From the NCBI GenBank assembly GCA_013360465.1, contig JABWBO010000029.1:30583-94582 (forward strand): a DNA stretch of 64,000 nucleotides, given 5' to 3'. The stretch's first letter is position 1, and each line of letters starts with the position of its first letter. A program made the position numbers and the translations under genes. This stretch comes from Anaerolineae bacterium. Lineage in GTDB: Bacteria; Chloroflexota; Anaerolineae; Aggregatilineales; Phototrophicaceae. This document shows positions 1-64,000 of this stretch, in pieces. The notes under the pieces are model-generated. The model did not search any database and was not told the origin of the DNA. It saw only the letters and a program-made list of their open reading frames with translations.

Positions 1-23
1 GCTCATGGGAACGTTCAGCCTTT

Positions 24-43
24 GTTATACGCAACTGTATAAC
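24..43. promoter_or_regulatory. Inverted repeat gttatac-N6-gtataac upstream of the first CDS; candidate operator
   Basis: Perfect 7-bp inverted repeat (24-30 / 37-43) about 90 bp upstream of the 130 start codon. Confidence 0.3.
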
Positions 44-129
44 TTTTGTATAGCATAGCACTACTTTCGTCACCTCACCTATGATCCAATTAGGTTGCTG
101 CTCATCAATAGATATTCAGGAGAATAAGC

Positions 130-621
130 ATGTCGAACATAAACAGGAAAATCATCTCGGCAATCATCATGGCTGCCATGTTTCTGATTCTGACCGGTGC
201 GCTTGCACAGGCGGGAAGTGCGAACGTCGAGACATTGTACGGCTCGTGGTATGCGGAGATCATGACGGTCAACCAGGTTCAGGCGGATGGGGGACATACC
301 TTCCCGGCGTTGCTGACCTTCGGCGCTGAAGGGACACTCGTCGTCGATGAACCTCCACTTCTGGGCGAAACATCAGGGCACGGCAACTGGATCAGCAATG
401 ATGACGGAACCATTGTATACACCTTCGTGGCGCTGTACAGCGACGGCGCGGGAGCCTATACCGGGAAGCTCAAAGTTGTCGGCACGCTGCAATATGATTC
501 AGCCGCTGACACGTGGCAGGGACCGTTCAAGATCGACATCTTCGATGCGGATGACAACGTGATCGCCGCCGATACCGGGACGGTTGATACAGTCCGAATC
601 GCTGTTGAATCGCTGGACTGA
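130..621 (+). CDS. Secreted hypothetical protein with N-terminal signal peptide
   Basis: ORF 163 aa; basic N-terminus, hydrophobic stretch IISAIIMAAMFLILTGALAQA, then a soluble acidic domain; agga upstream of ATG. Confidence 0.7.
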   Translation: MSNINRKIISAIIMAAMFLILTGALAQAGSANVETLYGSWYAEIMTVNQVQADGGHTFPALLTFGAEGTLVVDEPPLLGETSGHGNWISNDDGTIVYTFVALYSDGAGAYTGKLKVVGTLQYDSAADTWQGPFKIDIFDADDNVIAADTGTVDTVRIAVESLD

Positions 622-680
622 CGGCATCGACAACCTCCGCGCGGAACCCCTCCGGATTCACAATCAGAGGATACACCTAT

Positions 681-718
681 TGAGGCAGCCTTTATCCCGT
701 CCATGAAAGGCTGCCTCA
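681..718 (+). terminator. Terminator-like hairpin downstream of the first CDS
   Basis: tgaggcagccttt (681-693) / aaaggctgcctca (706-718), 13-bp perfect stem; no strong T-tract. Confidence 0.5.
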
Positions 719-738
719 CTGCGCTGATCCAGTCGCCG

Positions 739-795
739 CTAGACCATTTTCTTGCGCAGTCTTAACGAGTTGGAAACGACAAATATCACTTTATG
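739..795 (-). pseudogene. Relic of a CopA-type P-type ATPase 3' end
   Basis: Minus-strand reading gives ..[16 protein letters not shown], aligning codon for codon with the CopA tail [17 protein letters not shown] encoded at 3724; homology stops at about 790. Confidence 0.6.
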
Positions 796-960
796 CGGAA
801 TGCCATCGCGCCCGCCGTTCCATAGAGTGGTTCAATGTAGTATTATTACACCATAAACTATTCATATCAACCGGGGTTCTTTTGTCTTAAACCCGCCTTG
901 AATTCGATTATCAGTGAATCACGAAAGCTCAGCTTCAGTACGAAACATCGTTTTTTTGAG

Positions 961-1046
961 CCAACCTCACCCCAAAAATCTGACGATTTTTTGCCCCTCT
1001 CCAAACGGAGAGGGGCGGTTGAGCGCAGCGAAACGGGGTGAGGTTA
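961..1046. repeat. Nested palindromic intergenic element (outer stem with two inner hairpins)
   Basis: aacctcacccc (963-973)/ggggtgaggtt (1035-1045); inner hairpins aaaaatc-tgac-gattttt (974-991) and gcccctctcc-aaac-ggagaggggc (993-1016). Confidence 0.65.
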
Positions 1047-1069
1047 GGCAATCCGTGTACCATTTGTAG

Positions 1070-2203
1070 TTATACGCCACTGCTGCTAAGGAAATTGCGG
1101 AAGGCGGTTACAAACTTTTGCCAGGCGGGTTCGTGTTCTGTTAACAGGTGATTCTTGCTCTCCAGGGCAACGAACTGGGCATTGGGAATCAGCGAGGCAA
1201 GTAAACGACCTTCGTTGAAGGGGACCGCTTCATCCCCGCGCGAGTGCAGAATCAGGGCCGGGACTTTGATCTGCGTCGCAAGATGGCGAACGTCGATACG
1301 GTGCATTTCACTTTCCAACCGCACTGCGTTTTCAGGAGAAACCGAGATACGCATTTGCATCTCCAAAGCGTGGATTTGTTCGGCAGGTGCCTGAGGAAAG
1401 AGTTGCATGGCGAATACCTGTCGAAAGGCCGGATTGTCCCTTCCCCAACCAACCCGCATCAGGCTAATCATCAGTTTCTCCTCTTCGATCCCTTCCGGTG
1501 TTAAGTCTCGGTTCAACCAGCCCCGCGCGTAACCACCATGCACAATCAGGTGACTGACCTTTTCAGGATGAAGTGCCGTGTAAGCGACGGCAACCGCACC
1601 ACCCTGTGACATCCCAAAGACAGGAAACTGGCGAACCCCTGCTGCGTCCACCACCGCTTCAAGATCACGCACCCACGCTTCGAAGGATACATCTTCAGTG
1701 TCCCAGTCTGACAGCCCGGAGCCGCGCTCATCAGAAGTGATGAGGGAATGCTCGTGGGTCAGCTCTTCCAGCCAGTGCTGCCATACCGGACTATCCCAAT
1801 CATACTCCTGATGACTCATATAATTGGCGGCTTTGACCAGCGGCGGACCGTTCCCAGCTATCGCATAAGCGATCCGTGTTCCATCATAACTGTGGGTGAA
1901 ATGGATACGCTGTTCTACCTTCTGTTGTTTTGTAGTGGGTACTTGATGACTTGTCTGAACAGGCGGGGAGGTGGGGGTAGCTTTCGAGTCTAGGAGTCCC
2001 AGTACTCTCGCCTGAGCGATAGCCTGCGTTCGATTGCCGACCCCCAGTTTGTTGTAAATCTGGCGATTGTACCATCTGACCGTATTAGAGCTAAGGAAAA
2101 GGGCAGCAGCGATCTGCTGGTCTGAAAGTCCGGTTGCCAAGTGTTCCAAAATCTCTATTTCGCGTTCCGTTAGTTGATCTGGCGATGGCGGTTTTTCTTC
2201 CAC
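1070..2203 (-). CDS. LuxR-type HTH domain fused to an alpha/beta hydrolase
   Basis: N-term LTEREIEILEHLATGLSDQQIAAALFLSSNTVRWYNRQIYNKLGVGNRTQA (LuxR HTH); C-term hydrolase with SDERGSGLSD, GMSQGGAVA nucleophile elbow and a SKNHLLTEHE His region. Confidence 0.85.
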   Translation of the reverse strand: MEEKPPSPDQLTEREIEILEHLATGLSDQQIAAALFLSSNTVRWYNRQIYNKLGVGNRTQAIAQARVLGLLDSKATPTSPPVQTSHQVPTTKQQKVEQRIHFTHSYDGTRIAYAIAGNGPPLVKAANYMSHQEYDWDSPVWQHWLEELTHEHSLITSDERGSGLSDWDTEDVSFEAWVRDLEAVVDAAGVRQFPVFGMSQGGAVAVAYTALHPEKVSHLIVHGGYARGWLNRDLTPEGIEEEKLMISLMRVGWGRDNPAFRQVFAMQLFPQAPAEQIHALEMQMRISVSPENAVRLESEMHRIDVRHLATQIKVPALILHSRGDEAVPFNEGRLLASLIPNAQFVALESKNHLLTEHEPAWQKFVTAFRNFLSSSGV

Positions 2204-2245
2204 AATCGCCTCCCCAAATGATAATTAGTGAACTTATCGCCACAA

Positions 2246-2304
2246 CCATTCATCCTACTCTATCTGACAGAACTTTTCCATTCATGTTTCCACTCAAATG
2301 AATG
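2246..2304. promoter_or_regulatory. Candidate operator repeats in the divergent intergenic region
   Basis: ccattcat at 2246-2253 and 2278-2285 plus inverted atgaatg at 2298-2304, between the LuxR-hydrolase gene and the TusA-like gene. Confidence 0.25.
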
Positions 2305-2373
2305 AAGACAGGTAGCCGCATTCTGCCTATTCTAAGTTATAGGAACACGAGGAAGCCAATAGGAACGGTAAAC

Positions 2374-2691
2374 ATGTTTCGCGCCCGAAAAGCGGTCAAT
2401 CAAGCTGAATGGAATGCGGCACTAGAAGCACTCCCTGTCGCGGAATTAGGCGAAGCGCATCCTGTTTCTATTTTCGAAGCCAATGCTTTCTATGATGCAG
2501 GCGATAAAGGCTGCGCGGACGGACCCCTCGACGAGATCGCGGCAGTGCTGCACCGCCTGGAACCCGGACAAACGCTGGAGGTTCGGGCAACAGACCCAAG
2601 TGTGGCAACCAATTTGCGCGCCTGGTGCAGACTGGCAAAACATGAACTTGTCACCCATGAAGGTGATCGTTACTTCATTCGACGTAAATAG
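2374..2691 (+). CDS. TusA/SirA-like sulfurtransferase-family protein
   Basis: GCADGPLDEIAAVLHRLEPGQTLEVRATDPSVATNLRAWCRLAKHELVTHEGDRYFIRRK matches the TusA fold pattern; start chosen at the ATG at 2374 with aggaac upstream (ORF track starts at 2302). Confidence 0.65.
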   Translation: MFRARKAVNQAEWNAALEALPVAELGEAHPVSIFEANAFYDAGDKGCADGPLDEIAAVLHRLEPGQTLEVRATDPSVATNLRAWCRLAKHELVTHEGDRYFIRRK

Positions 2692-2718
2692 TGAAGGAGT
2701 CTAATTCAGGGGACACGT

Positions 2719-3000
2719 TATGGCTCACAACACGCATGGCAACGATGACATCGAATGAGCATCGCTGACACTTGGGTTGCCAGCACTTCCTTGAGTTCCA
2801 GCCAGCGGACCACCATCTTGCTCACGATTGAAGGGGTGTGGGCGGCAACTCAAGGGTAGACCGATGGCTTACAGACGGACGGCTTCGCACCATTGAGCGA
2901 CCTTATCGGTCAGTTTGTCGCCATTGGCGGGGCACAGATAATCGGTGCGGCTACCGCCGTCGAAGCGTTGGTGAACGGCGACCAGACGCTCAGTTCTTAA
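2719..3000 (+). pseudogene. Degraded DsrE-family gene
   Basis: Start ATG GCT CAC AAC.. (MAHNTHGNDDIE*), frameshift, then ..TSLSSSQRTTILLTIEGVWAATQG[TAG 2857]TDGLQTDGFAPLSDLIGQFVAIGG-[gap]-AQIIGAATAVEALVNGDQTLSS*; DsrE-like pattern missing the central segment. Confidence 0.65.
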
Positions 3001-3049
3001 TCATCCGAACAAGTCTTGAGTTCTTAAATGAATAAGGAGAAGGAACATC

Positions 3050-3613
3050 GTGCAGCAAACAGCAAGTATGGTAAACGGTGTCAATGTGGATCAGCTCGTC
3101 GGGACAGTGAATGCTATCAAGGAAAATCCTGATCTGGCGAAGTTCACGTTCCGGTCACAAACGGAGTGGATTAGCGGGGGACATTCCCGCACCACCATCC
3201 AGAGTTTTTATGGTGCGGGGTCTGAGGATACATCCCGCACGCAACCGCTCATTCTTGAAGGGGATGAGCCGCCTGTCCTCCTGGGTCAGAACGCGGGCGC
3301 AAACGCAGTCGAGGCTGTCCTGCACGCGCTGGCTTCCTGTCTCGGTGTCGGTTTCATATACAACGCCGCGGCTCATGGCATCAAAGTGGAGAAGCTCGAT
3401 TTCAGTTTAGAAGGGGATCTAGACCTCCATGCGTTTCTGGGGCTGTCCGAAACCATGCGTCCCGGTTACAAAAATATTCGGGTTTCCTACCGAGTCAAAG
3501 CGGATGCGCCGCGCGAAAAATTGGAGCAACTGTGTGAGTATGTCCAGAAGACATCCCCCGTACTGGACATCATTCGCAATCCCGTGCCTGTTTCTGTTGC
3601 ACTTGAAGCTTAG
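3050..3613 (+). CDS. OsmC family protein
   Basis: NAVEAVLHALASCLGVGFIYNAAAHGIKVEKLDFSLEGDLDLHAFLGL...VKADAPREKLEQLCEYVQKTSPVLDIIRNPVPV, typical OsmC. Confidence 0.85.
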   Translation: MQQTASMVNGVNVDQLVGTVNAIKENPDLAKFTFRSQTEWISGGHSRTTIQSFYGAGSEDTSRTQPLILEGDEPPVLLGQNAGANAVEAVLHALASCLGVGFIYNAAAHGIKVEKLDFSLEGDLDLHAFLGLSETMRPGYKNIRVSYRVKADAPREKLEQLCEYVQKTSPVLDIIRNPVPVSVALEA

Positions 3614-3688
3614 CCAAGTCGGGTTATCAGAAGTGCCTTGTTGTTATCGATAACTGATGGCGAAACCCCTGCGCAGGCTAATTAGAGA

Positions 3689-3716
3689 AACTGAGGCGAG
3701 GGTATGCCTCAGTTTT
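3689..3716. terminator. Bidirectional terminator between osmC-like gene and copA
   Basis: actgaggc-gagggtat-gcctcagt followed by tttt, in a convergent intergenic region. Confidence 0.65.
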
Positions 3717-3723
3717 TCTCAAA

Positions 3724-6012
3724 TCATACTATTTTCCCGCGAAGCCTGAGCGAGTTGGAAACCACGAAGACTGAACTCGTCGCCATGGCGGCGGCAGCGA
3801 GCATCGGAACCAGCAGCCCCGCCATCGCTGCCGGAATCAGGATGACGTTGTAGAAGAACGCCCAGAACAAGTTCTGGCGGATGGTGCGCATCGTCGCCTT
3901 GCTCAACGTGATCGCCCGTGCCACTCCGCGCAGATCGCCGCTCACCAGCGTCACGTCCGACGCCTCCATCGCGATATCCGTCCCCGTGCCGATGGCGATG
4001 CCGACATCCGCCTGTGCCAGCGCCGGCGCATCGTTGATCCCGTCGCCGACCATTGCCACGCGGCGGTTTCCGCCTTGCAGCGCCGCGACCGCCGCCGCTT
4101 TCTGATCGGGCAGCACCTGCGCGCGCACCTCGGTGATGCCGACGGACCCGGCGATTGCCTGCGCCGTACGCGGGTTGTCGCCGGTGATCATCACCACCTG
4201 CAAGCCGAGCGCCTGGAGCGCCGCCACCGCCTCGCCTGAGCCGTCCTTGACCGTGTCGGCGATGCCGATCACCCCGATCGGCTGCCCATCGACGGAGACG
4301 CCGGCGACGGTGCGCGCCTGCGCAGACAGCCGCTCAACTTCCGCCAGACCTTCCGCGCCGACGAACGCCGGGCTGCCCACCCGCACCTGGATGCCATCCA
4401 CCGCTGCCGTCACGCCGCGTCCGCTTTCTGCGGCGAAGGCTTTCGGCTGGATGAAGGCGATGCCCCGCGCCCGCGCCTGATCGACCACCGCCCGCGCCAG
4501 AGGGTGTTCGCTGGCGCGCTCCACGCTGGCTGCCAGGCGCAGCACCTCGTCGGCAGTGCTGCCGTTGAGCGGGACGACATCGGTCACGACCGGCTCGCCC
4601 CGGGTGATCGTCCCGGTCTTATCCAGGGCGATCACGTTCAGGCGGTGTGCCGCTTCCAGCGCCTCGCTGTTCTTGAAGAGGACGCCCATCTCCGCGCCGC
4701 GCCCCGTGCCGACCATGATCGCCGTCGGCGTCGCCAAGCCGAGCGCGCACGGGCAGGCGATGACCAGCACCGCCACCGCGTGTACCAGCGACGCCGTGAA
4801 GCCCGCCTGCCCGATCACCAGCCAGCCGAGAAAGGTCAGCGCCGCCAGCACCAGCACCACCGGCACGAAGACCGCGCTGACCTGATCGGCGATGCGCTGG
4901 ATGGGCGCTTTGGAGGCTTGTGCGTTTTCGACCAACCGGACGATCTGCGCCAGGGCTGTGCCCGCGCCGACGCGCTCCGCTTCGATGATCAGCCGCCCAT
5001 GCTTATTGACCGTCGCCCCAATCACCTCGCTGCCGATGCGCTTGTCCGCCGGCAGGGACTCGCCGGTCAGCATGGACTCATCGACCGCCGAGTCGCCGTC
5101 GATGACCACGCCGTCCACCGGCAGGCGCTCGCCGGGACGCACCACCAGCCGGTCGCCGACCCGGACCTGATCGATAGGGACCTCGACCTCTTCCCCATCG
5201 CGCAGCAGGGTCGCCGTGCGCGGCGCAAGGTTCATCAGCTTCTTGATCGCCTCGCTGGTGCGCCCTTTGGCGCGGGCTTCCAGCAGCTTGCCCAGCGTGA
5301 TCAGGGTCAGGATGACCGCCGAAGTCTCGAAGTAGACGTGTCCGCCTGCCAGCGGACTTTCCGGGGCGAAGAGCAGCGCTGCCAGCACGACCAGGCTGTA
5401 GAGGTAAGCCGCCAGCGAACCGAGCGCGATCAGCACGTCCATGTTGGCGGTCCCGCTGCGCAGCGACTTCCACGCGCCGACGATGTACTGTCTGCCGACG
5501 ATCACCTGCACCGGCGTCGCTAAAAGGAAGAACAGGGCGGGCATTCCCGACCACAGCAGCCATGCCAGCGCCGCCGGCACGCTGTGCATGGCGATCATCT
5601 CTGCCGTCATGTCCTGCATCGCCATGCCGGGCATATACGCCGCCATCACCAGGTCGCGCCCCATGCTCAGGATGAACAGGGGCAGGGTGAACGCCGCACC
5701 GATCAGGACCAACCGCCGCTGCCGCTGGATTTCTTTCTCGCGTGCCTCGCGTTCGACATCTGCTGCCTGGTCCGCCGCCATGTTGGACAGGTCGAGTACG
5801 CCGTAACCCGCGTACTCGACCGCCTGGATCAGAGTCGCCTGCGTGACTGCACCCAGTTGATAGGTGACCGTCGCCTTTTCCGTCGCCAGATTGACGACGA
5901 CATCGGCGACGCCTTCGGTCTTTTTCAGCGCTCGCTCGACATTGCGCACGCAAGCGGCGCAGGTCATGCCAGTGATCGGCAGATCAATCGTTCGTTCCGG
6001 GGGAGTGATCAT
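3724..6012 (-). CDS. copA: Heavy-metal (copper) translocating P-type ATPase
   Basis: HMA motif [64 protein letters not shown]. Confidence 0.93.
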
Positions 6013-6139
6013 CCCGTGAGAGTCCCTTCTAGGGCTGCGCTCAGCGTCGGGTCATGCCAATGCAGCACAAATCTATTCCTTCAGACCGGCGTACGCTGAA
6101 GGTTCTTACGTCTCGCCACCGGACAGCACCGTCGGGCGC

Positions 6140-6616
6140 TTAGCTTTTGAGCGTGCAGAGCGCCTGACGGATTTCTCCCAGATGGTAGGCGGTATGGGCG
6201 ATCATCGCCATTGCCGTGCCAAGGTCATCCTCACCCTGTAGGGTCTCCATCTCCTGGAAACGCCGGCTGACGCGCTCGTAGCTGGCGCGCAGACGCGCCT
6301 TGCTGGCTTCCCACTCCTCCGGCGTGACGGCGCTCACCGTATTCCAGATGTGCGCCCAATCGACCCTGCCTTCAAGGGTTTTCAGCATGTACCCTTCCAG
6401 AGTGTCGAGGTAGAAACGGATGTGTTCCACCTGGGCGGCGAGCGTGGCACAGGTGGCGGAGACCGGATGTGAAGCTTCTTCGGCGCTGATCGTCGCCAGC
6501 GTCTCGAACAGCGACGTATCGCGATCCAGGAAGATGCCGTGTACGCTCTCGAACGTCTCACGGAACATGAAGTCCAGACCGCGTTTTATTTCCGATACTG
6601 CCAGACTTGCGCTCAT
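6140..6616 (-). CDS. DinB-like domain protein
   Basis: Four-helix DinB-like pattern with spaced His residues (AAQVEHIRFYLD...MIAHTAYHLGEIRQAL); start set to MSASLAVSE. Confidence 0.65.
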   Translation of the reverse strand: MSASLAVSEIKRGLDFMFRETFESVHGIFLDRDTSLFETLATISAEEASHPVSATCATLAAQVEHIRFYLDTLEGYMLKTLEGRVDWAHIWNTVSAVTPEEWEASKARLRASYERVSRRFQEMETLQGEDDLGTAMAMIAHTAYHLGEIRQALCTLKS

Positions 6617-6673
6617 GATCACTCCTTGAGGCATTGAACATCTGTTTGAATTCTACAGGAAGCCGGGGAAGAG

Positions 6674-8044
6674 TTGGAGGCTGCTTTGGTGAGTCGAATC
6701 ATACGCCCGCTGAATGCTCTGGCGGTCTTCATCACCTTTGTGCTGACCCCGGTCTGGCTGCGCATTCCCGCCGCTTACGCGCTCTCGCCGCTGTACATTG
6801 GGCGCTTCCTGCTCCTGATCCCGATGCTGATCGCCATCGTCCTGTGGCTGATCGCCGGGCTGCCGGGCTTGTCTCGCTTGCGCAGGACGCCCTGGGCTGG
6901 AACGTGGGCGGCGCTGCTGCTGAGCTTCGTGCTGTGGGGATTCTTCTCTCAGTCGTGGGCGTTCATGGGCGCAACCAAGCCGGAGGTCGCCGTCAATGCC
7001 GCCCTGCAGTTCGGCATCGTTGCGCTCTTCGCGTTGGTCACGGCGAGCGGCGCGCTATCGCCCCGCCGCCTACTGTTGGCGCTGGCGCTGGCGCTGGCGT
7101 TCAACGCCGCCCTGGCGACTGCTCAGGCGCTCACCCAGGGCGATCTCGGCTTGCGGGCGCTGGGCGAATTCCCGTTCTCGCCCTGGTCGCGCGGCGCAAG
7201 CATCCTGATCGCCGACGGGCTGCGCTACGTTCGCCCCTATGGGCTGCTGCCGCATCCCAACATCCTCGCCGGCGTGCTGCTTCCGGGGCTGTTCGCGGCG
7301 TCGGCGCTGATCTTCGGAGACCGGTCCCGATTCCTGCGCTGGTTCGGCGTCGCCGCGCTGACTCTTGGCGCTGCCGCCCTGCTGCTGACCTTCTCCCGTG
7401 CCGCCTGGTTGGGTGCTGCCGGTGGGGCGCTCGCCTTTCTGCTGCTGGTGGTCCCGATCCTTCGCGCCGATCTGCGGGGGAAGAGTCCTTCGCCGTCGCT
7501 CCGTGTGGCGGTCGTCGTCAGCGGCGCGCTGGTGGGCATGGTGATCATCGGCTTCGCGGTGCGCTATACGCCGTTCATCAGCGCCCGCGCCGGCATCGGG
7601 GAAGAATCGCTGGAACTGCGATCCGTCTCCGATCGCATCGTCTTCACCGATTTCGCCCTGCGCGCCATCCGCGAGCGCCCGCTGCTTGGCGTGGGGATCG
7701 GCAATCTGCCCTGGCGCGCCAGCGACTATCTGCGCGACGAGTTTTATGATCTACAGGGCGATTATGTGCATCAAATTTATCTGGCGGCGGCGGCGGACCT
7801 GGGGCTGATCGGTCTGGCGCTGTATGCCGGGGCGCTCCTGTGCGGCGCGACTGCCGGAATCCGCGCGGTGCGCGCCAGCCGGGGGACGGAGCGGGCAGCC
7901 CGCGCTGCGCTGCTTTCTACTGCGCTGGCGTTCATGATCGTCGGTTTTTTCGATCACTACCCTTACACGCTGCTTCAGCCGCAGACAGCCTTCTGGGGCT
8001 GCCTGGCTGCGTCGCTGACCCCCTCGCTTCGGGCAGTTGCTTGA
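6674..8044 (+). CDS. O-antigen ligase family membrane protein
   Basis: Polytopic; PHPNILAGVLLPGL and RPLLGVGIGNLPWRASDY...VHQIYLAAAADLGLIGLALY are typical of Wzy/WaaL-type ligases. Confidence 0.8.
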   Translation: MEAALVSRIIRPLNALAVFITFVLTPVWLRIPAAYALSPLYIGRFLLLIPMLIAIVLWLIAGLPGLSRLRRTPWAGTWAALLLSFVLWGFFSQSWAFMGATKPEVAVNAALQFGIVALFALVTASGALSPRRLLLALALALAFNAALATAQALTQGDLGLRALGEFPFSPWSRGASILIADGLRYVRPYGLLPHPNILAGVLLPGLFAASALIFGDRSRFLRWFGVAALTLGAAALLLTFSRAAWLGAAGGALAFLLLVVPILRADLRGKSPSPSLRVAVVVSGALVGMVIIGFAVRYTPFISARAGIGEESLELRSVSDRIVFTDFALRAIRERPLLGVGIGNLPWRASDYLRDEFYDLQGDYVHQIYLAAAADLGLIGLALYAGALLCGATAGIRAVRASRGTERAARAALLSTALAFMIVGFFDHYPYTLLQPQTAFWGCLAASLTPSLRAVA

Positions 8045-8078
8045 CGCCGTGCCCAAGTCGCGCTAAAGTGTGAGGTGT

Positions 8079-8094
8079 TGTGAAACGTTACAAA
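8079..8094. promoter_or_regulatory. LacI-family operator-like palindrome
   Basis: tgtgaaacgttacaaa with central ACGT, imperfect palindrome 55 bp upstream of the lacI-family start codon. Confidence 0.45.
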
Positions 8095-8148
8095 TCACTT
8101 CACGAAATAGTAACTGCTTGTAAAAAATGGCGTGAGTTCAACTGAAAA

Positions 8149-9162
8149 ATGGCTCGAAGAGTGACTTTGCGAGATGTCGCCGACCGTGCCCAGGTTTCCA
8201 TCACGACGGTCTCCAACGTGGTGCGGGGTTGGCCCTATATCGCCGCCGAGACTCGCAGCCGCGTCGAAGACGCTATCGAGGCGCTGGGCTATTCGCCGCA
8301 TTCTATCGCCCAGGGACTGCGCACCGGGCGCACGCAGGTGATTGGACTGGTCGTGCCCGACCTCGCCAGCCAGTATTTCGCCGTCATGGTCGAAACGGTG
8401 GAGACGGTGGCGCAGCAGCGCGGATACAACGTCTTCGTCGTCAACAGCCGCAATTCGCCGGAGCTGGAAATCCAGGCGGTCGAACAGGTCACTTCGCGCT
8501 GGGTCGATGGTTTGCTCATCGTCCAGAGTACCCGCTCCGCCAACACCAGCAAGCACCTCAGTCGGATGCAGATTCCCGTCGTGGCGATGGAACGGGTGCC
8601 GCAGGATTACCAGGGTGCATCTTGCATGATCGACAACCAGGCGATTGTCCGGTTGGCGGTCGGGCATCTGCGCGACCTGGGGCATCGCGCTATCGCCATG
8701 CTGGTCGCCCCGCGCGATATCACCGTCGTCGAGGCGCGCGTGCAGGCTTTCCTCTCGCTCACGCAGGGGCATGGGACGCTGATCCCGACTGCCGACGACT
8801 TCGGACTGCATGGCGGATACACGGCAGCGAAGCGGCTGCTGGATTCCGGCGGTGCGCTGCCGACCGGCATCTTCGCCAGCAACGATCTGATGGCGCTGGG
8901 GGCGATACGCGCCTTCTCCGAACATGGCATCCACGTGCCCAGGGATGTTTCCATCGTTGGCGTCGATGACATCCCGTCCTGCGCCTACCTGACTCCGGCT
9001 TTGACGACCGTGCGCCAGCCGCTCGAACTCCTGGCGAGCGCCGGGATCACCATGCTGCTCAGCCTGATCGACGAGAAACCTCCGGGGGCGCAGCAGATCG
9101 TCCTGCTGCCAGAGCTGATCGTGCGTGAATCGACCGGCGCGCCGCGAAAGAGCAAACGATGA
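8149..9162 (+). CDS. LacI family transcriptional regulator
   Basis: N-term VTLRDVADRAQVSITTVSNVVRG HTH plus periplasmic-binding-like sugar domain. Confidence 0.93.
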   Translation: MARRVTLRDVADRAQVSITTVSNVVRGWPYIAAETRSRVEDAIEALGYSPHSIAQGLRTGRTQVIGLVVPDLASQYFAVMVETVETVAQQRGYNVFVVNSRNSPELEIQAVEQVTSRWVDGLLIVQSTRSANTSKHLSRMQIPVVAMERVPQDYQGASCMIDNQAIVRLAVGHLRDLGHRAIAMLVAPRDITVVEARVQAFLSLTQGHGTLIPTADDFGLHGGYTAAKRLLDSGGALPTGIFASNDLMALGAIRAFSEHGIHVPRDVSIVGVDDIPSCAYLTPALTTVRQPLELLASAGITMLLSLIDEKPPGAQQIVLLPELIVRESTGAPRKSKR

Positions 9163-10688
9163 CCGCCATCCTTGAAATGCGCTCGATCAGCAAGGCGTTT
9201 CCCGGTGTGCAGGCGCTCAGCGAGGTGACGCTGACCGTAGAACGCGGGCAGATACACGGACTCCTGGGCGAGAATGGCGCCGGGAAATCGACGCTGATGA
9301 AGATTCTGGCGGGGGTCTACGCGCCAGATTCCGGAGAGATCCTCTTTGACGGGGTTCCGGTCAGCATCGCCGCGCCGCATCAGGCGCAGCAGATGGGTAT
9401 CGTCACCATCTACCAGGAATTTACCCTGGTTCCGCATCTGACCATCGCCGAAAACGTCTTCATCGGGCGCGAACCGGGCGTCGGCGCGTTCATGAGCTGG
9501 GGACGACTGCGCGACCAGACGCGGACGGTCATGGAGGGCTTGGGAATTGCCCTCGACCCGATGACGCCGGTCAGCGCGCTGAGCGTCGCCGAACAGCAGA
9601 TGGTCGAAATCGCGCGGGCGCTTTCCATGCAGTCGAAGGTCATCGTCATGGATGAACCGACCAGCGCGCTAAGCGAGCATGAAGTACATCAGCTGATCGG
9701 CATCTGCCGCGATCTCAAGGCGAAGGGCATCAGCATCATCTTCATCACCCACCATCTGGAAGAGGTGATGCGGGTGTGCGATCACATCACGGTGCTGCGC
9801 GATGGGCGCAACGCCGGCAGCGCGCCGATCAGCGATGTCAAGCTGGACACCATCATTCAGATGATGGTGGGGCGCAGCGCCAGCGAGCTGTTCAAGCGCA
9901 CGCAGTCCTACGCCGCCGCTGAGACGGTGCTGAATGTGCGCGATCTGCGCACCGCCGCCGACCCGAACAACCCCAACAAGACCGCGCTGCACGGCATCAG
10001 CTTCGAAGTCCGGCGCGGCGAGATCCTGGGCATTGCCGGGCTGATCGGGGCGGGACGCACCGAGGCGGCACGGGCGATCTTCGGCGCCGACCGCTTCGAA
10101 CACGGCGCGATCACCTTCGAGGGCAAACCCGCCGATATTCGCTCACCGCTCGACGCCATTCGCCTGGGCATCGGGCTGATCCCGGAAGATCGCAAGCAGC
10201 AGGCGCTCTTCCTGGCGCTGGCGGTGCGCGAGAACCTGAGCATCGCCGCCCTGGGCAGGCTGCTGCGCTGGTTCAACTTTGTGCGGTTCGACGCCGAGCG
10301 CCAGATGGTCGAGCGCTACCGCCAGGCGCTGAACATCCGCATGTCGGGGCAGGATCAGACGGTCAGCAACCTGAGCGGCGGCAACCAGCAGAAGGTCGTC
10401 ATCGCCCGCTGGCTGGCGATGGAGCCGAAGCTGCTGATCGTTGACGAGCCGACGCGCGGCATCGATGTGGCGGCGAAAGCCGAGGTGCATCAGCTGCTCG
10501 ACGAACTCGCCAGCCGGGGCATCGCCATCGTCATGATCTCGTCGGAACTGCCGGAAATCCTGAGCATGAGCGACCGCATCCTGACCATTCGAGAGGGAAG
10601 GCTGACGGGAGAATTCCAGCGCGCCGAAGCGACTGAAGAGCGTTTGATGGAAGCGATGGCGCTGTCCGGGGCTTCCGCAAAACCCTAG
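9159..10688 (+). CDS. Sugar ABC transporter ATP-binding protein (RbsA/MglA type, two NBDs)
   Basis: Two Walker/ABC units: GENGAGKSTLMKIL, LSVAEQQMVEIARAL, LSGGNQQKVVIARWL; overlaps lacI stop by 4 nt. Confidence 0.93.
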   Translation: MTAILEMRSISKAFPGVQALSEVTLTVERGQIHGLLGENGAGKSTLMKILAGVYAPDSGEILFDGVPVSIAAPHQAQQMGIVTIYQEFTLVPHLTIAENVFIGREPGVGAFMSWGRLRDQTRTVMEGLGIALDPMTPVSALSVAEQQMVEIARALSMQSKVIVMDEPTSALSEHEVHQLIGICRDLKAKGISIIFITHHLEEVMRVCDHITVLRDGRNAGSAPISDVKLDTIIQMMVGRSASELFKRTQSYAAAETVLNVRDLRTAADPNNPNKTALHGISFEVRRGEILGIAGLIGAGRTEAARAIFGADRFEHGAITFEGKPADIRSPLDAIRLGIGLIPEDRKQQALFLALAVRENLSIAALGRLLRWFNFVRFDAERQMVERYRQALNIRMSGQDQTVSNLSGGNQQKVVIARWLAMEPKLLIVDEPTRGIDVAAKAEVHQLLDELASRGIAIVMISSELPEILSMSDRILTIREGRLTGEFQRAEATEERLMEAMALSGASAKP

Positions 10689-10689
10689 A

Positions 10690-11727
10690 TTGCCGGTCAT
10701 TACTGCGCAGAGTGGAGCGAATTCTTTGAACTCCAGACGAATTGATGTCATCCGCTTGTTAGGACAATTTGCGCCGTTCATCTTTCTGATCGCGCTGGTG
10801 CTGATCTTCACCTCGCTCAATCCGCGCTTTCTTCTGCCGCTCAACCTCTGGAACATCCTGCGGCAGGTATCGATCACCGGGCTGATCGCCATCGGCATGA
10901 CTTTCGTCATCCTGACCGCCGGCATCGATCTCTCGGTCGGCTCTCTGCTGGCGCTGGCGGGCTTGGTCTGCGCCGATATCTACAAGGGCGGCGAATTCTT
11001 CACACGCCTCTTCGGTGCGGATGTGTCGGGACTGGCGGGAAACGTCGCCATTGCGGCGGCGCTCGCCATGATCATCGGCGTACTCGGCGGTTTGATCCAG
11101 GGGATCGCCGTCACCCGCCTGGGCGTTCCGGCGTTTGTTGTTACCCTCGGCGGGCTGTCGGTCTTTCGCGGTGCGGCGCTTCAGTACTCCAACGGCGGAC
11201 CGATCAGCACTTTTGACGCCGCCTATAACTTCTGGGGGCAGGGCAAGGTGCTGGGCGACGTACCGGTTCCGGTGATCGTCTTTCTGGCTTTCGCCGTCGT
11301 TGCCCACATCATCCTGCGCTACACGCGCTATGGCAGACACGTCTACGCAGTCGGCGGCAATATCGAAGCGGCGCGCCTCTCCGGCTTGAACACCCGCCGG
11401 CTGATCCTCAGCGTCTATGTTATTGTGGGGTTTTTCGCGGGGCTGGGCGGGTTCGTCCTGTCTTCGCGTTTGAACTCATCCGAGGCGGTCGCCGGCAACG
11501 GCTATGAACTCACCGTCATCGCCTCGGTCGTCATCGGCGGCACCAGCCTGTTCGGCGGGCGCGGCAGCGTCCTCGGAACGGTCGTTGGCTCGGTGCTGAT
11601 CGGCGTCCTGAACAACGGGTTGGTCCTGATGAATGTGTCGTCCTACGTCCAGCAGATCGTCATCGGCTCCATCATCGTGCTGGCGGTCTGGTTCGACCAG
11701 TTCATCAAGGCGCGGCAGAAACGCTGA
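10690..11727 (+). CDS. Sugar ABC transporter permease (RbsC type)
   Basis: GMTFVILTAGIDLSVGSLLAL, GVPAFVVTLGGLSVFRG, AVGGNIEAARLSGLN, GGTSLFGGRGSVLGTVVG. Confidence 0.93.
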   Translation: MPVITAQSGANSLNSRRIDVIRLLGQFAPFIFLIALVLIFTSLNPRFLLPLNLWNILRQVSITGLIAIGMTFVILTAGIDLSVGSLLALAGLVCADIYKGGEFFTRLFGADVSGLAGNVAIAAALAMIIGVLGGLIQGIAVTRLGVPAFVVTLGGLSVFRGAALQYSNGGPISTFDAAYNFWGQGKVLGDVPVPVIVFLAFAVVAHIILRYTRYGRHVYAVGGNIEAARLSGLNTRRLILSVYVIVGFFAGLGGFVLSSRLNSSEAVAGNGYELTVIASVVIGGTSLFGGRGSVLGTVVGSVLIGVLNNGLVLMNVSSYVQQIVIGSIIVLAVWFDQFIKARQKR

Positions 11728-11879
11728 GAAGTCTCGTGGTCCTGTGGTCGAGTCGCCGGCTCGCCCCGACGAGATATGGGACTGCACTTCAACATGATCG
11801 GGCTTCCTCAGCATGACGTTGGAGGAGGCGCAGCGCTTGTTCATCGGTTCACACAGTCAATAGATGCAAGGAGTAGTTC

Positions 11880-13790
11880 ATGATGAAGCAAATTCGTTTG
11901 CTGCTGCTGCTGATCATCGTCGCGCTGCTCGCGCTTTCGATGCCGGCTGCCGCTCAGGATGACATCACCGTATTGAGTTCGATGCCCGATCTGGCGTTTC
12001 CTTTCTTCGTCCACATGCAGGCGCAGATTCGCGATGAAGCTGCCAACCTGGGCGTGACCCTGCTGGAGACCGACGGTCAAAGCAGTGTGCCGAAACAGAC
12101 CGCCGATGTCGAAACCGCCATCGTTCAGGGCGTGGCGGCGATTGTCATCAGCCCGCTCGATGTGGCGGCGATGGCTCCGGCGCTTCAGCAGGCAGTCGAT
12201 GCCGGCGTCCCCGTCGTCACCGTTGACCGCCGCGTCGAAGGCGTCAATGGTATCCTGGCGCATGTCGGGGCGGACAACGTCCTGGGCGGCGAGGCGCAGG
12301 CGCAGTGGGTGATCGACAACTACCCCGATGGCGCGCGCGTCTTCTACCTGGAAGGACAGCCGGGAGCTGGTCCGGCGATTGACCGCAAAGCCGGCTTCTT
12401 CAGCGTCATCGAGGCGGCGGGCGATGCCTACCCGGTTGTCTTCGAACAGACGGCGAACTTCCGCCGTGACGAAGGGCTGAGCGTCACCGAAGCCGGTCTC
12501 GCCGGCTTGGACACGCCGCCGGATGTGATCGTGGCGGCGAACGACGACATGGCGCTCGGCGCGCTGGAGGCGATCAACGCCGCCGGGCTGGGCGATCAGG
12601 TCAAGATCATCGGCTTCGACGCCCTGCCGGAAGCGCTGGAAAGCATTATGAACGGCGGCATGGACGGCACGGTCGAGCAGTTCCCCGGACAGCAGGGACG
12701 CCTAGCGCTGCAAATCGCCGTCGCATTCGCCCGCACCGGCGCCGCGCCGGAAAACAGCCTTCAGCTGATCACCCCGGTGGTGATCGACTCCACCAATCTG
12801 ATGGAAGGTGAGCGGATCGGGGAAGTCCCCGGAATGGAAGCGGCGGGTGAGGCGACCGGCGGCGCTGCGCTGCTCGGTGACGAAACTGCCGCCTGCCCCA
12901 GCGATGCGGCTTTGACCATCTACGGCTCGATGCCCGATCTGGCATTTCCGTTCTTCGTCCACATGCAGGCGCAGGGGCGCGATGAAGCCGCCGCCATCGG
13001 CGGCGTGACCTACGTCGAGACCGACGGTCAGAGCAGTGTGCCGAAGCAGACCGCCGATGTGGAAGCTGCCATCGTTCAGGGCGCGCAGGCGCTCGTCATC
13101 AGCCCGCTCGATGTGGCGGCGATGGCTCCGGCGCTTCAGCAGGCGGTGGACGCCGGCGTGATCGTCGTGACGGTGGACCGCCGCGTCGAAGGCGTGCCCG
13201 GCATCCTCAACCATGTCGGCGCGGATAACGTCCTGGGCGGCGAGGCGCAGGCGCAGTGGGTGATGAGCAATTACCCCGACGGCGCACGCATCTTCTACCT
13301 GGAAGGGCAGCCGGGTTCCGGTCCGGCGATTGACCGCAAAGCCGGCTTCTTCAGCGCCATCGAAGCGGCGGGCGATGCCTACACCATCGTCTTCGAACAG
13401 ACGGCGAACTTCCGCCGCGATGAAGGTCTGAGCGTGACCGAAGCCGGTCTCGCCGGACTGGAAACCCCGCCGGACGTGATCGTGGCGGCGAACGACGACA
13501 TGGCGCTCGGCGCGCTGGAGGCGATCAACGCCGCCGGGCTGGGCGATCAGGTCAAGATCGTCGGTTTTGACGCCCTGCCGGAAGCACTGGAAAGCATCAT
13601 GAACGGCGGTATGGACGGGACCGTCGAGCAGTTCCCCGGTGGACAGATTCGCACGGCGCTGCGCGTCGCCGTCTTGCAGGCGCGCGGCTGCGATTACAGT
13701 GTGGCGAACCCGGTGCTGCTGACGCCCATCGTCATCGACAGCGCCAACATCGACTCTGCCGAACGGATTGGTGAGGTCGCCGGCGGCTAG
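11880..13790 (+). CDS. Tandem-duplicated sugar-binding protein (two RbsB-like domains in one polypeptide)
   Basis: Signal peptide MMKQIRLLLLLIIVALLALSMPAAAQ then two near-identical domains, each with SMPDLAFPFFVHMQAQ...TDGQSSVPKQTADVE...PDVIVAANDDMALGALEAINAAGLGDQVKI. Confidence 0.92.
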   Translation: MMKQIRLLLLLIIVALLALSMPAAAQDDITVLSSMPDLAFPFFVHMQAQIRDEAANLGVTLLETDGQSSVPKQTADVETAIVQGVAAIVISPLDVAAMAPALQQAVDAGVPVVTVDRRVEGVNGILAHVGADNVLGGEAQAQWVIDNYPDGARVFYLEGQPGAGPAIDRKAGFFSVIEAAGDAYPVVFEQTANFRRDEGLSVTEAGLAGLDTPPDVIVAANDDMALGALEAINAAGLGDQVKIIGFDALPEALESIMNGGMDGTVEQFPGQQGRLALQIAVAFARTGAAPENSLQLITPVVIDSTNLMEGERIGEVPGMEAAGEATGGAALLGDETAACPSDAALTIYGSMPDLAFPFFVHMQAQGRDEAAAIGGVTYVETDGQSSVPKQTADVEAAIVQGAQALVISPLDVAAMAPALQQAVDAGVIVVTVDRRVEGVPGILNHVGADNVLGGEAQAQWVMSNYPDGARIFYLEGQPGSGPAIDRKAGFFSAIEAAGDAYTIVFEQTANFRRDEGLSVTEAGLAGLETPPDVIVAANDDMALGALEAINAAGLGDQVKIVGFDALPEALESIMNGGMDGTVEQFPGGQIRTALRVAVLQARGCDYSVANPVLLTPIVIDSANIDSAERIGEVAGG

Positions 13791-13810
13791 CTGCCTCGCG
13801 TGATAGACGT

Positions 13811-13838
13811 GTCGGGGCGTGGTTCGCTGCGCCCCGAC
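13811..13838 (+). other. Intra-operon stem-loop between binding-protein gene and cupin gene
   Basis: gtcggggcg (13811-13819) / cgccccgac (13830-13838), 9-bp perfect stem without T-tract. Confidence 0.5.
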
Positions 13839-13861
13839 CTGATACCCCAAAGGATGACCAC

Positions 13862-15070
13862 ATGTCCAATCGAAGTCTGATAGAACAGGCGTTGGAGACC
13901 GGCGGGGGAATCTTCCGCCTGATGCCGACCTGGGTCCCGCGTTCCTTCTGCGTGCCGGGGCGGCGGCTGCGCCTGCATCCCGACGATCTGTACGCGCTGG
14001 GCGGGAATCGCGGCGGCATCGACGAACGCTGGTTTTCCAGCACCACCAAAGCCGACAACGGACCCCTGACGGCGCACGACGAGGGCTTGAGCTACATCTT
14101 TGTCAGCGACAAGCTGAAGATCACCCTCGCCGAAGCATTCGATGAGATGGGGGCGGAACTGCTGGGACAGGACGTGATCGACCGCTGCGGTGGGTGGGTC
14201 ATGTACAGCAAGTTCTTCGACAACATGTACCCGCTGCCGCATCACCTGCATCAGAGCGACGAGAAAGCCGCCGAGGTCAGCAAGCTCGGCAAGCCGGAAG
14301 CTTACTACTACCCGGCGCAGTACAATTTCGCGCTCGACACTTTCCCCTTCACCTTCTTCGGGCTGAACCCCGGCACGACTCAGGACCAGGTCGTGGAATG
14401 CCTGAAGAACTTCGAGAAGGGCGACAACAAGATTCTGACCCTCTCCAAGGCGCACCGTCTTCAGGTCGATACCGGCTGGTACGTGCCGCCCGGCGTGCTG
14501 CATGCGCCCGGCACACTGTGTACCTATGAACCGCAGCGCGCCAGCGATGTCTTCAGCATGTGGCAGTCGCTGATCGCCGATTACTACGTGGTGGACCGCG
14601 CGCTGCTGACGGCGCAGATGCCGCTGGACAAGCACTACGACTACGACTACATGCTCTCGCTTCTCGACTGGGACGCCAACACCGCCCCCGATTTCGTGGA
14701 TCGTTTCTTTCTGCCCCCCATCCCGGCGAAGCCCGCCGAGGCGATGGACGGCTATGAGGAGAAGTGGATCACCTATGGCAGCGAATGGTTCAGCGCCAAG
14801 AGCCTGACCGTTCAGCCGGGGCGCACCGTGACCGTCTCCGACCCGGCAGCCTACGGGCTGATCTGCGTCGAAGGCTACGGCGCGTTTGGTCCGCATCCCA
14901 TCGCCGCGCCGACGATGATCCGCTTCGGGCAGATGACCGAGGATGAGTTCTTCGTCACGGCTGAAGCGGCGCGGGCGGGCGTGTCGATCACCAATCGCAG
15001 CACGACCGAACCGCTCGTCATCCTCAAGCACTTCAACCCCGGTAACCCCGACATGCCGGCGAAACCCTGA
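13862..15070 (+). CDS. Cupin-fold, phosphomannose-isomerase-like protein
   Basis: Metal-site-like PLPHHLHQSDE and later GWYVPPGVLHAPGT; located at the end of the sugar ABC operon. Confidence 0.55.
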   Translation: MSNRSLIEQALETGGGIFRLMPTWVPRSFCVPGRRLRLHPDDLYALGGNRGGIDERWFSSTTKADNGPLTAHDEGLSYIFVSDKLKITLAEAFDEMGAELLGQDVIDRCGGWVMYSKFFDNMYPLPHHLHQSDEKAAEVSKLGKPEAYYYPAQYNFALDTFPFTFFGLNPGTTQDQVVECLKNFEKGDNKILTLSKAHRLQVDTGWYVPPGVLHAPGTLCTYEPQRASDVFSMWQSLIADYYVVDRALLTAQMPLDKHYDYDYMLSLLDWDANTAPDFVDRFFLPPIPAKPAEAMDGYEEKWITYGSEWFSAKSLTVQPGRTVTVSDPAAYGLICVEGYGAFGPHPIAAPTMIRFGQMTEDEFFVTAEAARAGVSITNRSTTEPLVILKHFNPGNPDMPAKP

Positions 15071-15088
15071 AAGTCCACATTCGACAAA

Positions 15089-15119
15089 GGCGCGGCGGCA
15101 CTCGCGGTCCCGCCGCGCC
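15089..15119 (+). terminator. Hairpin downstream of the sugar operon
   Basis: ggcgcggcgg (15089-15098) / ccgccgcgcc (15110-15119), 10-bp stem; weak T content downstream. Confidence 0.45.
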
Positions 15120-15217
15120 GGTCGCTTTCACGCTGTCACCACGTCGATCACATCGACTGTCCCGGCTGATCTGGTAGAATTCACTCGCTTCTGACCGCCC
15201 CTGAATTCGAGGACCCT

Positions 15218-17047
15218 ATGGGAATCGCCGCCCTTCTCCGTGAGAACATCGTCCGCACCCTGAACCTGCGCCAGGCGGTGCAGTTGGTCTACGGCGCGTC
15301 GCCCCGCCTGTTCGCCGCCAGCGCCGTGCTGGTCGTCATCCAGAGCGCGCTGCCGGTGATGGTGCTGTATGTCACCAAGCTGATGATCGACGACATCACC
15401 TTGCAGCTGGGGCTGCCGGCGGAAGGGCGGGACTTCTCGCACATTGCCGGGCTGATCGCCCTGGTCGGCTTGCTGACCCTGCTGGAAACGCTGTTCGCCA
15501 CGCTCAACACGCTGGTCGCCGAAATCCAGGGTAGCGTGGTCGCCGACAGCATCCTGGCGCGCATCCAGATGAAATCGGTCGAGGTCGATCTGGCGTACTA
15601 CGAGAACGCCCAGGTCTACGACACCCTGTATCGCGCCCAACAGGACGCGCCCTATCGCCCGCCGCGCATCGTCAGCGGGCTGCTGCGCATCGGGCAGAGC
15701 GCGCTGTCGCTGGTCGGCATGGTCGGGCTGCTGGCGACGGTCAACATCGCCATCGCGCTGATCGTGCTGACGGCGACGATCCCCCGCCTGTTCGTGCGCC
15801 TGTGGTCCTCGCGGATGCTCAACGCCTGGCTCAAACGCCGCAGCGCCACCGAGCGCCTGCTCGTCTACTACAACTACATGCTCACCCTCAGCCACTACGC
15901 CAAAGAAGTAAGGTTGTTCAACCTCGGCGGGCTGTTCACGGGGCGCTCGGTCGCCGCGCGCACGACGCTGCGCCAGGAGCGCATGGCGATCTCCACGCGC
16001 CGCGCCGTCTTCGACATCGGCGCGCAGGCGGCGGCGGTCGCCGCGTTGTTCGTCGCCTATGGCTTGATCGCCAACGATGCGCTGCTGGGCAGCGTGACCA
16101 TCGGCAGCCTGGTCATCAGCTTCCAGGCGTTCCAGCGCGCCCAGGGCTATTTCGGCGACATCCTGTCGCAGCTCGCGCAGCTGTACGAGGACAATCTCTT
16201 CCTACAAAACTACTACGCCTTCATGGCGATCAAGTCGAACATCGCCGCGCCCGCCCACCCGCTGCCGGTCCCCGCCGCCATGCAGCAGGGCATCCGCTTC
16301 GAGCAGGTCTCCTTCGGCTATGTGCCCGGTGCTAAACCCGTCCTGGATTCGATCTCGCTGGAGATCAAACCGGGCGAGATGGTGGCGCTGGTCGGCGAAA
16401 ACGGCGCGGGCAAGACCACCCTGACCAAGCTGCTGTGCCGCCTGTACGACCCGACGGATGGGCGCATCACCATCGATGGGGTGGACCTGCGCGACTTCGA
16501 CCCTGCCGACCTGCGGCGCGCCATCAGCGCCATCTTTCAGGACTACGTCACCTACTACATGACGGCGGCGGAGAACATCTGGGTTGCGGAACCGTCCGGC
16601 GAGATAGATCGTGCGCGTGTCGAAGCCGCCGCGCGCAAGTCGGAGGCGCACCCGGTCATCGCGGCGCTGCCGCACGGCTACGATACGATGCTCGGCGCTT
16701 ATTTCCAGGGCGGGCAGGAACTCAGCGTCGGGCAGTGGCAGAAGGTTGCGCTCGCCCGCGCCTTCTATCGCGACTCGCAGGTGATCATCCTGGATGAACC
16801 GACGGCGGCGCTCGACGTGATGTCCGAGGCGGCGGTCTTCGACCATTTCAAGCAGATCGCGCGCGGCAAGACGGCGCTGCTGATCAGCCATCGCCTCAGC
16901 ACCGTGCGCATGGCGGACCGCATTTTCGTGCTGGATCAGGGCAAGATCGCTGAATCTGGCACGCACGACGCGCTGATGGCGCGGGACGGCATCTATGCCC
17001 ACCTGTTCCGCACCCAGGCGCAGAATTACACGCTGAGTGACCAGTAG
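15218..17047 (+). CDS. ABC transporter, fused permease and ATP-binding domains (exporter type)
   Basis: N-terminal TM region; GENGAGKTTLTKLLCRLYDPTDG, LSVGQWQKVALARAF, VIILDEPTAALD. Confidence 0.9.
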   Translation: MGIAALLRENIVRTLNLRQAVQLVYGASPRLFAASAVLVVIQSALPVMVLYVTKLMIDDITLQLGLPAEGRDFSHIAGLIALVGLLTLLETLFATLNTLVAEIQGSVVADSILARIQMKSVEVDLAYYENAQVYDTLYRAQQDAPYRPPRIVSGLLRIGQSALSLVGMVGLLATVNIAIALIVLTATIPRLFVRLWSSRMLNAWLKRRSATERLLVYYNYMLTLSHYAKEVRLFNLGGLFTGRSVAARTTLRQERMAISTRRAVFDIGAQAAAVAALFVAYGLIANDALLGSVTIGSLVISFQAFQRAQGYFGDILSQLAQLYEDNLFLQNYYAFMAIKSNIAAPAHPLPVPAAMQQGIRFEQVSFGYVPGAKPVLDSISLEIKPGEMVALVGENGAGKTTLTKLLCRLYDPTDGRITIDGVDLRDFDPADLRRAISAIFQDYVTYYMTAAENIWVAEPSGEIDRARVEAAARKSEAHPVIAALPHGYDTMLGAYFQGGQELSVGQWQKVALARAFYRDSQVIILDEPTAALDVMSEAAVFDHFKQIARGKTALLISHRLSTVRMADRIFVLDQGKIAESGTHDALMARDGIYAHLFRTQAQNYTLSDQ

Positions 17048-18458
17048 GCAGGGCGCGATGACGACAAGACCGATGGCTGTGCTGTTTCAACGCCCGTTCG
17101 AACGCCCGCTGATCGCCGGGCTGATCTATGCCGCCGTCCTGATCGCCCTGGTTGCCTACATCCTGGCGGGCGTGCCGGTCACGCCCTTCCACGCCGACGA
17201 GGCGACGCAGATCGCCATGAGCCGCGATTACGCGGCGATCTTCCTGGAAGGCGATCTCGATTCGCAGCGCTATCAGGAGAATCCCGCCGACCCTGCCGCC
17301 CAGGAGCTTCGCCTGATCAACGGCGTCGTCACCAAACTGCTGATCGGCTTGGCATGGCAGGCGCGCGGCTACAGCGTCGAGGACATCAACCAGCCCTGGG
17401 ACTGGGGCGCGGACTGGACCTACAACATCGAAAATGGGCACGTGCCGTCGTCCGATCTGCTGATCACGGCGCGCCTCCCTTCGGCGGCGCTGTATGCCCT
17501 CGGTCTGCTGCCGATGTTCGCCCTGGGCTGGCTGGTTGGTGGGCGGGTCGGCGCGTTCGTCTCCGTGCTGCTCTACGCGCTGCACCCGGCGCTGCTCATC
17601 AACGGTCGGCGCGCCATGATGGAAGGGGCGCTGATCGCCTTCAGCCTGTTCACCGTGCTGGCGGGGGTCTGGTTCGCGCGGTCGCGGTCCTGGGGGGCGG
17701 CGCTGCTGCTGGCGTTGGCGGCGGGGCTGGCGCTGGCGAGCAAGCATACGGCGGCGTTCACGCTGATCGCCGTCTACGGCGGCTGCCTGACGCTGCTGAG
17801 TTTGGAGATGCTGCGCCGCCGAGACCGGCACATCCTCGGTGGGCTGATCTGGCTCGTCCTCTCGGCGCTGCTGGCGCTGGGGCTGTTCTACGCGCTCAAT
17901 CCGGCATGGTGGGGCGACCCGGTCGGGCGCGCGGGTCAGGTACTTGCGCTGCGCAGCGATCTGCTCGCCGGGCAGGCGGCGGCGTTCGGCGGCTACGGCG
18001 ACACCGGCGCGGCGCTGAGCGGCTGGCTGCGTCAGGCGTTTTTGCCGCCGGCGCAGTACTACGAAGTGCCGTCCTGGGCGAACTATATCAGCGGCGAGAT
18101 CAACGCTTACGAGGCATCCGTCTTCGACGGCGTGCGCGATCTGAAGGCGGCGGGGCTGGAAGGCGTCCTGTTCGATCTTCTGCTGCCCCTTCAGGTCGTC
18201 GCCGGGTTGGGCGCGCTGCTGGGCGGGCGCAGCGTCGAGCGGCGGACGCGGGTGATGCTGCTGACCTGGGCGGTGATCACGGCGCTGACCACCGCACTGC
18301 TGACGCCCCTGGAATGGCAGCGCTACTACCTGCCGATGCATCTGGCGTCGCTGCTGCTGACGGCGGCGGGCGTGGCGTGGTCGGTGCATCCGGCAGTGGG
18401 CGGGGCGAAGGTCAGCGGCGGAACCGGCGCTTCGCCGCCCTCCACCCCTGACCCCTGA
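17037..18458 (+). CDS. Glycosyltransferase family 39-like polytopic membrane protein
   Basis: PVTPFHADEATQIAMSRDY (GT-C acidic motif), ARLPSAALYALGLLPMFALGW, GRRAMMEGALIAFSLF; start may be the ATG at 17058. Confidence 0.7.
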   Translation: MTSRQGAMTTRPMAVLFQRPFERPLIAGLIYAAVLIALVAYILAGVPVTPFHADEATQIAMSRDYAAIFLEGDLDSQRYQENPADPAAQELRLINGVVTKLLIGLAWQARGYSVEDINQPWDWGADWTYNIENGHVPSSDLLITARLPSAALYALGLLPMFALGWLVGGRVGAFVSVLLYALHPALLINGRRAMMEGALIAFSLFTVLAGVWFARSRSWGAALLLALAAGLALASKHTAAFTLIAVYGGCLTLLSLEMLRRRDRHILGGLIWLVLSALLALGLFYALNPAWWGDPVGRAGQVLALRSDLLAGQAAAFGGYGDTGAALSGWLRQAFLPPAQYYEVPSWANYISGEINAYEASVFDGVRDLKAAGLEGVLFDLLLPLQVVAGLGALLGGRSVERRTRVMLLTWAVITALTTALLTPLEWQRYYLPMHLASLLLTAAGVAWSVHPAVGGAKVSGGTGASPPSTPDP

Positions 18459-18469
18459 TCAGCCGCCGA

Positions 18470-19492
18470 TCACAGCCCGGCGACCGCCATCGCCAGCTGG
18501 CGCTGGACCTTCTTGGTGTTGAAGCGCTGCCACATCGCCGGGACGCCGTCGCGAAGCGCCGTCTTCTGCGCCTCCAGCGCTGCGATGTAGGTTCGCAGAG
18601 CCTCCTGAACGTCGGAATCGTCGTTCCGCGAGAAGTCGCTGATCAGATCATTCAGATGCTCCTGAGCGACGCTCATGTCGTTCAGCCTGCCCAGATGATC
18701 CTGGATCAGCTTCATCTCCTCGATAAACGCGCTGGCGTTCGACCCCATCACCTCGCCGAACAGCGAGACCACGTAGCGCAGCCGCTTGAACTCGATGCGC
18801 AGCGCGTGGAGCGTCAGCAGGTCGGCTTCGGGCAGCACCTCTTCATAGGCGCGCACCGAGCCGAGATGGCGGTAGATCATCTCCGGCAGGATGTGGCGCA
18901 GCTGCACCGGCTGAATTTCGTCGCGGTCGCTGTCTCCCCGTGCGCCCTTGCCGGGGGTGGTCAGGAAGACGCCGAATGCTTTGACGAAGCGCCCGTAAGC
19001 GGCGCGGTCGAAAGCGCCGACCAGCCGTTCCCGCGCCTTGTCGCGCCGCCCGCGCAGCAGCCCGGCGGCTTTTTCCAGCGCTGCCCGCTCTTCGTCGGGG
19101 CGCTCGGCTGCATACTTCTCCAGGTCATCGATCTGCACATCGAGATCGCGCACCGTGCCGAGCGTCTGGGCGATCTTGCGCAATCCCTGGCTGTAGGGGG
19201 CAATCGCCTTCTGCTTGAAATAGGGTTCCAGCAGGCGCAGGGCGCTGCGCATCCGGCGGATGGCGACACGCATGTCATGCACGTCTTCGATGTCTTCGCC
19301 GGTACGGCTGCCCGCTTCATGCTGAAGCATCTTGATGAGTTCGTTGAGCAGGACTTTGCGCCCGGCTTCAGCTATCGTGTCGTCCGCCGAGAGCGGCTGC
19401 TGCGCTGCGCTGAGCGCCATAATGAAGTCTTCATGCTGAGTCATTGTGGTATCCAGGAATATCCCCTGTTCAATAAGGGCACGTGACGGCAT
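18470..19492 (-). CDS. CHAD domain-containing protein
   Basis: EDVHDMRVAIRRMRSALRLLEPYF...RDLDVQIDDLEKY...LHALRIEFKRLRYVVSLFGEV. Confidence 0.9.
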   Translation of the reverse strand: MPSRALIEQGIFLDTTMTQHEDFIMALSAAQQPLSADDTIAEAGRKVLLNELIKMLQHEAGSRTGEDIEDVHDMRVAIRRMRSALRLLEPYFKQKAIAPYSQGLRKIAQTLGTVRDLDVQIDDLEKYAAERPDEERAALEKAAGLLRGRRDKARERLVGAFDRAAYGRFVKAFGVFLTTPGKGARGDSDRDEIQPVQLRHILPEMIYRHLGSVRAYEEVLPEADLLTLHALRIEFKRLRYVVSLFGEVMGSNASAFIEEMKLIQDHLGRLNDMSVAQEHLNDLISDFSRNDDSDVQEALRTYIAALEAQKTALRDGVPAMWQRFNTKKVQRQLAMAVAGL

Positions 19493-19565
19493 GATTTTAA
19501 GAAAATGTTACACTAAAGTCCAGAAACCTTAAATTATGATAAATTTATGCCTTAAAGTAAGCGAT

Positions 19566-21440
19566 TCAGAACTGCGTTTGCTGAAGGATGGCGCGGAAGA
19601 AATCGAGGATGGTCAGGCTGGGATCGTTGATGATCTGGCGCAGTCCGTCGTTGACGATAGCCCACTGGTAGACCTGGATGATCAGCAGCAGGGGGATGCC
19701 GATGCTGACGATGCGCACCGGCAGACGCGCCACAGCGACCGACACCGGCGTCTCGCTGATCTCGTTGAGCTGCTGGCGGTCGTCGAGCAGGCGCAGGCGC
19801 TGCATGTTCAGATCGTCGCGCTGGCTGTTGAGCTGCACGTAGCGAAACAGGTTGTTCATGCTGCGGGCATCGGCGCTGTGATGGCGCTGCCAGGCGACTT
19901 CAATCGTGTCGATCTGCTGGTTCAGCGCGCCGATCTGCCTCTGAATGCTGTCGAGCTGCTCGACGAGCATCTGGGTCTGGCGTTCGCGCCAGCGCTTCTG
20001 CCCGCGCGCGTAGGGGCTGCGGATCAACACAAAATAATGGGCATAGAGGAGGACCAGCGGGATCACGACGTTGTACGCCAGGATGCGCCCCAGGTCCTGT
20101 GGCAGTTCCGGCAGACGCCCCTCGGTCAGCACCTGGCTGAACGGCACGGCGAACATGTACAGCGTGATGATCAGCACGATCAGGAAGCCGACCGGCAGTT
20201 TTTCCACCAGCGTCTCGCGCTCGTCCGCCGGAAGCGCCGAGCGCCCCAGGGCGAATCCGTACAGCGCCAGCAGCGCCACCAGCAGCACGTAGAAGGGCAG
20301 GGCGAAAAGGAGCGAGAGCGCCTGCTCGCTGGTCTCGATCAGAGCGCTGCCGCGCTGAAGCACCTGCTGGCGCAGCAGACCGATCAGCCCGCCGGTATCG
20401 CCGAGCAGCAGCAGATACGCCGGGATCAGAGTGGCGAGTACCCCCAGGATCAGCAGCATGTCCATATCCGAGATGGTCTTGAGGATGCTGCTCATCCGCG
20501 CCGGCAGTCGTTCCAGTAGATCGTCGGGCAGAAAACGCTCGCGCAGACCGCGCCGGCTGATGACGACGATCACGATCAGCACGACGATCAGCAGCCACAG
20601 CACCGGGGTGATCGCCAGCACCGCCAGATCGAGATCGGTATCGCCGAGCAGCCCGGCGGTGCGCGGGTCGCCGCGTTCCAGGAAGCGGCGGTAGATGAGC
20701 TGTGTACAGACGATCAGCGCCAGCGGCGCGAACAGCCGCGCCAGCCGCAGCCAGGTGCGGCTCTGGCTCAGCCAGTCGTTCCAGCGCTGCGTCCACATCA
20801 GCTGCATACCCAGATAGTAGAGCCAGGTGACCGTCAGGAGTCCGCCGGTGTACAGCGTGTCGAAGCGCACCGTGAAGATATCCGGCTGAAAGACGCGCAC
20901 CAGGACATTCGCCCCGGTCAGCGCCGCCAGCCCGGTGGCGATCAGCTCGTTAGCGGCGAGGAGTATCTGCTCCCATGGCGGGATCGCTGTGCTGAAGCGG
21001 GCGTGGAAGGCGCGAGTCTGAACAGCCGCCGAACGCAGGAACATCCAGCCGACGGCGATCAGCACGATGATCAGGAAGTAGGTCTGTTCGCTGCTCTTTC
21101 CGGTCAGCGGCGCGCCGGGCACGAGGCGGATCAGGGCGATCCAGAGCGAAGAATAGAACCAGTTCATCAGGATGTGCAGTGCGTGTACGCGCGTGAAGCG
21201 CGCCCCGACGATGCCCCGGCGGACGCCGGTGTTGGCGGCGAGCAGCACCAGCACGACCAGATTGGCGACCGCCAGCGCGATGCCGAGCGGATGGTTCAGC
21301 GCGATGCGGGCGATGATGTGCAGCACGCCAACCGCCATCAGCGCGGGGACGATCAGCTGGTCGATGCGCGAATCGCCGACTGCGACGGCGCGCAGGAGCG
21401 ACTCGGTGGTGATGCGCCTGGGGTCTTTTTCTTCTGCCAT
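19566..21440 (-). CDS. Large polytopic membrane protein of unknown function
   Basis: ORF with many hydrophobic segments and a C-terminal coiled region; start set at MAEEKDPRR (21440). No family recognised. Confidence 0.7.
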   Translation of the reverse strand: MAEEKDPRRITTESLLRAVAVGDSRIDQLIVPALMAVGVLHIIARIALNHPLGIALAVANLVVLVLLAANTGVRRGIVGARFTRVHALHILMNWFYSSLWIALIRLVPGAPLTGKSSEQTYFLIIVLIAVGWMFLRSAAVQTRAFHARFSTAIPPWEQILLAANELIATGLAALTGANVLVRVFQPDIFTVRFDTLYTGGLLTVTWLYYLGMQLMWTQRWNDWLSQSRTWLRLARLFAPLALIVCTQLIYRRFLERGDPRTAGLLGDTDLDLAVLAITPVLWLLIVVLIVIVVISRRGLRERFLPDDLLERLPARMSSILKTISDMDMLLILGVLATLIPAYLLLLGDTGGLIGLLRQQVLQRGSALIETSEQALSLLFALPFYVLLVALLALYGFALGRSALPADERETLVEKLPVGFLIVLIITLYMFAVPFSQVLTEGRLPELPQDLGRILAYNVVIPLVLLYAHYFVLIRSPYARGQKRWRERQTQMLVEQLDSIQRQIGALNQQIDTIEVAWQRHHSADARSMNNLFRYVQLNSQRDDLNMQRLRLLDDRQQLNEISETPVSVAVARLPVRIVSIGIPLLLIIQVYQWAIVNDGLRQIINDPSLTILDFFRAILQQTQF

Positions 21441-21542
21441 GTGCTGATCATAGCACAAAGCGCCGTTGTGGCGGCGGTGACTGCGCCACGCCATGTTACA
21501 ATGAAAATGGTGGAATGCGGCAAAGTTGTGGAGCCAGGAAGC

Positions 21543-21738
21543 ATGATCACGCTTGCCATCCCGACCGATTCACCGGCAGTTGTCGGTCCTCTACAAGGGC
21601 AGTGGACGTACACCGACGGGCAGTGTGGCGCGGCGCGCGGGTTTCACCGCTGGCGATGTCCTCGCCTTTGCCTGTCTGCCAGGCATCAGCACGCCGGTGC
21701 AGACGCTGTTTGACGGTGCGCCAGATACGACCTTGTAG
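21543..21738 (+). pseudogene. Internally deleted Uma2-family (restriction endonuclease-like) gene relic
   Basis: 5' part MITLAIPTDSPAVVGPLQGQWTYTD (frame from 21543) joined, in a different frame, to a typical Uma2 C-terminus GFTAGDVLAFACLPGISTPVQTLFDGAPDTTL*. Confidence 0.6.
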
Positions 21739-21800
21739 AGGCGCACGCCGCGCGATGCCCCCGATTTTTCGAAAAATGAGTTCATTGGAGACTGCTGACG

Positions 21801-23486
<1,686 letters not shown>

Positions 23487-23490
23487 GGCG

Positions 23491-24756
23491 CTAGTAGTTG
23501 GGGTAGAGGCAGGCGTTCATCCGGGGAAACAGGGTGTCGAGCAGGGCATGGTGGTGTCCGCGAATAATGAAATCGGGATAGCGTTCGGCGAGTTCCTGGC
23601 GCGTCTTCCAGCCCAGTGCCAGCACCGGAAAGAGCAGCGGGGGGATGCGAATCTCGCTGCCCTCCGTACTGCCGCGCGGTTCGACCGCCGCCAGCCTGCC
23701 AGACTCAAAGCGCAGGGCGAAAGCTTCCCGGTAGAGATTGAAGATCACCGTCTGGGTAAGACCGGCGAACATGCTCCCGGCGAGCCGCCGTTCCAGCGCC
23801 GGCGCGATGGCGCGTAGGAAATGCGATGCATCTGGGATGTGAATCTGCCATTGATACCTGCCGGTATCATGCGCTCCCCTTCCCGCCGCTGTCCGAACGA
23901 GCGCGCCATCGTCCGGGGTGATCAGCCGGATGTAGGGCTTGTCCCGTTCGAGCGCCTGCCTTCTGAGGATCGGCAGCAGCGCCGAAGCGCTGGCATGATC
24001 GAGGCGCGAGGCTTCACCGACGTTCAAACCCTCGCCGAACCCGTAATGCTGGATGCACCAGTAGCCGACCGGGTATCCGGCAGAATTGAGCAGCAGGAAG
24101 ACATCCACGTTCGTGCCCATGCCGGGCGCGGGTTCCAGAATGAAGCGCCACACGCCTGCGTCGCGCCGTGCGCTGATGTCGTAGTCGCGGCTGGCGTCGT
24201 CGTAGAACTTTGCCAGCGTAGGAATATCCGCGATCCCCCCCGGGCGGAACATGTAGTTTTCGGGCAGGTCCGAGGCGATCTGGCGCAGCTCGATCTCCCA
24301 ACCGCCTTCCAGGGGCAGGACGTATTCGTAGCCAAACTGGCGATAGAAGTAAGGGATGCCCTGAATGTGGCTGAGGTGAAATCCTCCCTCGCGGAGCAGT
24401 TCTTTGTGGCGAACGGTGAGCGCGCGGATCAACCCCTGGTTGCGGAACGGCTCCAGCGTGGCGCAGATGCCCAGTTCACCGGAACGCAGTTCAACCCCTG
24501 CATAGTTCCAGCGCCAGGGGATCAGGCAGAGCGATGCGGCGACGCGCCCGCTGGAATCCTCCTCGGCATACAGCCAGTGTTCCGGGCGGGTATGCGGGTG
24601 ATTCATGAGCAGGACGCGGCTCAGCGCCTCTTCCTGTGAGCCGAAGACCACCGCATTGAATGCCGCGACCCGTTCAGCATCCTCAAGCGTGTCGACCGAT
24701 TTGAGGGTGAAGCCGCTGCCGAGCGGCTTGCTGTAGGGAGCGCCGGGTACGAACAT
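23491..24756 (-). CDS. GNAT family N-acetyltransferase
   Basis: GELGICATLEPFRNQGLIRALTVRHKELLREGGFHLSHIQGIPYFYRQFGYEYVLPLEGG. Confidence 0.8.
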   Translation of the reverse strand: MFVPGAPYSKPLGSGFTLKSVDTLEDAERVAAFNAVVFGSQEEALSRVLLMNHPHTRPEHWLYAEEDSSGRVAASLCLIPWRWNYAGVELRSGELGICATLEPFRNQGLIRALTVRHKELLREGGFHLSHIQGIPYFYRQFGYEYVLPLEGGWEIELRQIASDLPENYMFRPGGIADIPTLAKFYDDASRDYDISARRDAGVWRFILEPAPGMGTNVDVFLLLNSAGYPVGYWCIQHYGFGEGLNVGEASRLDHASASALLPILRRQALERDKPYIRLITPDDGALVRTAAGRGAHDTGRYQWQIHIPDASHFLRAIAPALERRLAGSMFAGLTQTVIFNLYREAFALRFESGRLAAVEPRGSTEGSEIRIPPLLFPVLALGWKTRQELAERYPDFIIRGHHHALLDTLFPRMNACLYPNY

Positions 24757-24763
24757 TGCTGCC

Positions 24764-25906
24764 TTATGCCTTCAGGAGGGTGGCGACGGCGACCGAAAAA
24801 CCTGGCAGGATGCTGCCACCGTCCAGCGTGTCGTTGAAATTCAGCGTTTTGGCGCGCTTGCCGGGAACCTGGACCTTGATCTGACGCTTATGGGGCAGCA
24901 CGTGCCAGGTTGTGACCTCCGCGCGATGCAGTGCTTTCAGATTTTCCGTCGATTCCTTGTGAACGCTCGGTAGGTCGGGAAATTCGATCTCGACCGCCAG
25001 ATCAGGGACGATGGGTATGAATCCCTTGTCTGGCAGGGCGGCGAGGCGTTCTCGGGCGATGAAGGCGATGGCGGGCGACAGTTCCGTGTCGCCAATTTCA
25101 TACACCGCACCGGCAGCGGTCACAAAACCAAGATCGTGTTCGGCGACGAAGTTGGCGATGTGACGCAGCATTTCCACCTGGATCTGGGATCGACGTGGAC
25201 TGAGCCACTCTCTCACCTCGCCTACGAGCGAGGACATGAGACCTTCGAAGAGATGCATCGGGTTGTCTGTTTCAAATGGCATGAGCGAGAATTCGGGCGG
25301 TATGCCCTTCGACAGGATGACTTGTTCCGGTATAGCCGCCAGCTCCGCCAGATAAGCGTTGGTCTCCGCCAGATCAAAGTGTTCCGGGTCAAACGACCCG
25401 CCCAACCATTCCATCAGATCCCGGCGATCCGGCGCTTTCGGGTTACGCAGGGTTGCCAGGAGTTCAGGATATGCCCAGACTCCACCGGAGTCCTCCGGCG
25501 GTGCATTGCGCTTGCCCTTGACGCAGCTCGGCAGAACATCTGTGGAAAGTCTCGGTCTGATTTCCTCAACCTGGATATTGTGTTCCCAGCTGTCCCCGAA
25601 GTCGTACAGGTAGGTCAGTTTGGCGCCGGAATTGGGCGCGACATCCGCCAGCGTATACTGAGCCGCATTCCGATCTGCTGCGCTCTCAAAGCCCTCACCG
25701 TTCGACACGCTGTATTCGTATCCGTTGATCATGAAGGAGAAAAGGTGCGTGTTATCCCAGGGCATCGCAGCCTGGATGATCAGATGGAGACGCAGCAGAC
25801 TCGTGTCTCCTGCGACCAGCAGTCTGCGCCAGATCGGCGGCGCAATGTCCTTGAGGGTGACCTTGAGTACATAGGTGGTCGGCGCTGATGACTTTCTCTT
25901 GCTCAT
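24764..25906 (-). CDS. pRiA4b ORF-3-like domain protein
   Basis: YVLKVTLKDIAPPIWRRLLVAGDTSLLRLHLIIQAAMPWDNTHLFSFMINGYEYS...LTYLYDFGDSWEHNIQVE, the family signature. Confidence 0.85.
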   Translation of the reverse strand: MSKRKSSAPTTYVLKVTLKDIAPPIWRRLLVAGDTSLLRLHLIIQAAMPWDNTHLFSFMINGYEYSVSNGEGFESAADRNAAQYTLADVAPNSGAKLTYLYDFGDSWEHNIQVEEIRPRLSTDVLPSCVKGKRNAPPEDSGGVWAYPELLATLRNPKAPDRRDLMEWLGGSFDPEHFDLAETNAYLAELAAIPEQVILSKGIPPEFSLMPFETDNPMHLFEGLMSSLVGEVREWLSPRRSQIQVEMLRHIANFVAEHDLGFVTAAGAVYEIGDTELSPAIAFIARERLAALPDKGFIPIVPDLAVEIEFPDLPSVHKESTENLKALHRAEVTTWHVLPHKRQIKVQVPGKRAKTLNFNDTLDGGSILPGFSVAVATLLKA

Positions 25907-25984
25907 TGCTCAGCCTGTCTGTTCTGCCATTCCGGCATACCGTAAGATATACGCAGCCTCACAACCGGTAGTATACTTCAACCC

Positions 25985-26773
25985 ATGATCGAACTCACGC
26001 GAACCCTCCTGATCACCGGCGCATCGAGCGGCATCGGCTGCGCGACGGCGCTGGCGTTCTGTCGGCGCGGCTGGAACGTGGCGGCGGTCGCCCGGCGTGC
26101 CGACCGGCTGGCAGCGTTGGTAGAGGAGTCGGGCGACCTGTCGGGGAGCATCCTGCCGCTGACCGCCGATGTCACCGATCCTGATGCGATGCAGCGCGCC
26201 GTCGAGGAGACGGTCGCGCGTTTTGGACGACTCGATGCGCTGGCGGCGAACGCCGGCATCGGGCAGCGCGGCGCGGTAGTCGAGGCGGAATGGGCGCATA
26301 TCGAGGTCGTGCTGCGCACCAACCTGGATGGCGTCTACCATACTGTCCGCGCCGGCGTCCCGGCGCTGCGCCAAAGCGGCGGTGGGCAGATTGTGATCAT
26401 CTCGTCGGTTCTGGCGACCCTGATCGCGCCCTACTACGCCACGTATGCCGCCTCCAAGGCGTTCACCGCTAGTTTCGCCGCTTCGCTGCGTATGGAGCTG
26501 GAAGACGACGGCATCGGCGTGACCGAGATGCGCGTCGGGCGGACGGCGACGGAGTTCAACGCCCGCCGCCTGGGATCGACCGACAGCGCGCCGAAGCAGT
26601 CGCATAAGCTGGTCCCAGTCATGACCCCGGAGTTCGTCGCCGAGGGAATCGTCCGGGCGGTCGAGCGGCGGTCGAAAGTGGTCTATCTGCGCTGGTTTGA
26701 CCGGATGCTGGCGTGGGGTGGAGTTATTGCGCCGGGGCTGATGGGTAAGTTCTCGCGGGCGCAGTATCGCTGA
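25985..26773 (+). CDS. Short-chain dehydrogenase/reductase
   Basis: LLITGASSGIGCATALAF, NAGIG, YATYAASKAF. Confidence 0.93.
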   Translation: MIELTRTLLITGASSGIGCATALAFCRRGWNVAAVARRADRLAALVEESGDLSGSILPLTADVTDPDAMQRAVEETVARFGRLDALAANAGIGQRGAVVEAEWAHIEVVLRTNLDGVYHTVRAGVPALRQSGGGQIVIISSVLATLIAPYYATYAASKAFTASFAASLRMELEDDGIGVTEMRVGRTATEFNARRLGSTDSAPKQSHKLVPVMTPEFVAEGIVRAVERRSKVVYLRWFDRMLAWGGVIAPGLMGKFSRAQYR

Positions 26774-26796
26774 AGGCGGAGGCAGGAAGAGCGGCT

Positions 26797-27285
26797 ATGG
26801 TCGTGAAACTGAACGCGATGCGGCTTTTGGAGCAGCACAAAATCCCCTATGAGGTGGTCGAGTTTTCCGACGAGCTGCGCGATGCAGAAGAGATCGCCGA
26901 AGTCCTCGGCATGCCGCCCTACCTGGTCTTTAAGACACTGGTTGTCGAACCGGATGGCGGCGGCAAGCCGATCCTGTGCATGATCCCGGCGCACAAGCGC
27001 CTGGAACTCAAGCGGCTGGCGGCGCTGACGGGCGAGAAGAAGGTGCGCATGGCGGCGCACAAGGACGCCGAAGCGCTGACCGGTCTGAAAGTCGGCGGCA
27101 TCAGCGCGCTGGCGCTGGTACAGAAGAACTGGAAGGTGTTCATCGATCAATCGGCGACCGAACACCAGCACATCCTGGTCAGCGCCGGACAGCGCGGGGT
27201 CGATCTGCGCGTGCCCACCCTGGCGCTGATCAATCTGATCAGGGCGCGGGTGGGTGAAATCGCGGGGGATGTTGGCGAGGGGTGA
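26797..27285 (+). CDS. ybaK: YbaK/EbsC family aminoacyl-tRNA deacylase (Cys-tRNA(Pro) deacylase-like)
   Basis: AMRLLEQHKIPYEVVEFS...VFKTLVVEPDGGGKPILCMIPAHKRLELKRLAALTGEKKVRMA, KVGGISALAL, ILVSAGQRGVDLRV. Confidence 0.85.
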   Translation: MVVKLNAMRLLEQHKIPYEVVEFSDELRDAEEIAEVLGMPPYLVFKTLVVEPDGGGKPILCMIPAHKRLELKRLAALTGEKKVRMAAHKDAEALTGLKVGGISALALVQKNWKVFIDQSATEHQHILVSAGQRGVDLRVPTLALINLIRARVGEIAGDVGEG

Positions 27286-27293
27286 GGTGCAAC

Positions 27294-28004
27294 GTGTCTG
27301 AGCAGACGAATCGATTCGACTTTCGGCTGGCGATTTGGACAGCGCTGCTGCTGATCGCGGCGCTGGCTGGCGCCTGCTCCGTGCAGCAGGCGACTCCTGC
27401 TGACTCCACCGCGCTGCCGCCGCAGGACCTGACGGCGGAGGCGGCACGTCAGGCGTTGGGTAGCGCGACCGCGCCGCCGCTGGAAGGGACGATCATCAGC
27501 GTCGAGACGATCACGCGCTTCGACGATATGGCGGCTGCCGCGGCGGAGATTGCTGTGGACGGCGATCTGCTCTCCACCGGCGCTTTTCCGACCGGCAGCG
27601 CCTCGCTGATCGCCTTCGAATCCGTCCCTGGAGCGAATCCGGCGGAATTTCCGACGCGCCGGCTGATCTTCTCCATCGATGTGCGCGACGCGGACGGCAC
27701 AGACGCCGGGCTGCTGACCGTGACACTTTACGCGCCGGAGAACCTGACCGGGGCGCACACGCTGACCAAAGCCGCCGCCATCATGCCGGACAAGTTCGGC
27801 GTTCTGGTGGCGCTCGCTGACCTGGAAGACGATTTTCTGACGCTTGCCGACCCCGCCGGTCTGGCGCTGCAAGGGGATATTCGCGTGCTGGAAAACGAGA
27901 ACGCTTTCACGGCGGCGTTCGACTTCACGCTGACCAGCGGCGTGACCGGGCAGAGCGTACACGTCAGCGGGCGAGTGAATGGCATCCCCTACGTCGCGCA
28001 GTAG
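27294..28004 (+). CDS. Putative lipoprotein
   Basis: Signal sequence WTALLLIAALAGAC lipobox followed by a soluble domain. Confidence 0.65.
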   Translation: MSEQTNRFDFRLAIWTALLLIAALAGACSVQQATPADSTALPPQDLTAEAARQALGSATAPPLEGTIISVETITRFDDMAAAAAEIAVDGDLLSTGAFPTGSASLIAFESVPGANPAEFPTRRLIFSIDVRDADGTDAGLLTVTLYAPENLTGAHTLTKAAAIMPDKFGVLVALADLEDDFLTLADPAGLALQGDIRVLENENAFTAAFDFTLTSGVTGQSVHVSGRVNGIPYVAQ

Positions 28005-28027
28005 CGGCAGCGTAAAACGAAAAGCGC

Positions 28028-28048
28028 GCCGCCCAGAGTATGGGCGGC
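28028..28048. terminator. Bidirectional terminator hairpin in a convergent intergenic region
   Basis: gccgccca-gagta-tgggcggc perfect 8-bp stem. Confidence 0.5.
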
Positions 28049-28082
28049 ACGCCGGAGAATGCAGCGAGCAGTACAGGCTGGC

Positions 28083-29048
28083 TCAGCGTGACAGGAAGCG
28101 CGCCATCTCGTAGTAGCTCTCGGTGATCGGGCGAATCTGGTCGATTGCCTCTTGTAGAGGGATCGTCTTCATCTCGCGCCCGACCTGCGCCACCATCACG
28201 CCCGATTCGCCGGCGTTAATGACGCGCACCGATTTCACGCCCATGCGCGTCGCCAGCAGACGGTCGAAGGCGGTGGGGCTGCCGCCGCGCTGGATGTGCC
28301 CCAGGATGGTCAGGCGGATCTCGAAACCGACGTTTTTGCCGCTCAGAAATTCCTGGAGCTGGGTCACCTTGAACGGCGCACCTTCAGCGATGACCGCGAT
28401 GGCGTGGGTCTTGCCGCGTACGTAGGCGTCTTCCAGCGCCGCCGCGACCTCTTCCATCTTGACCTCTCGTTCCGGGGTGACGACCACTTCCGCGCCGCCC
28501 AAGATGCTGCCCATCAGCGCCAGATAGCCGCAGTTGCGCCCCATCACTTCGATCAAAAAGGCGCGCTGATGTGAAGTTGCCGTATCGCGCAGGCGGTCGA
28601 GCGCGTCGAGGATGGTATTCAGCGCCGTATCGACGCCGATGCTCATATCGGTTCCGTTGATATCGTTGTCGATGCTGCCGGGGATGCCGACCGTCGGGAA
28701 TCCCTGTTTGCTGAGCGCCAGCGCGCCGGTCAGGCTGCCGTTGCCGCCGATGACGATCAGCCCCTCAATGCCTTTTTCGTTCAGGCGGCGCAGCGCCTTC
28801 TTCTGACCCGCAGGAGTCTTGAATTCGTCGTTGCGCGCGGTCTGCAAGATGGTTCCGCCGCGCTGCAGGATGCCGCTCACCTCAACGCTGGTGAGCAGGT
28901 TATAGTCGCCGTTCATCAACCCGGAGTAGCCCTGCCGGATGCCGAAAACCTCGATGCCCAGCTCCATGCCCGTGCGCACGACCGCGCGAATTGCTGCGTT
29001 CATGCCGGGGGAGTCGCCCCCGCTGGTCATCACTGCGATGCGTTTCAT
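28083..29048 (-). CDS. pfkA: 6-phosphofructokinase
   Basis: MKRIAVMTSGGDSPGMNAAIRAVVR, GGNGSLTGA, PGSIDNDINGTDMSIGVDTALN, LGHIQRGGSPTAFDRLLA. Confidence 0.95.
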   Translation of the reverse strand: MKRIAVMTSGGDSPGMNAAIRAVVRTGMELGIEVFGIRQGYSGLMNGDYNLLTSVEVSGILQRGGTILQTARNDEFKTPAGQKKALRRLNEKGIEGLIVIGGNGSLTGALALSKQGFPTVGIPGSIDNDINGTDMSIGVDTALNTILDALDRLRDTATSHQRAFLIEVMGRNCGYLALMGSILGGAEVVVTPEREVKMEEVAAALEDAYVRGKTHAIAVIAEGAPFKVTQLQEFLSGKNVGFEIRLTILGHIQRGGSPTAFDRLLATRMGVKSVRVINAGESGVMVAQVGREMKTIPLQEAIDQIRPITESYYEMARFLSR

Positions 29049-29087
29049 AGCGTTCGATGCTCCCCTTACCTTGAGCGCGAGCCTATT

Positions 29088-32000
29088 TTAACGTCCTGTT
29101 GCAGCGATACCAGACTCTTCCTGAATTTCGATCTCGACGCCTTCCAGCTTCTCGATCTTGCGCAGCAGGGCATCACAGCACTGGGTAGTCTTGCCATTGA
29201 AGCGCAGGACGTGAGTTGGCGCGCCCGCCTCGATGACCACGATCTCGTAATGGTCGCGCCCGAAAAAAGCGTTAATTTCGCCGACCAGCTTCGTCAGCCG
29301 CCAGCGGTCACGCTCTTCGCTGCCGCTGCGCCAGAAACGCACGCGCACCAGCTTGCTCGGCGGCGGTGGGGCTTCTAACGATTCCAGCGGCGCATCATCG
29401 AAGACCATGCCGTCTTCGTCCAGCGGCGGGAGCGCATCGAAGCCGGGTGGCTCTGCCGAGGCGGCGGGGGCGGGCGGCGGGGGCGGCGCGGTGAAGGCTG
29501 GCGCGGCGGGCTGAGGAGCCGCCGGCATATTTGGCTCGCTGAAATCCTCTTCGCCCTCCATCCAGATCGGCTCCGCATCGGCGTAGGTCGGGATCAGCGC
29601 CGCCGAATCGCCGACCGCCATCTCGAATTCCTGCGTCACGCCTTCGATCTGAATCTGAGGCTCGCCGCGCCCCAGGTCGAGCCTGCCGCTGACCAGCACG
29701 ACCTCGCCCGTCTCTTCAAAGAACTCCTTGAAGCGGTCCCACATCTTGGGGAAGAGGACGGCATCCACCGCGCCGAGCCGATCTTCCAGCTTGACCACCG
29801 CCATCATGTCGCCGCTCTTGGTGACCAGCTTGCGCACGCTGCTGACCAGCCCGGCATAGCGTACCGGTTTCTCGTGCAGTGCCCCGTCGGCGTTCAGCAC
29901 GTCGTGGCTGGTGATGACGTTCGCGCCCTGAAGCGCCGTCAGAAACTCGTCGATGGGGTGGCTGGAGACGTAAATGCCGAGCAGCTCGCGTTCCCATTCC
30001 AGCATGCTGCGGTTGCTCACCTCTTCTATCTTCGGCAGTTTGCTGAGCAGGTCATCGTTGGAGGCGCTCATGACATCGCCGAAAAGGCTGATCTGCCCGA
30101 CTTCGCGGGCGCGGTGCTGGTCGGCGCTGAAGCTGACCAACCGGTCGAGCGCGGCGACGAGCTGGCTGCGCGACCCCATCGCGCTGAATGCCCCGACCTT
30201 GACCAGCATTTCGACAGTGCGCTTGCCGACGTGGCGCAGATCGACGCGCGAGGCGAAGTCTGCCAGGTCCCTGAAACGCCCGCCGGTTTCCCGCTCGTGG
30301 ATCAGCATGGTGAGCGCGCCAACGCCGGCATTCTTGATCGCCGCCAAGCCGAAGCGAATGCCGCGCCGCCCGTCTATGAGCGGCTGAATGTCGAAATCGA
30401 GCTGGCTCTCGTTGATGTCCGGCGGCAGGATCGGGATATCGAGGCGCTTGCATTCGGCGAGGAAGGTCGTGACCTTGACGGCGTCATCGAAATAAGTGGA
30501 GAGGAGCGCCGCCATATATTCGGCAGGGTAGTGACATTTGAGGTACGCCGTTTGCACGGTGATGACAGCGTAGTCTGCCGCATGCGACTTGTTGAAGCCG
30601 TAGTTGGCGAAGAACTCGATCTGGTCGAAGATCTTGCCCGCCGTATCGGTGTTGACGCCGTACTCCGGTCCCTTCTCCGTGAAGATCGTCCGGTGCTTCT
30701 CCAGGTCGGCTTTCTTCTTCTTGGAGACCGCCCGCCGCATCAGGTCCGCTTCGCCCAGCGAATAGCCGAACAACTGCTGCCCGATCTGCATGATCTGTTC
30801 CTGGTAAACGATGATCCCGTAGGTCTCGTCCAGGATGTCGGCGAGTTTTGGATGCAGATATTCGACCTGCTCCCTGCCGTGCATCCGTGCGTTGTACTGG
30901 GGGATGAATTCCAGCGGACCCGGACGGTACAGCGACACGCCCGCCACGATGTTCTCGAACTTGGACGGCTTCATATCGCGCAACATCGACTGCATACCGC
31001 TGCTTTCCAGCTGGAACACGCCGACCGTTTCGCCCCGCCCCAACATCGCGAAGGTTTCGCGCAGCATACCGTCCTGCGTCGGGTCGCCGGTGGGGCGGTA
31101 GGGGATGTTGTCCATCGAATAGCGGATGCCGTGATGCCGCGCGATCAGGTCGCAGGCGCGGCGCAGATAGGTCAGCGTGGACAAGCCGAGGAAGTCGATC
31201 TTCAGCAGCCCAATCGCCTCGCATGTTTCCATCGGGAACTGCGTCACCTGCTTGAGCGCGCCTGCGTCGTCCGTCTCTTTCGTCTGCCGGTGCAGCGGCA
31301 GATACTCGACGAGCGGCTGATCGGCGACGATCACCCCGGCGGCGTGCGTCGAGGCATGACGGCTGACCCCCTGCAAATGGGCGGCGGTGTCGATCACCTG
31401 CTTGATCGCCTCGTTGCTGCCGTAGAGTTTCTTCAGGTCGGGGTTGCCCTCCACATAATCGTGGACCGGCTTGGGTTTCGGCTCGGTTGGGATGAGGCGC
31501 GCCGCCTGGTTGACCAGCGCCAGATCGACGCCGAGCGCCCGCCCCACATCGCGGACGGCAGCTTTCGCTCCCAGCGTCCCGAAGGTGATGATCGCCGCCA
31601 CCTTATCCTCACCGTACTTGCGCGAGGTGTAGGCGATCATCTCGTGGCGGCGGTCATCGGGAAAGTCCATGTCGATGTCCGGCATGGTCACGCGACCGGG
31701 GTTGAGGAAGCGCTCGAAGAGCAGGTTATTCTGGATCGGGTCGATATTGGTGATGCCCAGCGAGTAGAGGACCACGCTGCCCGCGCCGCTGCCGCGCACG
31801 TTCCACCAGATATCCGCCTGACGGGCGAATTCGCACAGGTCCCAGACGATCAGAAAGTAGGTGGCGAAGCCCATCTTTTCGATGGTGGCGATCTCGAATT
31901 CCAGCCGCTCACGCAGATCGGCTTCGCGATAGGCGCGGTCGCCGTAGCGCCAGACCAGTCCTTTTTCCGCCAGGTGACGCATGAAGGAGTCGCTGGTGAA

Positions 32001-32891
32001 CCCTTCCGGGACGGGGAAGACCGGCAGATGGTATTCCTTGCGGCTCAGATCGAGATCGCACATCTCGGCGATCCTGACGGTGTTGAGCAGCGCCTCGCCG
32101 TTGTTGATGTGCCCGAACAGACTCCACATCTGTTCCGGGTTGGCGAGGTAGTAGCTGTTGTCGCTCATACGCATCCGGTCGGCTTCAGCTTTGAGCGCCG
32201 TCGTCTGAATGCAGAGCAGGGTGTCGTGTGGGTCGTAATCTTCCGCCGTGATGTAATGCACATCGCTGGTGGCGACCAGACCGACCTGATCTTTTCTGCC
32301 GCTGCGCACCAGCCACTCGTTGACCGCCGCCAGCTCGTCCAGCTTGTGATGCTGAAGTTCCAGGTAGAAGCGATCCTTGCCGAAGGTCTGGATGTACCAA
32401 TCCACGATGGCGCGCGCGCCGTCGTCGTTACCCCGCATAATCATGCCCGGAATCTGACCGCCCAGGCACGTGCTGGTGGCGATGATGCCTTCGCTGTGTC
32501 GTTCCAGGAACTCTTTGTCGATGCGCGGCTTGTAGTAGTAACCCTCCAGCTGCGCGGCGCTGGCGATCTTCATCAGATTCTTGTAGCCCGTATCGTTCAT
32601 CGCCAGCAGCAGCAGATGGTGATTCTCGCGGTCCTTGGTGGGGTCGCGGTCAGTCATGCGCCGGTCGAAGGGCGTGATGTAGCCCTCCATGCCGATGATC
32701 GGCTTAATGCCGACTTCCTTGCAGGCGTTGTAGAAGTCGATGACGCCGTACATCGTGCCATGATCGCTGATGGCGAGCGCGTTCATGCCCAGGTCACCGG
32801 CGCGTCTGGTCAGCTTCTTGATGTCGCAGAACCCGTCCAGCAGCGAATATTCGGTGTGGACGTGAAGATGTACAAAGGGTTGGTCAGTCAT
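29088..32891 (-). CDS. dnaE: DNA polymerase III alpha subunit
   Basis: PHP domain start FVHLHVHTEYSLLDGF; GRVTMPDIDMDFPDDRR; C-terminal OB region followed by a Pro/Ala-rich linker. Confidence 0.97.
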   Translation of the reverse strand: MTDQPFVHLHVHTEYSLLDGFCDIKKLTRRAGDLGMNALAISDHGTMYGVIDFYNACKEVGIKPIIGMEGYITPFDRRMTDRDPTKDRENHHLLLLAMNDTGYKNLMKIASAAQLEGYYYKPRIDKEFLERHSEGIIATSTCLGGQIPGMIMRGNDDGARAIVDWYIQTFGKDRFYLELQHHKLDELAAVNEWLVRSGRKDQVGLVATSDVHYITAEDYDPHDTLLCIQTTALKAEADRMRMSDNSYYLANPEQMWSLFGHINNGEALLNTVRIAEMCDLDLSRKEYHLPVFPVPEGFTSDSFMRHLAEKGLVWRYGDRAYREADLRERLEFEIATIEKMGFATYFLIVWDLCEFARQADIWWNVRGSGAGSVVLYSLGITNIDPIQNNLLFERFLNPGRVTMPDIDMDFPDDRRHEMIAYTSRKYGEDKVAAIITFGTLGAKAAVRDVGRALGVDLALVNQAARLIPTEPKPKPVHDYVEGNPDLKKLYGSNEAIKQVIDTAAHLQGVSRHASTHAAGVIVADQPLVEYLPLHRQTKETDDAGALKQVTQFPMETCEAIGLLKIDFLGLSTLTYLRRACDLIARHHGIRYSMDNIPYRPTGDPTQDGMLRETFAMLGRGETVGVFQLESSGMQSMLRDMKPSKFENIVAGVSLYRPGPLEFIPQYNARMHGREQVEYLHPKLADILDETYGIIVYQEQIMQIGQQLFGYSLGEADLMRRAVSKKKKADLEKHRTIFTEKGPEYGVNTDTAGKIFDQIEFFANYGFNKSHAADYAVITVQTAYLKCHYPAEYMAALLSTYFDDAVKVTTFLAECKRLDIPILPPDINESQLDFDIQPLIDGRRGIRFGLAAIKNAGVGALTMLIHERETGGRFRDLADFASRVDLRHVGKRTVEMLVKVGAFSAMGSRSQLVAALDRLVSFSADQHRAREVGQISLFGDVMSASNDDLLSKLPKIEEVSNRSMLEWERELLGIYVSSHPIDEFLTALQGANVITSHDVLNADGALHEKPVRYAGLVSSVRKLVTKSGDMMAVVKLEDRLGAVDAVLFPKMWDRFKEFFEETGEVVLVSGRLDLGRGEPQIQIEGVTQEFEMAVGDSAALIPTYADAEPIWMEGEEDFSEPNMPAAPQPAAPAFTAPPPPPAPAASAEPPGFDALPPLDEDGMVFDDAPLESLEAPPPPSKLVRVRFWRSGSEERDRWRLTKLVGEINAFFGRDHYEIVVIEAGAPTHVLRFNGKTTQCCDALLRKIEKLEGVEIEIQEESGIAATGR

Positions 32892-33017
32892 GCGTGGAAA
32901 AATGCGTCCGTATGTTCGGTTTGCTTTTTCCAGTATAACACCGTTCGATTTGCGCTAAAATCGGGCGGGCAGGTTCGCCTGCGATAGGGCATTGTTAGCG
33001 TATTGTTGTAGGAGGAT

Positions 33018-34022
33018 GTGATGAAGCGGGTGAACGACCGGCGTCGATGGGGCGTGGTGATACTGGGGCTGCTGTGGGCATGGGGCGGGCTGGCGAACCC
33101 AGCGTCCGCCCTGGCGCAGACCGCCAGCGCGGCATGTTCGAGCGGCGCGCCCGAAGCGCCGGGGTGGCGCGACCTGAGCCTCGTCTCTGGCGGAGAGGAG
33201 CGGCATTTCCGGCTGTACGTTCCGACCGGTTATGACGGCACGACGCCGCTGCCGGTCGTGCTGAGCATGCACGGCTTTTCTTCCAACCCTCAGCAGCAGC
33301 GCGATTTCTCCCGCTGGGATGTCTATGCCGAGCAGGAGACCTTTCTGGCGGTCTTCCCGCGCGGGACGGGTTTTCCGCTGCGCTGGAATGCCGGCGCGTT
33401 CTTCCATGCGCGGTCGGGCGCGGCGGGCAGCGCCTTCATGGGCGCGCAGGTCGATGATGTGGCGTTCTTCGGTGATCTTCTGGACGACCTGGCGGCGGCG
33501 CTGTGCATCGACACGGCGCGCATCTATGCTACCGGCTTGAGCAACGGCGGCGGCATGAGCCACCGCCTCGCCTGCGAAATGGCAGACCGCATCACCGCCA
33601 TCGGCACGGTCGCCGGCGCGTATCCGGCGCTCGATGGAGGATGTACCCCAGCGCGTCCTGTGCCGGTCATCAGCTTCCACGGCGTGGTCGATCCGATCGT
33701 GCCCTATGAAGGCTCAGAAGCGATGCGCCTGCCAAATATCGAGACCTGGGCGCGGGAGTGGTCCGAACGCGACGGCTGCGCGGACGCGGCGATCACCCAG
33801 ATGGCGCTTCCGTCGGGGAGCGCGGCGTCCGCGCCGACGATCACGCAGTATGGCAGCTGCGCGGGCGGCGCGGAAGTCGCCCTGTATACCATTCCTGATG
33901 GGGGGCACACCTGGCCCGGCGCTGCGCCGAGCTTCGACCTGCTGATCGGCAGGACCCGCCAGGACTTCGACGCGACGGCGATCATGTGGGCGTTCTTCCA
34001 GCGTTTCGCGCTCGACTCCTGA
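33018..34022 (+). CDS. Secreted PHB depolymerase/feruloyl esterase-family hydrolase
   Basis: Signal peptide; PLPVVLSMHGFSSNPQQQ, ATGLSNGGGMSHRLACE, GGHTWPG. Confidence 0.85.
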   Translation: MMKRVNDRRRWGVVILGLLWAWGGLANPASALAQTASAACSSGAPEAPGWRDLSLVSGGEERHFRLYVPTGYDGTTPLPVVLSMHGFSSNPQQQRDFSRWDVYAEQETFLAVFPRGTGFPLRWNAGAFFHARSGAAGSAFMGAQVDDVAFFGDLLDDLAAALCIDTARIYATGLSNGGGMSHRLACEMADRITAIGTVAGAYPALDGGCTPARPVPVISFHGVVDPIVPYEGSEAMRLPNIETWAREWSERDGCADAAITQMALPSGSAASAPTITQYGSCAGGAEVALYTIPDGGHTWPGAAPSFDLLIGRTRQDFDATAIMWAFFQRFALDS

Positions 34023-34162
34023 TCCACTGAGTCCCGCCTTTCGGGGCGCGCCGCTACGGACATTCTTCTTACAATTCGGCGGCGCGCTCCTGCTCTATAA
34101 TGAGTTTGTTCGCAGACCTCGACCGACCTCACCGCCGCCTGTACAGGAAGCTGCCTGAACCC

Positions 34163-34981
34163 ATGCCGGAACTGCCAGAAGTTGAAAATGTCGTGCGCGG
34201 GCTGCGCGAACCGCTCGTCGGGCGGGTCGCCGGCGCGCTCTGGTACGACTGGGCGAAGACCATCCGCACGCCCGATCCCGACTCGTTCGCCGCGCGCGTC
34301 GCCGGGCAGACCTTTCGCGCGGTCGAACGCCGGGCGAAATATATCTTGTGCCGGCTGGATCATGATACGCTGGTCGTCCACCTCAAGATGACCGGACGGC
34401 TCTACGTGACCGACGCCGGGCTGGCGCACCCGGATGACCGCTGGGCGCATTTCCGTCTAGGGTTGGACGGCGGGCGCGAGCTGCGCTTTTCCGATGCCCG
34501 TAAGTTCGGCTTCGTGGCGCTGGTGGCGTCGCTCGATGAACTGGAGGTCGATCTCGGTCCCGAACCGCTGGAAGGCGGCTTCACCCAGGCGTATATGCGC
34601 GACCGGATGGCGAAGACGGGCAGGGGCATCAAAGCCCTGCTGCTGGATCAGGCATTCGTCGCCGGAGTCGGCAACATCTACGCCGACGAAGCCCTGTGGC
34701 GCGCCAGGATTCACCCCCTGACGCCGGCAAATACGCTGAGTACGGCGGCGGTCAAGCGGCTGCACTCAGCCGTGCGCGCGGCGCTTGCCGATGGCGTGGA
34801 ATTCGAGGGTGCGAGCATCAACTGGTATCGCAAGCCGGATGGCAGCCAGGGCGAGGCGCAGAACCATTTCTCGGCGTATGATCGCACTGGCGAACCCTGC
34901 CCGCGCTGCGGCGCTGCGATTGAGAAGATCCGTGCGGCGGGGCGCGGCACGCATTTCTGTCCGCACTGTCAGCGGCGGTGA
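34163..34981 (+). CDS. mutM: Formamidopyrimidine-DNA glycosylase
   Basis: Start MPELPEVENVVRGL (ATG 34163, downstream of ORF-track start); GVGNIYADEALWRARIHPL; C-terminal zinc finger CPRCGAAIEKIRAAGRGTHFCPHC. Confidence 0.95.
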   Translation: MPELPEVENVVRGLREPLVGRVAGALWYDWAKTIRTPDPDSFAARVAGQTFRAVERRAKYILCRLDHDTLVVHLKMTGRLYVTDAGLAHPDDRWAHFRLGLDGGRELRFSDARKFGFVALVASLDELEVDLGPEPLEGGFTQAYMRDRMAKTGRGIKALLLDQAFVAGVGNIYADEALWRARIHPLTPANTLSTAAVKRLHSAVRAALADGVEFEGASINWYRKPDGSQGEAQNHFSAYDRTGEPCPRCGAAIEKIRAAGRGTHFCPHCQRR

Positions 34982-35002
34982 GTCTTCTGGAGGCGAGGCG
35001 AG

Positions 35003-35926
35003 ATGGATAGCGGAATTGAGGCTTTCTTTCGACAGATTCCCGTCGGGCTGATCCTGATGTTTTGCGGGTCGGGGATGCTGCTGATCGGCGCGCTCGCCTA
35101 TATCGTCTGGTCGCGCCGCCGGCGCAATCGCGACAGCGCTGCGCCGAGCGTAGAAGTGGTGATGGAGATCAAACCGATGGATGACGATCTGATGCCCGAT
35201 CTGGATGCGCTGTCGAATCCCAGCGAGAAACCTGCCGCGCCTCGTGGGTCGGCGCTGCCGCAGAAGTTCAGCGCGCCGCCGCCGCCGCCGTCGCTGGACT
35301 CTGCGCCGCCCGCCGCCCGCCCTGGGGGAGCCTACCGGCTGATGCTGAGCAGCGGCGGCACGGCGGACGCTGTCGAGGTGTTCACGGTCCTGCGGGATGT
35401 CGCCGACGGGTCGCTGATCGTGCAGATCGGCGGGCGCGCCTACCGCCATCCGGTGTCGGGTGCGGATGCCGACTTCATGCACCGGCTGAACAGCGCCCTG
35501 CGCGATCTCACTGCCGCGCCGCCCGCCGTCCCTGAGGCAGAACCGGATGCGGGTGAAGAGATGTTCGAGATGCCGCCGGACTTCGATTCGCCGCCGCTGG
35601 ACGCTGCGCCGGGGACCATTCCCGGCGATCTGCCCAGGTTCCGCATGGAGGACCAGCCGCCGCTCACGACCCGCCGGGGACGCAAGCCGCCCACCGTCGA
35701 AATCCCGTCGATCAACATTGGCGCGTCCATCGAAGCCTTCCTTCAGCACAAACGCGCGGTCAGCGGCGACTTCGCCGGTCGCAGAATCCATGTGCGCTCC
35801 GGCTTGAGCGGGGCGATTGTGATCGAGGTGGATGGGCAGTTCTACGATGGTGTGAACGACATCGCCGACCTCGAAGTGCGCCGTTATCTGCAAAAGACCA
35901 TTGAGGAATGGCAGAGCCGCCAGTAA
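35003..35926 (+). CDS. Single-pass membrane protein, hypothetical
   Basis: TM segment VGLILMFCGSGMLLIGALAYIVW near N-terminus, low-complexity linker, soluble C-terminus. Confidence 0.65.
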   Translation: MDSGIEAFFRQIPVGLILMFCGSGMLLIGALAYIVWSRRRRNRDSAAPSVEVVMEIKPMDDDLMPDLDALSNPSEKPAAPRGSALPQKFSAPPPPPSLDSAPPAARPGGAYRLMLSSGGTADAVEVFTVLRDVADGSLIVQIGGRAYRHPVSGADADFMHRLNSALRDLTAAPPAVPEAEPDAGEEMFEMPPDFDSPPLDAAPGTIPGDLPRFRMEDQPPLTTRRGRKPPTVEIPSINIGASIEAFLQHKRAVSGDFAGRRIHVRSGLSGAIVIEVDGQFYDGVNDIADLEVRRYLQKTIEEWQSRQ

Positions 35927-35939
35927 AGCTTCGGGGAAT

Positions 35940-36800
35940 TCAGGCGTAGGGTTCGTCGACCTTGACGACGGCGCGCTTGCCATCCGCTCCCTCGACGTAG
36001 TGCCCCATCGGGCGTACGGGGTCGTGCGGGAAGATCAGCAGGGCGTTGGTCTCCAGCGCCCATTTCTGGTAGATGCGCTTATTTTCCAGCGTGACTACCG
36101 GTTCCAGATCGTAGGCGGTCATCCAGCCCAATCGCTCAAAATGAATGGCGTAGCTGGAAAGATCGCAGGTGAACATGGCGAACTGTCCGCCGCTTTCCAG
36201 AATCACGCTCATGTGTCCCGGCGTATGTCCCGGCGTGACCACCCCCCGAATCCCGGATCCAAAATCCGTATCGCCTTCGAGCAGTCGCATCTGACCGCTC
36301 TCGTAGAGCGGCACATAGTTCTCCGTCAGATACGTCGCCCGCGTACGCTCGTTGGGATGCGTGGCGTCGTAGTATTCGCGCGCCTGCACCACATATTCGG
36401 CGTTCGGGTACATGGGCAGGATCGCGCCGCCCTCGCCGTACACGGTGTTGCCGCTGCTGTGGTCGCTGTGCAGGTGCGTGTCGATGACCAGATCGATGTC
36501 GTCAGGAGTCAGGTTCAGCCGCGCCAGCGCTCCGCGCACGCCGCCGGTCGAGCGGTCCATAAACAGATAGCCACGCTGTTTTTCCGGCACTTTTTCGCCG
36601 TAGCCCGCGTCGATCAGGATGTTGCGTCCGCCGTGCTGCACCAGCAGGACGTGCTGCGTCATCGGCACGCGGTTATCTTCATCCGGCGGCATCATGCCGC
36701 GCCACAGCGCGCGCGGAACCAGCCCGAACGCCCCGCCGCCTTCGACCAGCACGCGGCAGTCGTTGATCAGATGCAGGCGCATGTCACCAAGCGTGATCAC
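35940..36800 (-). CDS. MBL-fold metallo-hydrolase
   Basis: DTHLHSDHSSGN (HxHxDH-type) and VVTPGHTPGHMSV; start set at GTG 36800 overlapping the add stop codon. Confidence 0.88.
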   Translation of the reverse strand: MITLGDMRLHLINDCRVLVEGGGAFGLVPRALWRGMMPPDEDNRVPMTQHVLLVQHGGRNILIDAGYGEKVPEKQRGYLFMDRSTGGVRGALARLNLTPDDIDLVIDTHLHSDHSSGNTVYGEGGAILPMYPNAEYVVQAREYYDATHPNERTRATYLTENYVPLYESGQMRLLEGDTDFGSGIRGVVTPGHTPGHMSVILESGGQFAMFTCDLSSYAIHFERLGWMTAYDLEPVVTLENKRIYQKWALETNALLIFPHDPVRPMGHYVEGADGKRAVVKVDEPYA

Positions 36801-37852
36801 TGAAGCTTGCCTCCTTGATCGCCGTCCAGCCACGACCGGAATCGGGCGACCAGCGCGGTGCGCCCTTCCGCCGGCAGGAATGCCGAGTCGGCGGCGGTCA
36901 GGATGTGACGTCTGATGTCCCCGATGCTGAACTTGAGCAGGCGCATGGCGGCAGCGTACTCGTCGCTGAGGGTGATATTGGAGATCAGCGGATCGTCGGT
37001 GTTCAGCGTCGTCCTGACCCCTGCCTGGTAGAGCGCCGTGATCGGATGTTCGGCATACGTTCCGATGACGCCGCTGTCCACGTTGCTCGTCGGACAAACT
37101 TCCAGCGGGATGCCGCGTTCGATCAACATCTGCACGACAGCCGGGTCTTCGCCGGCGCGCACGCCGTGCCCGATGCGGTTCGCCCCCAGCGACTCTACCG
37201 CCTCGCGGATGTTCTCCGCGCCGGACCATTCGCCGGCGTGAACGGTGATGAACAGCCCTGCCGCCTTAGCGCGCTCGAACAGCCGGGCGAACGGCTGCGA
37301 CGAAAAGCCGGATTCCTGACCGGCGAGGTCGATCCCGACGATGCCGCGATCCTTGAAGGCGATTGCCGTCTCGATCACGCTTTCGGCGACTTCGACCGCC
37401 TCGTGCCGGTTCATCGACAGGATTAGCGCGCACTGAATGTCGTGAGCTGCTGCCGCTTCGGCAGCGGCGGCGCATACCCAGTCCACGATGTCGTCGAAAG
37501 CGCATTTCATCAGGTTGTTGAGCGCCTGCGGCGTGAAGCGAAGTTCCAGGTAGCGCACATTGTCGGCGGCGGCATCGGCGATCACCTCATGGGTGACGCG
37601 CTGGATGATCGATTTTGAACGGTAGAACTGACGCAGGACGGCAAACTTGCCGAGGAACTGCTGCCAGTTGCGTGGTTCGCCCGGCATGAGCTGCACGAAG
37701 GGGCGCAGACCCTCTTCCGTCGTGCTGGGCAGGGTCAGCCTGTGTTCCATGCCAATAGAGAGTAGGGTGTTGATCCGAAGCGACCCTTCGAGGTGGCGGT
37801 GCAGTTCGATTTTGGGCAGCGCGCGAGCCTGTTGCAGCAGAGCGTCGTCCAT
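36797..37852 (-). CDS. add: Adenosine deaminase
   Basis: LPKIELHRHLEGSLRINTLL, VHAGEWSGAENIREAVESLGANRIGHGV, LNTDDPLISNITLSDEY. Confidence 0.93.
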   Translation of the reverse strand: MDDALLQQARALPKIELHRHLEGSLRINTLLSIGMEHRLTLPSTTEEGLRPFVQLMPGEPRNWQQFLGKFAVLRQFYRSKSIIQRVTHEVIADAAADNVRYLELRFTPQALNNLMKCAFDDIVDWVCAAAAEAAAAHDIQCALILSMNRHEAVEVAESVIETAIAFKDRGIVGIDLAGQESGFSSQPFARLFERAKAAGLFITVHAGEWSGAENIREAVESLGANRIGHGVRAGEDPAVVQMLIERGIPLEVCPTSNVDSGVIGTYAEHPITALYQAGVRTTLNTDDPLISNITLSDEYAAAMRLLKFSIGDIRRHILTAADSAFLPAEGRTALVARFRSWLDGDQGGKLQ

Positions 37853-37930
37853 CGCAGGCGGTCCCCCTTCATAGCCGGTTCAGACGCATATCCGTGAAAC
37901 ATTGATCCTAAAACGCCGATTGTAGTTGGA

Positions 37931-38251
37931 TCAGGCTCGCTCCGCCAGCAGCCAGCTCCAGTAGCGCCACGCCATCATGACCGCCAGCGTCGCCGCCAGC
38001 GCCGGAAGACCATCGATCATCAGCACGCGGGCGAAGTCCGCTACTGTCCCGCTTTCGACCGGCAGCAGGGCGTACAGGAAGCGTGCGCCGCCGCTGACCA
38101 GCATGCACATGGCGGCGGCGAAGAAGCCGAGGTAGTAGGACCGGGCGCGGGTCGCTGTGCCGAGTTTGCGGCTCAGCAGCCCCAGCACCAGGAAGGCGAA
38201 GGCGACCGCCGACGGAGCGATCAGCACGGCAACAGCGGAAAGCTGGTTCAT
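37931..38251 (-). CDS. Small membrane protein
   Basis: About 106 aa from MNQLSAVAVLIAPSAV; several hydrophobic segments; follows 38257-38562 closely. Confidence 0.55.
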   Translation of the reverse strand: MNQLSAVAVLIAPSAVAFAFLVLGLLSRKLGTATRARSYYLGFFAAAMCMLVSGGARFLYALLPVESGTVADFARVLMIDGLPALAATLAVMMAWRYWSWLLAERA

Positions 38252-38256
38252 GCGTG

Positions 38257-38562
38257 TCACCCTTCCGGCAGTTTGCGCCCGCTGGTCATGCGCCAATAGA
38301 GTACGGTAGAAAGCGCGATCAGCAGCAGCCCGGCGGCGGCGGAAAGCAGCACGCCGACGGCGTCATCGACCATTTGCAGACGGGTCTGGCGCACCGCCTC
38401 GACCCCGAACAGCCCGATGGGCGCCAGATACAGCCAGTAGTACGTCCTCTCGCCGGAGAATTTCTGGTAGAAGCGGGCGATCAGCAGCAGGAAGCCGATC
38501 GCCGCCGCCAGCAGAAACCAGGTATACAGGGTGAGAAGCTGGCTGAAGGCTGCCGAGTTCAC
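38257..38562 (-). CDS. Small membrane protein
   Basis: 101 aa, three hydrophobic segments; overlaps the upstream CDS by 4 nt. Confidence 0.6.
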   Translation of the reverse strand: MNSAAFSQLLTLYTWFLLAAAIGFLLLIARFYQKFSGERTYYWLYLAPIGLFGVEAVRQTRLQMVDDAVGVLLSAAAGLLLIALSTVLYWRMTSGRKLPEG

Positions 38563-38915
38563 GTCTGTGATGCCCCCTCAATGACCGTCTGGATGGCGCG
38601 GGCGCGAAAATCACGGTCTTCGCAGGCGTGAAGAAAACGCGCCACATTCGCCCGCGTTTCATCCCGGTCGGTCAGGCGATAGATAGTCTGGTAGAGCGCC
38701 ACCTGCACCCGCAGCAGCCCGTCCTCGACCAGCGCGGGCAGCGTCCTGGCGACTTCATCCTCTTCCCGCCCGGCGAAGCGCGCGATATTGCGCGCGGTCT
38801 CCGAAGCGTGGGGGTTGTTGTGAAAGAACGTCATCACGTCCCACTTGGCGAAGGTGTTCATCGTCGTGCGGACAAACGCCAGCATGGCTTCTTGTTCGTG
38901 CGCGTCCTGAACCAT
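38559..38915 (-). CDS. Small winged-helix-like protein
   Basis: WDVMTFFHNNPHASETARNIARFAGREEDEVARTLPALVEDGLLRV resembles a wHTH; directly downstream of secA. Confidence 0.6.
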   Translation of the reverse strand: MVQDAHEQEAMLAFVRTTMNTFAKWDVMTFFHNNPHASETARNIARFAGREEDEVARTLPALVEDGLLRVQVALYQTIYRLTDRDETRANVARFLHACEDRDFRARAIQTVIEGASQT

Positions 38916-38919
38916 AGCG

Positions 38920-41718
38920 CTACTCGGTCACGCCCCGCTGATCCTGCTTGTAATGACAGTGCTTGTACTTCTTGCCGCTGCCGCACCAGCACGGATCGTT
39001 GCGCCCGATATTGGCTTTCACGCCGGACTTACGCACCGGTTCCGGCTTGCTGTCGGCAGCAGCTCCCTCCCTGGTCGCCTGGACATTCTGCGGGACCACG
39101 CGCTGCATCACGCGCTGCGCCTGCGCCGGTACACCGACCTGGACGCGGAAGATGTCGCGCGCTGCACGGGTGCGAATTTCATCCTGAAGCGCTTCCCACA
39201 TCTGGAAGGCTTCACGTTTGTATTCGACTACCGGGTCGCGCTGCGCCATCGCCACCAAGCCGATGCCCTCGCGCAGCACGTCCAGATCGGTCAGGTGACG
39301 CCGCCAGTAGAAGTCGATGGCGCTCAGCATGACCACGCGCTCGATGCGGCGCATCAGGTCTTCGCTGAGTTCCGTCGTCTTGCGGTCATAGGCTTCTTCC
39401 AACCCATCGCCGATGATGTCTTCCAGCGCCTCCAGCGAATCGGCGTTTTCCAGAGTCTCCGCCGTGATATGCGCCGGGACCGGGAAGACGGTGTAGAGCT
39501 GGCGCAGCAGCGCCGCCATATCCCACTCTTCCAGGGCAGCGCCTTCGCTGCCGAATTCGCCGATCACGCCCACCGCAGCGGCGTTCAGGATGTCCAGGAA
39601 CTCGTCGCGCAGCGAAGAGTTGTTCAGCACCTCGCGGCGCTGACGGTAGATCACCTCGCGCTGCTTGTTGACCACGTCGTCGTATTCCAGGACGCGCTTG
39701 CGGATGTCGAAGTTGTAGCCTTCGACGCGCATCTGCGCCTGACCGATGGAACGGCTGATGATCGGGTGTTCAATCGGCTCGTTTTCCGGGATTTTCGCCC
39801 ACTGCATGACGCTCTTCACCCGGTCGCCGCCGAAACGCTTGATCAGATCATCTTCCAGGCTCAGGTAGAAGCGCGATTCCCCTGGATCACCCTGACGACC
39901 GGAACGCCCGCGCAGCTGGTTGTCGATTCGCCGCGCTTCATGCCGTTCCGTGCCCAGGACGAACAGCCCGCCCATCTCGATCACCTTCCGGCGGTCGGGG
40001 TCGATTTCGCGGGCGATGTCGCCGACCATCGCCTTGAACTCTTCCGGCGGGACCTGGGTCACATCCTTGCCATCGCGGCGCAGGCGTTCACGCGCCAAAC
40101 CTTCCGGGTTGCCGCCCAGCAGAATATCGACGCCGCGCCCAGCCATGTTGGTGGCGATGGTCACCATGCCGAGGCGTCCCGCCTGGGCGATGATGTCCGC
40201 CTCACGCTCGTGCTGTTTGGCATTCAGGACTTCATGCCGGATGCCGGCTTTTTTCAGCGCTTTGCTCAGGCGCTCGCTGGTCTCAATCGCCACCGTGCCG
40301 ACCAGCACCGGCTGCCCGCGCTCCTGCCGCCCGCGAATTTCGTCGATCACGGCGCTGAACTTGGCGCCTTCGTTCGCGTAGATCAGATCATCGTGGTCTT
40401 TGCGCACCATCGGGCGATGCGTCGGGATGCTGACGACTTCGAGATTGTAGATCTTCTCGAATTCCTCGCTCTCTGTCGCCGCCGTGCCGGTCATGCCCGC
40501 CAGCTTGCGATACATGCGAAAAAAGTTCTGGAAGGTGATGGTCGCCATCGTCAGGTTTTCGCGGCGAATCTCTACACCTTCTTTGGCTTCAATCGCCTGA
40601 TGCAGTCCTTCCGAGAAGCGTCGCCCGTACATCAGACGCCCGGTGAACTCATCGACGATGATCACCTGCCCCTCCTGGACGATGTACTCCTTATCCAGGT
40701 GGTACAGGGCATGGGCGCGCAGCGAATTGTCCAGATAGGGGACCATATCGGCGTGTTCCGGCGTGTACAGCCCTTCGACGCCCAGCGCCCGTTCGACGCG
40801 CTCCGTTCCGGCGTCCGTCAGGTAGACCACGCGGTCCTTGATGTCGATCACATAGTCGCCGTCTGGTTCCTGCTCGTCGTCTTCGACGCTCTCCTGGCTG
40901 CTCGCCTTGAGGGTGCGCACGATCTGGGCGAAGCGGCGGTACAGGTCGGACGGCTCATCCGCCTGTCCGCTGATGATCAGCGGCGTGCGTGCTTCGTCGA
41001 TCAGGATGTTGTCCACTTCATCGACGATGGCGAAGTTCAGGTCGCGCTGCACCATCTGCGGCAGATCGCCGACCATGTTATCGCGCAGGTAGTCGAAGCC
41101 GAATTCGTTGTTGGTCCCATAGGTGATGTCCGCCTGATAGGCGTCGCGGCGGCTGACAGGGCGCAGGTTTTGCAGGCGGGCGTCGTCGGAAGGGTAATTC
41201 GGGTCGAACAGATAGGAGCCGGTCGTCGGATCGTTGCCCATGTTCTGGATCACGCCGATGGACATGCCGAGGAAATAATATACAGGTCCCATCTGCTGCA
41301 CGCCGACCTTGCTCAGGTAGTCGTTGGGCGTGACCAGATGCGCGCCTTTGCCGGCAAGCGCGTTGAGGTAGAGCGGCAGGGTGGCGACCAGAGTCTTGCC
41401 TTCGCCGGTCTTCATCTCGGCGATCCTGCCCTCGTGTAGGACGATACCGCCGATCATCTGAACGTCGTAATGGCGCAGACCGATGGTGCGCGTGGACGCC
41501 TCGCGCACTACGGCGAAGGCTTCGGGCAGCAGATCGTCGAGTGTTTCGCCGCCGGCGAGCCGCTTGCGGAAGGCGTCGGTCTTGGCGCGGAGATCCGCGT
41601 CGGTCAGCTTCTTCAGGGCTGACTCGAACTGGTTGATACGTTCGACGACTTCACGATAGCCCTTGAGTGCGCGGGCGGTGGGGTCGCCAAAGACGGATGT
41701 GACGAGATTTTTGAACAT
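38920..41718 (-). CDS. secA: Preprotein translocase ATPase subunit SecA
   Basis: RHYDVQMIGGIVLHEGRIAEMKTGEGKTLVATLPLYLNAL; GRSGRQGDPGESRFYLSLEDDLIKRFG; C-terminal NDPCWCGSGKKYKHCH zinc motif. Confidence 0.97.
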   Translation of the reverse strand: MFKNLVTSVFGDPTARALKGYREVVERINQFESALKKLTDADLRAKTDAFRKRLAGGETLDDLLPEAFAVVREASTRTIGLRHYDVQMIGGIVLHEGRIAEMKTGEGKTLVATLPLYLNALAGKGAHLVTPNDYLSKVGVQQMGPVYYFLGMSIGVIQNMGNDPTTGSYLFDPNYPSDDARLQNLRPVSRRDAYQADITYGTNNEFGFDYLRDNMVGDLPQMVQRDLNFAIVDEVDNILIDEARTPLIISGQADEPSDLYRRFAQIVRTLKASSQESVEDDEQEPDGDYVIDIKDRVVYLTDAGTERVERALGVEGLYTPEHADMVPYLDNSLRAHALYHLDKEYIVQEGQVIIVDEFTGRLMYGRRFSEGLHQAIEAKEGVEIRRENLTMATITFQNFFRMYRKLAGMTGTAATESEEFEKIYNLEVVSIPTHRPMVRKDHDDLIYANEGAKFSAVIDEIRGRQERGQPVLVGTVAIETSERLSKALKKAGIRHEVLNAKQHEREADIIAQAGRLGMVTIATNMAGRGVDILLGGNPEGLARERLRRDGKDVTQVPPEEFKAMVGDIAREIDPDRRKVIEMGGLFVLGTERHEARRIDNQLRGRSGRQGDPGESRFYLSLEDDLIKRFGGDRVKSVMQWAKIPENEPIEHPIISRSIGQAQMRVEGYNFDIRKRVLEYDDVVNKQREVIYRQRREVLNNSSLRDEFLDILNAAAVGVIGEFGSEGAALEEWDMAALLRQLYTVFPVPAHITAETLENADSLEALEDIIGDGLEEAYDRKTTELSEDLMRRIERVVMLSAIDFYWRRHLTDLDVLREGIGLVAMAQRDPVVEYKREAFQMWEALQDEIRTRAARDIFRVQVGVPAQAQRVMQRVVPQNVQATREGAAADSKPEPVRKSGVKANIGRNDPCWCGSGKKYKHCHYKQDQRGVTE

Positions 41719-41829
41719 GCTCGCCTCTGCTACAGGTCTGGTTCAAGGTGCTGCGAAAGGCGATTATAGCATAGCGACATATGCGGGACGTTAGAGACCG
41801 TCGCGTCGGCGCGATTTTCGGATACACTA

Positions 41830-41934
41830 AGGCTGTTCCAGACAAAAGACGCGCCAGCGGTTGCAGGGGCGAACCCACGTGTTCGCCCGTGAACGGCGGG
41901 CGGAGACACAGCTCCGCCCCTACTGCAACAGCCT
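41830..41934. repeat. Nested palindromic MITE/REP-like intergenic element
   Basis: Ends aggctgttccag (41830-41841)/ctgcaacagcct (41923-41934); gttgcag/ctgcaac; inner hairpins gggcgaac-ccacgt-gttcgccc (41867-41888) and gggcggag-acacag-ctccgccc (41898-41919). Confidence 0.65.
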
Positions 41935-42073
41935 AAGCAAGAAATGGCAGGGGTGAGGGATGAAGGGATGAGGAGTGAGGGGCTGTGACGGCGCTTGTTT
42001 CCATTCCTGACTTCGTTTCTTTCGACTTGCGGCTTGGCGCGAAATGCGCTGGACGGGGTAGTATGGGCGAACT

Positions 42074-44032
42074 GTGTGCGGAATAACGGGCATCTGGCGT
42101 CTGGATGGTGGACGAATCGATCCAGTTTGCGTGGAGCAGGCGGCGGGCTTGATGCGTCATCGCGGACCGGACGACGAAGGTTACTGGCTGGTGGAAACGT
42201 CGAGCGGGCGCTGGGCGCTGCGCGGCGGTGCGGACACGCCGCCGGAGATCGGGCATGATCCACTCAGCCGCCCGCTCGGTTTTTCGCCCGATCTGGCGCT
42301 GGCGCACCGCCGGCTGGCGATCATCGACCTGTCGCCGGGCGGTCACGAACCCCTGACCACCGTCGAAGGCGACCTTTGGCTGACCTTCAACGGCGAGATC
42401 TACAATTACCTGGAGCTGCGCGACGAGCTGAAGGCGCTCGGCTGCGCCTTCCACACCGACGGCGACGGCGAGGTCATCCTGCAGGCGTACCGCACCTGGG
42501 GGCTGGCGTGTCTGGAACGGTTCATCGGCATGTTCGCCTTCGCGCTCTATGATCTGCGCCGCCGCCGGCTGTGGCTGGCGCGCGACCGCTTCGGCATCAA
42601 GCCGCTCTACTATGTCTGCGACCGCCGGCAGATCGCTTTCGCCAGCGAGATCAAGGCGCTGCGCCCGCTGCTGCCCGGCGCGCTTCAACCGGACCTGAGC
42701 CAGCTCGCCTGGTTTCTGCATTATGGGCGCGTCTACAATGCCCCGCGCACTTTCTTCGAGGGGGTGCGCGAACTGCCCGGCGGTCATTCGCTGATCATCG
42801 AAGACGGCGTGGTTGGCGAACCCGCCGCTTACTGGGACATCGATCTCGGTCGGGCGCGGGCGACCTATGATTACGCCAACCCGGAGGCGGAACTCCTGCG
42901 TTTGCTGCGCGACGCCGTTCGTCTGCGACTGCGCAGTGACGTTCCGGTCGGGACCTGCCTGAGCGGCGGACTGGATTCCAGCGCTATCGTCGCCATCGCC
43001 ACCGGGCAGCTGCGCGAGACCGATCCCGCTGGACGGATGAACAGCTTCAGCACCATCTACCCGGTCAAAGGCATGGACGAGGGGCGCTACATCCGCCTGG
43101 TCGGCGACCAGTACGGCACGCAGGGGCACACCGTCACCCCGGACGCCGACCGGTATCTGGAACGTCTGGAACGGATCACCTGGCATCAGGATATCCCGAC
43201 CGGGACGACCGGCGTGTACTCACAGAATTTCGTCATGGGTCTGGCGCACGGCGTCGTCACCGTGCTGCTCGACGGACAGGGCGCGGACGAGCTGTTCGGC
43301 GGCTATCTCAGTTACGTCGTTGCCCACCTGCACGATCTGCTTCGGCGTAATCCGCTGCGGGCGCTGCCACAGGGCGCTCACTTCGCCGCTCAGGTGTGGT
43401 CGCGCTTTCAACCCTGGTTCACCGCCCGCGAATTTGCCAGCCGGGTCGCCGGCTACGCCCGTCACGGGCGCTTCAGCGGCGCAGCGCTGACGCCGGACCT
43501 CGCCGCGCTGGCGCATGTCCGCCAGGCGGAAGACCCGCCCCTGGTGCTGCCCGGCGCTGACTCGCTGAACAGCCTGCTGTACCGCGCGCTGCGGCGCGAC
43601 AGCATCCCGGCGCTGCTGCATTATGAGGACCGCAACAGCATGGCGTACAGCATCGAGGCGCGCGTGCCGTTTCTGGATCACCGGCTGGCGGAATTCGCCC
43701 TGGGCATCCCCGGCGACCTCAAGATCAACGGCGCGGTCAATAAGGTCATCCTGCGCCGGGCGCTGCGCGGGGTCGTCCCCGATTCTGTCGTGGACCGGCG
43801 GGACAAGCTCGGTTATCCGACGCCGTTCGGGCAGTGGCTCAAGACCGACGCCCGCCTGCGCGAAGGCGTGCGCGCCATCCTCTTTGACGGCGTCCTGCCG
43901 CGCGGTTGGGTGGAGCGCGCCGGCGTCGAGGCGATCTGGGAGCGTCAGCTGAGCGGCGTCAGCGACTCCAGCGCGCTGCTGCACCGCTTGATCACCGCCG
44001 AGATGTGGACTCGCCAGCAGGCGAGCGCGTGA
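42074..44032 (+). CDS. asnB: Asparagine synthase (glutamine-hydrolysing)
   Basis: GTG start then CGITGIWRL (N-terminal Cys nucleophile), LSGGLDSSAIVAIA, DGQGADELFGGY, YEDRNSMAYSIEARVPFLD. Confidence 0.93.
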   Translation: MCGITGIWRLDGGRIDPVCVEQAAGLMRHRGPDDEGYWLVETSSGRWALRGGADTPPEIGHDPLSRPLGFSPDLALAHRRLAIIDLSPGGHEPLTTVEGDLWLTFNGEIYNYLELRDELKALGCAFHTDGDGEVILQAYRTWGLACLERFIGMFAFALYDLRRRRLWLARDRFGIKPLYYVCDRRQIAFASEIKALRPLLPGALQPDLSQLAWFLHYGRVYNAPRTFFEGVRELPGGHSLIIEDGVVGEPAAYWDIDLGRARATYDYANPEAELLRLLRDAVRLRLRSDVPVGTCLSGGLDSSAIVAIATGQLRETDPAGRMNSFSTIYPVKGMDEGRYIRLVGDQYGTQGHTVTPDADRYLERLERITWHQDIPTGTTGVYSQNFVMGLAHGVVTVLLDGQGADELFGGYLSYVVAHLHDLLRRNPLRALPQGAHFAAQVWSRFQPWFTAREFASRVAGYARHGRFSGAALTPDLAALAHVRQAEDPPLVLPGADSLNSLLYRALRRDSIPALLHYEDRNSMAYSIEARVPFLDHRLAEFALGIPGDLKINGAVNKVILRRALRGVVPDSVVDRRDKLGYPTPFGQWLKTDARLREGVRAILFDGVLPRGWVERAGVEAIWERQLSGVSDSSALLHRLITAEMWTRQQASA

Positions 44033-44036
44033 GCGT

Positions 44037-45233
44037 ATGCATATCCTGATCGCCGCCTCTTACTATCCGACCGCCGAGAACCCGGTGACGGGCATTTTCA
44101 TCGAGAAGCAGGCGCTCGCGCTGCACAAAGCCGGACATCAGGTCGGCGTTCTGATCGCTCCGCGCCTCAGCGCCACCCGCGAGAGGCTGCGCCGCGACGG
44201 CATCGGTTCGCTGCGGGGCGTCACCCGCGAGACTTACTTCGAATACGATGCCGATATCCCCGTCTACCGCATGCACTGGGGATGGTTTCCTCGCCCGCTT
44301 CCGCCGGTGGCTGCGCTGCTGACGGGCAGCGCCGGCGCTGCGGCGTACCAGCGATACGCTCTTGCTCATGGGACGCCTGATGTCCTCTACGCTCACGATA
44401 CTTTCTACGGCGGCTATCTGGCGTCCGTGATCCGCGATAGGATCGGTATCCCCTACGTCACCCTGGAACACTCGACTTCCTACCTGGAAGGGAAGATCAT
44501 CTTCCCCATGCAGCCGCAGATCATCAGGCGGGTGCTGCGACGGGCGGCGGTGCGCTGCGCGGTCGGGAAGGCGCTGGCGAAGGCGCTGATGCGCTACGCG
44601 CCGGAAATGTCGGTGCAGACGCTCGGAAATGTCATCGACGCGACTCGTTTTTCTCCTCAGCCTGATTCGAGCCAGACGACTCCGGGCGAGCCGTTTCACT
44701 TCACGCTGGTCGCCGGCTTGAAAGAGAGGCGCAAAGGGTTCGATATCCTGATCGCCGCCCTGGCGCGGCTCGCCGCCGATGGGCTGAACGTGCATTTGAC
44801 CATCGGCGGTGATGGACCCCTCAAGGCGGAGATCGCCGCGCAGGCTGAACGGCAGCAGGTGGCAGATCGGGTCACATTTGCCGGCAGGCTGACGCCCGAT
44901 GCGGTCGCCGACCTGATGCGGCGCAGCCACGCCGTCGTTTGCGCCAGCGCCGTCGAGACCTTCAACGTGACCATCGCCGAAGCGATGGCGTGCGGCGTAC
45001 CGGTGCTGTCCACCCGCTGCGGCGGACCGGAGGACTTCATCACGCCGGAGACCGGCATCCTGATCCCGCCGGGCGATCCGGCGGCGCTGGCGGAAGGGAT
45101 GCGCCGGATGGTCGCCGAGTATACCCGCTTTGATCGCGCCGCCGCCCGCCGCACCATCGTCGAACGCTACAGCGAAGCGGCGCTCGCCGCCCGGCTGGGG
45201 TCCATCTTTGAAGAAGCGCGCCATGCGCGATAG
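44037..45233 (+). CDS. Glycosyltransferase family 4
   Basis: VAGLKERRKGFDILIAALARL, AVVCASAVETFNVTIAEAMACGVPVLSTRCGGPEDFITPETGILIPPGD. Confidence 0.92.
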   Translation: MHILIAASYYPTAENPVTGIFIEKQALALHKAGHQVGVLIAPRLSATRERLRRDGIGSLRGVTRETYFEYDADIPVYRMHWGWFPRPLPPVAALLTGSAGAAAYQRYALAHGTPDVLYAHDTFYGGYLASVIRDRIGIPYVTLEHSTSYLEGKIIFPMQPQIIRRVLRRAAVRCAVGKALAKALMRYAPEMSVQTLGNVIDATRFSPQPDSSQTTPGEPFHFTLVAGLKERRKGFDILIAALARLAADGLNVHLTIGGDGPLKAEIAAQAERQQVADRVTFAGRLTPDAVADLMRRSHAVVCASAVETFNVTIAEAMACGVPVLSTRCGGPEDFITPETGILIPPGDPAALAEGMRRMVAEYTRFDRAAARRTIVERYSEAALAARLGSIFEEARHAR

Positions 45234-46476
45234 TCCGCTGCGCCTCTGGCTGGTCACACAGTTCTACCCGCCGGACGGCGGCGCGTCTGCGGTGCGCCTG
45301 AGCCGGCTGGCGCGTCTGCTGGCGGAGCAGGGACACGACGTGACGGTGCTGACCGTCATGCCGCACTACTGGTCGGGGGCGATAGCCGAACCCTACCGGG
45401 GCAGGCTGTTCATGCGTGAGATGCTGGACGGCGTGACCGTGCTGCGCGCCTGGCTTTATGCCTCACCGAGCAAGCGCGCCCGCGCCCGCCTGCTCAACCA
45501 GATCAGCGCCATGCTGAGCGTCGCGCTGCGCGGCACATTCGCCCACCGCCCTGACGCCATCCTGCTGGAGTCGCATCCGCTGTTCATGGCGCTGGCAGGC
45601 GGCTGGCTGCGGCGCATCAAGGGCGCGCCGGTGGTGCTGAACGTGAGCGACCTGTGGCCCGAATCCGCCGTTGAGACGGGCGTGCTGCGCGCCGACAGCC
45701 CCCTCGTCCGCCTGGCGGTCCCGGTCGAGCGCTGGGCGTACCGCGATGCTGCCCAGATCGTCGGCATGACCGAGGGGGTCGTTGCCGGCATCCTGCGCGC
45801 AGGAGCCGACCCGGCGAAGGTCTCACTGATCACCAACGGGGTCGATCTCGCCCGTTTTCGTCCCGGCGTAGGCGACCGTCGGACGCTGCGCGACCGCTTC
45901 GGAATCCCGCTCGATCAGATCGTGGCGCTGCACGTCGGCAACATGAGTACCACATACGACTTCGTGCCCATCCTGGAGTCTGCCGCTGCGCTGCCAGAGA
46001 TCGTTTTTCTCTTCGTCGGTTCCGGGACGCAGGAGCCGGCGCTGCGCGCTCAGGCTGTCGAGCGCGCCCTGGATAACGTCCATTTCGCCGGCATCCTGCC
46101 CCATGACCAGATGCCTGATGCCTGGGCGGCGGGTGACCTGTGCCTGATCTCGATGGGCGATCACGGGCTGTCCTACGGCACACGCCCGGCGAAACTGTAC
46201 GAGGCGCTGGCGAGCGGTATGCCGGTGATCGCGGCGATTCGCGGCGAAGGGGCGGCGCTCCTGAACGATGCCGGGGCGGGCGTGGTTGTGCCTATCGGCG
46301 ACTCTGCCGCCATGCGCGAGGCGATCCACCTGCTGGCGGGCGACTCCGCGAGGCGCGCCGCCTTCAGCCAGAGCGGGCGCGCCTATGCCGAGAGGTATCT
46401 TTCCCCTGAGCGAGTCCGGGACGCCTATCTGGACGTGATCTGGCGCGCTGTTCATCAAGCGCTTATGCGGCGCTAA
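45223..46476 (+). CDS. Glycosyltransferase family 4 (WbuB-like)
   Basis: LWLVTQFYPPDGGASAVRLSRLARLLAEQGHDVTVLTVMPHY; LVRLAVPVERWAYRDAAQIVGMTEGV; start chosen at ATG 45223. Confidence 0.88.
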   Translation: MRDSPLRLWLVTQFYPPDGGASAVRLSRLARLLAEQGHDVTVLTVMPHYWSGAIAEPYRGRLFMREMLDGVTVLRAWLYASPSKRARARLLNQISAMLSVALRGTFAHRPDAILLESHPLFMALAGGWLRRIKGAPVVLNVSDLWPESAVETGVLRADSPLVRLAVPVERWAYRDAAQIVGMTEGVVAGILRAGADPAKVSLITNGVDLARFRPGVGDRRTLRDRFGIPLDQIVALHVGNMSTTYDFVPILESAAALPEIVFLFVGSGTQEPALRAQAVERALDNVHFAGILPHDQMPDAWAAGDLCLISMGDHGLSYGTRPAKLYEALASGMPVIAAIRGEGAALLNDAGAGVVVPIGDSAAMREAIHLLAGDSARRAAFSQSGRAYAERYLSPERVRDAYLDVIWRAVHQALMRR

Positions 46477-46538
46477 ATTCGCGGTAAGCGGCGCGCGTCA
46501 CACTCCTGTATGGAATACTGACGTAAGGGGGTGCGGGT

Positions 46539-47588
46539 GTGTTGGAATCGATGATGGCGCGATGGAAGGATAGGACGGCGGCGGATTATGGCATCATCCT
46601 CGCCGTGATCGCCTGTCTGGCGATTGTGGCGCTCGGCGTGGTGCTGACGCGCTTCGAGCTGGAGCAGCCAGGACCGGCGTCTGACGGCTTCTTCTATGAA
46701 TGGCAGCGCGCCGACCCGGATTTCTGGTCGAGGGCGACCGCCTGGGTGGGCTTTGGGCTGCACCAGATCGGCGTCTGGCTGTGCATCTATTACGCCCAGA
46801 AGCATTATACCAAATACACCGATCAGCTTCGCGGGGCGAACTGGGCGGCGCTGGGCGTGAACACCCTGTTCATCGTCCTGCACTTCTTTCAGACGATGTT
46901 CTTCTACGACGGGATCGCCCAGGATCTACCGAGCTGGACGGCGCAGTTCACGGTGATCATGATGCTCTTCGTCATCGTGGCGATGGAGAACAAGCGGCGC
47001 GGCATCTTCTTTGGGCGCAAGGTCAATTTCCGCCAGGAATTCTACGCCTGGATGCGGCAGTATCACGGCTACGCCTTCAGCTTCGCGGTCATCTACACCT
47101 TCTGGTTTCACCCGATGGTCTTCACGCTGGGGCATCTCGGCGGGTTCATCCATGTCATCCTGGTCATGGTCCAGGGGTCGATCTTCTTCACCAAGATGCA
47201 CCTGAATCGCAACTGGAAGTTCCTGTTGGAGGTCCTGGTTCTGCCTCATGCAGCGCTGGTGGCGCTCAACCAGGGCGGTGGGCTGGTCTACATGTTCCTC
47301 TTCGGCTTCCTGGCGATGTTCATCGTCACGCAGATGCACGGTCTGGGTTACAAGCGCTGGCTGAAGTGGGTGTATGGACTCGCCTTCGCCGGAGCGATCG
47401 GCGTCACCTATCTGATCCTGCGCCAGCCGTACCAGGTCAACGAGGTGATCCGCATCCCGGCGATCCTCTATCTGATGGTCTTCGCCATGTATGGTCTGTG
47501 GTGGCTCTGGGCGAAGCTCACCGGCAGGCTCAGCGGAGACCGGCGCAAACCTTCCGACGCCGCGCCGGCGGAAGGCGCAGCCGCGTAG
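46539..47588 (+). CDS. Polytopic membrane protein, unknown function, His-rich
   Basis: About 8 hydrophobic segments; many His near membrane segments (FGLHQIGVW, LHFFQTMFFYDG, HGYAFSFAVIYTFWFHPM, GHLGGFIHV). Confidence 0.65.
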   Translation: MLESMMARWKDRTAADYGIILAVIACLAIVALGVVLTRFELEQPGPASDGFFYEWQRADPDFWSRATAWVGFGLHQIGVWLCIYYAQKHYTKYTDQLRGANWAALGVNTLFIVLHFFQTMFFYDGIAQDLPSWTAQFTVIMMLFVIVAMENKRRGIFFGRKVNFRQEFYAWMRQYHGYAFSFAVIYTFWFHPMVFTLGHLGGFIHVILVMVQGSIFFTKMHLNRNWKFLLEVLVLPHAALVALNQGGGLVYMFLFGFLAMFIVTQMHGLGYKRWLKWVYGLAFAGAIGVTYLILRQPYQVNEVIRIPAILYLMVFAMYGLWWLWAKLTGRLSGDRRKPSDAAPAEGAAA

Positions 47589-47648
47589 CGGGAACACTGC
47601 TGGAACAGATCGCCGCCCATGCCGCGTGTTTCGCGCTATACTTGAGGC

Positions 47649-48740
47649 ATGGCGACGCGACACGTCTTGAACGTTCTTGGGGATCGGCTGTGGACGCTGC
47701 CGATCCTCGTGCTGTACCTGACCGACGGGTGCAACAGCCGCTGCCTGACCTGTGACATCTGGCGCAGCCCGCGCCGCAACATGCGCGCCGACCTGGTGGA
47801 CAAGCTGGTCGCCGATGCGGCGGCGCTTCGCTCACGCTGGGTCGTACTTAGCGGCGGCGAGGCGATGCAGCACCCGAACTGGCACGATATCGCGCAGAAA
47901 TTCCGTCGCAGCGGCGCGCGGGTGATCCTCCTCACCAATGGGCTTCTCGTCCGCAGGCAGATTCAGTCGGTGATCGACGCGACCGACGAGCTGGTGGTCA
48001 GCCTGGACGGCGGCACGCCGGAGACCTACAGCGCGATTCGCGGTGTGGATGCCTTTGACCTGGTGCTTTCCGGTATCGAGTCCGCCAGCAGCGCCGGCAA
48101 ACCGGTAATCACCCGTACCACTCTGCAAAAAGCCAACTTTCGCGAGATGCCGCAGATCATCCGCGCCGCCCTGAGTGCCGGAGCCGGCAGGATCAGTTTT
48201 CTCGCCGTCGATGTCAGCAGCCCGGTCGCTTTCGGCCCGCGCTTCGTCGCCGACGCCGCGCTGCCGGTGAACAGTTCGTCGAGCGATGGCGCGGGGTCTG
48301 CCGCTGCGCCGGACCCCGCCCCGACCGACAGCGCTTTGACGCTCGAAGAATGTGACGAACTGAGCATCGTGCTGGATCAGGTTGAGCGCGATTTCGCCGA
48401 TGCCTTCGCCGCTGGTCGCCTCGCTGAGTCGCCCGCCAGGCTTCGTCAGATGGTCAGCTACTTTCGCGCCATTCAGGGCGCCGCGCCGTTTCCTGCGGTG
48501 CGCTGCAATGCGCCGCACATCTCGGCAGTGGTCGAGGTCGATGGACGGGTGCGCCCGTGCTATTTCCTGCCGACGACGGGCAGAGTGCATCATGGCGCTG
48601 ATGGCGTGGCACTGCCCAAGATGCTGAACAGCGATGCCGCCCTGGACCTGCGCCGATCCTATCGCGCGGGGGAACGTCCGGAATGCGGGGCGTGCGTCTG
48701 CCCGCTGCACAAGGGAGCCAGGTCCCTGCTGCAACTATGA
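47649..48740 (+). CDS. Radical SAM protein with C-terminal Cys cluster (SPASM-like)
   Basis: YLTDGCNSRCLTCDIW (CxxxCxxC); VLSGGEAMQHP; C-terminal VRCN...RVRPCYFLP...CGACVCPLHKG. Confidence 0.88.
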   Translation: MATRHVLNVLGDRLWTLPILVLYLTDGCNSRCLTCDIWRSPRRNMRADLVDKLVADAAALRSRWVVLSGGEAMQHPNWHDIAQKFRRSGARVILLTNGLLVRRQIQSVIDATDELVVSLDGGTPETYSAIRGVDAFDLVLSGIESASSAGKPVITRTTLQKANFREMPQIIRAALSAGAGRISFLAVDVSSPVAFGPRFVADAALPVNSSSSDGAGSAAAPDPAPTDSALTLEECDELSIVLDQVERDFADAFAAGRLAESPARLRQMVSYFRAIQGAAPFPAVRCNAPHISAVVEVDGRVRPCYFLPTTGRVHHGADGVALPKMLNSDAALDLRRSYRAGERPECGACVCPLHKGARSLLQL

Positions 48741-49324
48741 CTCAGCTGAACGCGCGTGGATTGGTTGATCTCGTCCTGTACGGCGTGCTGCTGCTGCTCA
48801 GCGCCGGGCTGCTGCTGCGTTATGGGCTGATCGCGGCGGGCATGTTCAAAGGACCGGTGCTGTCGGTCTTCGCCCGCTACCAGCCGGACGACACCTACTA
48901 CACCCTGCCGCAGCTGCTGCTGTCGCTGGCGGCGTTCGTCATTTCCGGCTCGCTTCTGCTGTCGCTGTTCGAACCGCGTGCCGCGCGTGGGGTGATCCTG
49001 GGAGTCCTGCTGGGAGTCTCTTCCTATGCTGCCTACACGCTGCGCGATAAGGCAAGGCAGAACCCCCGTCTTTACAGCCCGCTGCCCCTCTGGGCGGTGA
49101 ATCTGCGGCGGCGCACCACCCGCGAGGAGCGCCGCCGCATCGCCTTTCTGTGGCTTCGACTGCCCTGGCGCGCTCGCATCCGCTATGATGTCAGCGATCA
49201 CCACTTCGATCTGTGGTGCGACCTGGTCATCCTGGGGACCATCACGCAGACGATGGAAGACGCCGCCGTCGAGGCAGAAGGGCAGCACATCCAGCACGAC
49301 ATGGAGCGCCGGCTTTACCCATGA
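48737..49324 (+). CDS. Membrane protein, unknown function
   Basis: Start MTQLNARGLVDLVLYG overlaps the radical SAM stop (ATGA); two to three TM segments. Confidence 0.6.
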   Translation: MTQLNARGLVDLVLYGVLLLLSAGLLLRYGLIAAGMFKGPVLSVFARYQPDDTYYTLPQLLLSLAAFVISGSLLLSLFEPRAARGVILGVLLGVSSYAAYTLRDKARQNPRLYSPLPLWAVNLRRRTTREERRRIAFLWLRLPWRARIRYDVSDHHFDLWCDLVILGTITQTMEDAAVEAEGQHIQHDMERRLYP

Positions 49325-49980
49325 ATCTCCTGAGACGAATCGGGCGACCACGCGCTGCGCCGACGCTTGCCAGCCTTGACGCCTATGCCCTGTGGGCGGC
49401 GCAGTACCCCCCGACGGCGCATAATCCGTTGATGGCGGTGGAAGGGCAGGCGATCAGCGAACTTCTGCCCAATGTCTCCGGCGCGGAGGCGGTCGATCTC
49501 GCCGCCGGGACGGGGCGCTTTGGGCTGCTGCTGCGGGAGCGCGGGGCGCGCCGGGTCATCGCGCTGGATAACAGCCCGCACATGCTGGCGGGCAGCCCGC
49601 TGCCCTTCCGTGTCCTTTCGACGATGGAGGCGATTCCGCTGGCATCGGAGTCGGTCGATATCCTGATCTGCGGGATGGCGGTGGGACATCTGCCGCGTCT
49701 TGGCGCGGTATTTGCCGAGATCGGGCGGGTCCTCAAAGCGGGCGGTACGGCGCTGGTCAGTGACTTCCATCCGATCCTTCACTTCACGGGAGCGCGCCGC
49801 ACCTTCAACGCGCGGGGGAAGACCTACGCCGTCGAACACTACCCGCACCTGTATGGCGATTTTCACGCGGCGGCGAGCGCCGTCAGGCTGCGCATCGACG
49901 CCGTCCGCGAGCCGAGCCTGCCCGGTCACGCCGCAGGCGCGCCGGTGGCGCTGGTGCTGCGCCTTATCGCCGTGAAATGA
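49321..49980 (+). CDS. Class I SAM-dependent methyltransferase
   Basis: VDLAAGTGRFGLLLRERGARRVIALDNSPHML, LKAGGTALVSDFHP; 4-nt overlap with upstream gene. Confidence 0.85.
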   Translation: MNLLRRIGRPRAAPTLASLDAYALWAAQYPPTAHNPLMAVEGQAISELLPNVSGAEAVDLAAGTGRFGLLLRERGARRVIALDNSPHMLAGSPLPFRVLSTMEAIPLASESVDILICGMAVGHLPRLGAVFAEIGRVLKAGGTALVSDFHPILHFTGARRTFNARGKTYAVEHYPHLYGDFHAAASAVRLRIDAVREPSLPGHAAGAPVALVLRLIAVK

Positions 49981-50185
49981 GGAAGTAGCCGCCGAGCAGC
50001 AGCGCGATGATCGCCGGCGGGATGCACAGCGACAGGATCAGCCGGGGGAAGTTCTGCACGTTGGCGCTGCCGAGCGCCAACCAGAGCAGGACGAAGAGGA
50101 TGATTCCGCCGACCGCCAGCACCGCCCCGGCGACCAGCATTCGGCGCAGCGTCGCAGAATCGAATGGACTTGGTTTGTTGCTCAT
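49964..50185 (-). CDS. Small membrane protein
   Basis: 73 aa with two hydrophobic segments; convergent with the methyltransferase. Confidence 0.5.
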   Translation of the reverse strand: MSNKPSPFDSATLRRMLVAGAVLAVGGIILFVLLWLALGSANVQNFPRLILSLCIPPAIIALLLGGYFLISRR

Positions 50186-50359
50186 GAAGCCTTCCGCTGA
50201 TCTCGCCTGTTACCTGAACCATCGCCAAGTGTATCAGGTTACCCATGCCTTTGGATAGCTTGTGGCAGATCTCATTTTCTACGATACTTCAGATGAAGCT
50301 CTCCACATGAACCCGGCATAGATCAGGGGGAGGGCGTTTGCTGCTGAGAGGGGATCACG

Positions 50360-51949
50360 ATGTTTGTCCGAAGGCTTCAATTCACGTTTCTGTTCGTCAT
50401 CGTTATAGGACTTCTAGGCGTCTACAGCGTTTCCGCGCAGACGGCGCAGCCCATCAACCTGAACGAGAACAAGGTCGGTTCGCTGCCCCAGTCGGGCGCA
50501 CGGGCAGATTTCGCGCTCACCGTCGATGCGGGGCGGACGGTCGCCGTTCAGGTCCTCGCTATCACGCCCGGTTTACGCCCTGAGTTCGACGTGATCAGCG
50601 CATCCGGCATCGTGGTCGGTGGAGCGGTGAATACCAGCGGCGTCGATATCATCCAGTCGCCGGTCGCTCTGCCCAGCGCTGGGATTTACCTGATCCGGGT
50701 GCGGAGCGCCGTTAATGCGACGGGCGACTTCCTGCTCAGCGTGCAGGGGAGCGCGACGATCAGCCCGCCCTCGCCGGTGACGATGGGGCAGTTGATCGCC
50801 GGGCAGGTCGATACGCAGAACAGCACGCGCGCCTTCTCGTTCGTCGGCAGTCTGACGGACTCGGTGATCGTCAATATTTCGGCGACGCTGCCGATTGCTG
50901 CGCCGGTCGTAGCGCTGAAGGATGCCAACACCGACGAAGTGCTGGCGCTTTCCAGCGCCCGCCTGAGCGGCGCACGCTATCGCATTCCGCCGGCGGCGGT
51001 GCCGCTCAACTACGTGGTCGAAATCTCGTACAGCGGCATCGGAGGGACTCAGCCCTTCAATCTGTGCGTTGAACTCGCCGCCGGACCTGCCTGCCCGACC
51101 GGCGCTGGTATCCCCCAGACTCTCCCGACCGTTCCGGTCGTGCCGACCCTTTTCCTCAGCCCGACGCCGCAGCCTGTCGATATTCCGCCTAACGGCGCGT
51201 GTCAGGTGGCGTCGCTGACCGGTTCGGCGGTCAACGTCCGCCAGGGTCCCGGCTTGAATTACGCCATCGTCACCCGCTTGCAGCCCAACACCACCGCGCT
51301 GGTCTTCGGAAGGATACCCGATAACAGCTGGTATCAGGTCAACGTCGGCGGCGTGCTGGGCTGGGTCTCGGCGACCGTCGTCCGCATCGGCGGCATCTGC
51401 AACGCCGTCTCGGTGATCATCCCGCCGACTCTGCCGCCTGCGCCTGCGACTCCGACGTCGCCCATCTTCACCGCCACCTTCACGCTGCCGCCGCCGGTCG
51501 TGGCGACCGCGACCCTGCCGCCGCTGCCTTCTCCCACGCTGAACTTCAGCCTGCCCGCGAATTACGGCAGCACAGCGCTGACCTCGGGCTTCGTGCCCGA
51601 TCCGTTTACGGTAGGCATCACCTCCGGCGGCAGCGTCAACGTGTCTTATCTGGGCGGCGGATGCGCCGGTTTCACGACCTCTGCGCCGGACTTCAGCGTC
51701 AACTACACCTCCGGCGCGTTCCCGCTGCTGCGCTTCTATTTCGTCGGCTCCGGCGACTCGACGATGGTCATCAACTCACCATTGGGCAGCTATCACTGCA
51801 TCGACGACAGCTTCGGCACGCTGAACCCGACGATTGATTTCAATGCGCCGACTTCCGGTCGATACGACGTGTGGATCGGCTCCTTCTCCAGCGGGACATT
51901 CATTTCCGGCACGCTCAGCGTCACCGAAAACTCCGGTAACCACCCGTAG
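50360..51949 (+). CDS. Secreted SH3b-domain protein with Pro/Thr-rich linkers
   Basis: Signal peptide; CQVASLTGSAVNVRQGPGLNYAIVTRLQPNTTALVFGRIPDNSWYQVNVGGVLGWVSATVV (bacterial SH3). Confidence 0.82.
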   Translation: MFVRRLQFTFLFVIVIGLLGVYSVSAQTAQPINLNENKVGSLPQSGARADFALTVDAGRTVAVQVLAITPGLRPEFDVISASGIVVGGAVNTSGVDIIQSPVALPSAGIYLIRVRSAVNATGDFLLSVQGSATISPPSPVTMGQLIAGQVDTQNSTRAFSFVGSLTDSVIVNISATLPIAAPVVALKDANTDEVLALSSARLSGARYRIPPAAVPLNYVVEISYSGIGGTQPFNLCVELAAGPACPTGAGIPQTLPTVPVVPTLFLSPTPQPVDIPPNGACQVASLTGSAVNVRQGPGLNYAIVTRLQPNTTALVFGRIPDNSWYQVNVGGVLGWVSATVVRIGGICNAVSVIIPPTLPPAPATPTSPIFTATFTLPPPVVATATLPPLPSPTLNFSLPANYGSTALTSGFVPDPFTVGITSGGSVNVSYLGGGCAGFTTSAPDFSVNYTSGAFPLLRFYFVGSGDSTMVINSPLGSYHCIDDSFGTLNPTIDFNAPTSGRYDVWIGSFSSGTFISGTLSVTENSGNHP

Positions 51950-51975
51950 TCTGGAGACTACCCCGACATGAAAAC

Positions 51976-52004
51976 CGCCCCCAGGAACAGCGTTCCTGGG
52001 GGCG
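51976..52004. terminator. Strong intergenic hairpin terminator
   Basis: cgcccccaggaac-agc-gttcctgggggcg, 13-bp perfect stem between the SH3b gene (+) and the tRNA (-). Confidence 0.65.
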
Positions 52005-52013
52005 ATTCACTTT

Positions 52014-52084
52014 CAGAGGGACCTGGGCTCGAACCAGGACTGACGGCTCCAAAGGCCGCTGTTCTACCATTGAACTATCCCTCT
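52014..52084 (-). tRNA. tRNA-Gln (anticodon UUG)
   Basis: AGAGGGA-TA-GTTC-AATGGTA-GAAC-A-GCGGC-CTTTGGA-GCCGT-CAGT-CCTGG-TTCGAGC-CCAGG-TCCCTCT-G folds as a canonical cloverleaf; loop CUUUGGA gives UUG; discriminator G73. Confidence 0.93.
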
Positions 52085-52159
52085 AGAGTCTGTCGTTAGT
52101 ATAACATGCTCTAAAGGGGTTTGAAGGGCGATCTTCGCCGCTCTTCCTCGGCTCAGTCC

Positions 52160-53878
52160 TCAGCCGGTCCCCCCTTGTTTCTGAAGCTTTGACCATTCGT
52201 CCTTGAGGGTCACGGTGCGGTTGAAGACCAGTTTCTCCGCCGTGCTGTCTGGGTCAACGGTGAAGTAGCCGACCCGCTCGAACTGCACCTGTTTGCCGAC
52301 CGGTGCGCCGGCAATCGACGGCTCGATGTAAGCCCGGTCGAGGATTTCCAGAGAGTTCGGGTTGATGTACTCCAAGAAATCTTTGTCGTCGTCCATATCG
52401 CCAGACTTCGGAACGGTCAGCAGGTAGTCATACAGGCGCACTTCGGCGGTCACGGCGTGCGCCGCGCTGACCCAGTGCAGCGTCGCCTTGACTTTTCGAC
52501 CATCGGGCGCATCACCGCCGCGCGTCGCCGGGTCATAGGTGCAGCGCAGTTCGACGATTCTGCCGTCGGCATCCTTGATCACTTCGCTGCACGTGACGAA
52601 ATACGCCGAGCGCAGACGCACTTCCTTGCCGGGCGAGAGTCGGTAGAACTTGGGCGGCGGCGTTTCCATGAAATCCTCCACCTCAATGTACAGCTCACGC
52701 GAGAACGGAACCTGACGTGTGCCCGCCGCCGGGTCTTCAGGATTCACCGGCGAGTCGAACCACTCGACCTGTCCCTCCGGGTAGTTGGTCAGCACCACCT
52801 TGATCGGACGCAGCACCGCCATGGTGCGCGGGGCGGTTTTGTTGAGGTCCTGGCGAACACAGTATTCGAGCATCTGAATATCGGCGATGCCGCCGGAGCG
52901 CGAGACGCCCACCATCTCCACGAAGTCACGGATCGCCTTGGGCGTGTAGCCCCGCCGCCGCATGGCGGAGAGGGTCGGCATGCGCGGGTCGTCCCAACCG
53001 CGCACCACGCCGTCTTTGACCAGACGCAGCAGCTTGCGTTTGCTGGTGATCATGTAGGTCACATTGACCCGCGCGAACTCGATCTGCTGTGGGTGATAAA
53101 TCCCCAGTTGATCGACGAACCAGTCGTAGAGCGGTCGGTGATCCTCGAATTCCAGCGTGCAGATGGAATGGGTGATGCCCTCGATGCTGTCGCTCTGCCC
53201 ATGTGCCCAGTCGTACATCGGATAGATGCACCAGGCGTCGCCGGTGCGCGGGTGGTGGGCGTGCAGGATGCGGTACAGGACCGGGTCGCGCAGGTTGATG
53301 TTCGGCGACGCCATGTCGATCTTGGCGCGCAGCACCATCTCGCCGTTCTTGAACTCGCCGGCGCGCATCCGCCGGAACAGATCAAGGCTTTCGGCGGTCG
53401 AGCGGTCGCGATAGGGGCTGTTCCTGCCCGGTTCGGTCAGTGTGCCGCGATGCTCGCGGATTTCATCCGCCGAAAGCGGATCGACGTACGCCTTGCCGTC
53501 CTGAATGAGCTTTTCCGCCCACTGGTAGAGCTGCTCAAAGTAGTCTGAAGCGTAAAGCAGGTTCGCCCACTCGAAGCCCAGCCAGTGGATATCGCGGATA
53601 ATTGCGTCGATATATTCCTGGTCTTCCTTGGTGGGGTTGGTGTCGTCGAAGCGCAGGTTGGTCTTGCCGCCATAGGTTTCGGCGATGCCGAAATTCAGGC
53701 AGATCGACGCGGCGTGACCGACGTGCAGGTATCCGTTGGGTTCCGGTGGAAAGCGCGTGTGAACGCGCCCGCCGAAGCGCCCGGTGCGGTTATGTTCGTC
53801 GATGATGTCGTGGATGAAGTTCCGTTTGCCGTCTGCCGCCGCGCCCGCCCCGGCGACGCTCGTCTCATCAATTGCCAT
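52160..53878 (-). CDS. glnS: Glutaminyl-tRNA synthetase
   Basis: [89 protein letters not shown]. Confidence 0.95.
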
Positions 53879-53952
53879 CGTGCCGTTCTTCCCGTGTCAG
53901 AACTGGAATTTGCTGCTGCATGAACGAGTATTGTACCACCCCCAATCAAGGG

Positions 53953-53976
53953 GCGGTGCGCGATGCAGCGCACCGC
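53953..53976. other. Stem-loop in the glnS/kinase divergent intergenic region
   Basis: gcggtgcgc-gatgca-gcgcaccgc perfect 9-bp stem. Confidence 0.45.
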
Positions 53977-54081
53977 TGCCCCCGGCAGGTTTTCCTGAGG
54001 TTGGTGAAAGGAATTGTCATCACAGACAAGCCGCGTCATAATGAAGTGAATTAGATGACACCATCGCCCAGGTTCAGGACT

Positions 54082-56001
54082 ATGACGATCAAGAACGACC
54101 TGACCGGACAGCAAATCGGGCAGTACCGCGTTGTCTCGCTGTTGGGCGATGGCACTTCTGCTACGGTTTATCGTGCGCAGCAGATCACTGCCTTCGACCG
54201 CGATGTCGCCATCAAGGTAATGCGTCCTGAACTGATGGGCGAACCGACCTTCGCGGAACGCCTGGAGACCGAGGCGCGGACGATTGCCGCGCTGCATCAT
54301 CCGAATATCCTCCGATTGATCGAATACCTCTCCGATGATCGCCTGCTGTGTCTGGTGATGGATTATGCGCCGGGCGGCAACCTCGCCGATCTGATGAAGC
54401 GCGGCTTGATGCCGGTGGCGGATGTTGAACGGTTGATCGCCCAGATCGCGGCGGCGCTGGATTACGCGCATTCGCAGGGCGTCATCCATCGCGACCTGAA
54501 ACCGCAGAATGTCCTGCTGGATACTACCGGCAACGCGCTGCTCGGCGATTTCGGCATCGCCAAACTGATCAGCGAAAACACCCGTATGACGCGCACCGGC
54601 GCTATCGTCGGCACGCCGGCGTACATGTCGCCGGAGCAGTGGGAGGGGCAGCCTGTCGACGGACGCGCCGACCTGTACGCCTTCGGCATCCTGGTCTACG
54701 AGATGCTCACGGGCGGTCTGCCGTTCAAGGCGGATACCACCACCAGCATGATGTTTCAGCACCTCCACACCTACCCGCCGCCGATGGAGTCGGTGCGGGA
54801 TGGACTGCCGCTGGCGGTCGATGAGGTCGTCAAGCGCGCCATTGCCAAGCATCCGCAAGAGCGCTTCGCCACGACGGCGGAATTTGCGACGCTGCTGCGC
54901 CGCGCGCTGCATGGTCGGGCGGTGGACCTGTCTCCGCTCAGCCCTCTGCCCATGCAGGATTACTTGTCACCCGGACGCGATCCCGAAAGCTCGACATTGG
55001 AGCTTCCAGTGGTGCGCCAATCGCAGTCGCTCCCTGCGGCGAGTCTGCCCGCTGTGTCGGCGCATACGCCCCCCCGTGAGCGGCGCGCCGGGCTTTCGGC
55101 GCTGCCTTTGGCAGTGTTTGCGCTGCTGATCATCTTCGGCATCGGGATATTTCTGATCGTCAGCAGTCAGACTTCTCCGGCGACGCCGACGCCAACCCTG
55201 CTGCCGGCGACGACCGGCGCGTCCCTCGCCGATGATGAGCGCCTGGATGCCCGGCTGGTCGCGCAGGCGCTCGTACCGGCGGGATGTTTTGTGATGGGCA
55301 GCGACCCGGCGCGCGACCCCGACGCAGTTGAGGAAGAAATGCCCGCGCATCGCGTGTGCGTCAGCGCCTTCTGGATGGATATCTACGAGGTCACCCACGA
55401 AGCCTACGCCGCGTTTGTCGATGCCGGCGGCTATGCCGACGCCCAGTGGTGGTCTGATGAGGGATGGGCGTGGCTGCAAACCAACGGTTTTGAAGGACCG
55501 GAGGATCGCGGTGGGACGGCTGATCCGCGTCAGCCGCGCCTGAACCTGAGCTGGTATGAAGCCGACGCCTATGCTCGCTGGCGCGGCGGTCGGCTGCCGA
55601 CCGAGGCAGAGTGGGAATATGCGGCGCGCGGCGAAGTCGGGCGGTTGTTCGCCTGGGGTGATGGCTACCAATTAGGCTACAGCATCATCAACGAGATTTC
55701 GCGCGGCGGAACCGCGCCGACCGCGCCGAATCCGGTGGGGTCGCGCCCGGCAGATCACGCCTGGAGCGGCGTCTATGATATGGTTGGCAATGCCTGCGAG
55801 TGGGTGGGGGACTGGTACGCGCTCTATACGACGAATGAACAGGCGGACCCCACCGGCGCAGATGAAGGAACCGAGCGCGTGATGCGCGGCGGCAGTTTCC
55901 TCAGTTCGCCGACCACTGCCCGCCTGGCGGTGCGAACTTCCCGCGCGCCCGGCATGCGTGCCCGTTCCTGTGGGCTGCGGGTTGCCACTCCCCCAGGCTA
56001 G
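54082..56001 (+). CDS. Ser/Thr protein kinase fused to a SUMF1/FGE-like extracytoplasmic domain
   Basis: VAIKVM, VIHRDLKPQNVLLD, GDFGIAKL, TPAYMSPEQ; TM ALPLAVFALLIIFGIGIFLIV; SUMF1 fold GCFVMGSDPARDPDAVEEEMPAHRV, RLPTEAEWEYAARG, MVGNACEWVGDWY. Confidence 0.9.
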   Translation: MTIKNDLTGQQIGQYRVVSLLGDGTSATVYRAQQITAFDRDVAIKVMRPELMGEPTFAERLETEARTIAALHHPNILRLIEYLSDDRLLCLVMDYAPGGNLADLMKRGLMPVADVERLIAQIAAALDYAHSQGVIHRDLKPQNVLLDTTGNALLGDFGIAKLISENTRMTRTGAIVGTPAYMSPEQWEGQPVDGRADLYAFGILVYEMLTGGLPFKADTTTSMMFQHLHTYPPPMESVRDGLPLAVDEVVKRAIAKHPQERFATTAEFATLLRRALHGRAVDLSPLSPLPMQDYLSPGRDPESSTLELPVVRQSQSLPAASLPAVSAHTPPRERRAGLSALPLAVFALLIIFGIGIFLIVSSQTSPATPTPTLLPATTGASLADDERLDARLVAQALVPAGCFVMGSDPARDPDAVEEEMPAHRVCVSAFWMDIYEVTHEAYAAFVDAGGYADAQWWSDEGWAWLQTNGFEGPEDRGGTADPRQPRLNLSWYEADAYARWRGGRLPTEAEWEYAARGEVGRLFAWGDGYQLGYSIINEISRGGTAPTAPNPVGSRPADHAWSGVYDMVGNACEWVGDWYALYTTNEQADPTGADEGTERVMRGGSFLSSPTTARLAVRTSRAPGMRARSCGLRVATPPG

Positions 56002-56169
56002 CAGAAGCGGCGGCACAGTCCGCCGATCCCTCGCGATCCCGACGAGTCTTAAAGTAATCTTTATGGTTCTGACGCGATCACTGAGTTACCCTAATACAAG
56101 TATTGCAGCAGCATTTCCGTCGTGTTCTTCATGCGTGCGTCTACTCCTGGACGAAGAAGGCAGATTACG

Positions 56170-57789
56170 ATGAAAGCTCGCTTGTCGCTCGGTCATCTGC
56201 GCCTGTCGTTCCTGCTCCTTGTCCTGGCAGCCGCTTCAACCCTTTTCGCTCAACAGGACGACAGTTTTCATCTGACGGTGATGCATACTAACGATACCCG
56301 CGCCAACCATCTGCCGGATGCCGAGGGCGTCGGCGGTGCCGCGCGCCTGGCGGCGGTCGTGCGGGAGATCCGCCAGGAGGCGGACAATACCCTGCTGCTC
56401 GACGCCGGCGGACGTTTCACCGGGACGCTCTTCCACCGTGTCTATGCCGGGCAGGACAACGCCCAGATGATGAATGCGCTTGGCTACGACGCCATGACCG
56501 TCGGTAATCCGGAATTCGATAACGGGGATGTCATCCTGGCGCAGTTCATCGATGCCCTCAACTTCCCGGTCCTGGCAGCGAACATCGACGCCTCGCGGTC
56601 CGACGCCCTGGCGGACAAATTCCTGTCTTCGACGGTGCTGGATGTTGGCGGCACGCCGGTGGGTATCATCGGGATCACGACCGACACCACCCCGCGCTTT
56701 TCGTCGCCGGGGCGCGATCTCATCTTCGCCGGCAATTACACGACGATCCTTCAGGAAGAGGCAGACGCTCTGTCCGACGCCGGAGCAGACGTTGTGATCG
56801 TGCTGTCCTACCTGGGCTATGACGCCGATGTCGAGATCGCGCCTGCCTTGACCGGCGTTGATCTGATCGTCGGCGGCAATACCCGCACACTCCTGAGCAA
56901 CACCGCGCCTGACGCCGTGAGCGCCTACCCGACCGTGATGGAAGCCGCCGACGGTAGACCTCTGCTGATCGTGCAGTCGGGCGGCGGGGCGCGCGGCGAA
57001 CTGCGCTATATGGGGCGAATCGACCTGGCGTTTGACGATGCCGGGGTGCTGACGGAGTGGCAGGGAGACACGATCCTGCTGAGCGCCGACATCACGCCCG
57101 ACCCCGACGTTGAGGCGCTGGTCGATGATCTGAACGCCCAAGTGGAAGTCGAACGCCGTCGGGTCATTCGTTCGACGGGCGGCGCGCCGGTGGAGGTGAT
57201 CGGCAGTTATTCCGTAGACGGCTGCCGCGTCTACGAATGCGAGTTAGGCAACCTGGTCGCCGATGCGCTGCGCTGGCGCACCGGGGCGGACATCGCCTTG
57301 ATGAACGGCGGCGGTATGCGCGGCGGGCTGGCTGAAGGCGTGCTGGAGCGCGGCGACGTGCTGGAGTTCCTGCCGTTCACCAACCGCCTGACGACATTTG
57401 ATATTCGCGGTGAAGACCTGATCCTGGCGCTGGAAAACGGCGTATCGCGCGTGAACGAGACCAGCGGAACCGGGCGGTTTCCACAGGTCTCCGGTATGCG
57501 CTATACGTATGACCTCAGCCTGCCGGTGCGCAGTCGCATCGTCAGCGCTGAAACGCTGGGGCGGGATGGCGAAACCTACACGCCCGTCGATCCCGACGCC
57601 TTCTACACCGTCGTGACCAACGATTTCATGCGCAAGGGCGGCGACGGTTATCAGGTGTTCGCCGACCGGGGCATCGACCCTGCCGATACGGTGGTCTTCT
57701 TCGATGACGTGTTCATCGAATACGCGCGCGAGCATTCGCCGCTGCAGCCGCTGCTTGAGGGGCGAATCACCGTTTTGAACGCGCCTTGA
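56170..57789 (+). CDS. Secreted 5'-nucleotidase/UshA-family metallophosphoesterase
   Basis: Signal peptide; LTVMHTNDTRANHLPD, YDAMTVGNPEFDNG, NLVADALRWRTGADIALMNGGGMRGG. Confidence 0.9.
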   Translation: MKARLSLGHLRLSFLLLVLAAASTLFAQQDDSFHLTVMHTNDTRANHLPDAEGVGGAARLAAVVREIRQEADNTLLLDAGGRFTGTLFHRVYAGQDNAQMMNALGYDAMTVGNPEFDNGDVILAQFIDALNFPVLAANIDASRSDALADKFLSSTVLDVGGTPVGIIGITTDTTPRFSSPGRDLIFAGNYTTILQEEADALSDAGADVVIVLSYLGYDADVEIAPALTGVDLIVGGNTRTLLSNTAPDAVSAYPTVMEAADGRPLLIVQSGGGARGELRYMGRIDLAFDDAGVLTEWQGDTILLSADITPDPDVEALVDDLNAQVEVERRRVIRSTGGAPVEVIGSYSVDGCRVYECELGNLVADALRWRTGADIALMNGGGMRGGLAEGVLERGDVLEFLPFTNRLTTFDIRGEDLILALENGVSRVNETSGTGRFPQVSGMRYTYDLSLPVRSRIVSAETLGRDGETYTPVDPDAFYTVVTNDFMRKGGDGYQVFADRGIDPADTVVFFDDVFIEYAREHSPLQPLLEGRITVLNAP

Positions 57790-57813
57790 CGCGGCGCGCC
57801 GGACGGCGCTGGA

Positions 57814-58554
57814 TCAGCCAGCGCCGTCGCGGAGCATCTGCGCGAAGACATGCGGCATACCGCCCTCCTCCGGCGTCGCTTCGATGGCGCGGGCGGCGCG
57901 CTCTACATCGTAAGATACGCGCACAAACTCAACCTTGAGCGCGCGCGCGTGCGCCGTCAGAACGATGTAGCCGGCGCGCGGATCTCGATCTTTCGGTTTG
58001 CCGACGCTGCCGGCATTGATCACCTGCCTGCCGCTGGGCAGCGTCTTGTGATACGGCAGGTGGGTGTGTCCGCAAACCAGCACGTCCGTCCCTGCGGCGT
58101 CCATGATACGCTCAAAATAGTCGTCGGGACGGTCCTCGAACAGATATTCGTTCACCTTGCGCGGGCTGCCGTGCGCCAGCAGGACGGTCAGATCGCCCAA
58201 CGTGATGGGAATATGGGCGGGCAGGGCGCGCAGGTAGGCTTTGTGATCGTCGTCGGTGTGCGCGTTCGTCCAGGCGATAGAGCGTTCGCCGCGCCGGCGT
58301 TCGACATCGGTCTTGTAGGCGCATCCGCAGTCATCACTGCTGCTGCCGACACCCTGATCGTAGTTGCCCATCAGTGTCGGGATACCGCGCCGGCGTATCT
58401 CGCCCGTCACTTCGTTCGGAAAAACGCCATAGCCGACCAAATCGCCCAGGCAGTAGAGTTCTGCCAGCCCGCGCGCTGCGATATCGCCCAGGATCGCTTC
58501 CAGGGCGGGCAGGTTGGCGTGAATATCACCGAACACCGCGATCTGTGCTGTCAT
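57814..58554 (-). CDS. Metallophosphoesterase (YfcE/MJ0936-like)
   Basis: IAVFGDIHANLPALEAIL, YCLGDLVGYG, LMGNYDQG, LLAHGSPR, VCGHTHLPYHK, INAGSVGKPKDRDPRAGY. Confidence 0.9.
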   Translation of the reverse strand: MTAQIAVFGDIHANLPALEAILGDIAARGLAELYCLGDLVGYGVFPNEVTGEIRRRGIPTLMGNYDQGVGSSSDDCGCAYKTDVERRRGERSIAWTNAHTDDDHKAYLRALPAHIPITLGDLTVLLAHGSPRKVNEYLFEDRPDDYFERIMDAAGTDVLVCGHTHLPYHKTLPSGRQVINAGSVGKPKDRDPRAGYIVLTAHARALKVEFVRVSYDVERAARAIEATPEEGGMPHVFAQMLRDGAG

Positions 58555-58724
58555 CGCTGAACCCTTCTCCAATGTTCCTGATCCTTACTTGAAGATTGTG
58601 CGTACAGGCTGTTAAGGCGACAATAAGCGAAAGAGAAGGCTGTTTCACAACAGGATTACTCGGAACAGCCTGCCTGCTCCGCCTGACACTTCGTCCTGAG
58701 TGCGCCCCCTTATGGAGTAAATTT

Positions 58725-59240
58725 ATGCAGTGCCCACCGCTGGTTTTCGTCCGCGCCGCCCGTCCCGCCGACGCCCCCGCCATCGCCGCCATCTACAACC
58801 AGGGGATCACCCGGCGGATCGCCACCTTTGAGACGCGGCTGCGCAGCGCCGAGGACATCCTGACATGGTTTGAAGACGAACGACACCCGCACCTCGTCGC
58901 CGAAGCCGCCGATCAGGTGGCAGGCTGGATTTCCGCATCCACCTACCGCCCGCGCGAGTGCTATGCTGGCATCGCCGAGTTTTCCGTGTATGTCGGCGAC
59001 GCATTTCAGGGATGGGGCATCGGCAGCCGCCTCATGGAGTCATTCCTGCCCGTCTGCGAAGCGGCGGGATTATGGAAGCTCGTCTCGCGCATCTTCATCG
59101 AAAACAGCGCCTCGCGCGCCCTGTGCCACAAGCACGGTTTCCGCGAGGTCGGCATTTACGAGAAGCACGCGAAGCTGGACGGCGTGTGGCGGGATGTTGT
59201 CATTGTCGAGCGGCTGCTCGGAAGCGCGCGATCAGAGTGA
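58725..59240 (+). CDS. GNAT acetyltransferase, phosphinothricin acetyltransferase-like
   Basis: VRAARPADAPAIAAIYNQGITRRIATFETRLRSAEDILTWF; VYVGDAFQGWGIGSRLMESFL; HKHGFREVGIYEKHAKLDGVWRDVVIVERLL. Confidence 0.85.
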   Translation: MQCPPLVFVRAARPADAPAIAAIYNQGITRRIATFETRLRSAEDILTWFEDERHPHLVAEAADQVAGWISASTYRPRECYAGIAEFSVYVGDAFQGWGIGSRLMESFLPVCEAAGLWKLVSRIFIENSASRALCHKHGFREVGIYEKHAKLDGVWRDVVIVERLLGSARSE

Positions 59241-59317
59241 TAGAATGGTTCACGTTAAGCAGGGCTGCCGAAACTCTTGGCGCAGTCCTGAAGTTCGCAG
59301 GGAAAGAGGAGTCAAGC

Positions 59318-60658
59318 GTGGTCGCAGCAGTTCCGCCAATGGTCTCTGGGGGTTTGCCCGTCATCGGACACCTCGTCGAAATGCTCCAGAATCGTGAAAC
59401 CCTGTTCAAGCGCGGGTATGCCGAACACGGCGATTTGTTCACGATCAAGCTTGGTCCTCAGCCGGTGCTGGTCATCACCGGTGCGGATCACAACCGCCAG
59501 TTTTACACGGAGACCGACAAGTCGCTGAACATGCAGGATGGCTACACCTTTCTGAAGGAAGCCATCGGCGAAGTGCTGTTCACCGCCAGCCAGGAGACCT
59601 ACTACAACCAGCGCCCGGCACTGCAAGAAGTCTTCAAGCGCGAGCGTATGGTGGATTACGCCAGAGCGATGAATATCGAAGTTCAGCGCTGGCTGGATTC
59701 GCTCGGTCAGTCCGGCGAGGTCGATATCGCTCAGGCGATGATGGACCTCGCTCAGGCGGTCGCCGGGCGCGCCTTCATCGGTCCCGACTATGAGGCGGAG
59801 CTGGGCGCGGGATTCTGGAAGCAGTACGAAGCCATCGCCGCTTCGCTCGACCCGGTGCTTCCGCCCAAACTGCCGCTACCCAAGTTTCGGCGGCGCGACC
59901 AGGCGAAGAAGAAGATCAATGCGACGCTTTCCGCGCTGATCCAGAAGCGGCGCGATCACCCGGAGCGCTACAACGACCTGATCACCACACTGCTGACGAC
60001 GCCGCTCAAGGATGGCACGATCCTGCCCGACAAGGACATCGTGACCATCTTCATGGGATTGATCTTCGCCGGGCACGAGACGACTGCCGGTCAGGCTGCC
60101 TGGTTGATCGCGCTGCTGCTTCAGCACCCTGATTATCTGCGCCTCGTCCAGGAGGAGATCGCCCGGCACGTCCAGCCGGCTGCGGCGCTCGACGGGAGTA
60201 TGCTCAGCCGCCTGGAACACGTGTACTGGGCGATTGACGAGACCACTCGTCTGCGCCCCTCCGCCGACACCCAGATTCGCACCGTTGAGGAACCGATCCA
60301 GGTCGGCTCCTACGAGATTCCGGCGGGCTGGCGGGTGATGGTCAGCGGCGCGACCTCGCATCACCTGTCGGAGGTCTTCAGCGACCCGGAGCGCTTCAAC
60401 CCGCTGCGTTTCGCGCCGGAGCAGGGCGAAGGTAAGAATCCGTTCGCCATCATCGGCTTCGGCGGCGGAATCCACAAATGTTCCGGCATGAACTTCGCCA
60501 AGAATGAAATGGCGATCATCACGGCGCTGTTCTTCCAGCAGTTCGACACCGAACTGCTCAGCCGCGATATTCGTGTGATCATGGGGAAGGGCGCCAACCG
60601 CGTTTCGGAAGTGCGGGTGCGCTATCAGCGCAAGGCGGGTGCGCCGCGCGTCGGCTGA
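59318..60658 (+). CDS. Cytochrome P450 (CYP51-like/E-class character)
   Basis: GTG start after gggaaagaggag; AGHETTA I-helix, DETTRLR ExxR, heme ligand FGGGIHKCSGMNFAKNEM. Confidence 0.9.
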   Translation: MVAAVPPMVSGGLPVIGHLVEMLQNRETLFKRGYAEHGDLFTIKLGPQPVLVITGADHNRQFYTETDKSLNMQDGYTFLKEAIGEVLFTASQETYYNQRPALQEVFKRERMVDYARAMNIEVQRWLDSLGQSGEVDIAQAMMDLAQAVAGRAFIGPDYEAELGAGFWKQYEAIAASLDPVLPPKLPLPKFRRRDQAKKKINATLSALIQKRRDHPERYNDLITTLLTTPLKDGTILPDKDIVTIFMGLIFAGHETTAGQAAWLIALLLQHPDYLRLVQEEIARHVQPAAALDGSMLSRLEHVYWAIDETTRLRPSADTQIRTVEEPIQVGSYEIPAGWRVMVSGATSHHLSEVFSDPERFNPLRFAPEQGEGKNPFAIIGFGGGIHKCSGMNFAKNEMAIITALFFQQFDTELLSRDIRVIMGKGANRVSEVRVRYQRKAGAPRVG

Positions 60659-60695
60659 TTTCGCTGTTCGACAGCGCTAAACTGGGGGACTGATC

Positions 60696-63443
60696 TTGAC
60701 GACAATAGTTCATCTTCGCTGTGAGTATCGCGCTGACCCGCTGGGTATCGACATCGCCGCGCCCCGGCTCAGCTGGCAGATGACGACGCCGCGCTTTGGC
60801 GCATGTCAGACGGCGTATCGCCTTCTCGCCGCCAGCGCGCTGACGCTCCTCGCGCCGGGCAGCGCCGACCTGTGGGACAGCGGACGGGTGGAGTCCGACC
60901 AGTCGGCGCACGTCGTCTATGGCGGGCAGGCGCTTCGGTCGCGCCAGCGGGTCTACTGGCGAGTGGAGGTGTGGGATGAGACCGGCGCGGTCAGTCAGAG
61001 CGACCCCGCCTGGTTCGAGCTGGGGCTGCTGAACCGCGCGGAATGGACGGCGCGGTGGATCGGCAGCGCCCTGCGCGGCGCGCCCCGCAGCACGATCCCC
61101 GCCCCCTATCTGCGCAAGGTGCTGAGCCTGTCTGATGCCGTGCAGTCGGCGCGGCTGTACGTCACCGCGCTGGGGCTGTACGAGTGTTCGATCAACGGGC
61201 GGCGGGTGGGCGATGAAGCGCTTGCTCCCGGCTGGACGGACTATCACAAGCGCGTGCGCTACATGGTTTACGATGTGACCGACCTGCTCCAGAAGGGCGA
61301 AAACGTGATCGGCGCCCTCCTGGGCGATGGCTGGGCGGTCGGGCATATCGGCTGGACGCACCGCCAGGGCTACGCGGATCGTCCGCTCCTCCTGGCACAG
61401 CTTGAAATCACTCTGGCGAGCGGTCAGAAGGTCACTGCCGTCAGCGATTCGACCTGGAAATACCAGTTTGGACCCATCGCTAGCAGCGATCTGCTGATGG
61501 GCGAGGAGTATGACGCCCGCCTGGAACTGCCCGGCTGGGATGCGCCCGGTTACGACGACCGGGAATGGGCAGCGGTGAGGGTATTCGAAGACTCCGGCAG
61601 TGCGATCGTCGCCACCAACGGACCGGCGGTGCGCCGTATCGAAGAACTCCAACCGATCAGCGACCCGGTGGACAAGGGGAGGTTTGACTCTTCGCGGCAC
61701 ATCTTCGACCTCGGTCAGAATATGGTGGGGCGCGTCCGCTTCAAGGGCAGCGCTCCGGCAGGGACGACGATCAGCCTGCGCTTTGCCGAAGTCCTCGATC
61801 CTGACGGGCACGTCTACACAGCCAACCTGCGCAGCGCCCGCGCCACCGACTACTACACCTTCAAGGACGACGGAGAGATCGTCTGGGAGCCGAAATTCAC
61901 TTTTCACGGCTTCCGCTATGTCGAACTTTCGGGATATCCCGGCGAGGTCTCGCGCGAGACGATCACCGGCGTCGTGCTGCATTCCGAGATGCCGCCGACC
62001 GGCGAGTTCACCTGTTCCGACCCGCTGCTCAACCAGCTTCAGCACAACATCATCTGGGGGCAGAGGGGCAATTTTGTCGATGTGCCGACCGACTGTCCGC
62101 AGCGCGACGAGCGCCTAGGCTGGACGGGTGACATCCAGGTCTTCGTGCGCACGGCAGCCTACAACATGGATGTCGCCGGCTTCATGACCAAATGGGCACA
62201 GGATGTCACCGACGCGCAGGATGCGCAGGGGATCATCCCGCCGGTCGTGCCCAACATGAAGACGTCCTTCCTGCCGGACGGAGGTCCGGCATGGTCCGAC
62301 GCTGCCGTGATCTGCCCCTGGACGATCTACCTGTGCTACGGGGACAAGCGCATCCTGGAAACCAGCTACGACACGATGAGCAGGTTCATGGGCTTCCTCA
62401 TCCGCACCAGCCCGGCGTTCATCCGCTGCGCGCCGGAGTACGAAGACTGGCATGGTTTCGGCGACTGGCTGTCGATCAACGCCAGGACCCCGCGCGATCT
62501 GATCGGCACAGCGTTCTTCGCTTACGATGCCTGTCTGATGGCGCAGATCGCCGCCGTGCTGGGGAAAGAAGAGGACGCCGCCCGTTACCGCCGGCTCTTC
62601 GCCGATGTCAAGGCGGCATTTGGGGCGCGTTTCCTGTACGGCAGCAAGGTAACTACCGCCTCGTCGATGCCCTCTGCCGCCTGGAAGCGCATGGAAGACG
62701 CCGACCGCATTTCGCAGGGCAACCTGAAGGCGTTCGATTACGGTCTGGTCGAGACGAAGGTGTTCAATGACAGGCTCTTCACACCGACGCAGACCGCCTA
62801 CGTGCTGGCGCTGCATTTCGATCTGCTGCCGCAGGACATGCGCGCCCTCGCCGCCAGCGAGCTGATCGCCGACATCGAACGACGCGGCAATCACCTCTCC
62901 ACCGGCTTCGTCGGCTCCCCCTATCTGCCGCACGTCCTGAGCCAGAACGGACATCTGGATCGCGCCTACGATCTGCTGTGGCAGAAGCGCTGGCCCTCGT
63001 GGCTCTACCCGGTGACGCAGGGCGCGACCACCATCTGGGAACGCTGGGATGGCTGGACCCCGGAGAGCGGCTTCCAGAGCGCCGAGATGAATTCCTTCAA
63101 CCATTACGCCTATGGGGCGATTGGCGCATGGCTGTATATGACGGTGGCTGGCATCGACCTCGACCCGGCGCAGCCGGGCTACAAACATGCCGTGCTGCGC
63201 CCGCAGCCGGGCGGCGGGCTGACCTCGGCGCGGGGCAGCCTCAAGACGCTGTACGGTGATCTCGCGTCAGGGTGGGAGCTGGTCGATGGGAAGTTCCACT
63301 GGACGGTCGTCGTGCCGCCGAACACGACGGCAAGCGCGCACCTGCCCGCCAATTTCAGCCGGTCGGTGACGCTGAACGGCGGCGCAGCTTCGGGGACGAT
63401 CCTCGAACTGAGCGCCGGAACCTACGAAATCGTCGCGAGCTAG
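60696..63443 (+). CDS. Alpha-L-rhamnosidase (GH78 family)
   Basis: RCEYRADPLGIDIAAPRLSWQM, FVDVPTDCPQRDERLGWTGDIQVFVRTAAYNMDVAGFMTKWAQD, WERWDGWTPESGFQSAEMNSFNHYAYGAIGAWLY. Confidence 0.95.
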   Translation: MTTIVHLRCEYRADPLGIDIAAPRLSWQMTTPRFGACQTAYRLLAASALTLLAPGSADLWDSGRVESDQSAHVVYGGQALRSRQRVYWRVEVWDETGAVSQSDPAWFELGLLNRAEWTARWIGSALRGAPRSTIPAPYLRKVLSLSDAVQSARLYVTALGLYECSINGRRVGDEALAPGWTDYHKRVRYMVYDVTDLLQKGENVIGALLGDGWAVGHIGWTHRQGYADRPLLLAQLEITLASGQKVTAVSDSTWKYQFGPIASSDLLMGEEYDARLELPGWDAPGYDDREWAAVRVFEDSGSAIVATNGPAVRRIEELQPISDPVDKGRFDSSRHIFDLGQNMVGRVRFKGSAPAGTTISLRFAEVLDPDGHVYTANLRSARATDYYTFKDDGEIVWEPKFTFHGFRYVELSGYPGEVSRETITGVVLHSEMPPTGEFTCSDPLLNQLQHNIIWGQRGNFVDVPTDCPQRDERLGWTGDIQVFVRTAAYNMDVAGFMTKWAQDVTDAQDAQGIIPPVVPNMKTSFLPDGGPAWSDAAVICPWTIYLCYGDKRILETSYDTMSRFMGFLIRTSPAFIRCAPEYEDWHGFGDWLSINARTPRDLIGTAFFAYDACLMAQIAAVLGKEEDAARYRRLFADVKAAFGARFLYGSKVTTASSMPSAAWKRMEDADRISQGNLKAFDYGLVETKVFNDRLFTPTQTAYVLALHFDLLPQDMRALAASELIADIERRGNHLSTGFVGSPYLPHVLSQNGHLDRAYDLLWQKRWPSWLYPVTQGATTIWERWDGWTPESGFQSAEMNSFNHYAYGAIGAWLYMTVAGIDLDPAQPGYKHAVLRPQPGGGLTSARGSLKTLYGDLASGWELVDGKFHWTVVVPPNTTASAHLPANFSRSVTLNGGAASGTILELSAGTYEIVAS

Positions 63444-63530
63444 GCGGGAAAGGGAAGGCAGATGGCGTCGGATCAGCTTCGACTGGCTGACTGCTGAACC
63501 AGCAGCGCACAGGGCGGGGCGGGGTAAAGA

Positions 63531-63561
63531 AAAAGCCCGTCCGGTTTCCCGACGGGCTTTT
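63531..63561 (+). terminator. Rho-independent terminator after the rhamnosidase gene
   Basis: aaaagcccgtc-cggtttccc-gacgggctttt, 11-bp stem ending in T-run. Confidence 0.8.
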
Positions 63562-63649
63562 ATGTTGAGGCTGGGGGAAGTGGAACCAAGTCGAACATCC
63601 GTATCACCTTAATACCCTCTATTTTACCCATCGCATTGAGTTTCCTCAA

Positions 63650-63664
63650 CGTGAGTTACTCACG
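63650..63664. promoter_or_regulatory. Palindrome cgtgag-tta-ctcacg
   Basis: Perfect 6-bp arms, 210 bp upstream of the parA-like start. Confidence 0.3.
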
Positions 63665-63702
63665 GAAATGACAGCAATCCACAGTTGAACTTCGGCTTTT
63701 GC

Positions 63703-63756
63703 GGTGAAGGGGAGAGGTAGCCGCCCCTCCCCGTGCGACCTGCGGTCGCCTTCACC
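63703..63756. repeat. Nested inverted-repeat element upstream of the parA-like gene
   Basis: Outer arms ggtgaagg/ccttcacc with inner hairpin gcgacc-tgc-ggtcgc and a ggggag/ctcccc pairing. Confidence 0.4.
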
Positions 63757-63874
63757 TTGAAGCTCGCTGCTCACGCCAGCAAGACTCCCGGATGTCACTT
63801 TACCACACCTCCGTGAAGTCCTTGCCAGCCACAGCGAATTCGACAGTTTGTTGGGTTACTGAGAGGAACTGGTA

Positions 63875-63919
63875 ATGACTCGCTCGTTCGTATTCACGAA
63901 CCACAAAGGGGGTGTCGGG
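63875..63919 (+). CDS. 5' exon of a ParA/MinD-family ATPase, interrupted at Walker A
   Basis: gagagg RBS then ATG..: MTRSFVFTNHKGGVG; reading on into the next bases gives V-R-P-stop instead of KT. Confidence 0.72.
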
Positions 63920-64000
63920 GTGCGCCCGTAAAGGCGTTTTCATGTACTGCCTCGAAGGAGGTTACGGGTAGTGAGAACCCGTATGGTCAACTGACTCACC
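63920..64000 (+). mobile_element. 5' end of a putative group II intron (truncated by the window end)
   Basis: Starts GTGCG (bacterial group II 5' consensus GUGYG) exactly at the break; followed by short stem-loops gcgcc-cgtaaa-ggcgt, cctc-gaag-gagg and acgggt-agtgaga-acccgt, as in a domain I base. Confidence 0.65.

Follow-up and report, generated by a model that had tools for sequence, protein, structure and literature searches.

A mobile group II intron lineage at the Walker A codons of parA genes in Chloroflexota

An interrupted parA gene and its repeated junctions

The DNA analysed here (the window) is a stretch of 64,000 nucleotides, G000:C225:30583-94582, from a genome of 5.93 Mb in 256 contigs (G000) with 4.27% contamination. 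At its right-hand end lies the start of a parA gene whose reading frame breaks off within the Walker A motif, with the following features, all on the forward strand:

63752 to 63874, plus strand: parA leader, 83-91% conserved, common to the parA copies within one integrative-element family
63875 to 63919, plus strand: parA exon 1 (MTRSFVFTNHKGGVG), ending in phase 0 after the last P-loop glycine codon according to the open-frame reading of the window
63905 to 63919, plus strand: P-loop codons AAA GGG GGT GTC GGG, the upstream half of the homing site and region of IBS2/IBS1
63920 to 64000, plus strand: opening 81 nt of a group II intron (5′ GTGCGCCCGTAAAGGCG...), followed by the contig end; an alignment of 107 columns with the 5′ start of a complete Ktedonosporobacter intron gives approximately 74% identity

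From position 63920 the sequence GTGCGCCCGTAAAGG reads V-R-P-stop, in agreement with the first-pass annotation, which had the insert stopping the frame after three codons. With this stop the insert does not behave as an in-frame protein insert of the intein type. The window ends 81 nt into the element, as had also been noted, because contig C225 itself stops at 94582 with nothing to its right. The parA family at 63444-63875 forms part of integrative elements with genes for a serine recombinase, ParA, a ParB-like protein and a primase/helicase, and many copies of such parA-bearing elements are present in the window genome. The end of the element is probably located near 63450-63690, since the leader is conserved and the DNA further left is not.

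The first 75-99 nt of the intron were identified at seven contig ends (C225, C75, C57, C81, C212, C13, and C54) with 100% identity, which rules out both chance and the read error that had been considered as an alternative cause of the break. Each copy lies directly after parA P-loop codons (KGGVG or KGGVA), the junction sequences including GGTGTCGGG, GGTGTCGGT, GGCGTGGGC, GGGGTCGCC and similar. All seven possess a GUGYG-type 5′ end (GTGCGCCC), with GTGCGCCC or GTGCGTCC being found in homologues. Seven sites in the window genome match the junction pattern AARGGNGGNGTNGSNGTGYGMCC; its reversed control had no match, and the pattern itself had none in 395 further genomes of the class. As this pattern demanded GTGYGMCC, introns with GTGCGTCC 5′ ends were excluded from the junction scans and so missed by them, though such ends are present in relatives.

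The intron 3′ end occurs at four other contig ends (C36, C155, C72, and C252), each of which opens inside domain V/VI. These 3′ ends are identical to one another, and in them CCTACCCTAC runs straight into AAG TCC, AAA TCG, AAG TCG or AAA ACA; the codons directly after the 3′ AY end (..CCTACCCTAC) thus follow AAR-WSN-AC, that is, K-S/T-T of parA. Domain V/VI ends in CTAC and matches Rfam family RF00029 with 53.6-56.2 bits at C36 and C252. Since the 3′ ends pass directly into the K codon, the intron separates the G and K codons of Walker A in phase 0. A search with intact ParA as query likewise finds partial genes which begin at residue 16, the K. All eleven contigs break at the intron because it is a repeat, and by sequence type C13 (5′) and C252 (3′) plausibly represent one pair.

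Intronless paralogues of the same mobile-element family are found on C29 and C115, where similarity is lost exactly at the junction and the gene continues AAATCGACATC (K-S-T; KSTSATNIA), while a third intact parA copy is present on C250. The C29 paralogue matches the domains AAA_31 and CbiA and is 91% identical to exon 2 on C36. Once the exons are joined, a KGGxGK[ST]T P-loop results. The earlier claim of a ParA gene cut between G and K is therefore borne out by the 5′ and 3′ junctions together with the intronless paralogues, and the identification of the insert as a group II intron by its GUGYG start, RF00029 domain V/VI, 3′ AY end and the resumption of the exon at K-S/T-T.

The interior of the intron is absent from the bin of the window genome. 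Reverse transcriptases (RTs) on C19, C132, C143, C67, C209, and C250 were considered as its intron-encoded protein (IEP) and all belong to other elements. On C250 (L047 1029-2917) an RT ORF is followed by an apparent cas1 and is probably a CRISPR-associated RT. The intron 5′ end had no counterpart in the plasmid collection searched, and searches of viral contigs with the 5′ and 3′ junction patterns returned chance matches only.

Complete homologues and the interrupted gene

When about 85,000 species genomes were scanned with the junction pattern, 17 sites matched, one of them real, namely that in Ktedonosporobacter rubrisoli; the other 16 were rejected as chance by reading frame and downstream sequence. 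Like the window genome this bacterium belongs to the Chloroflexota, the two being of different classes. In its closed genome the G and K codons of ParA are separated by a 2526-nt intron, and complete introns of 2513-2526 nt are present at the identical ParA codon junction in Ktedonosporobacter and three family relatives. The RT/maturase ORF that the first-pass annotation proposed looking for is present in these homologues, the IEP of Ktedonosporobacter possessing RVT_1, Intron_maturas2 and AI2M-like HNH domains; in an IEP profile search only TIGR04416 was matched, below cut-off. RF00029 domain V/VI was detected with 64.7 bits in Ktedonosporobacter, and another four complete homologues scored 63.8-65.9 bits. 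Several group II introns occur in Ktedonosporobacter, and amid these there is also a sub-threshold match to HEARO RNA (L113 5222-5393; 70.2 bits, cut-off 83).

Protein searches with the Ktedonosporobacter IEP covered 400 genomes of the phylum Chloroflexota. The best four matches (self and three at 59-62%) are all located at the ParA P-loop junction, and the same holds for genome G708, where a fifth match (56-62%) is split; none of the next relatives (40% or less) among those scanned was found in ParA. These five ParA-intron IEPs form one clade with support of 100/100. The host gene is the chromosomal parA in three of the four Ktedonosporobacter-family intron genomes and in G708, and an unrelated ParA in G744. 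In Ktedonosporobacter the interrupted gene is followed by ParB (KFGLGRGLDALI) and hence represents a chromosomal-type parAB locus; this parB (L110 8081-8944) carries an apparent frameshift, attributable to long-read error or to decay.

In three of four genomes, exon 2 of the interrupted chromosomal parA is a stop-free frame of 241 codons, while that of G573 (L124/L182) is frameshifted through either assembly or long-read error or decay. The pN/pS of interrupted exon 2 is 0.08-0.18, compared to 0.06-0.14 between empty copies. In G708, the IEP (L181, reverse complement 1799-3331) has lost its RT active site, with YLDS in place of YADD, and also lacks the HNH domain. The protein is nevertheless still encoded by a 511-aa open frame with its maturase domain kept (63% identical to that of a relative), the intron has intact D5/D6 and the host chromosomal ParA stays open, a pattern which would be expected were splicing, not mobility, retained.

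These features bear on the possibility, which we consider unlikely, that the intron of the window genome is real but merely disruptive, its interrupted parA genes being dead and the intronless copies on C29, C115, and C250 sufficing. All insertions in this genome are identical and hence recent, they lie mostly in redundant mobile-element parA genes and three intact copies exist, as such a reading would have it. The low dN/dS of the exons in the window genome reflects their history before insertion, given that the insertion is recent, and is not decisive. Against this, every one of the 11 ends keeps the junction precisely in frame, and D5/D6 gives a canonical match. Moreover, the Ktedonosporobacter family has no close chromosomal ParA besides the interrupted gene, and this gene remains open and under purifying selection even where the neighbouring IEP is RT-dead.

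Mobility and target recognition

Among 16 genomes of the Ktedonosporobacter family, the chromosomal parA site is empty in 11, two of these being of the same genus, and in four the chromosomal parA begins at the K codon after the P-loop glycine. One of the 11, G744, bears the intron in a different ParA. The intron DNA of this copy is 70% identical to that of two others whose host exons are only 48-50% identical to its own, and intron identity is 90.4% for two copies with host exons at 78%. As the introns are more alike than their exons, they have moved between genes independently of their hosts. The occupancy resembles that of Ll.LtrB, with several paralogous genes occupied and relatives empty.

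A single ancient parA intron that was inherited vertically, without the P-loop as such being targeted, would agree with the presence of the intron in orthologous chromosomal parA of four related genomes and with the close relationship of the L124 and L125 introns. This is very improbable however, as the empty sites extend into the same genus, different ParA subfamilies are hit, the window genome has seven identical copies, and the comparison of intron and exon identities contradicts it. An artefact of sequencing or assembly, for instance an intron contig wrongly fused to parA, might be suspected from contigs that break inside the intron in a bin of 256 contigs with some contamination, yet its probability is negligible with eleven independent junctions agreeing to the base and the complete arrangement occurring in closed or near-closed genomes.

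With regard to how the site is recognised, one homologous loop, at about nt 277-293, holds a 7-nt EBS1 whose pairing partner is the exon stretch from -7 to -1, spanning the V-G codons. Across six introns, EBS1 matches its own exon with a mean of 5.75/7, in comparison to 2.2-3.0 for slid controls. The most divergent exons (KGGVT of L123 and the helicase of C19 described below) pair well only with their own EBS1, swapped pairings being low. EBS1-IBS1 pairing is thus evident as covariation in six introns, and the signal for EBS2-IBS2 is weak. From this covariation in the complete homologues, the P-loop codons of the window would appear to serve as IBS1. The multi-copy spread, the different ParA subfamilies, the empty sites and the covariation all support the suggestion of the first-pass annotation that P-loop DNA is a lasting target for homing.

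The window genome has a second P-loop intron, on C19 (L049, about 8605-6151, minus strand). This is a complete group II intron of 2456 nt with a 603-aa HNH-type IEP, and it splits the Walker A of a helicase in frame (GQMGVGK^TALGG), one codon downstream of the ParA position. Its IEP is 38% identical in the protein comparison and it has its own matching EBS1, TTTGCCG. A sister intron in L129 (G473:C458, minus strand; intron start 571 in the reverse complement) sits right after the Walker B of an IstB-like ATPase (LIVLDELGFIP), and another in L133 (intron start 967) interrupts seemingly the same helicase family at a later motif (GLDLIAFSSVVFGEIEYSL). Since these sisters sit in IstB Walker B and elsewhere in the helicase, the C19 intron clade is not specific to the P-loop. 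No uninterrupted homologues of the C19 helicase were found in the plasmids or viral contigs searched.

Proposed intron function and comparison with known systems

We regard it as very likely that with the last 81 nt of the window there begins a mobile group II intron which interrupts the KGGVG^KS/TT of a mobile-element parA in phase 0, homes to the P-loop and is spliced out for the production of ParA. Such an intron, with at least seven identical copies in the window genome, would recognise P-loop DNA through its RNA and RT/maturase, partly via EBS1-IBS1 pairing, and would retrohome into uninterrupted parA genes. As the insertion splits the P-loop codons, the interrupted parA could work only with the intron cut from its message; excision from the transcript would restore the exact KGGVGK[ST]T, and ParA would be made from spliced mRNA only. 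In Ktedonosporobacter and its relatives this lineage occupies the identical codon junction, both in chromosomal ParA genes and in accessory ones. That the intron splices in vivo, that it spreads by retrohoming, and that the missing interior of the window copy is like that of the complete homologues are inferred from sequence. Counting against this explanation are the absence of the interior in the window genome (with IEP and EBS unseen), the frameshifts in G573 exon 2 and in Ktedonosporobacter parB, and the weak EBS2-IBS2 signal. Overall, the genomic evidence describes a mobile group II intron lineage with the ParA P-loop as its apparent homing site, which constitutes a new homing-site specificity.

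A further interpretation, which we advance tentatively and at somewhat less than even chance, is that in this ParA-P-loop-specialised lineage at least the G708 intron has become a non-mobile resident of chromosomal parA. Its IEP, with RT site and HNH lost, may be kept as a maturase, and production of the chromosome-segregation ATPase may be dependent on splicing in an organelle-like manner.

The literature searched, with most subscription journals outside it, contained no account of a group II intron in parA or the ParA P-loop. The significance of the lineage is that a retroelement appears to have the DNA encoding a universal ATPase motif for its homing site, crossing ParA families and passing between mobile and chromosomal genes, much as inteins do at the protein level. 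As parA serves DNA partitioning, splicing would be consequential for the cell. Ktedonosporobacter, with its 11 empty-site relatives, offers a cultured test system.

In its type of target the lineage resembles the group II introns Ll.LtrB and Ef.PcfG, which retrohome into relaxase genes at a conserved histidine motif (PMC5072309). Common to both systems are homing to the DNA of a conserved catalytic motif and spread among mobile-element paralogues; the host genes of Ll.LtrB and Ef.PcfG need splicing to function (PMC5072309), as the ParA genes would likewise. The ParA introns differ in targeting the Walker A P-loop, in also entering chromosomal parA and in their Chloroflexota hosts. Bacterial introns are mostly found outside housekeeping genes (PMC4424553). 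The Geobacillus kaustophilus recA group II intron and the heat-shock operon intron, both cited in PMC4424553, similarly lie within or beside a bacterial housekeeping gene, and are single-gene cases, unlike the motif-specific clade of ParA introns which extends over several genes and genomes. Inteins are known at the P-loop of DnaB, RecA and other ATPases and, as the ParA introns probably are too, are self-removing mobile elements at this site (PMC5874633). Inteins however act at the protein level, whereas the ParA introns would be removed at the RNA level by a ribozyme and home by retrotransposition.

Degenerate IEPs are rare in bacteria, while in organelles IEPs with maturase function only are exemplified by MatK (PMC4424553). 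The G708 intron shares with the MatK type the loss of RT function, the retention of the maturase domain and an apparently fixed position in a needed gene, but it is bacterial and resides in parA, and its maturase role is putative. This copy is a candidate example, in bacteria, of a mobile element turning into a resident intron, a transition mostly considered with organelles in mind or in relation to how spliceosomal introns arose.
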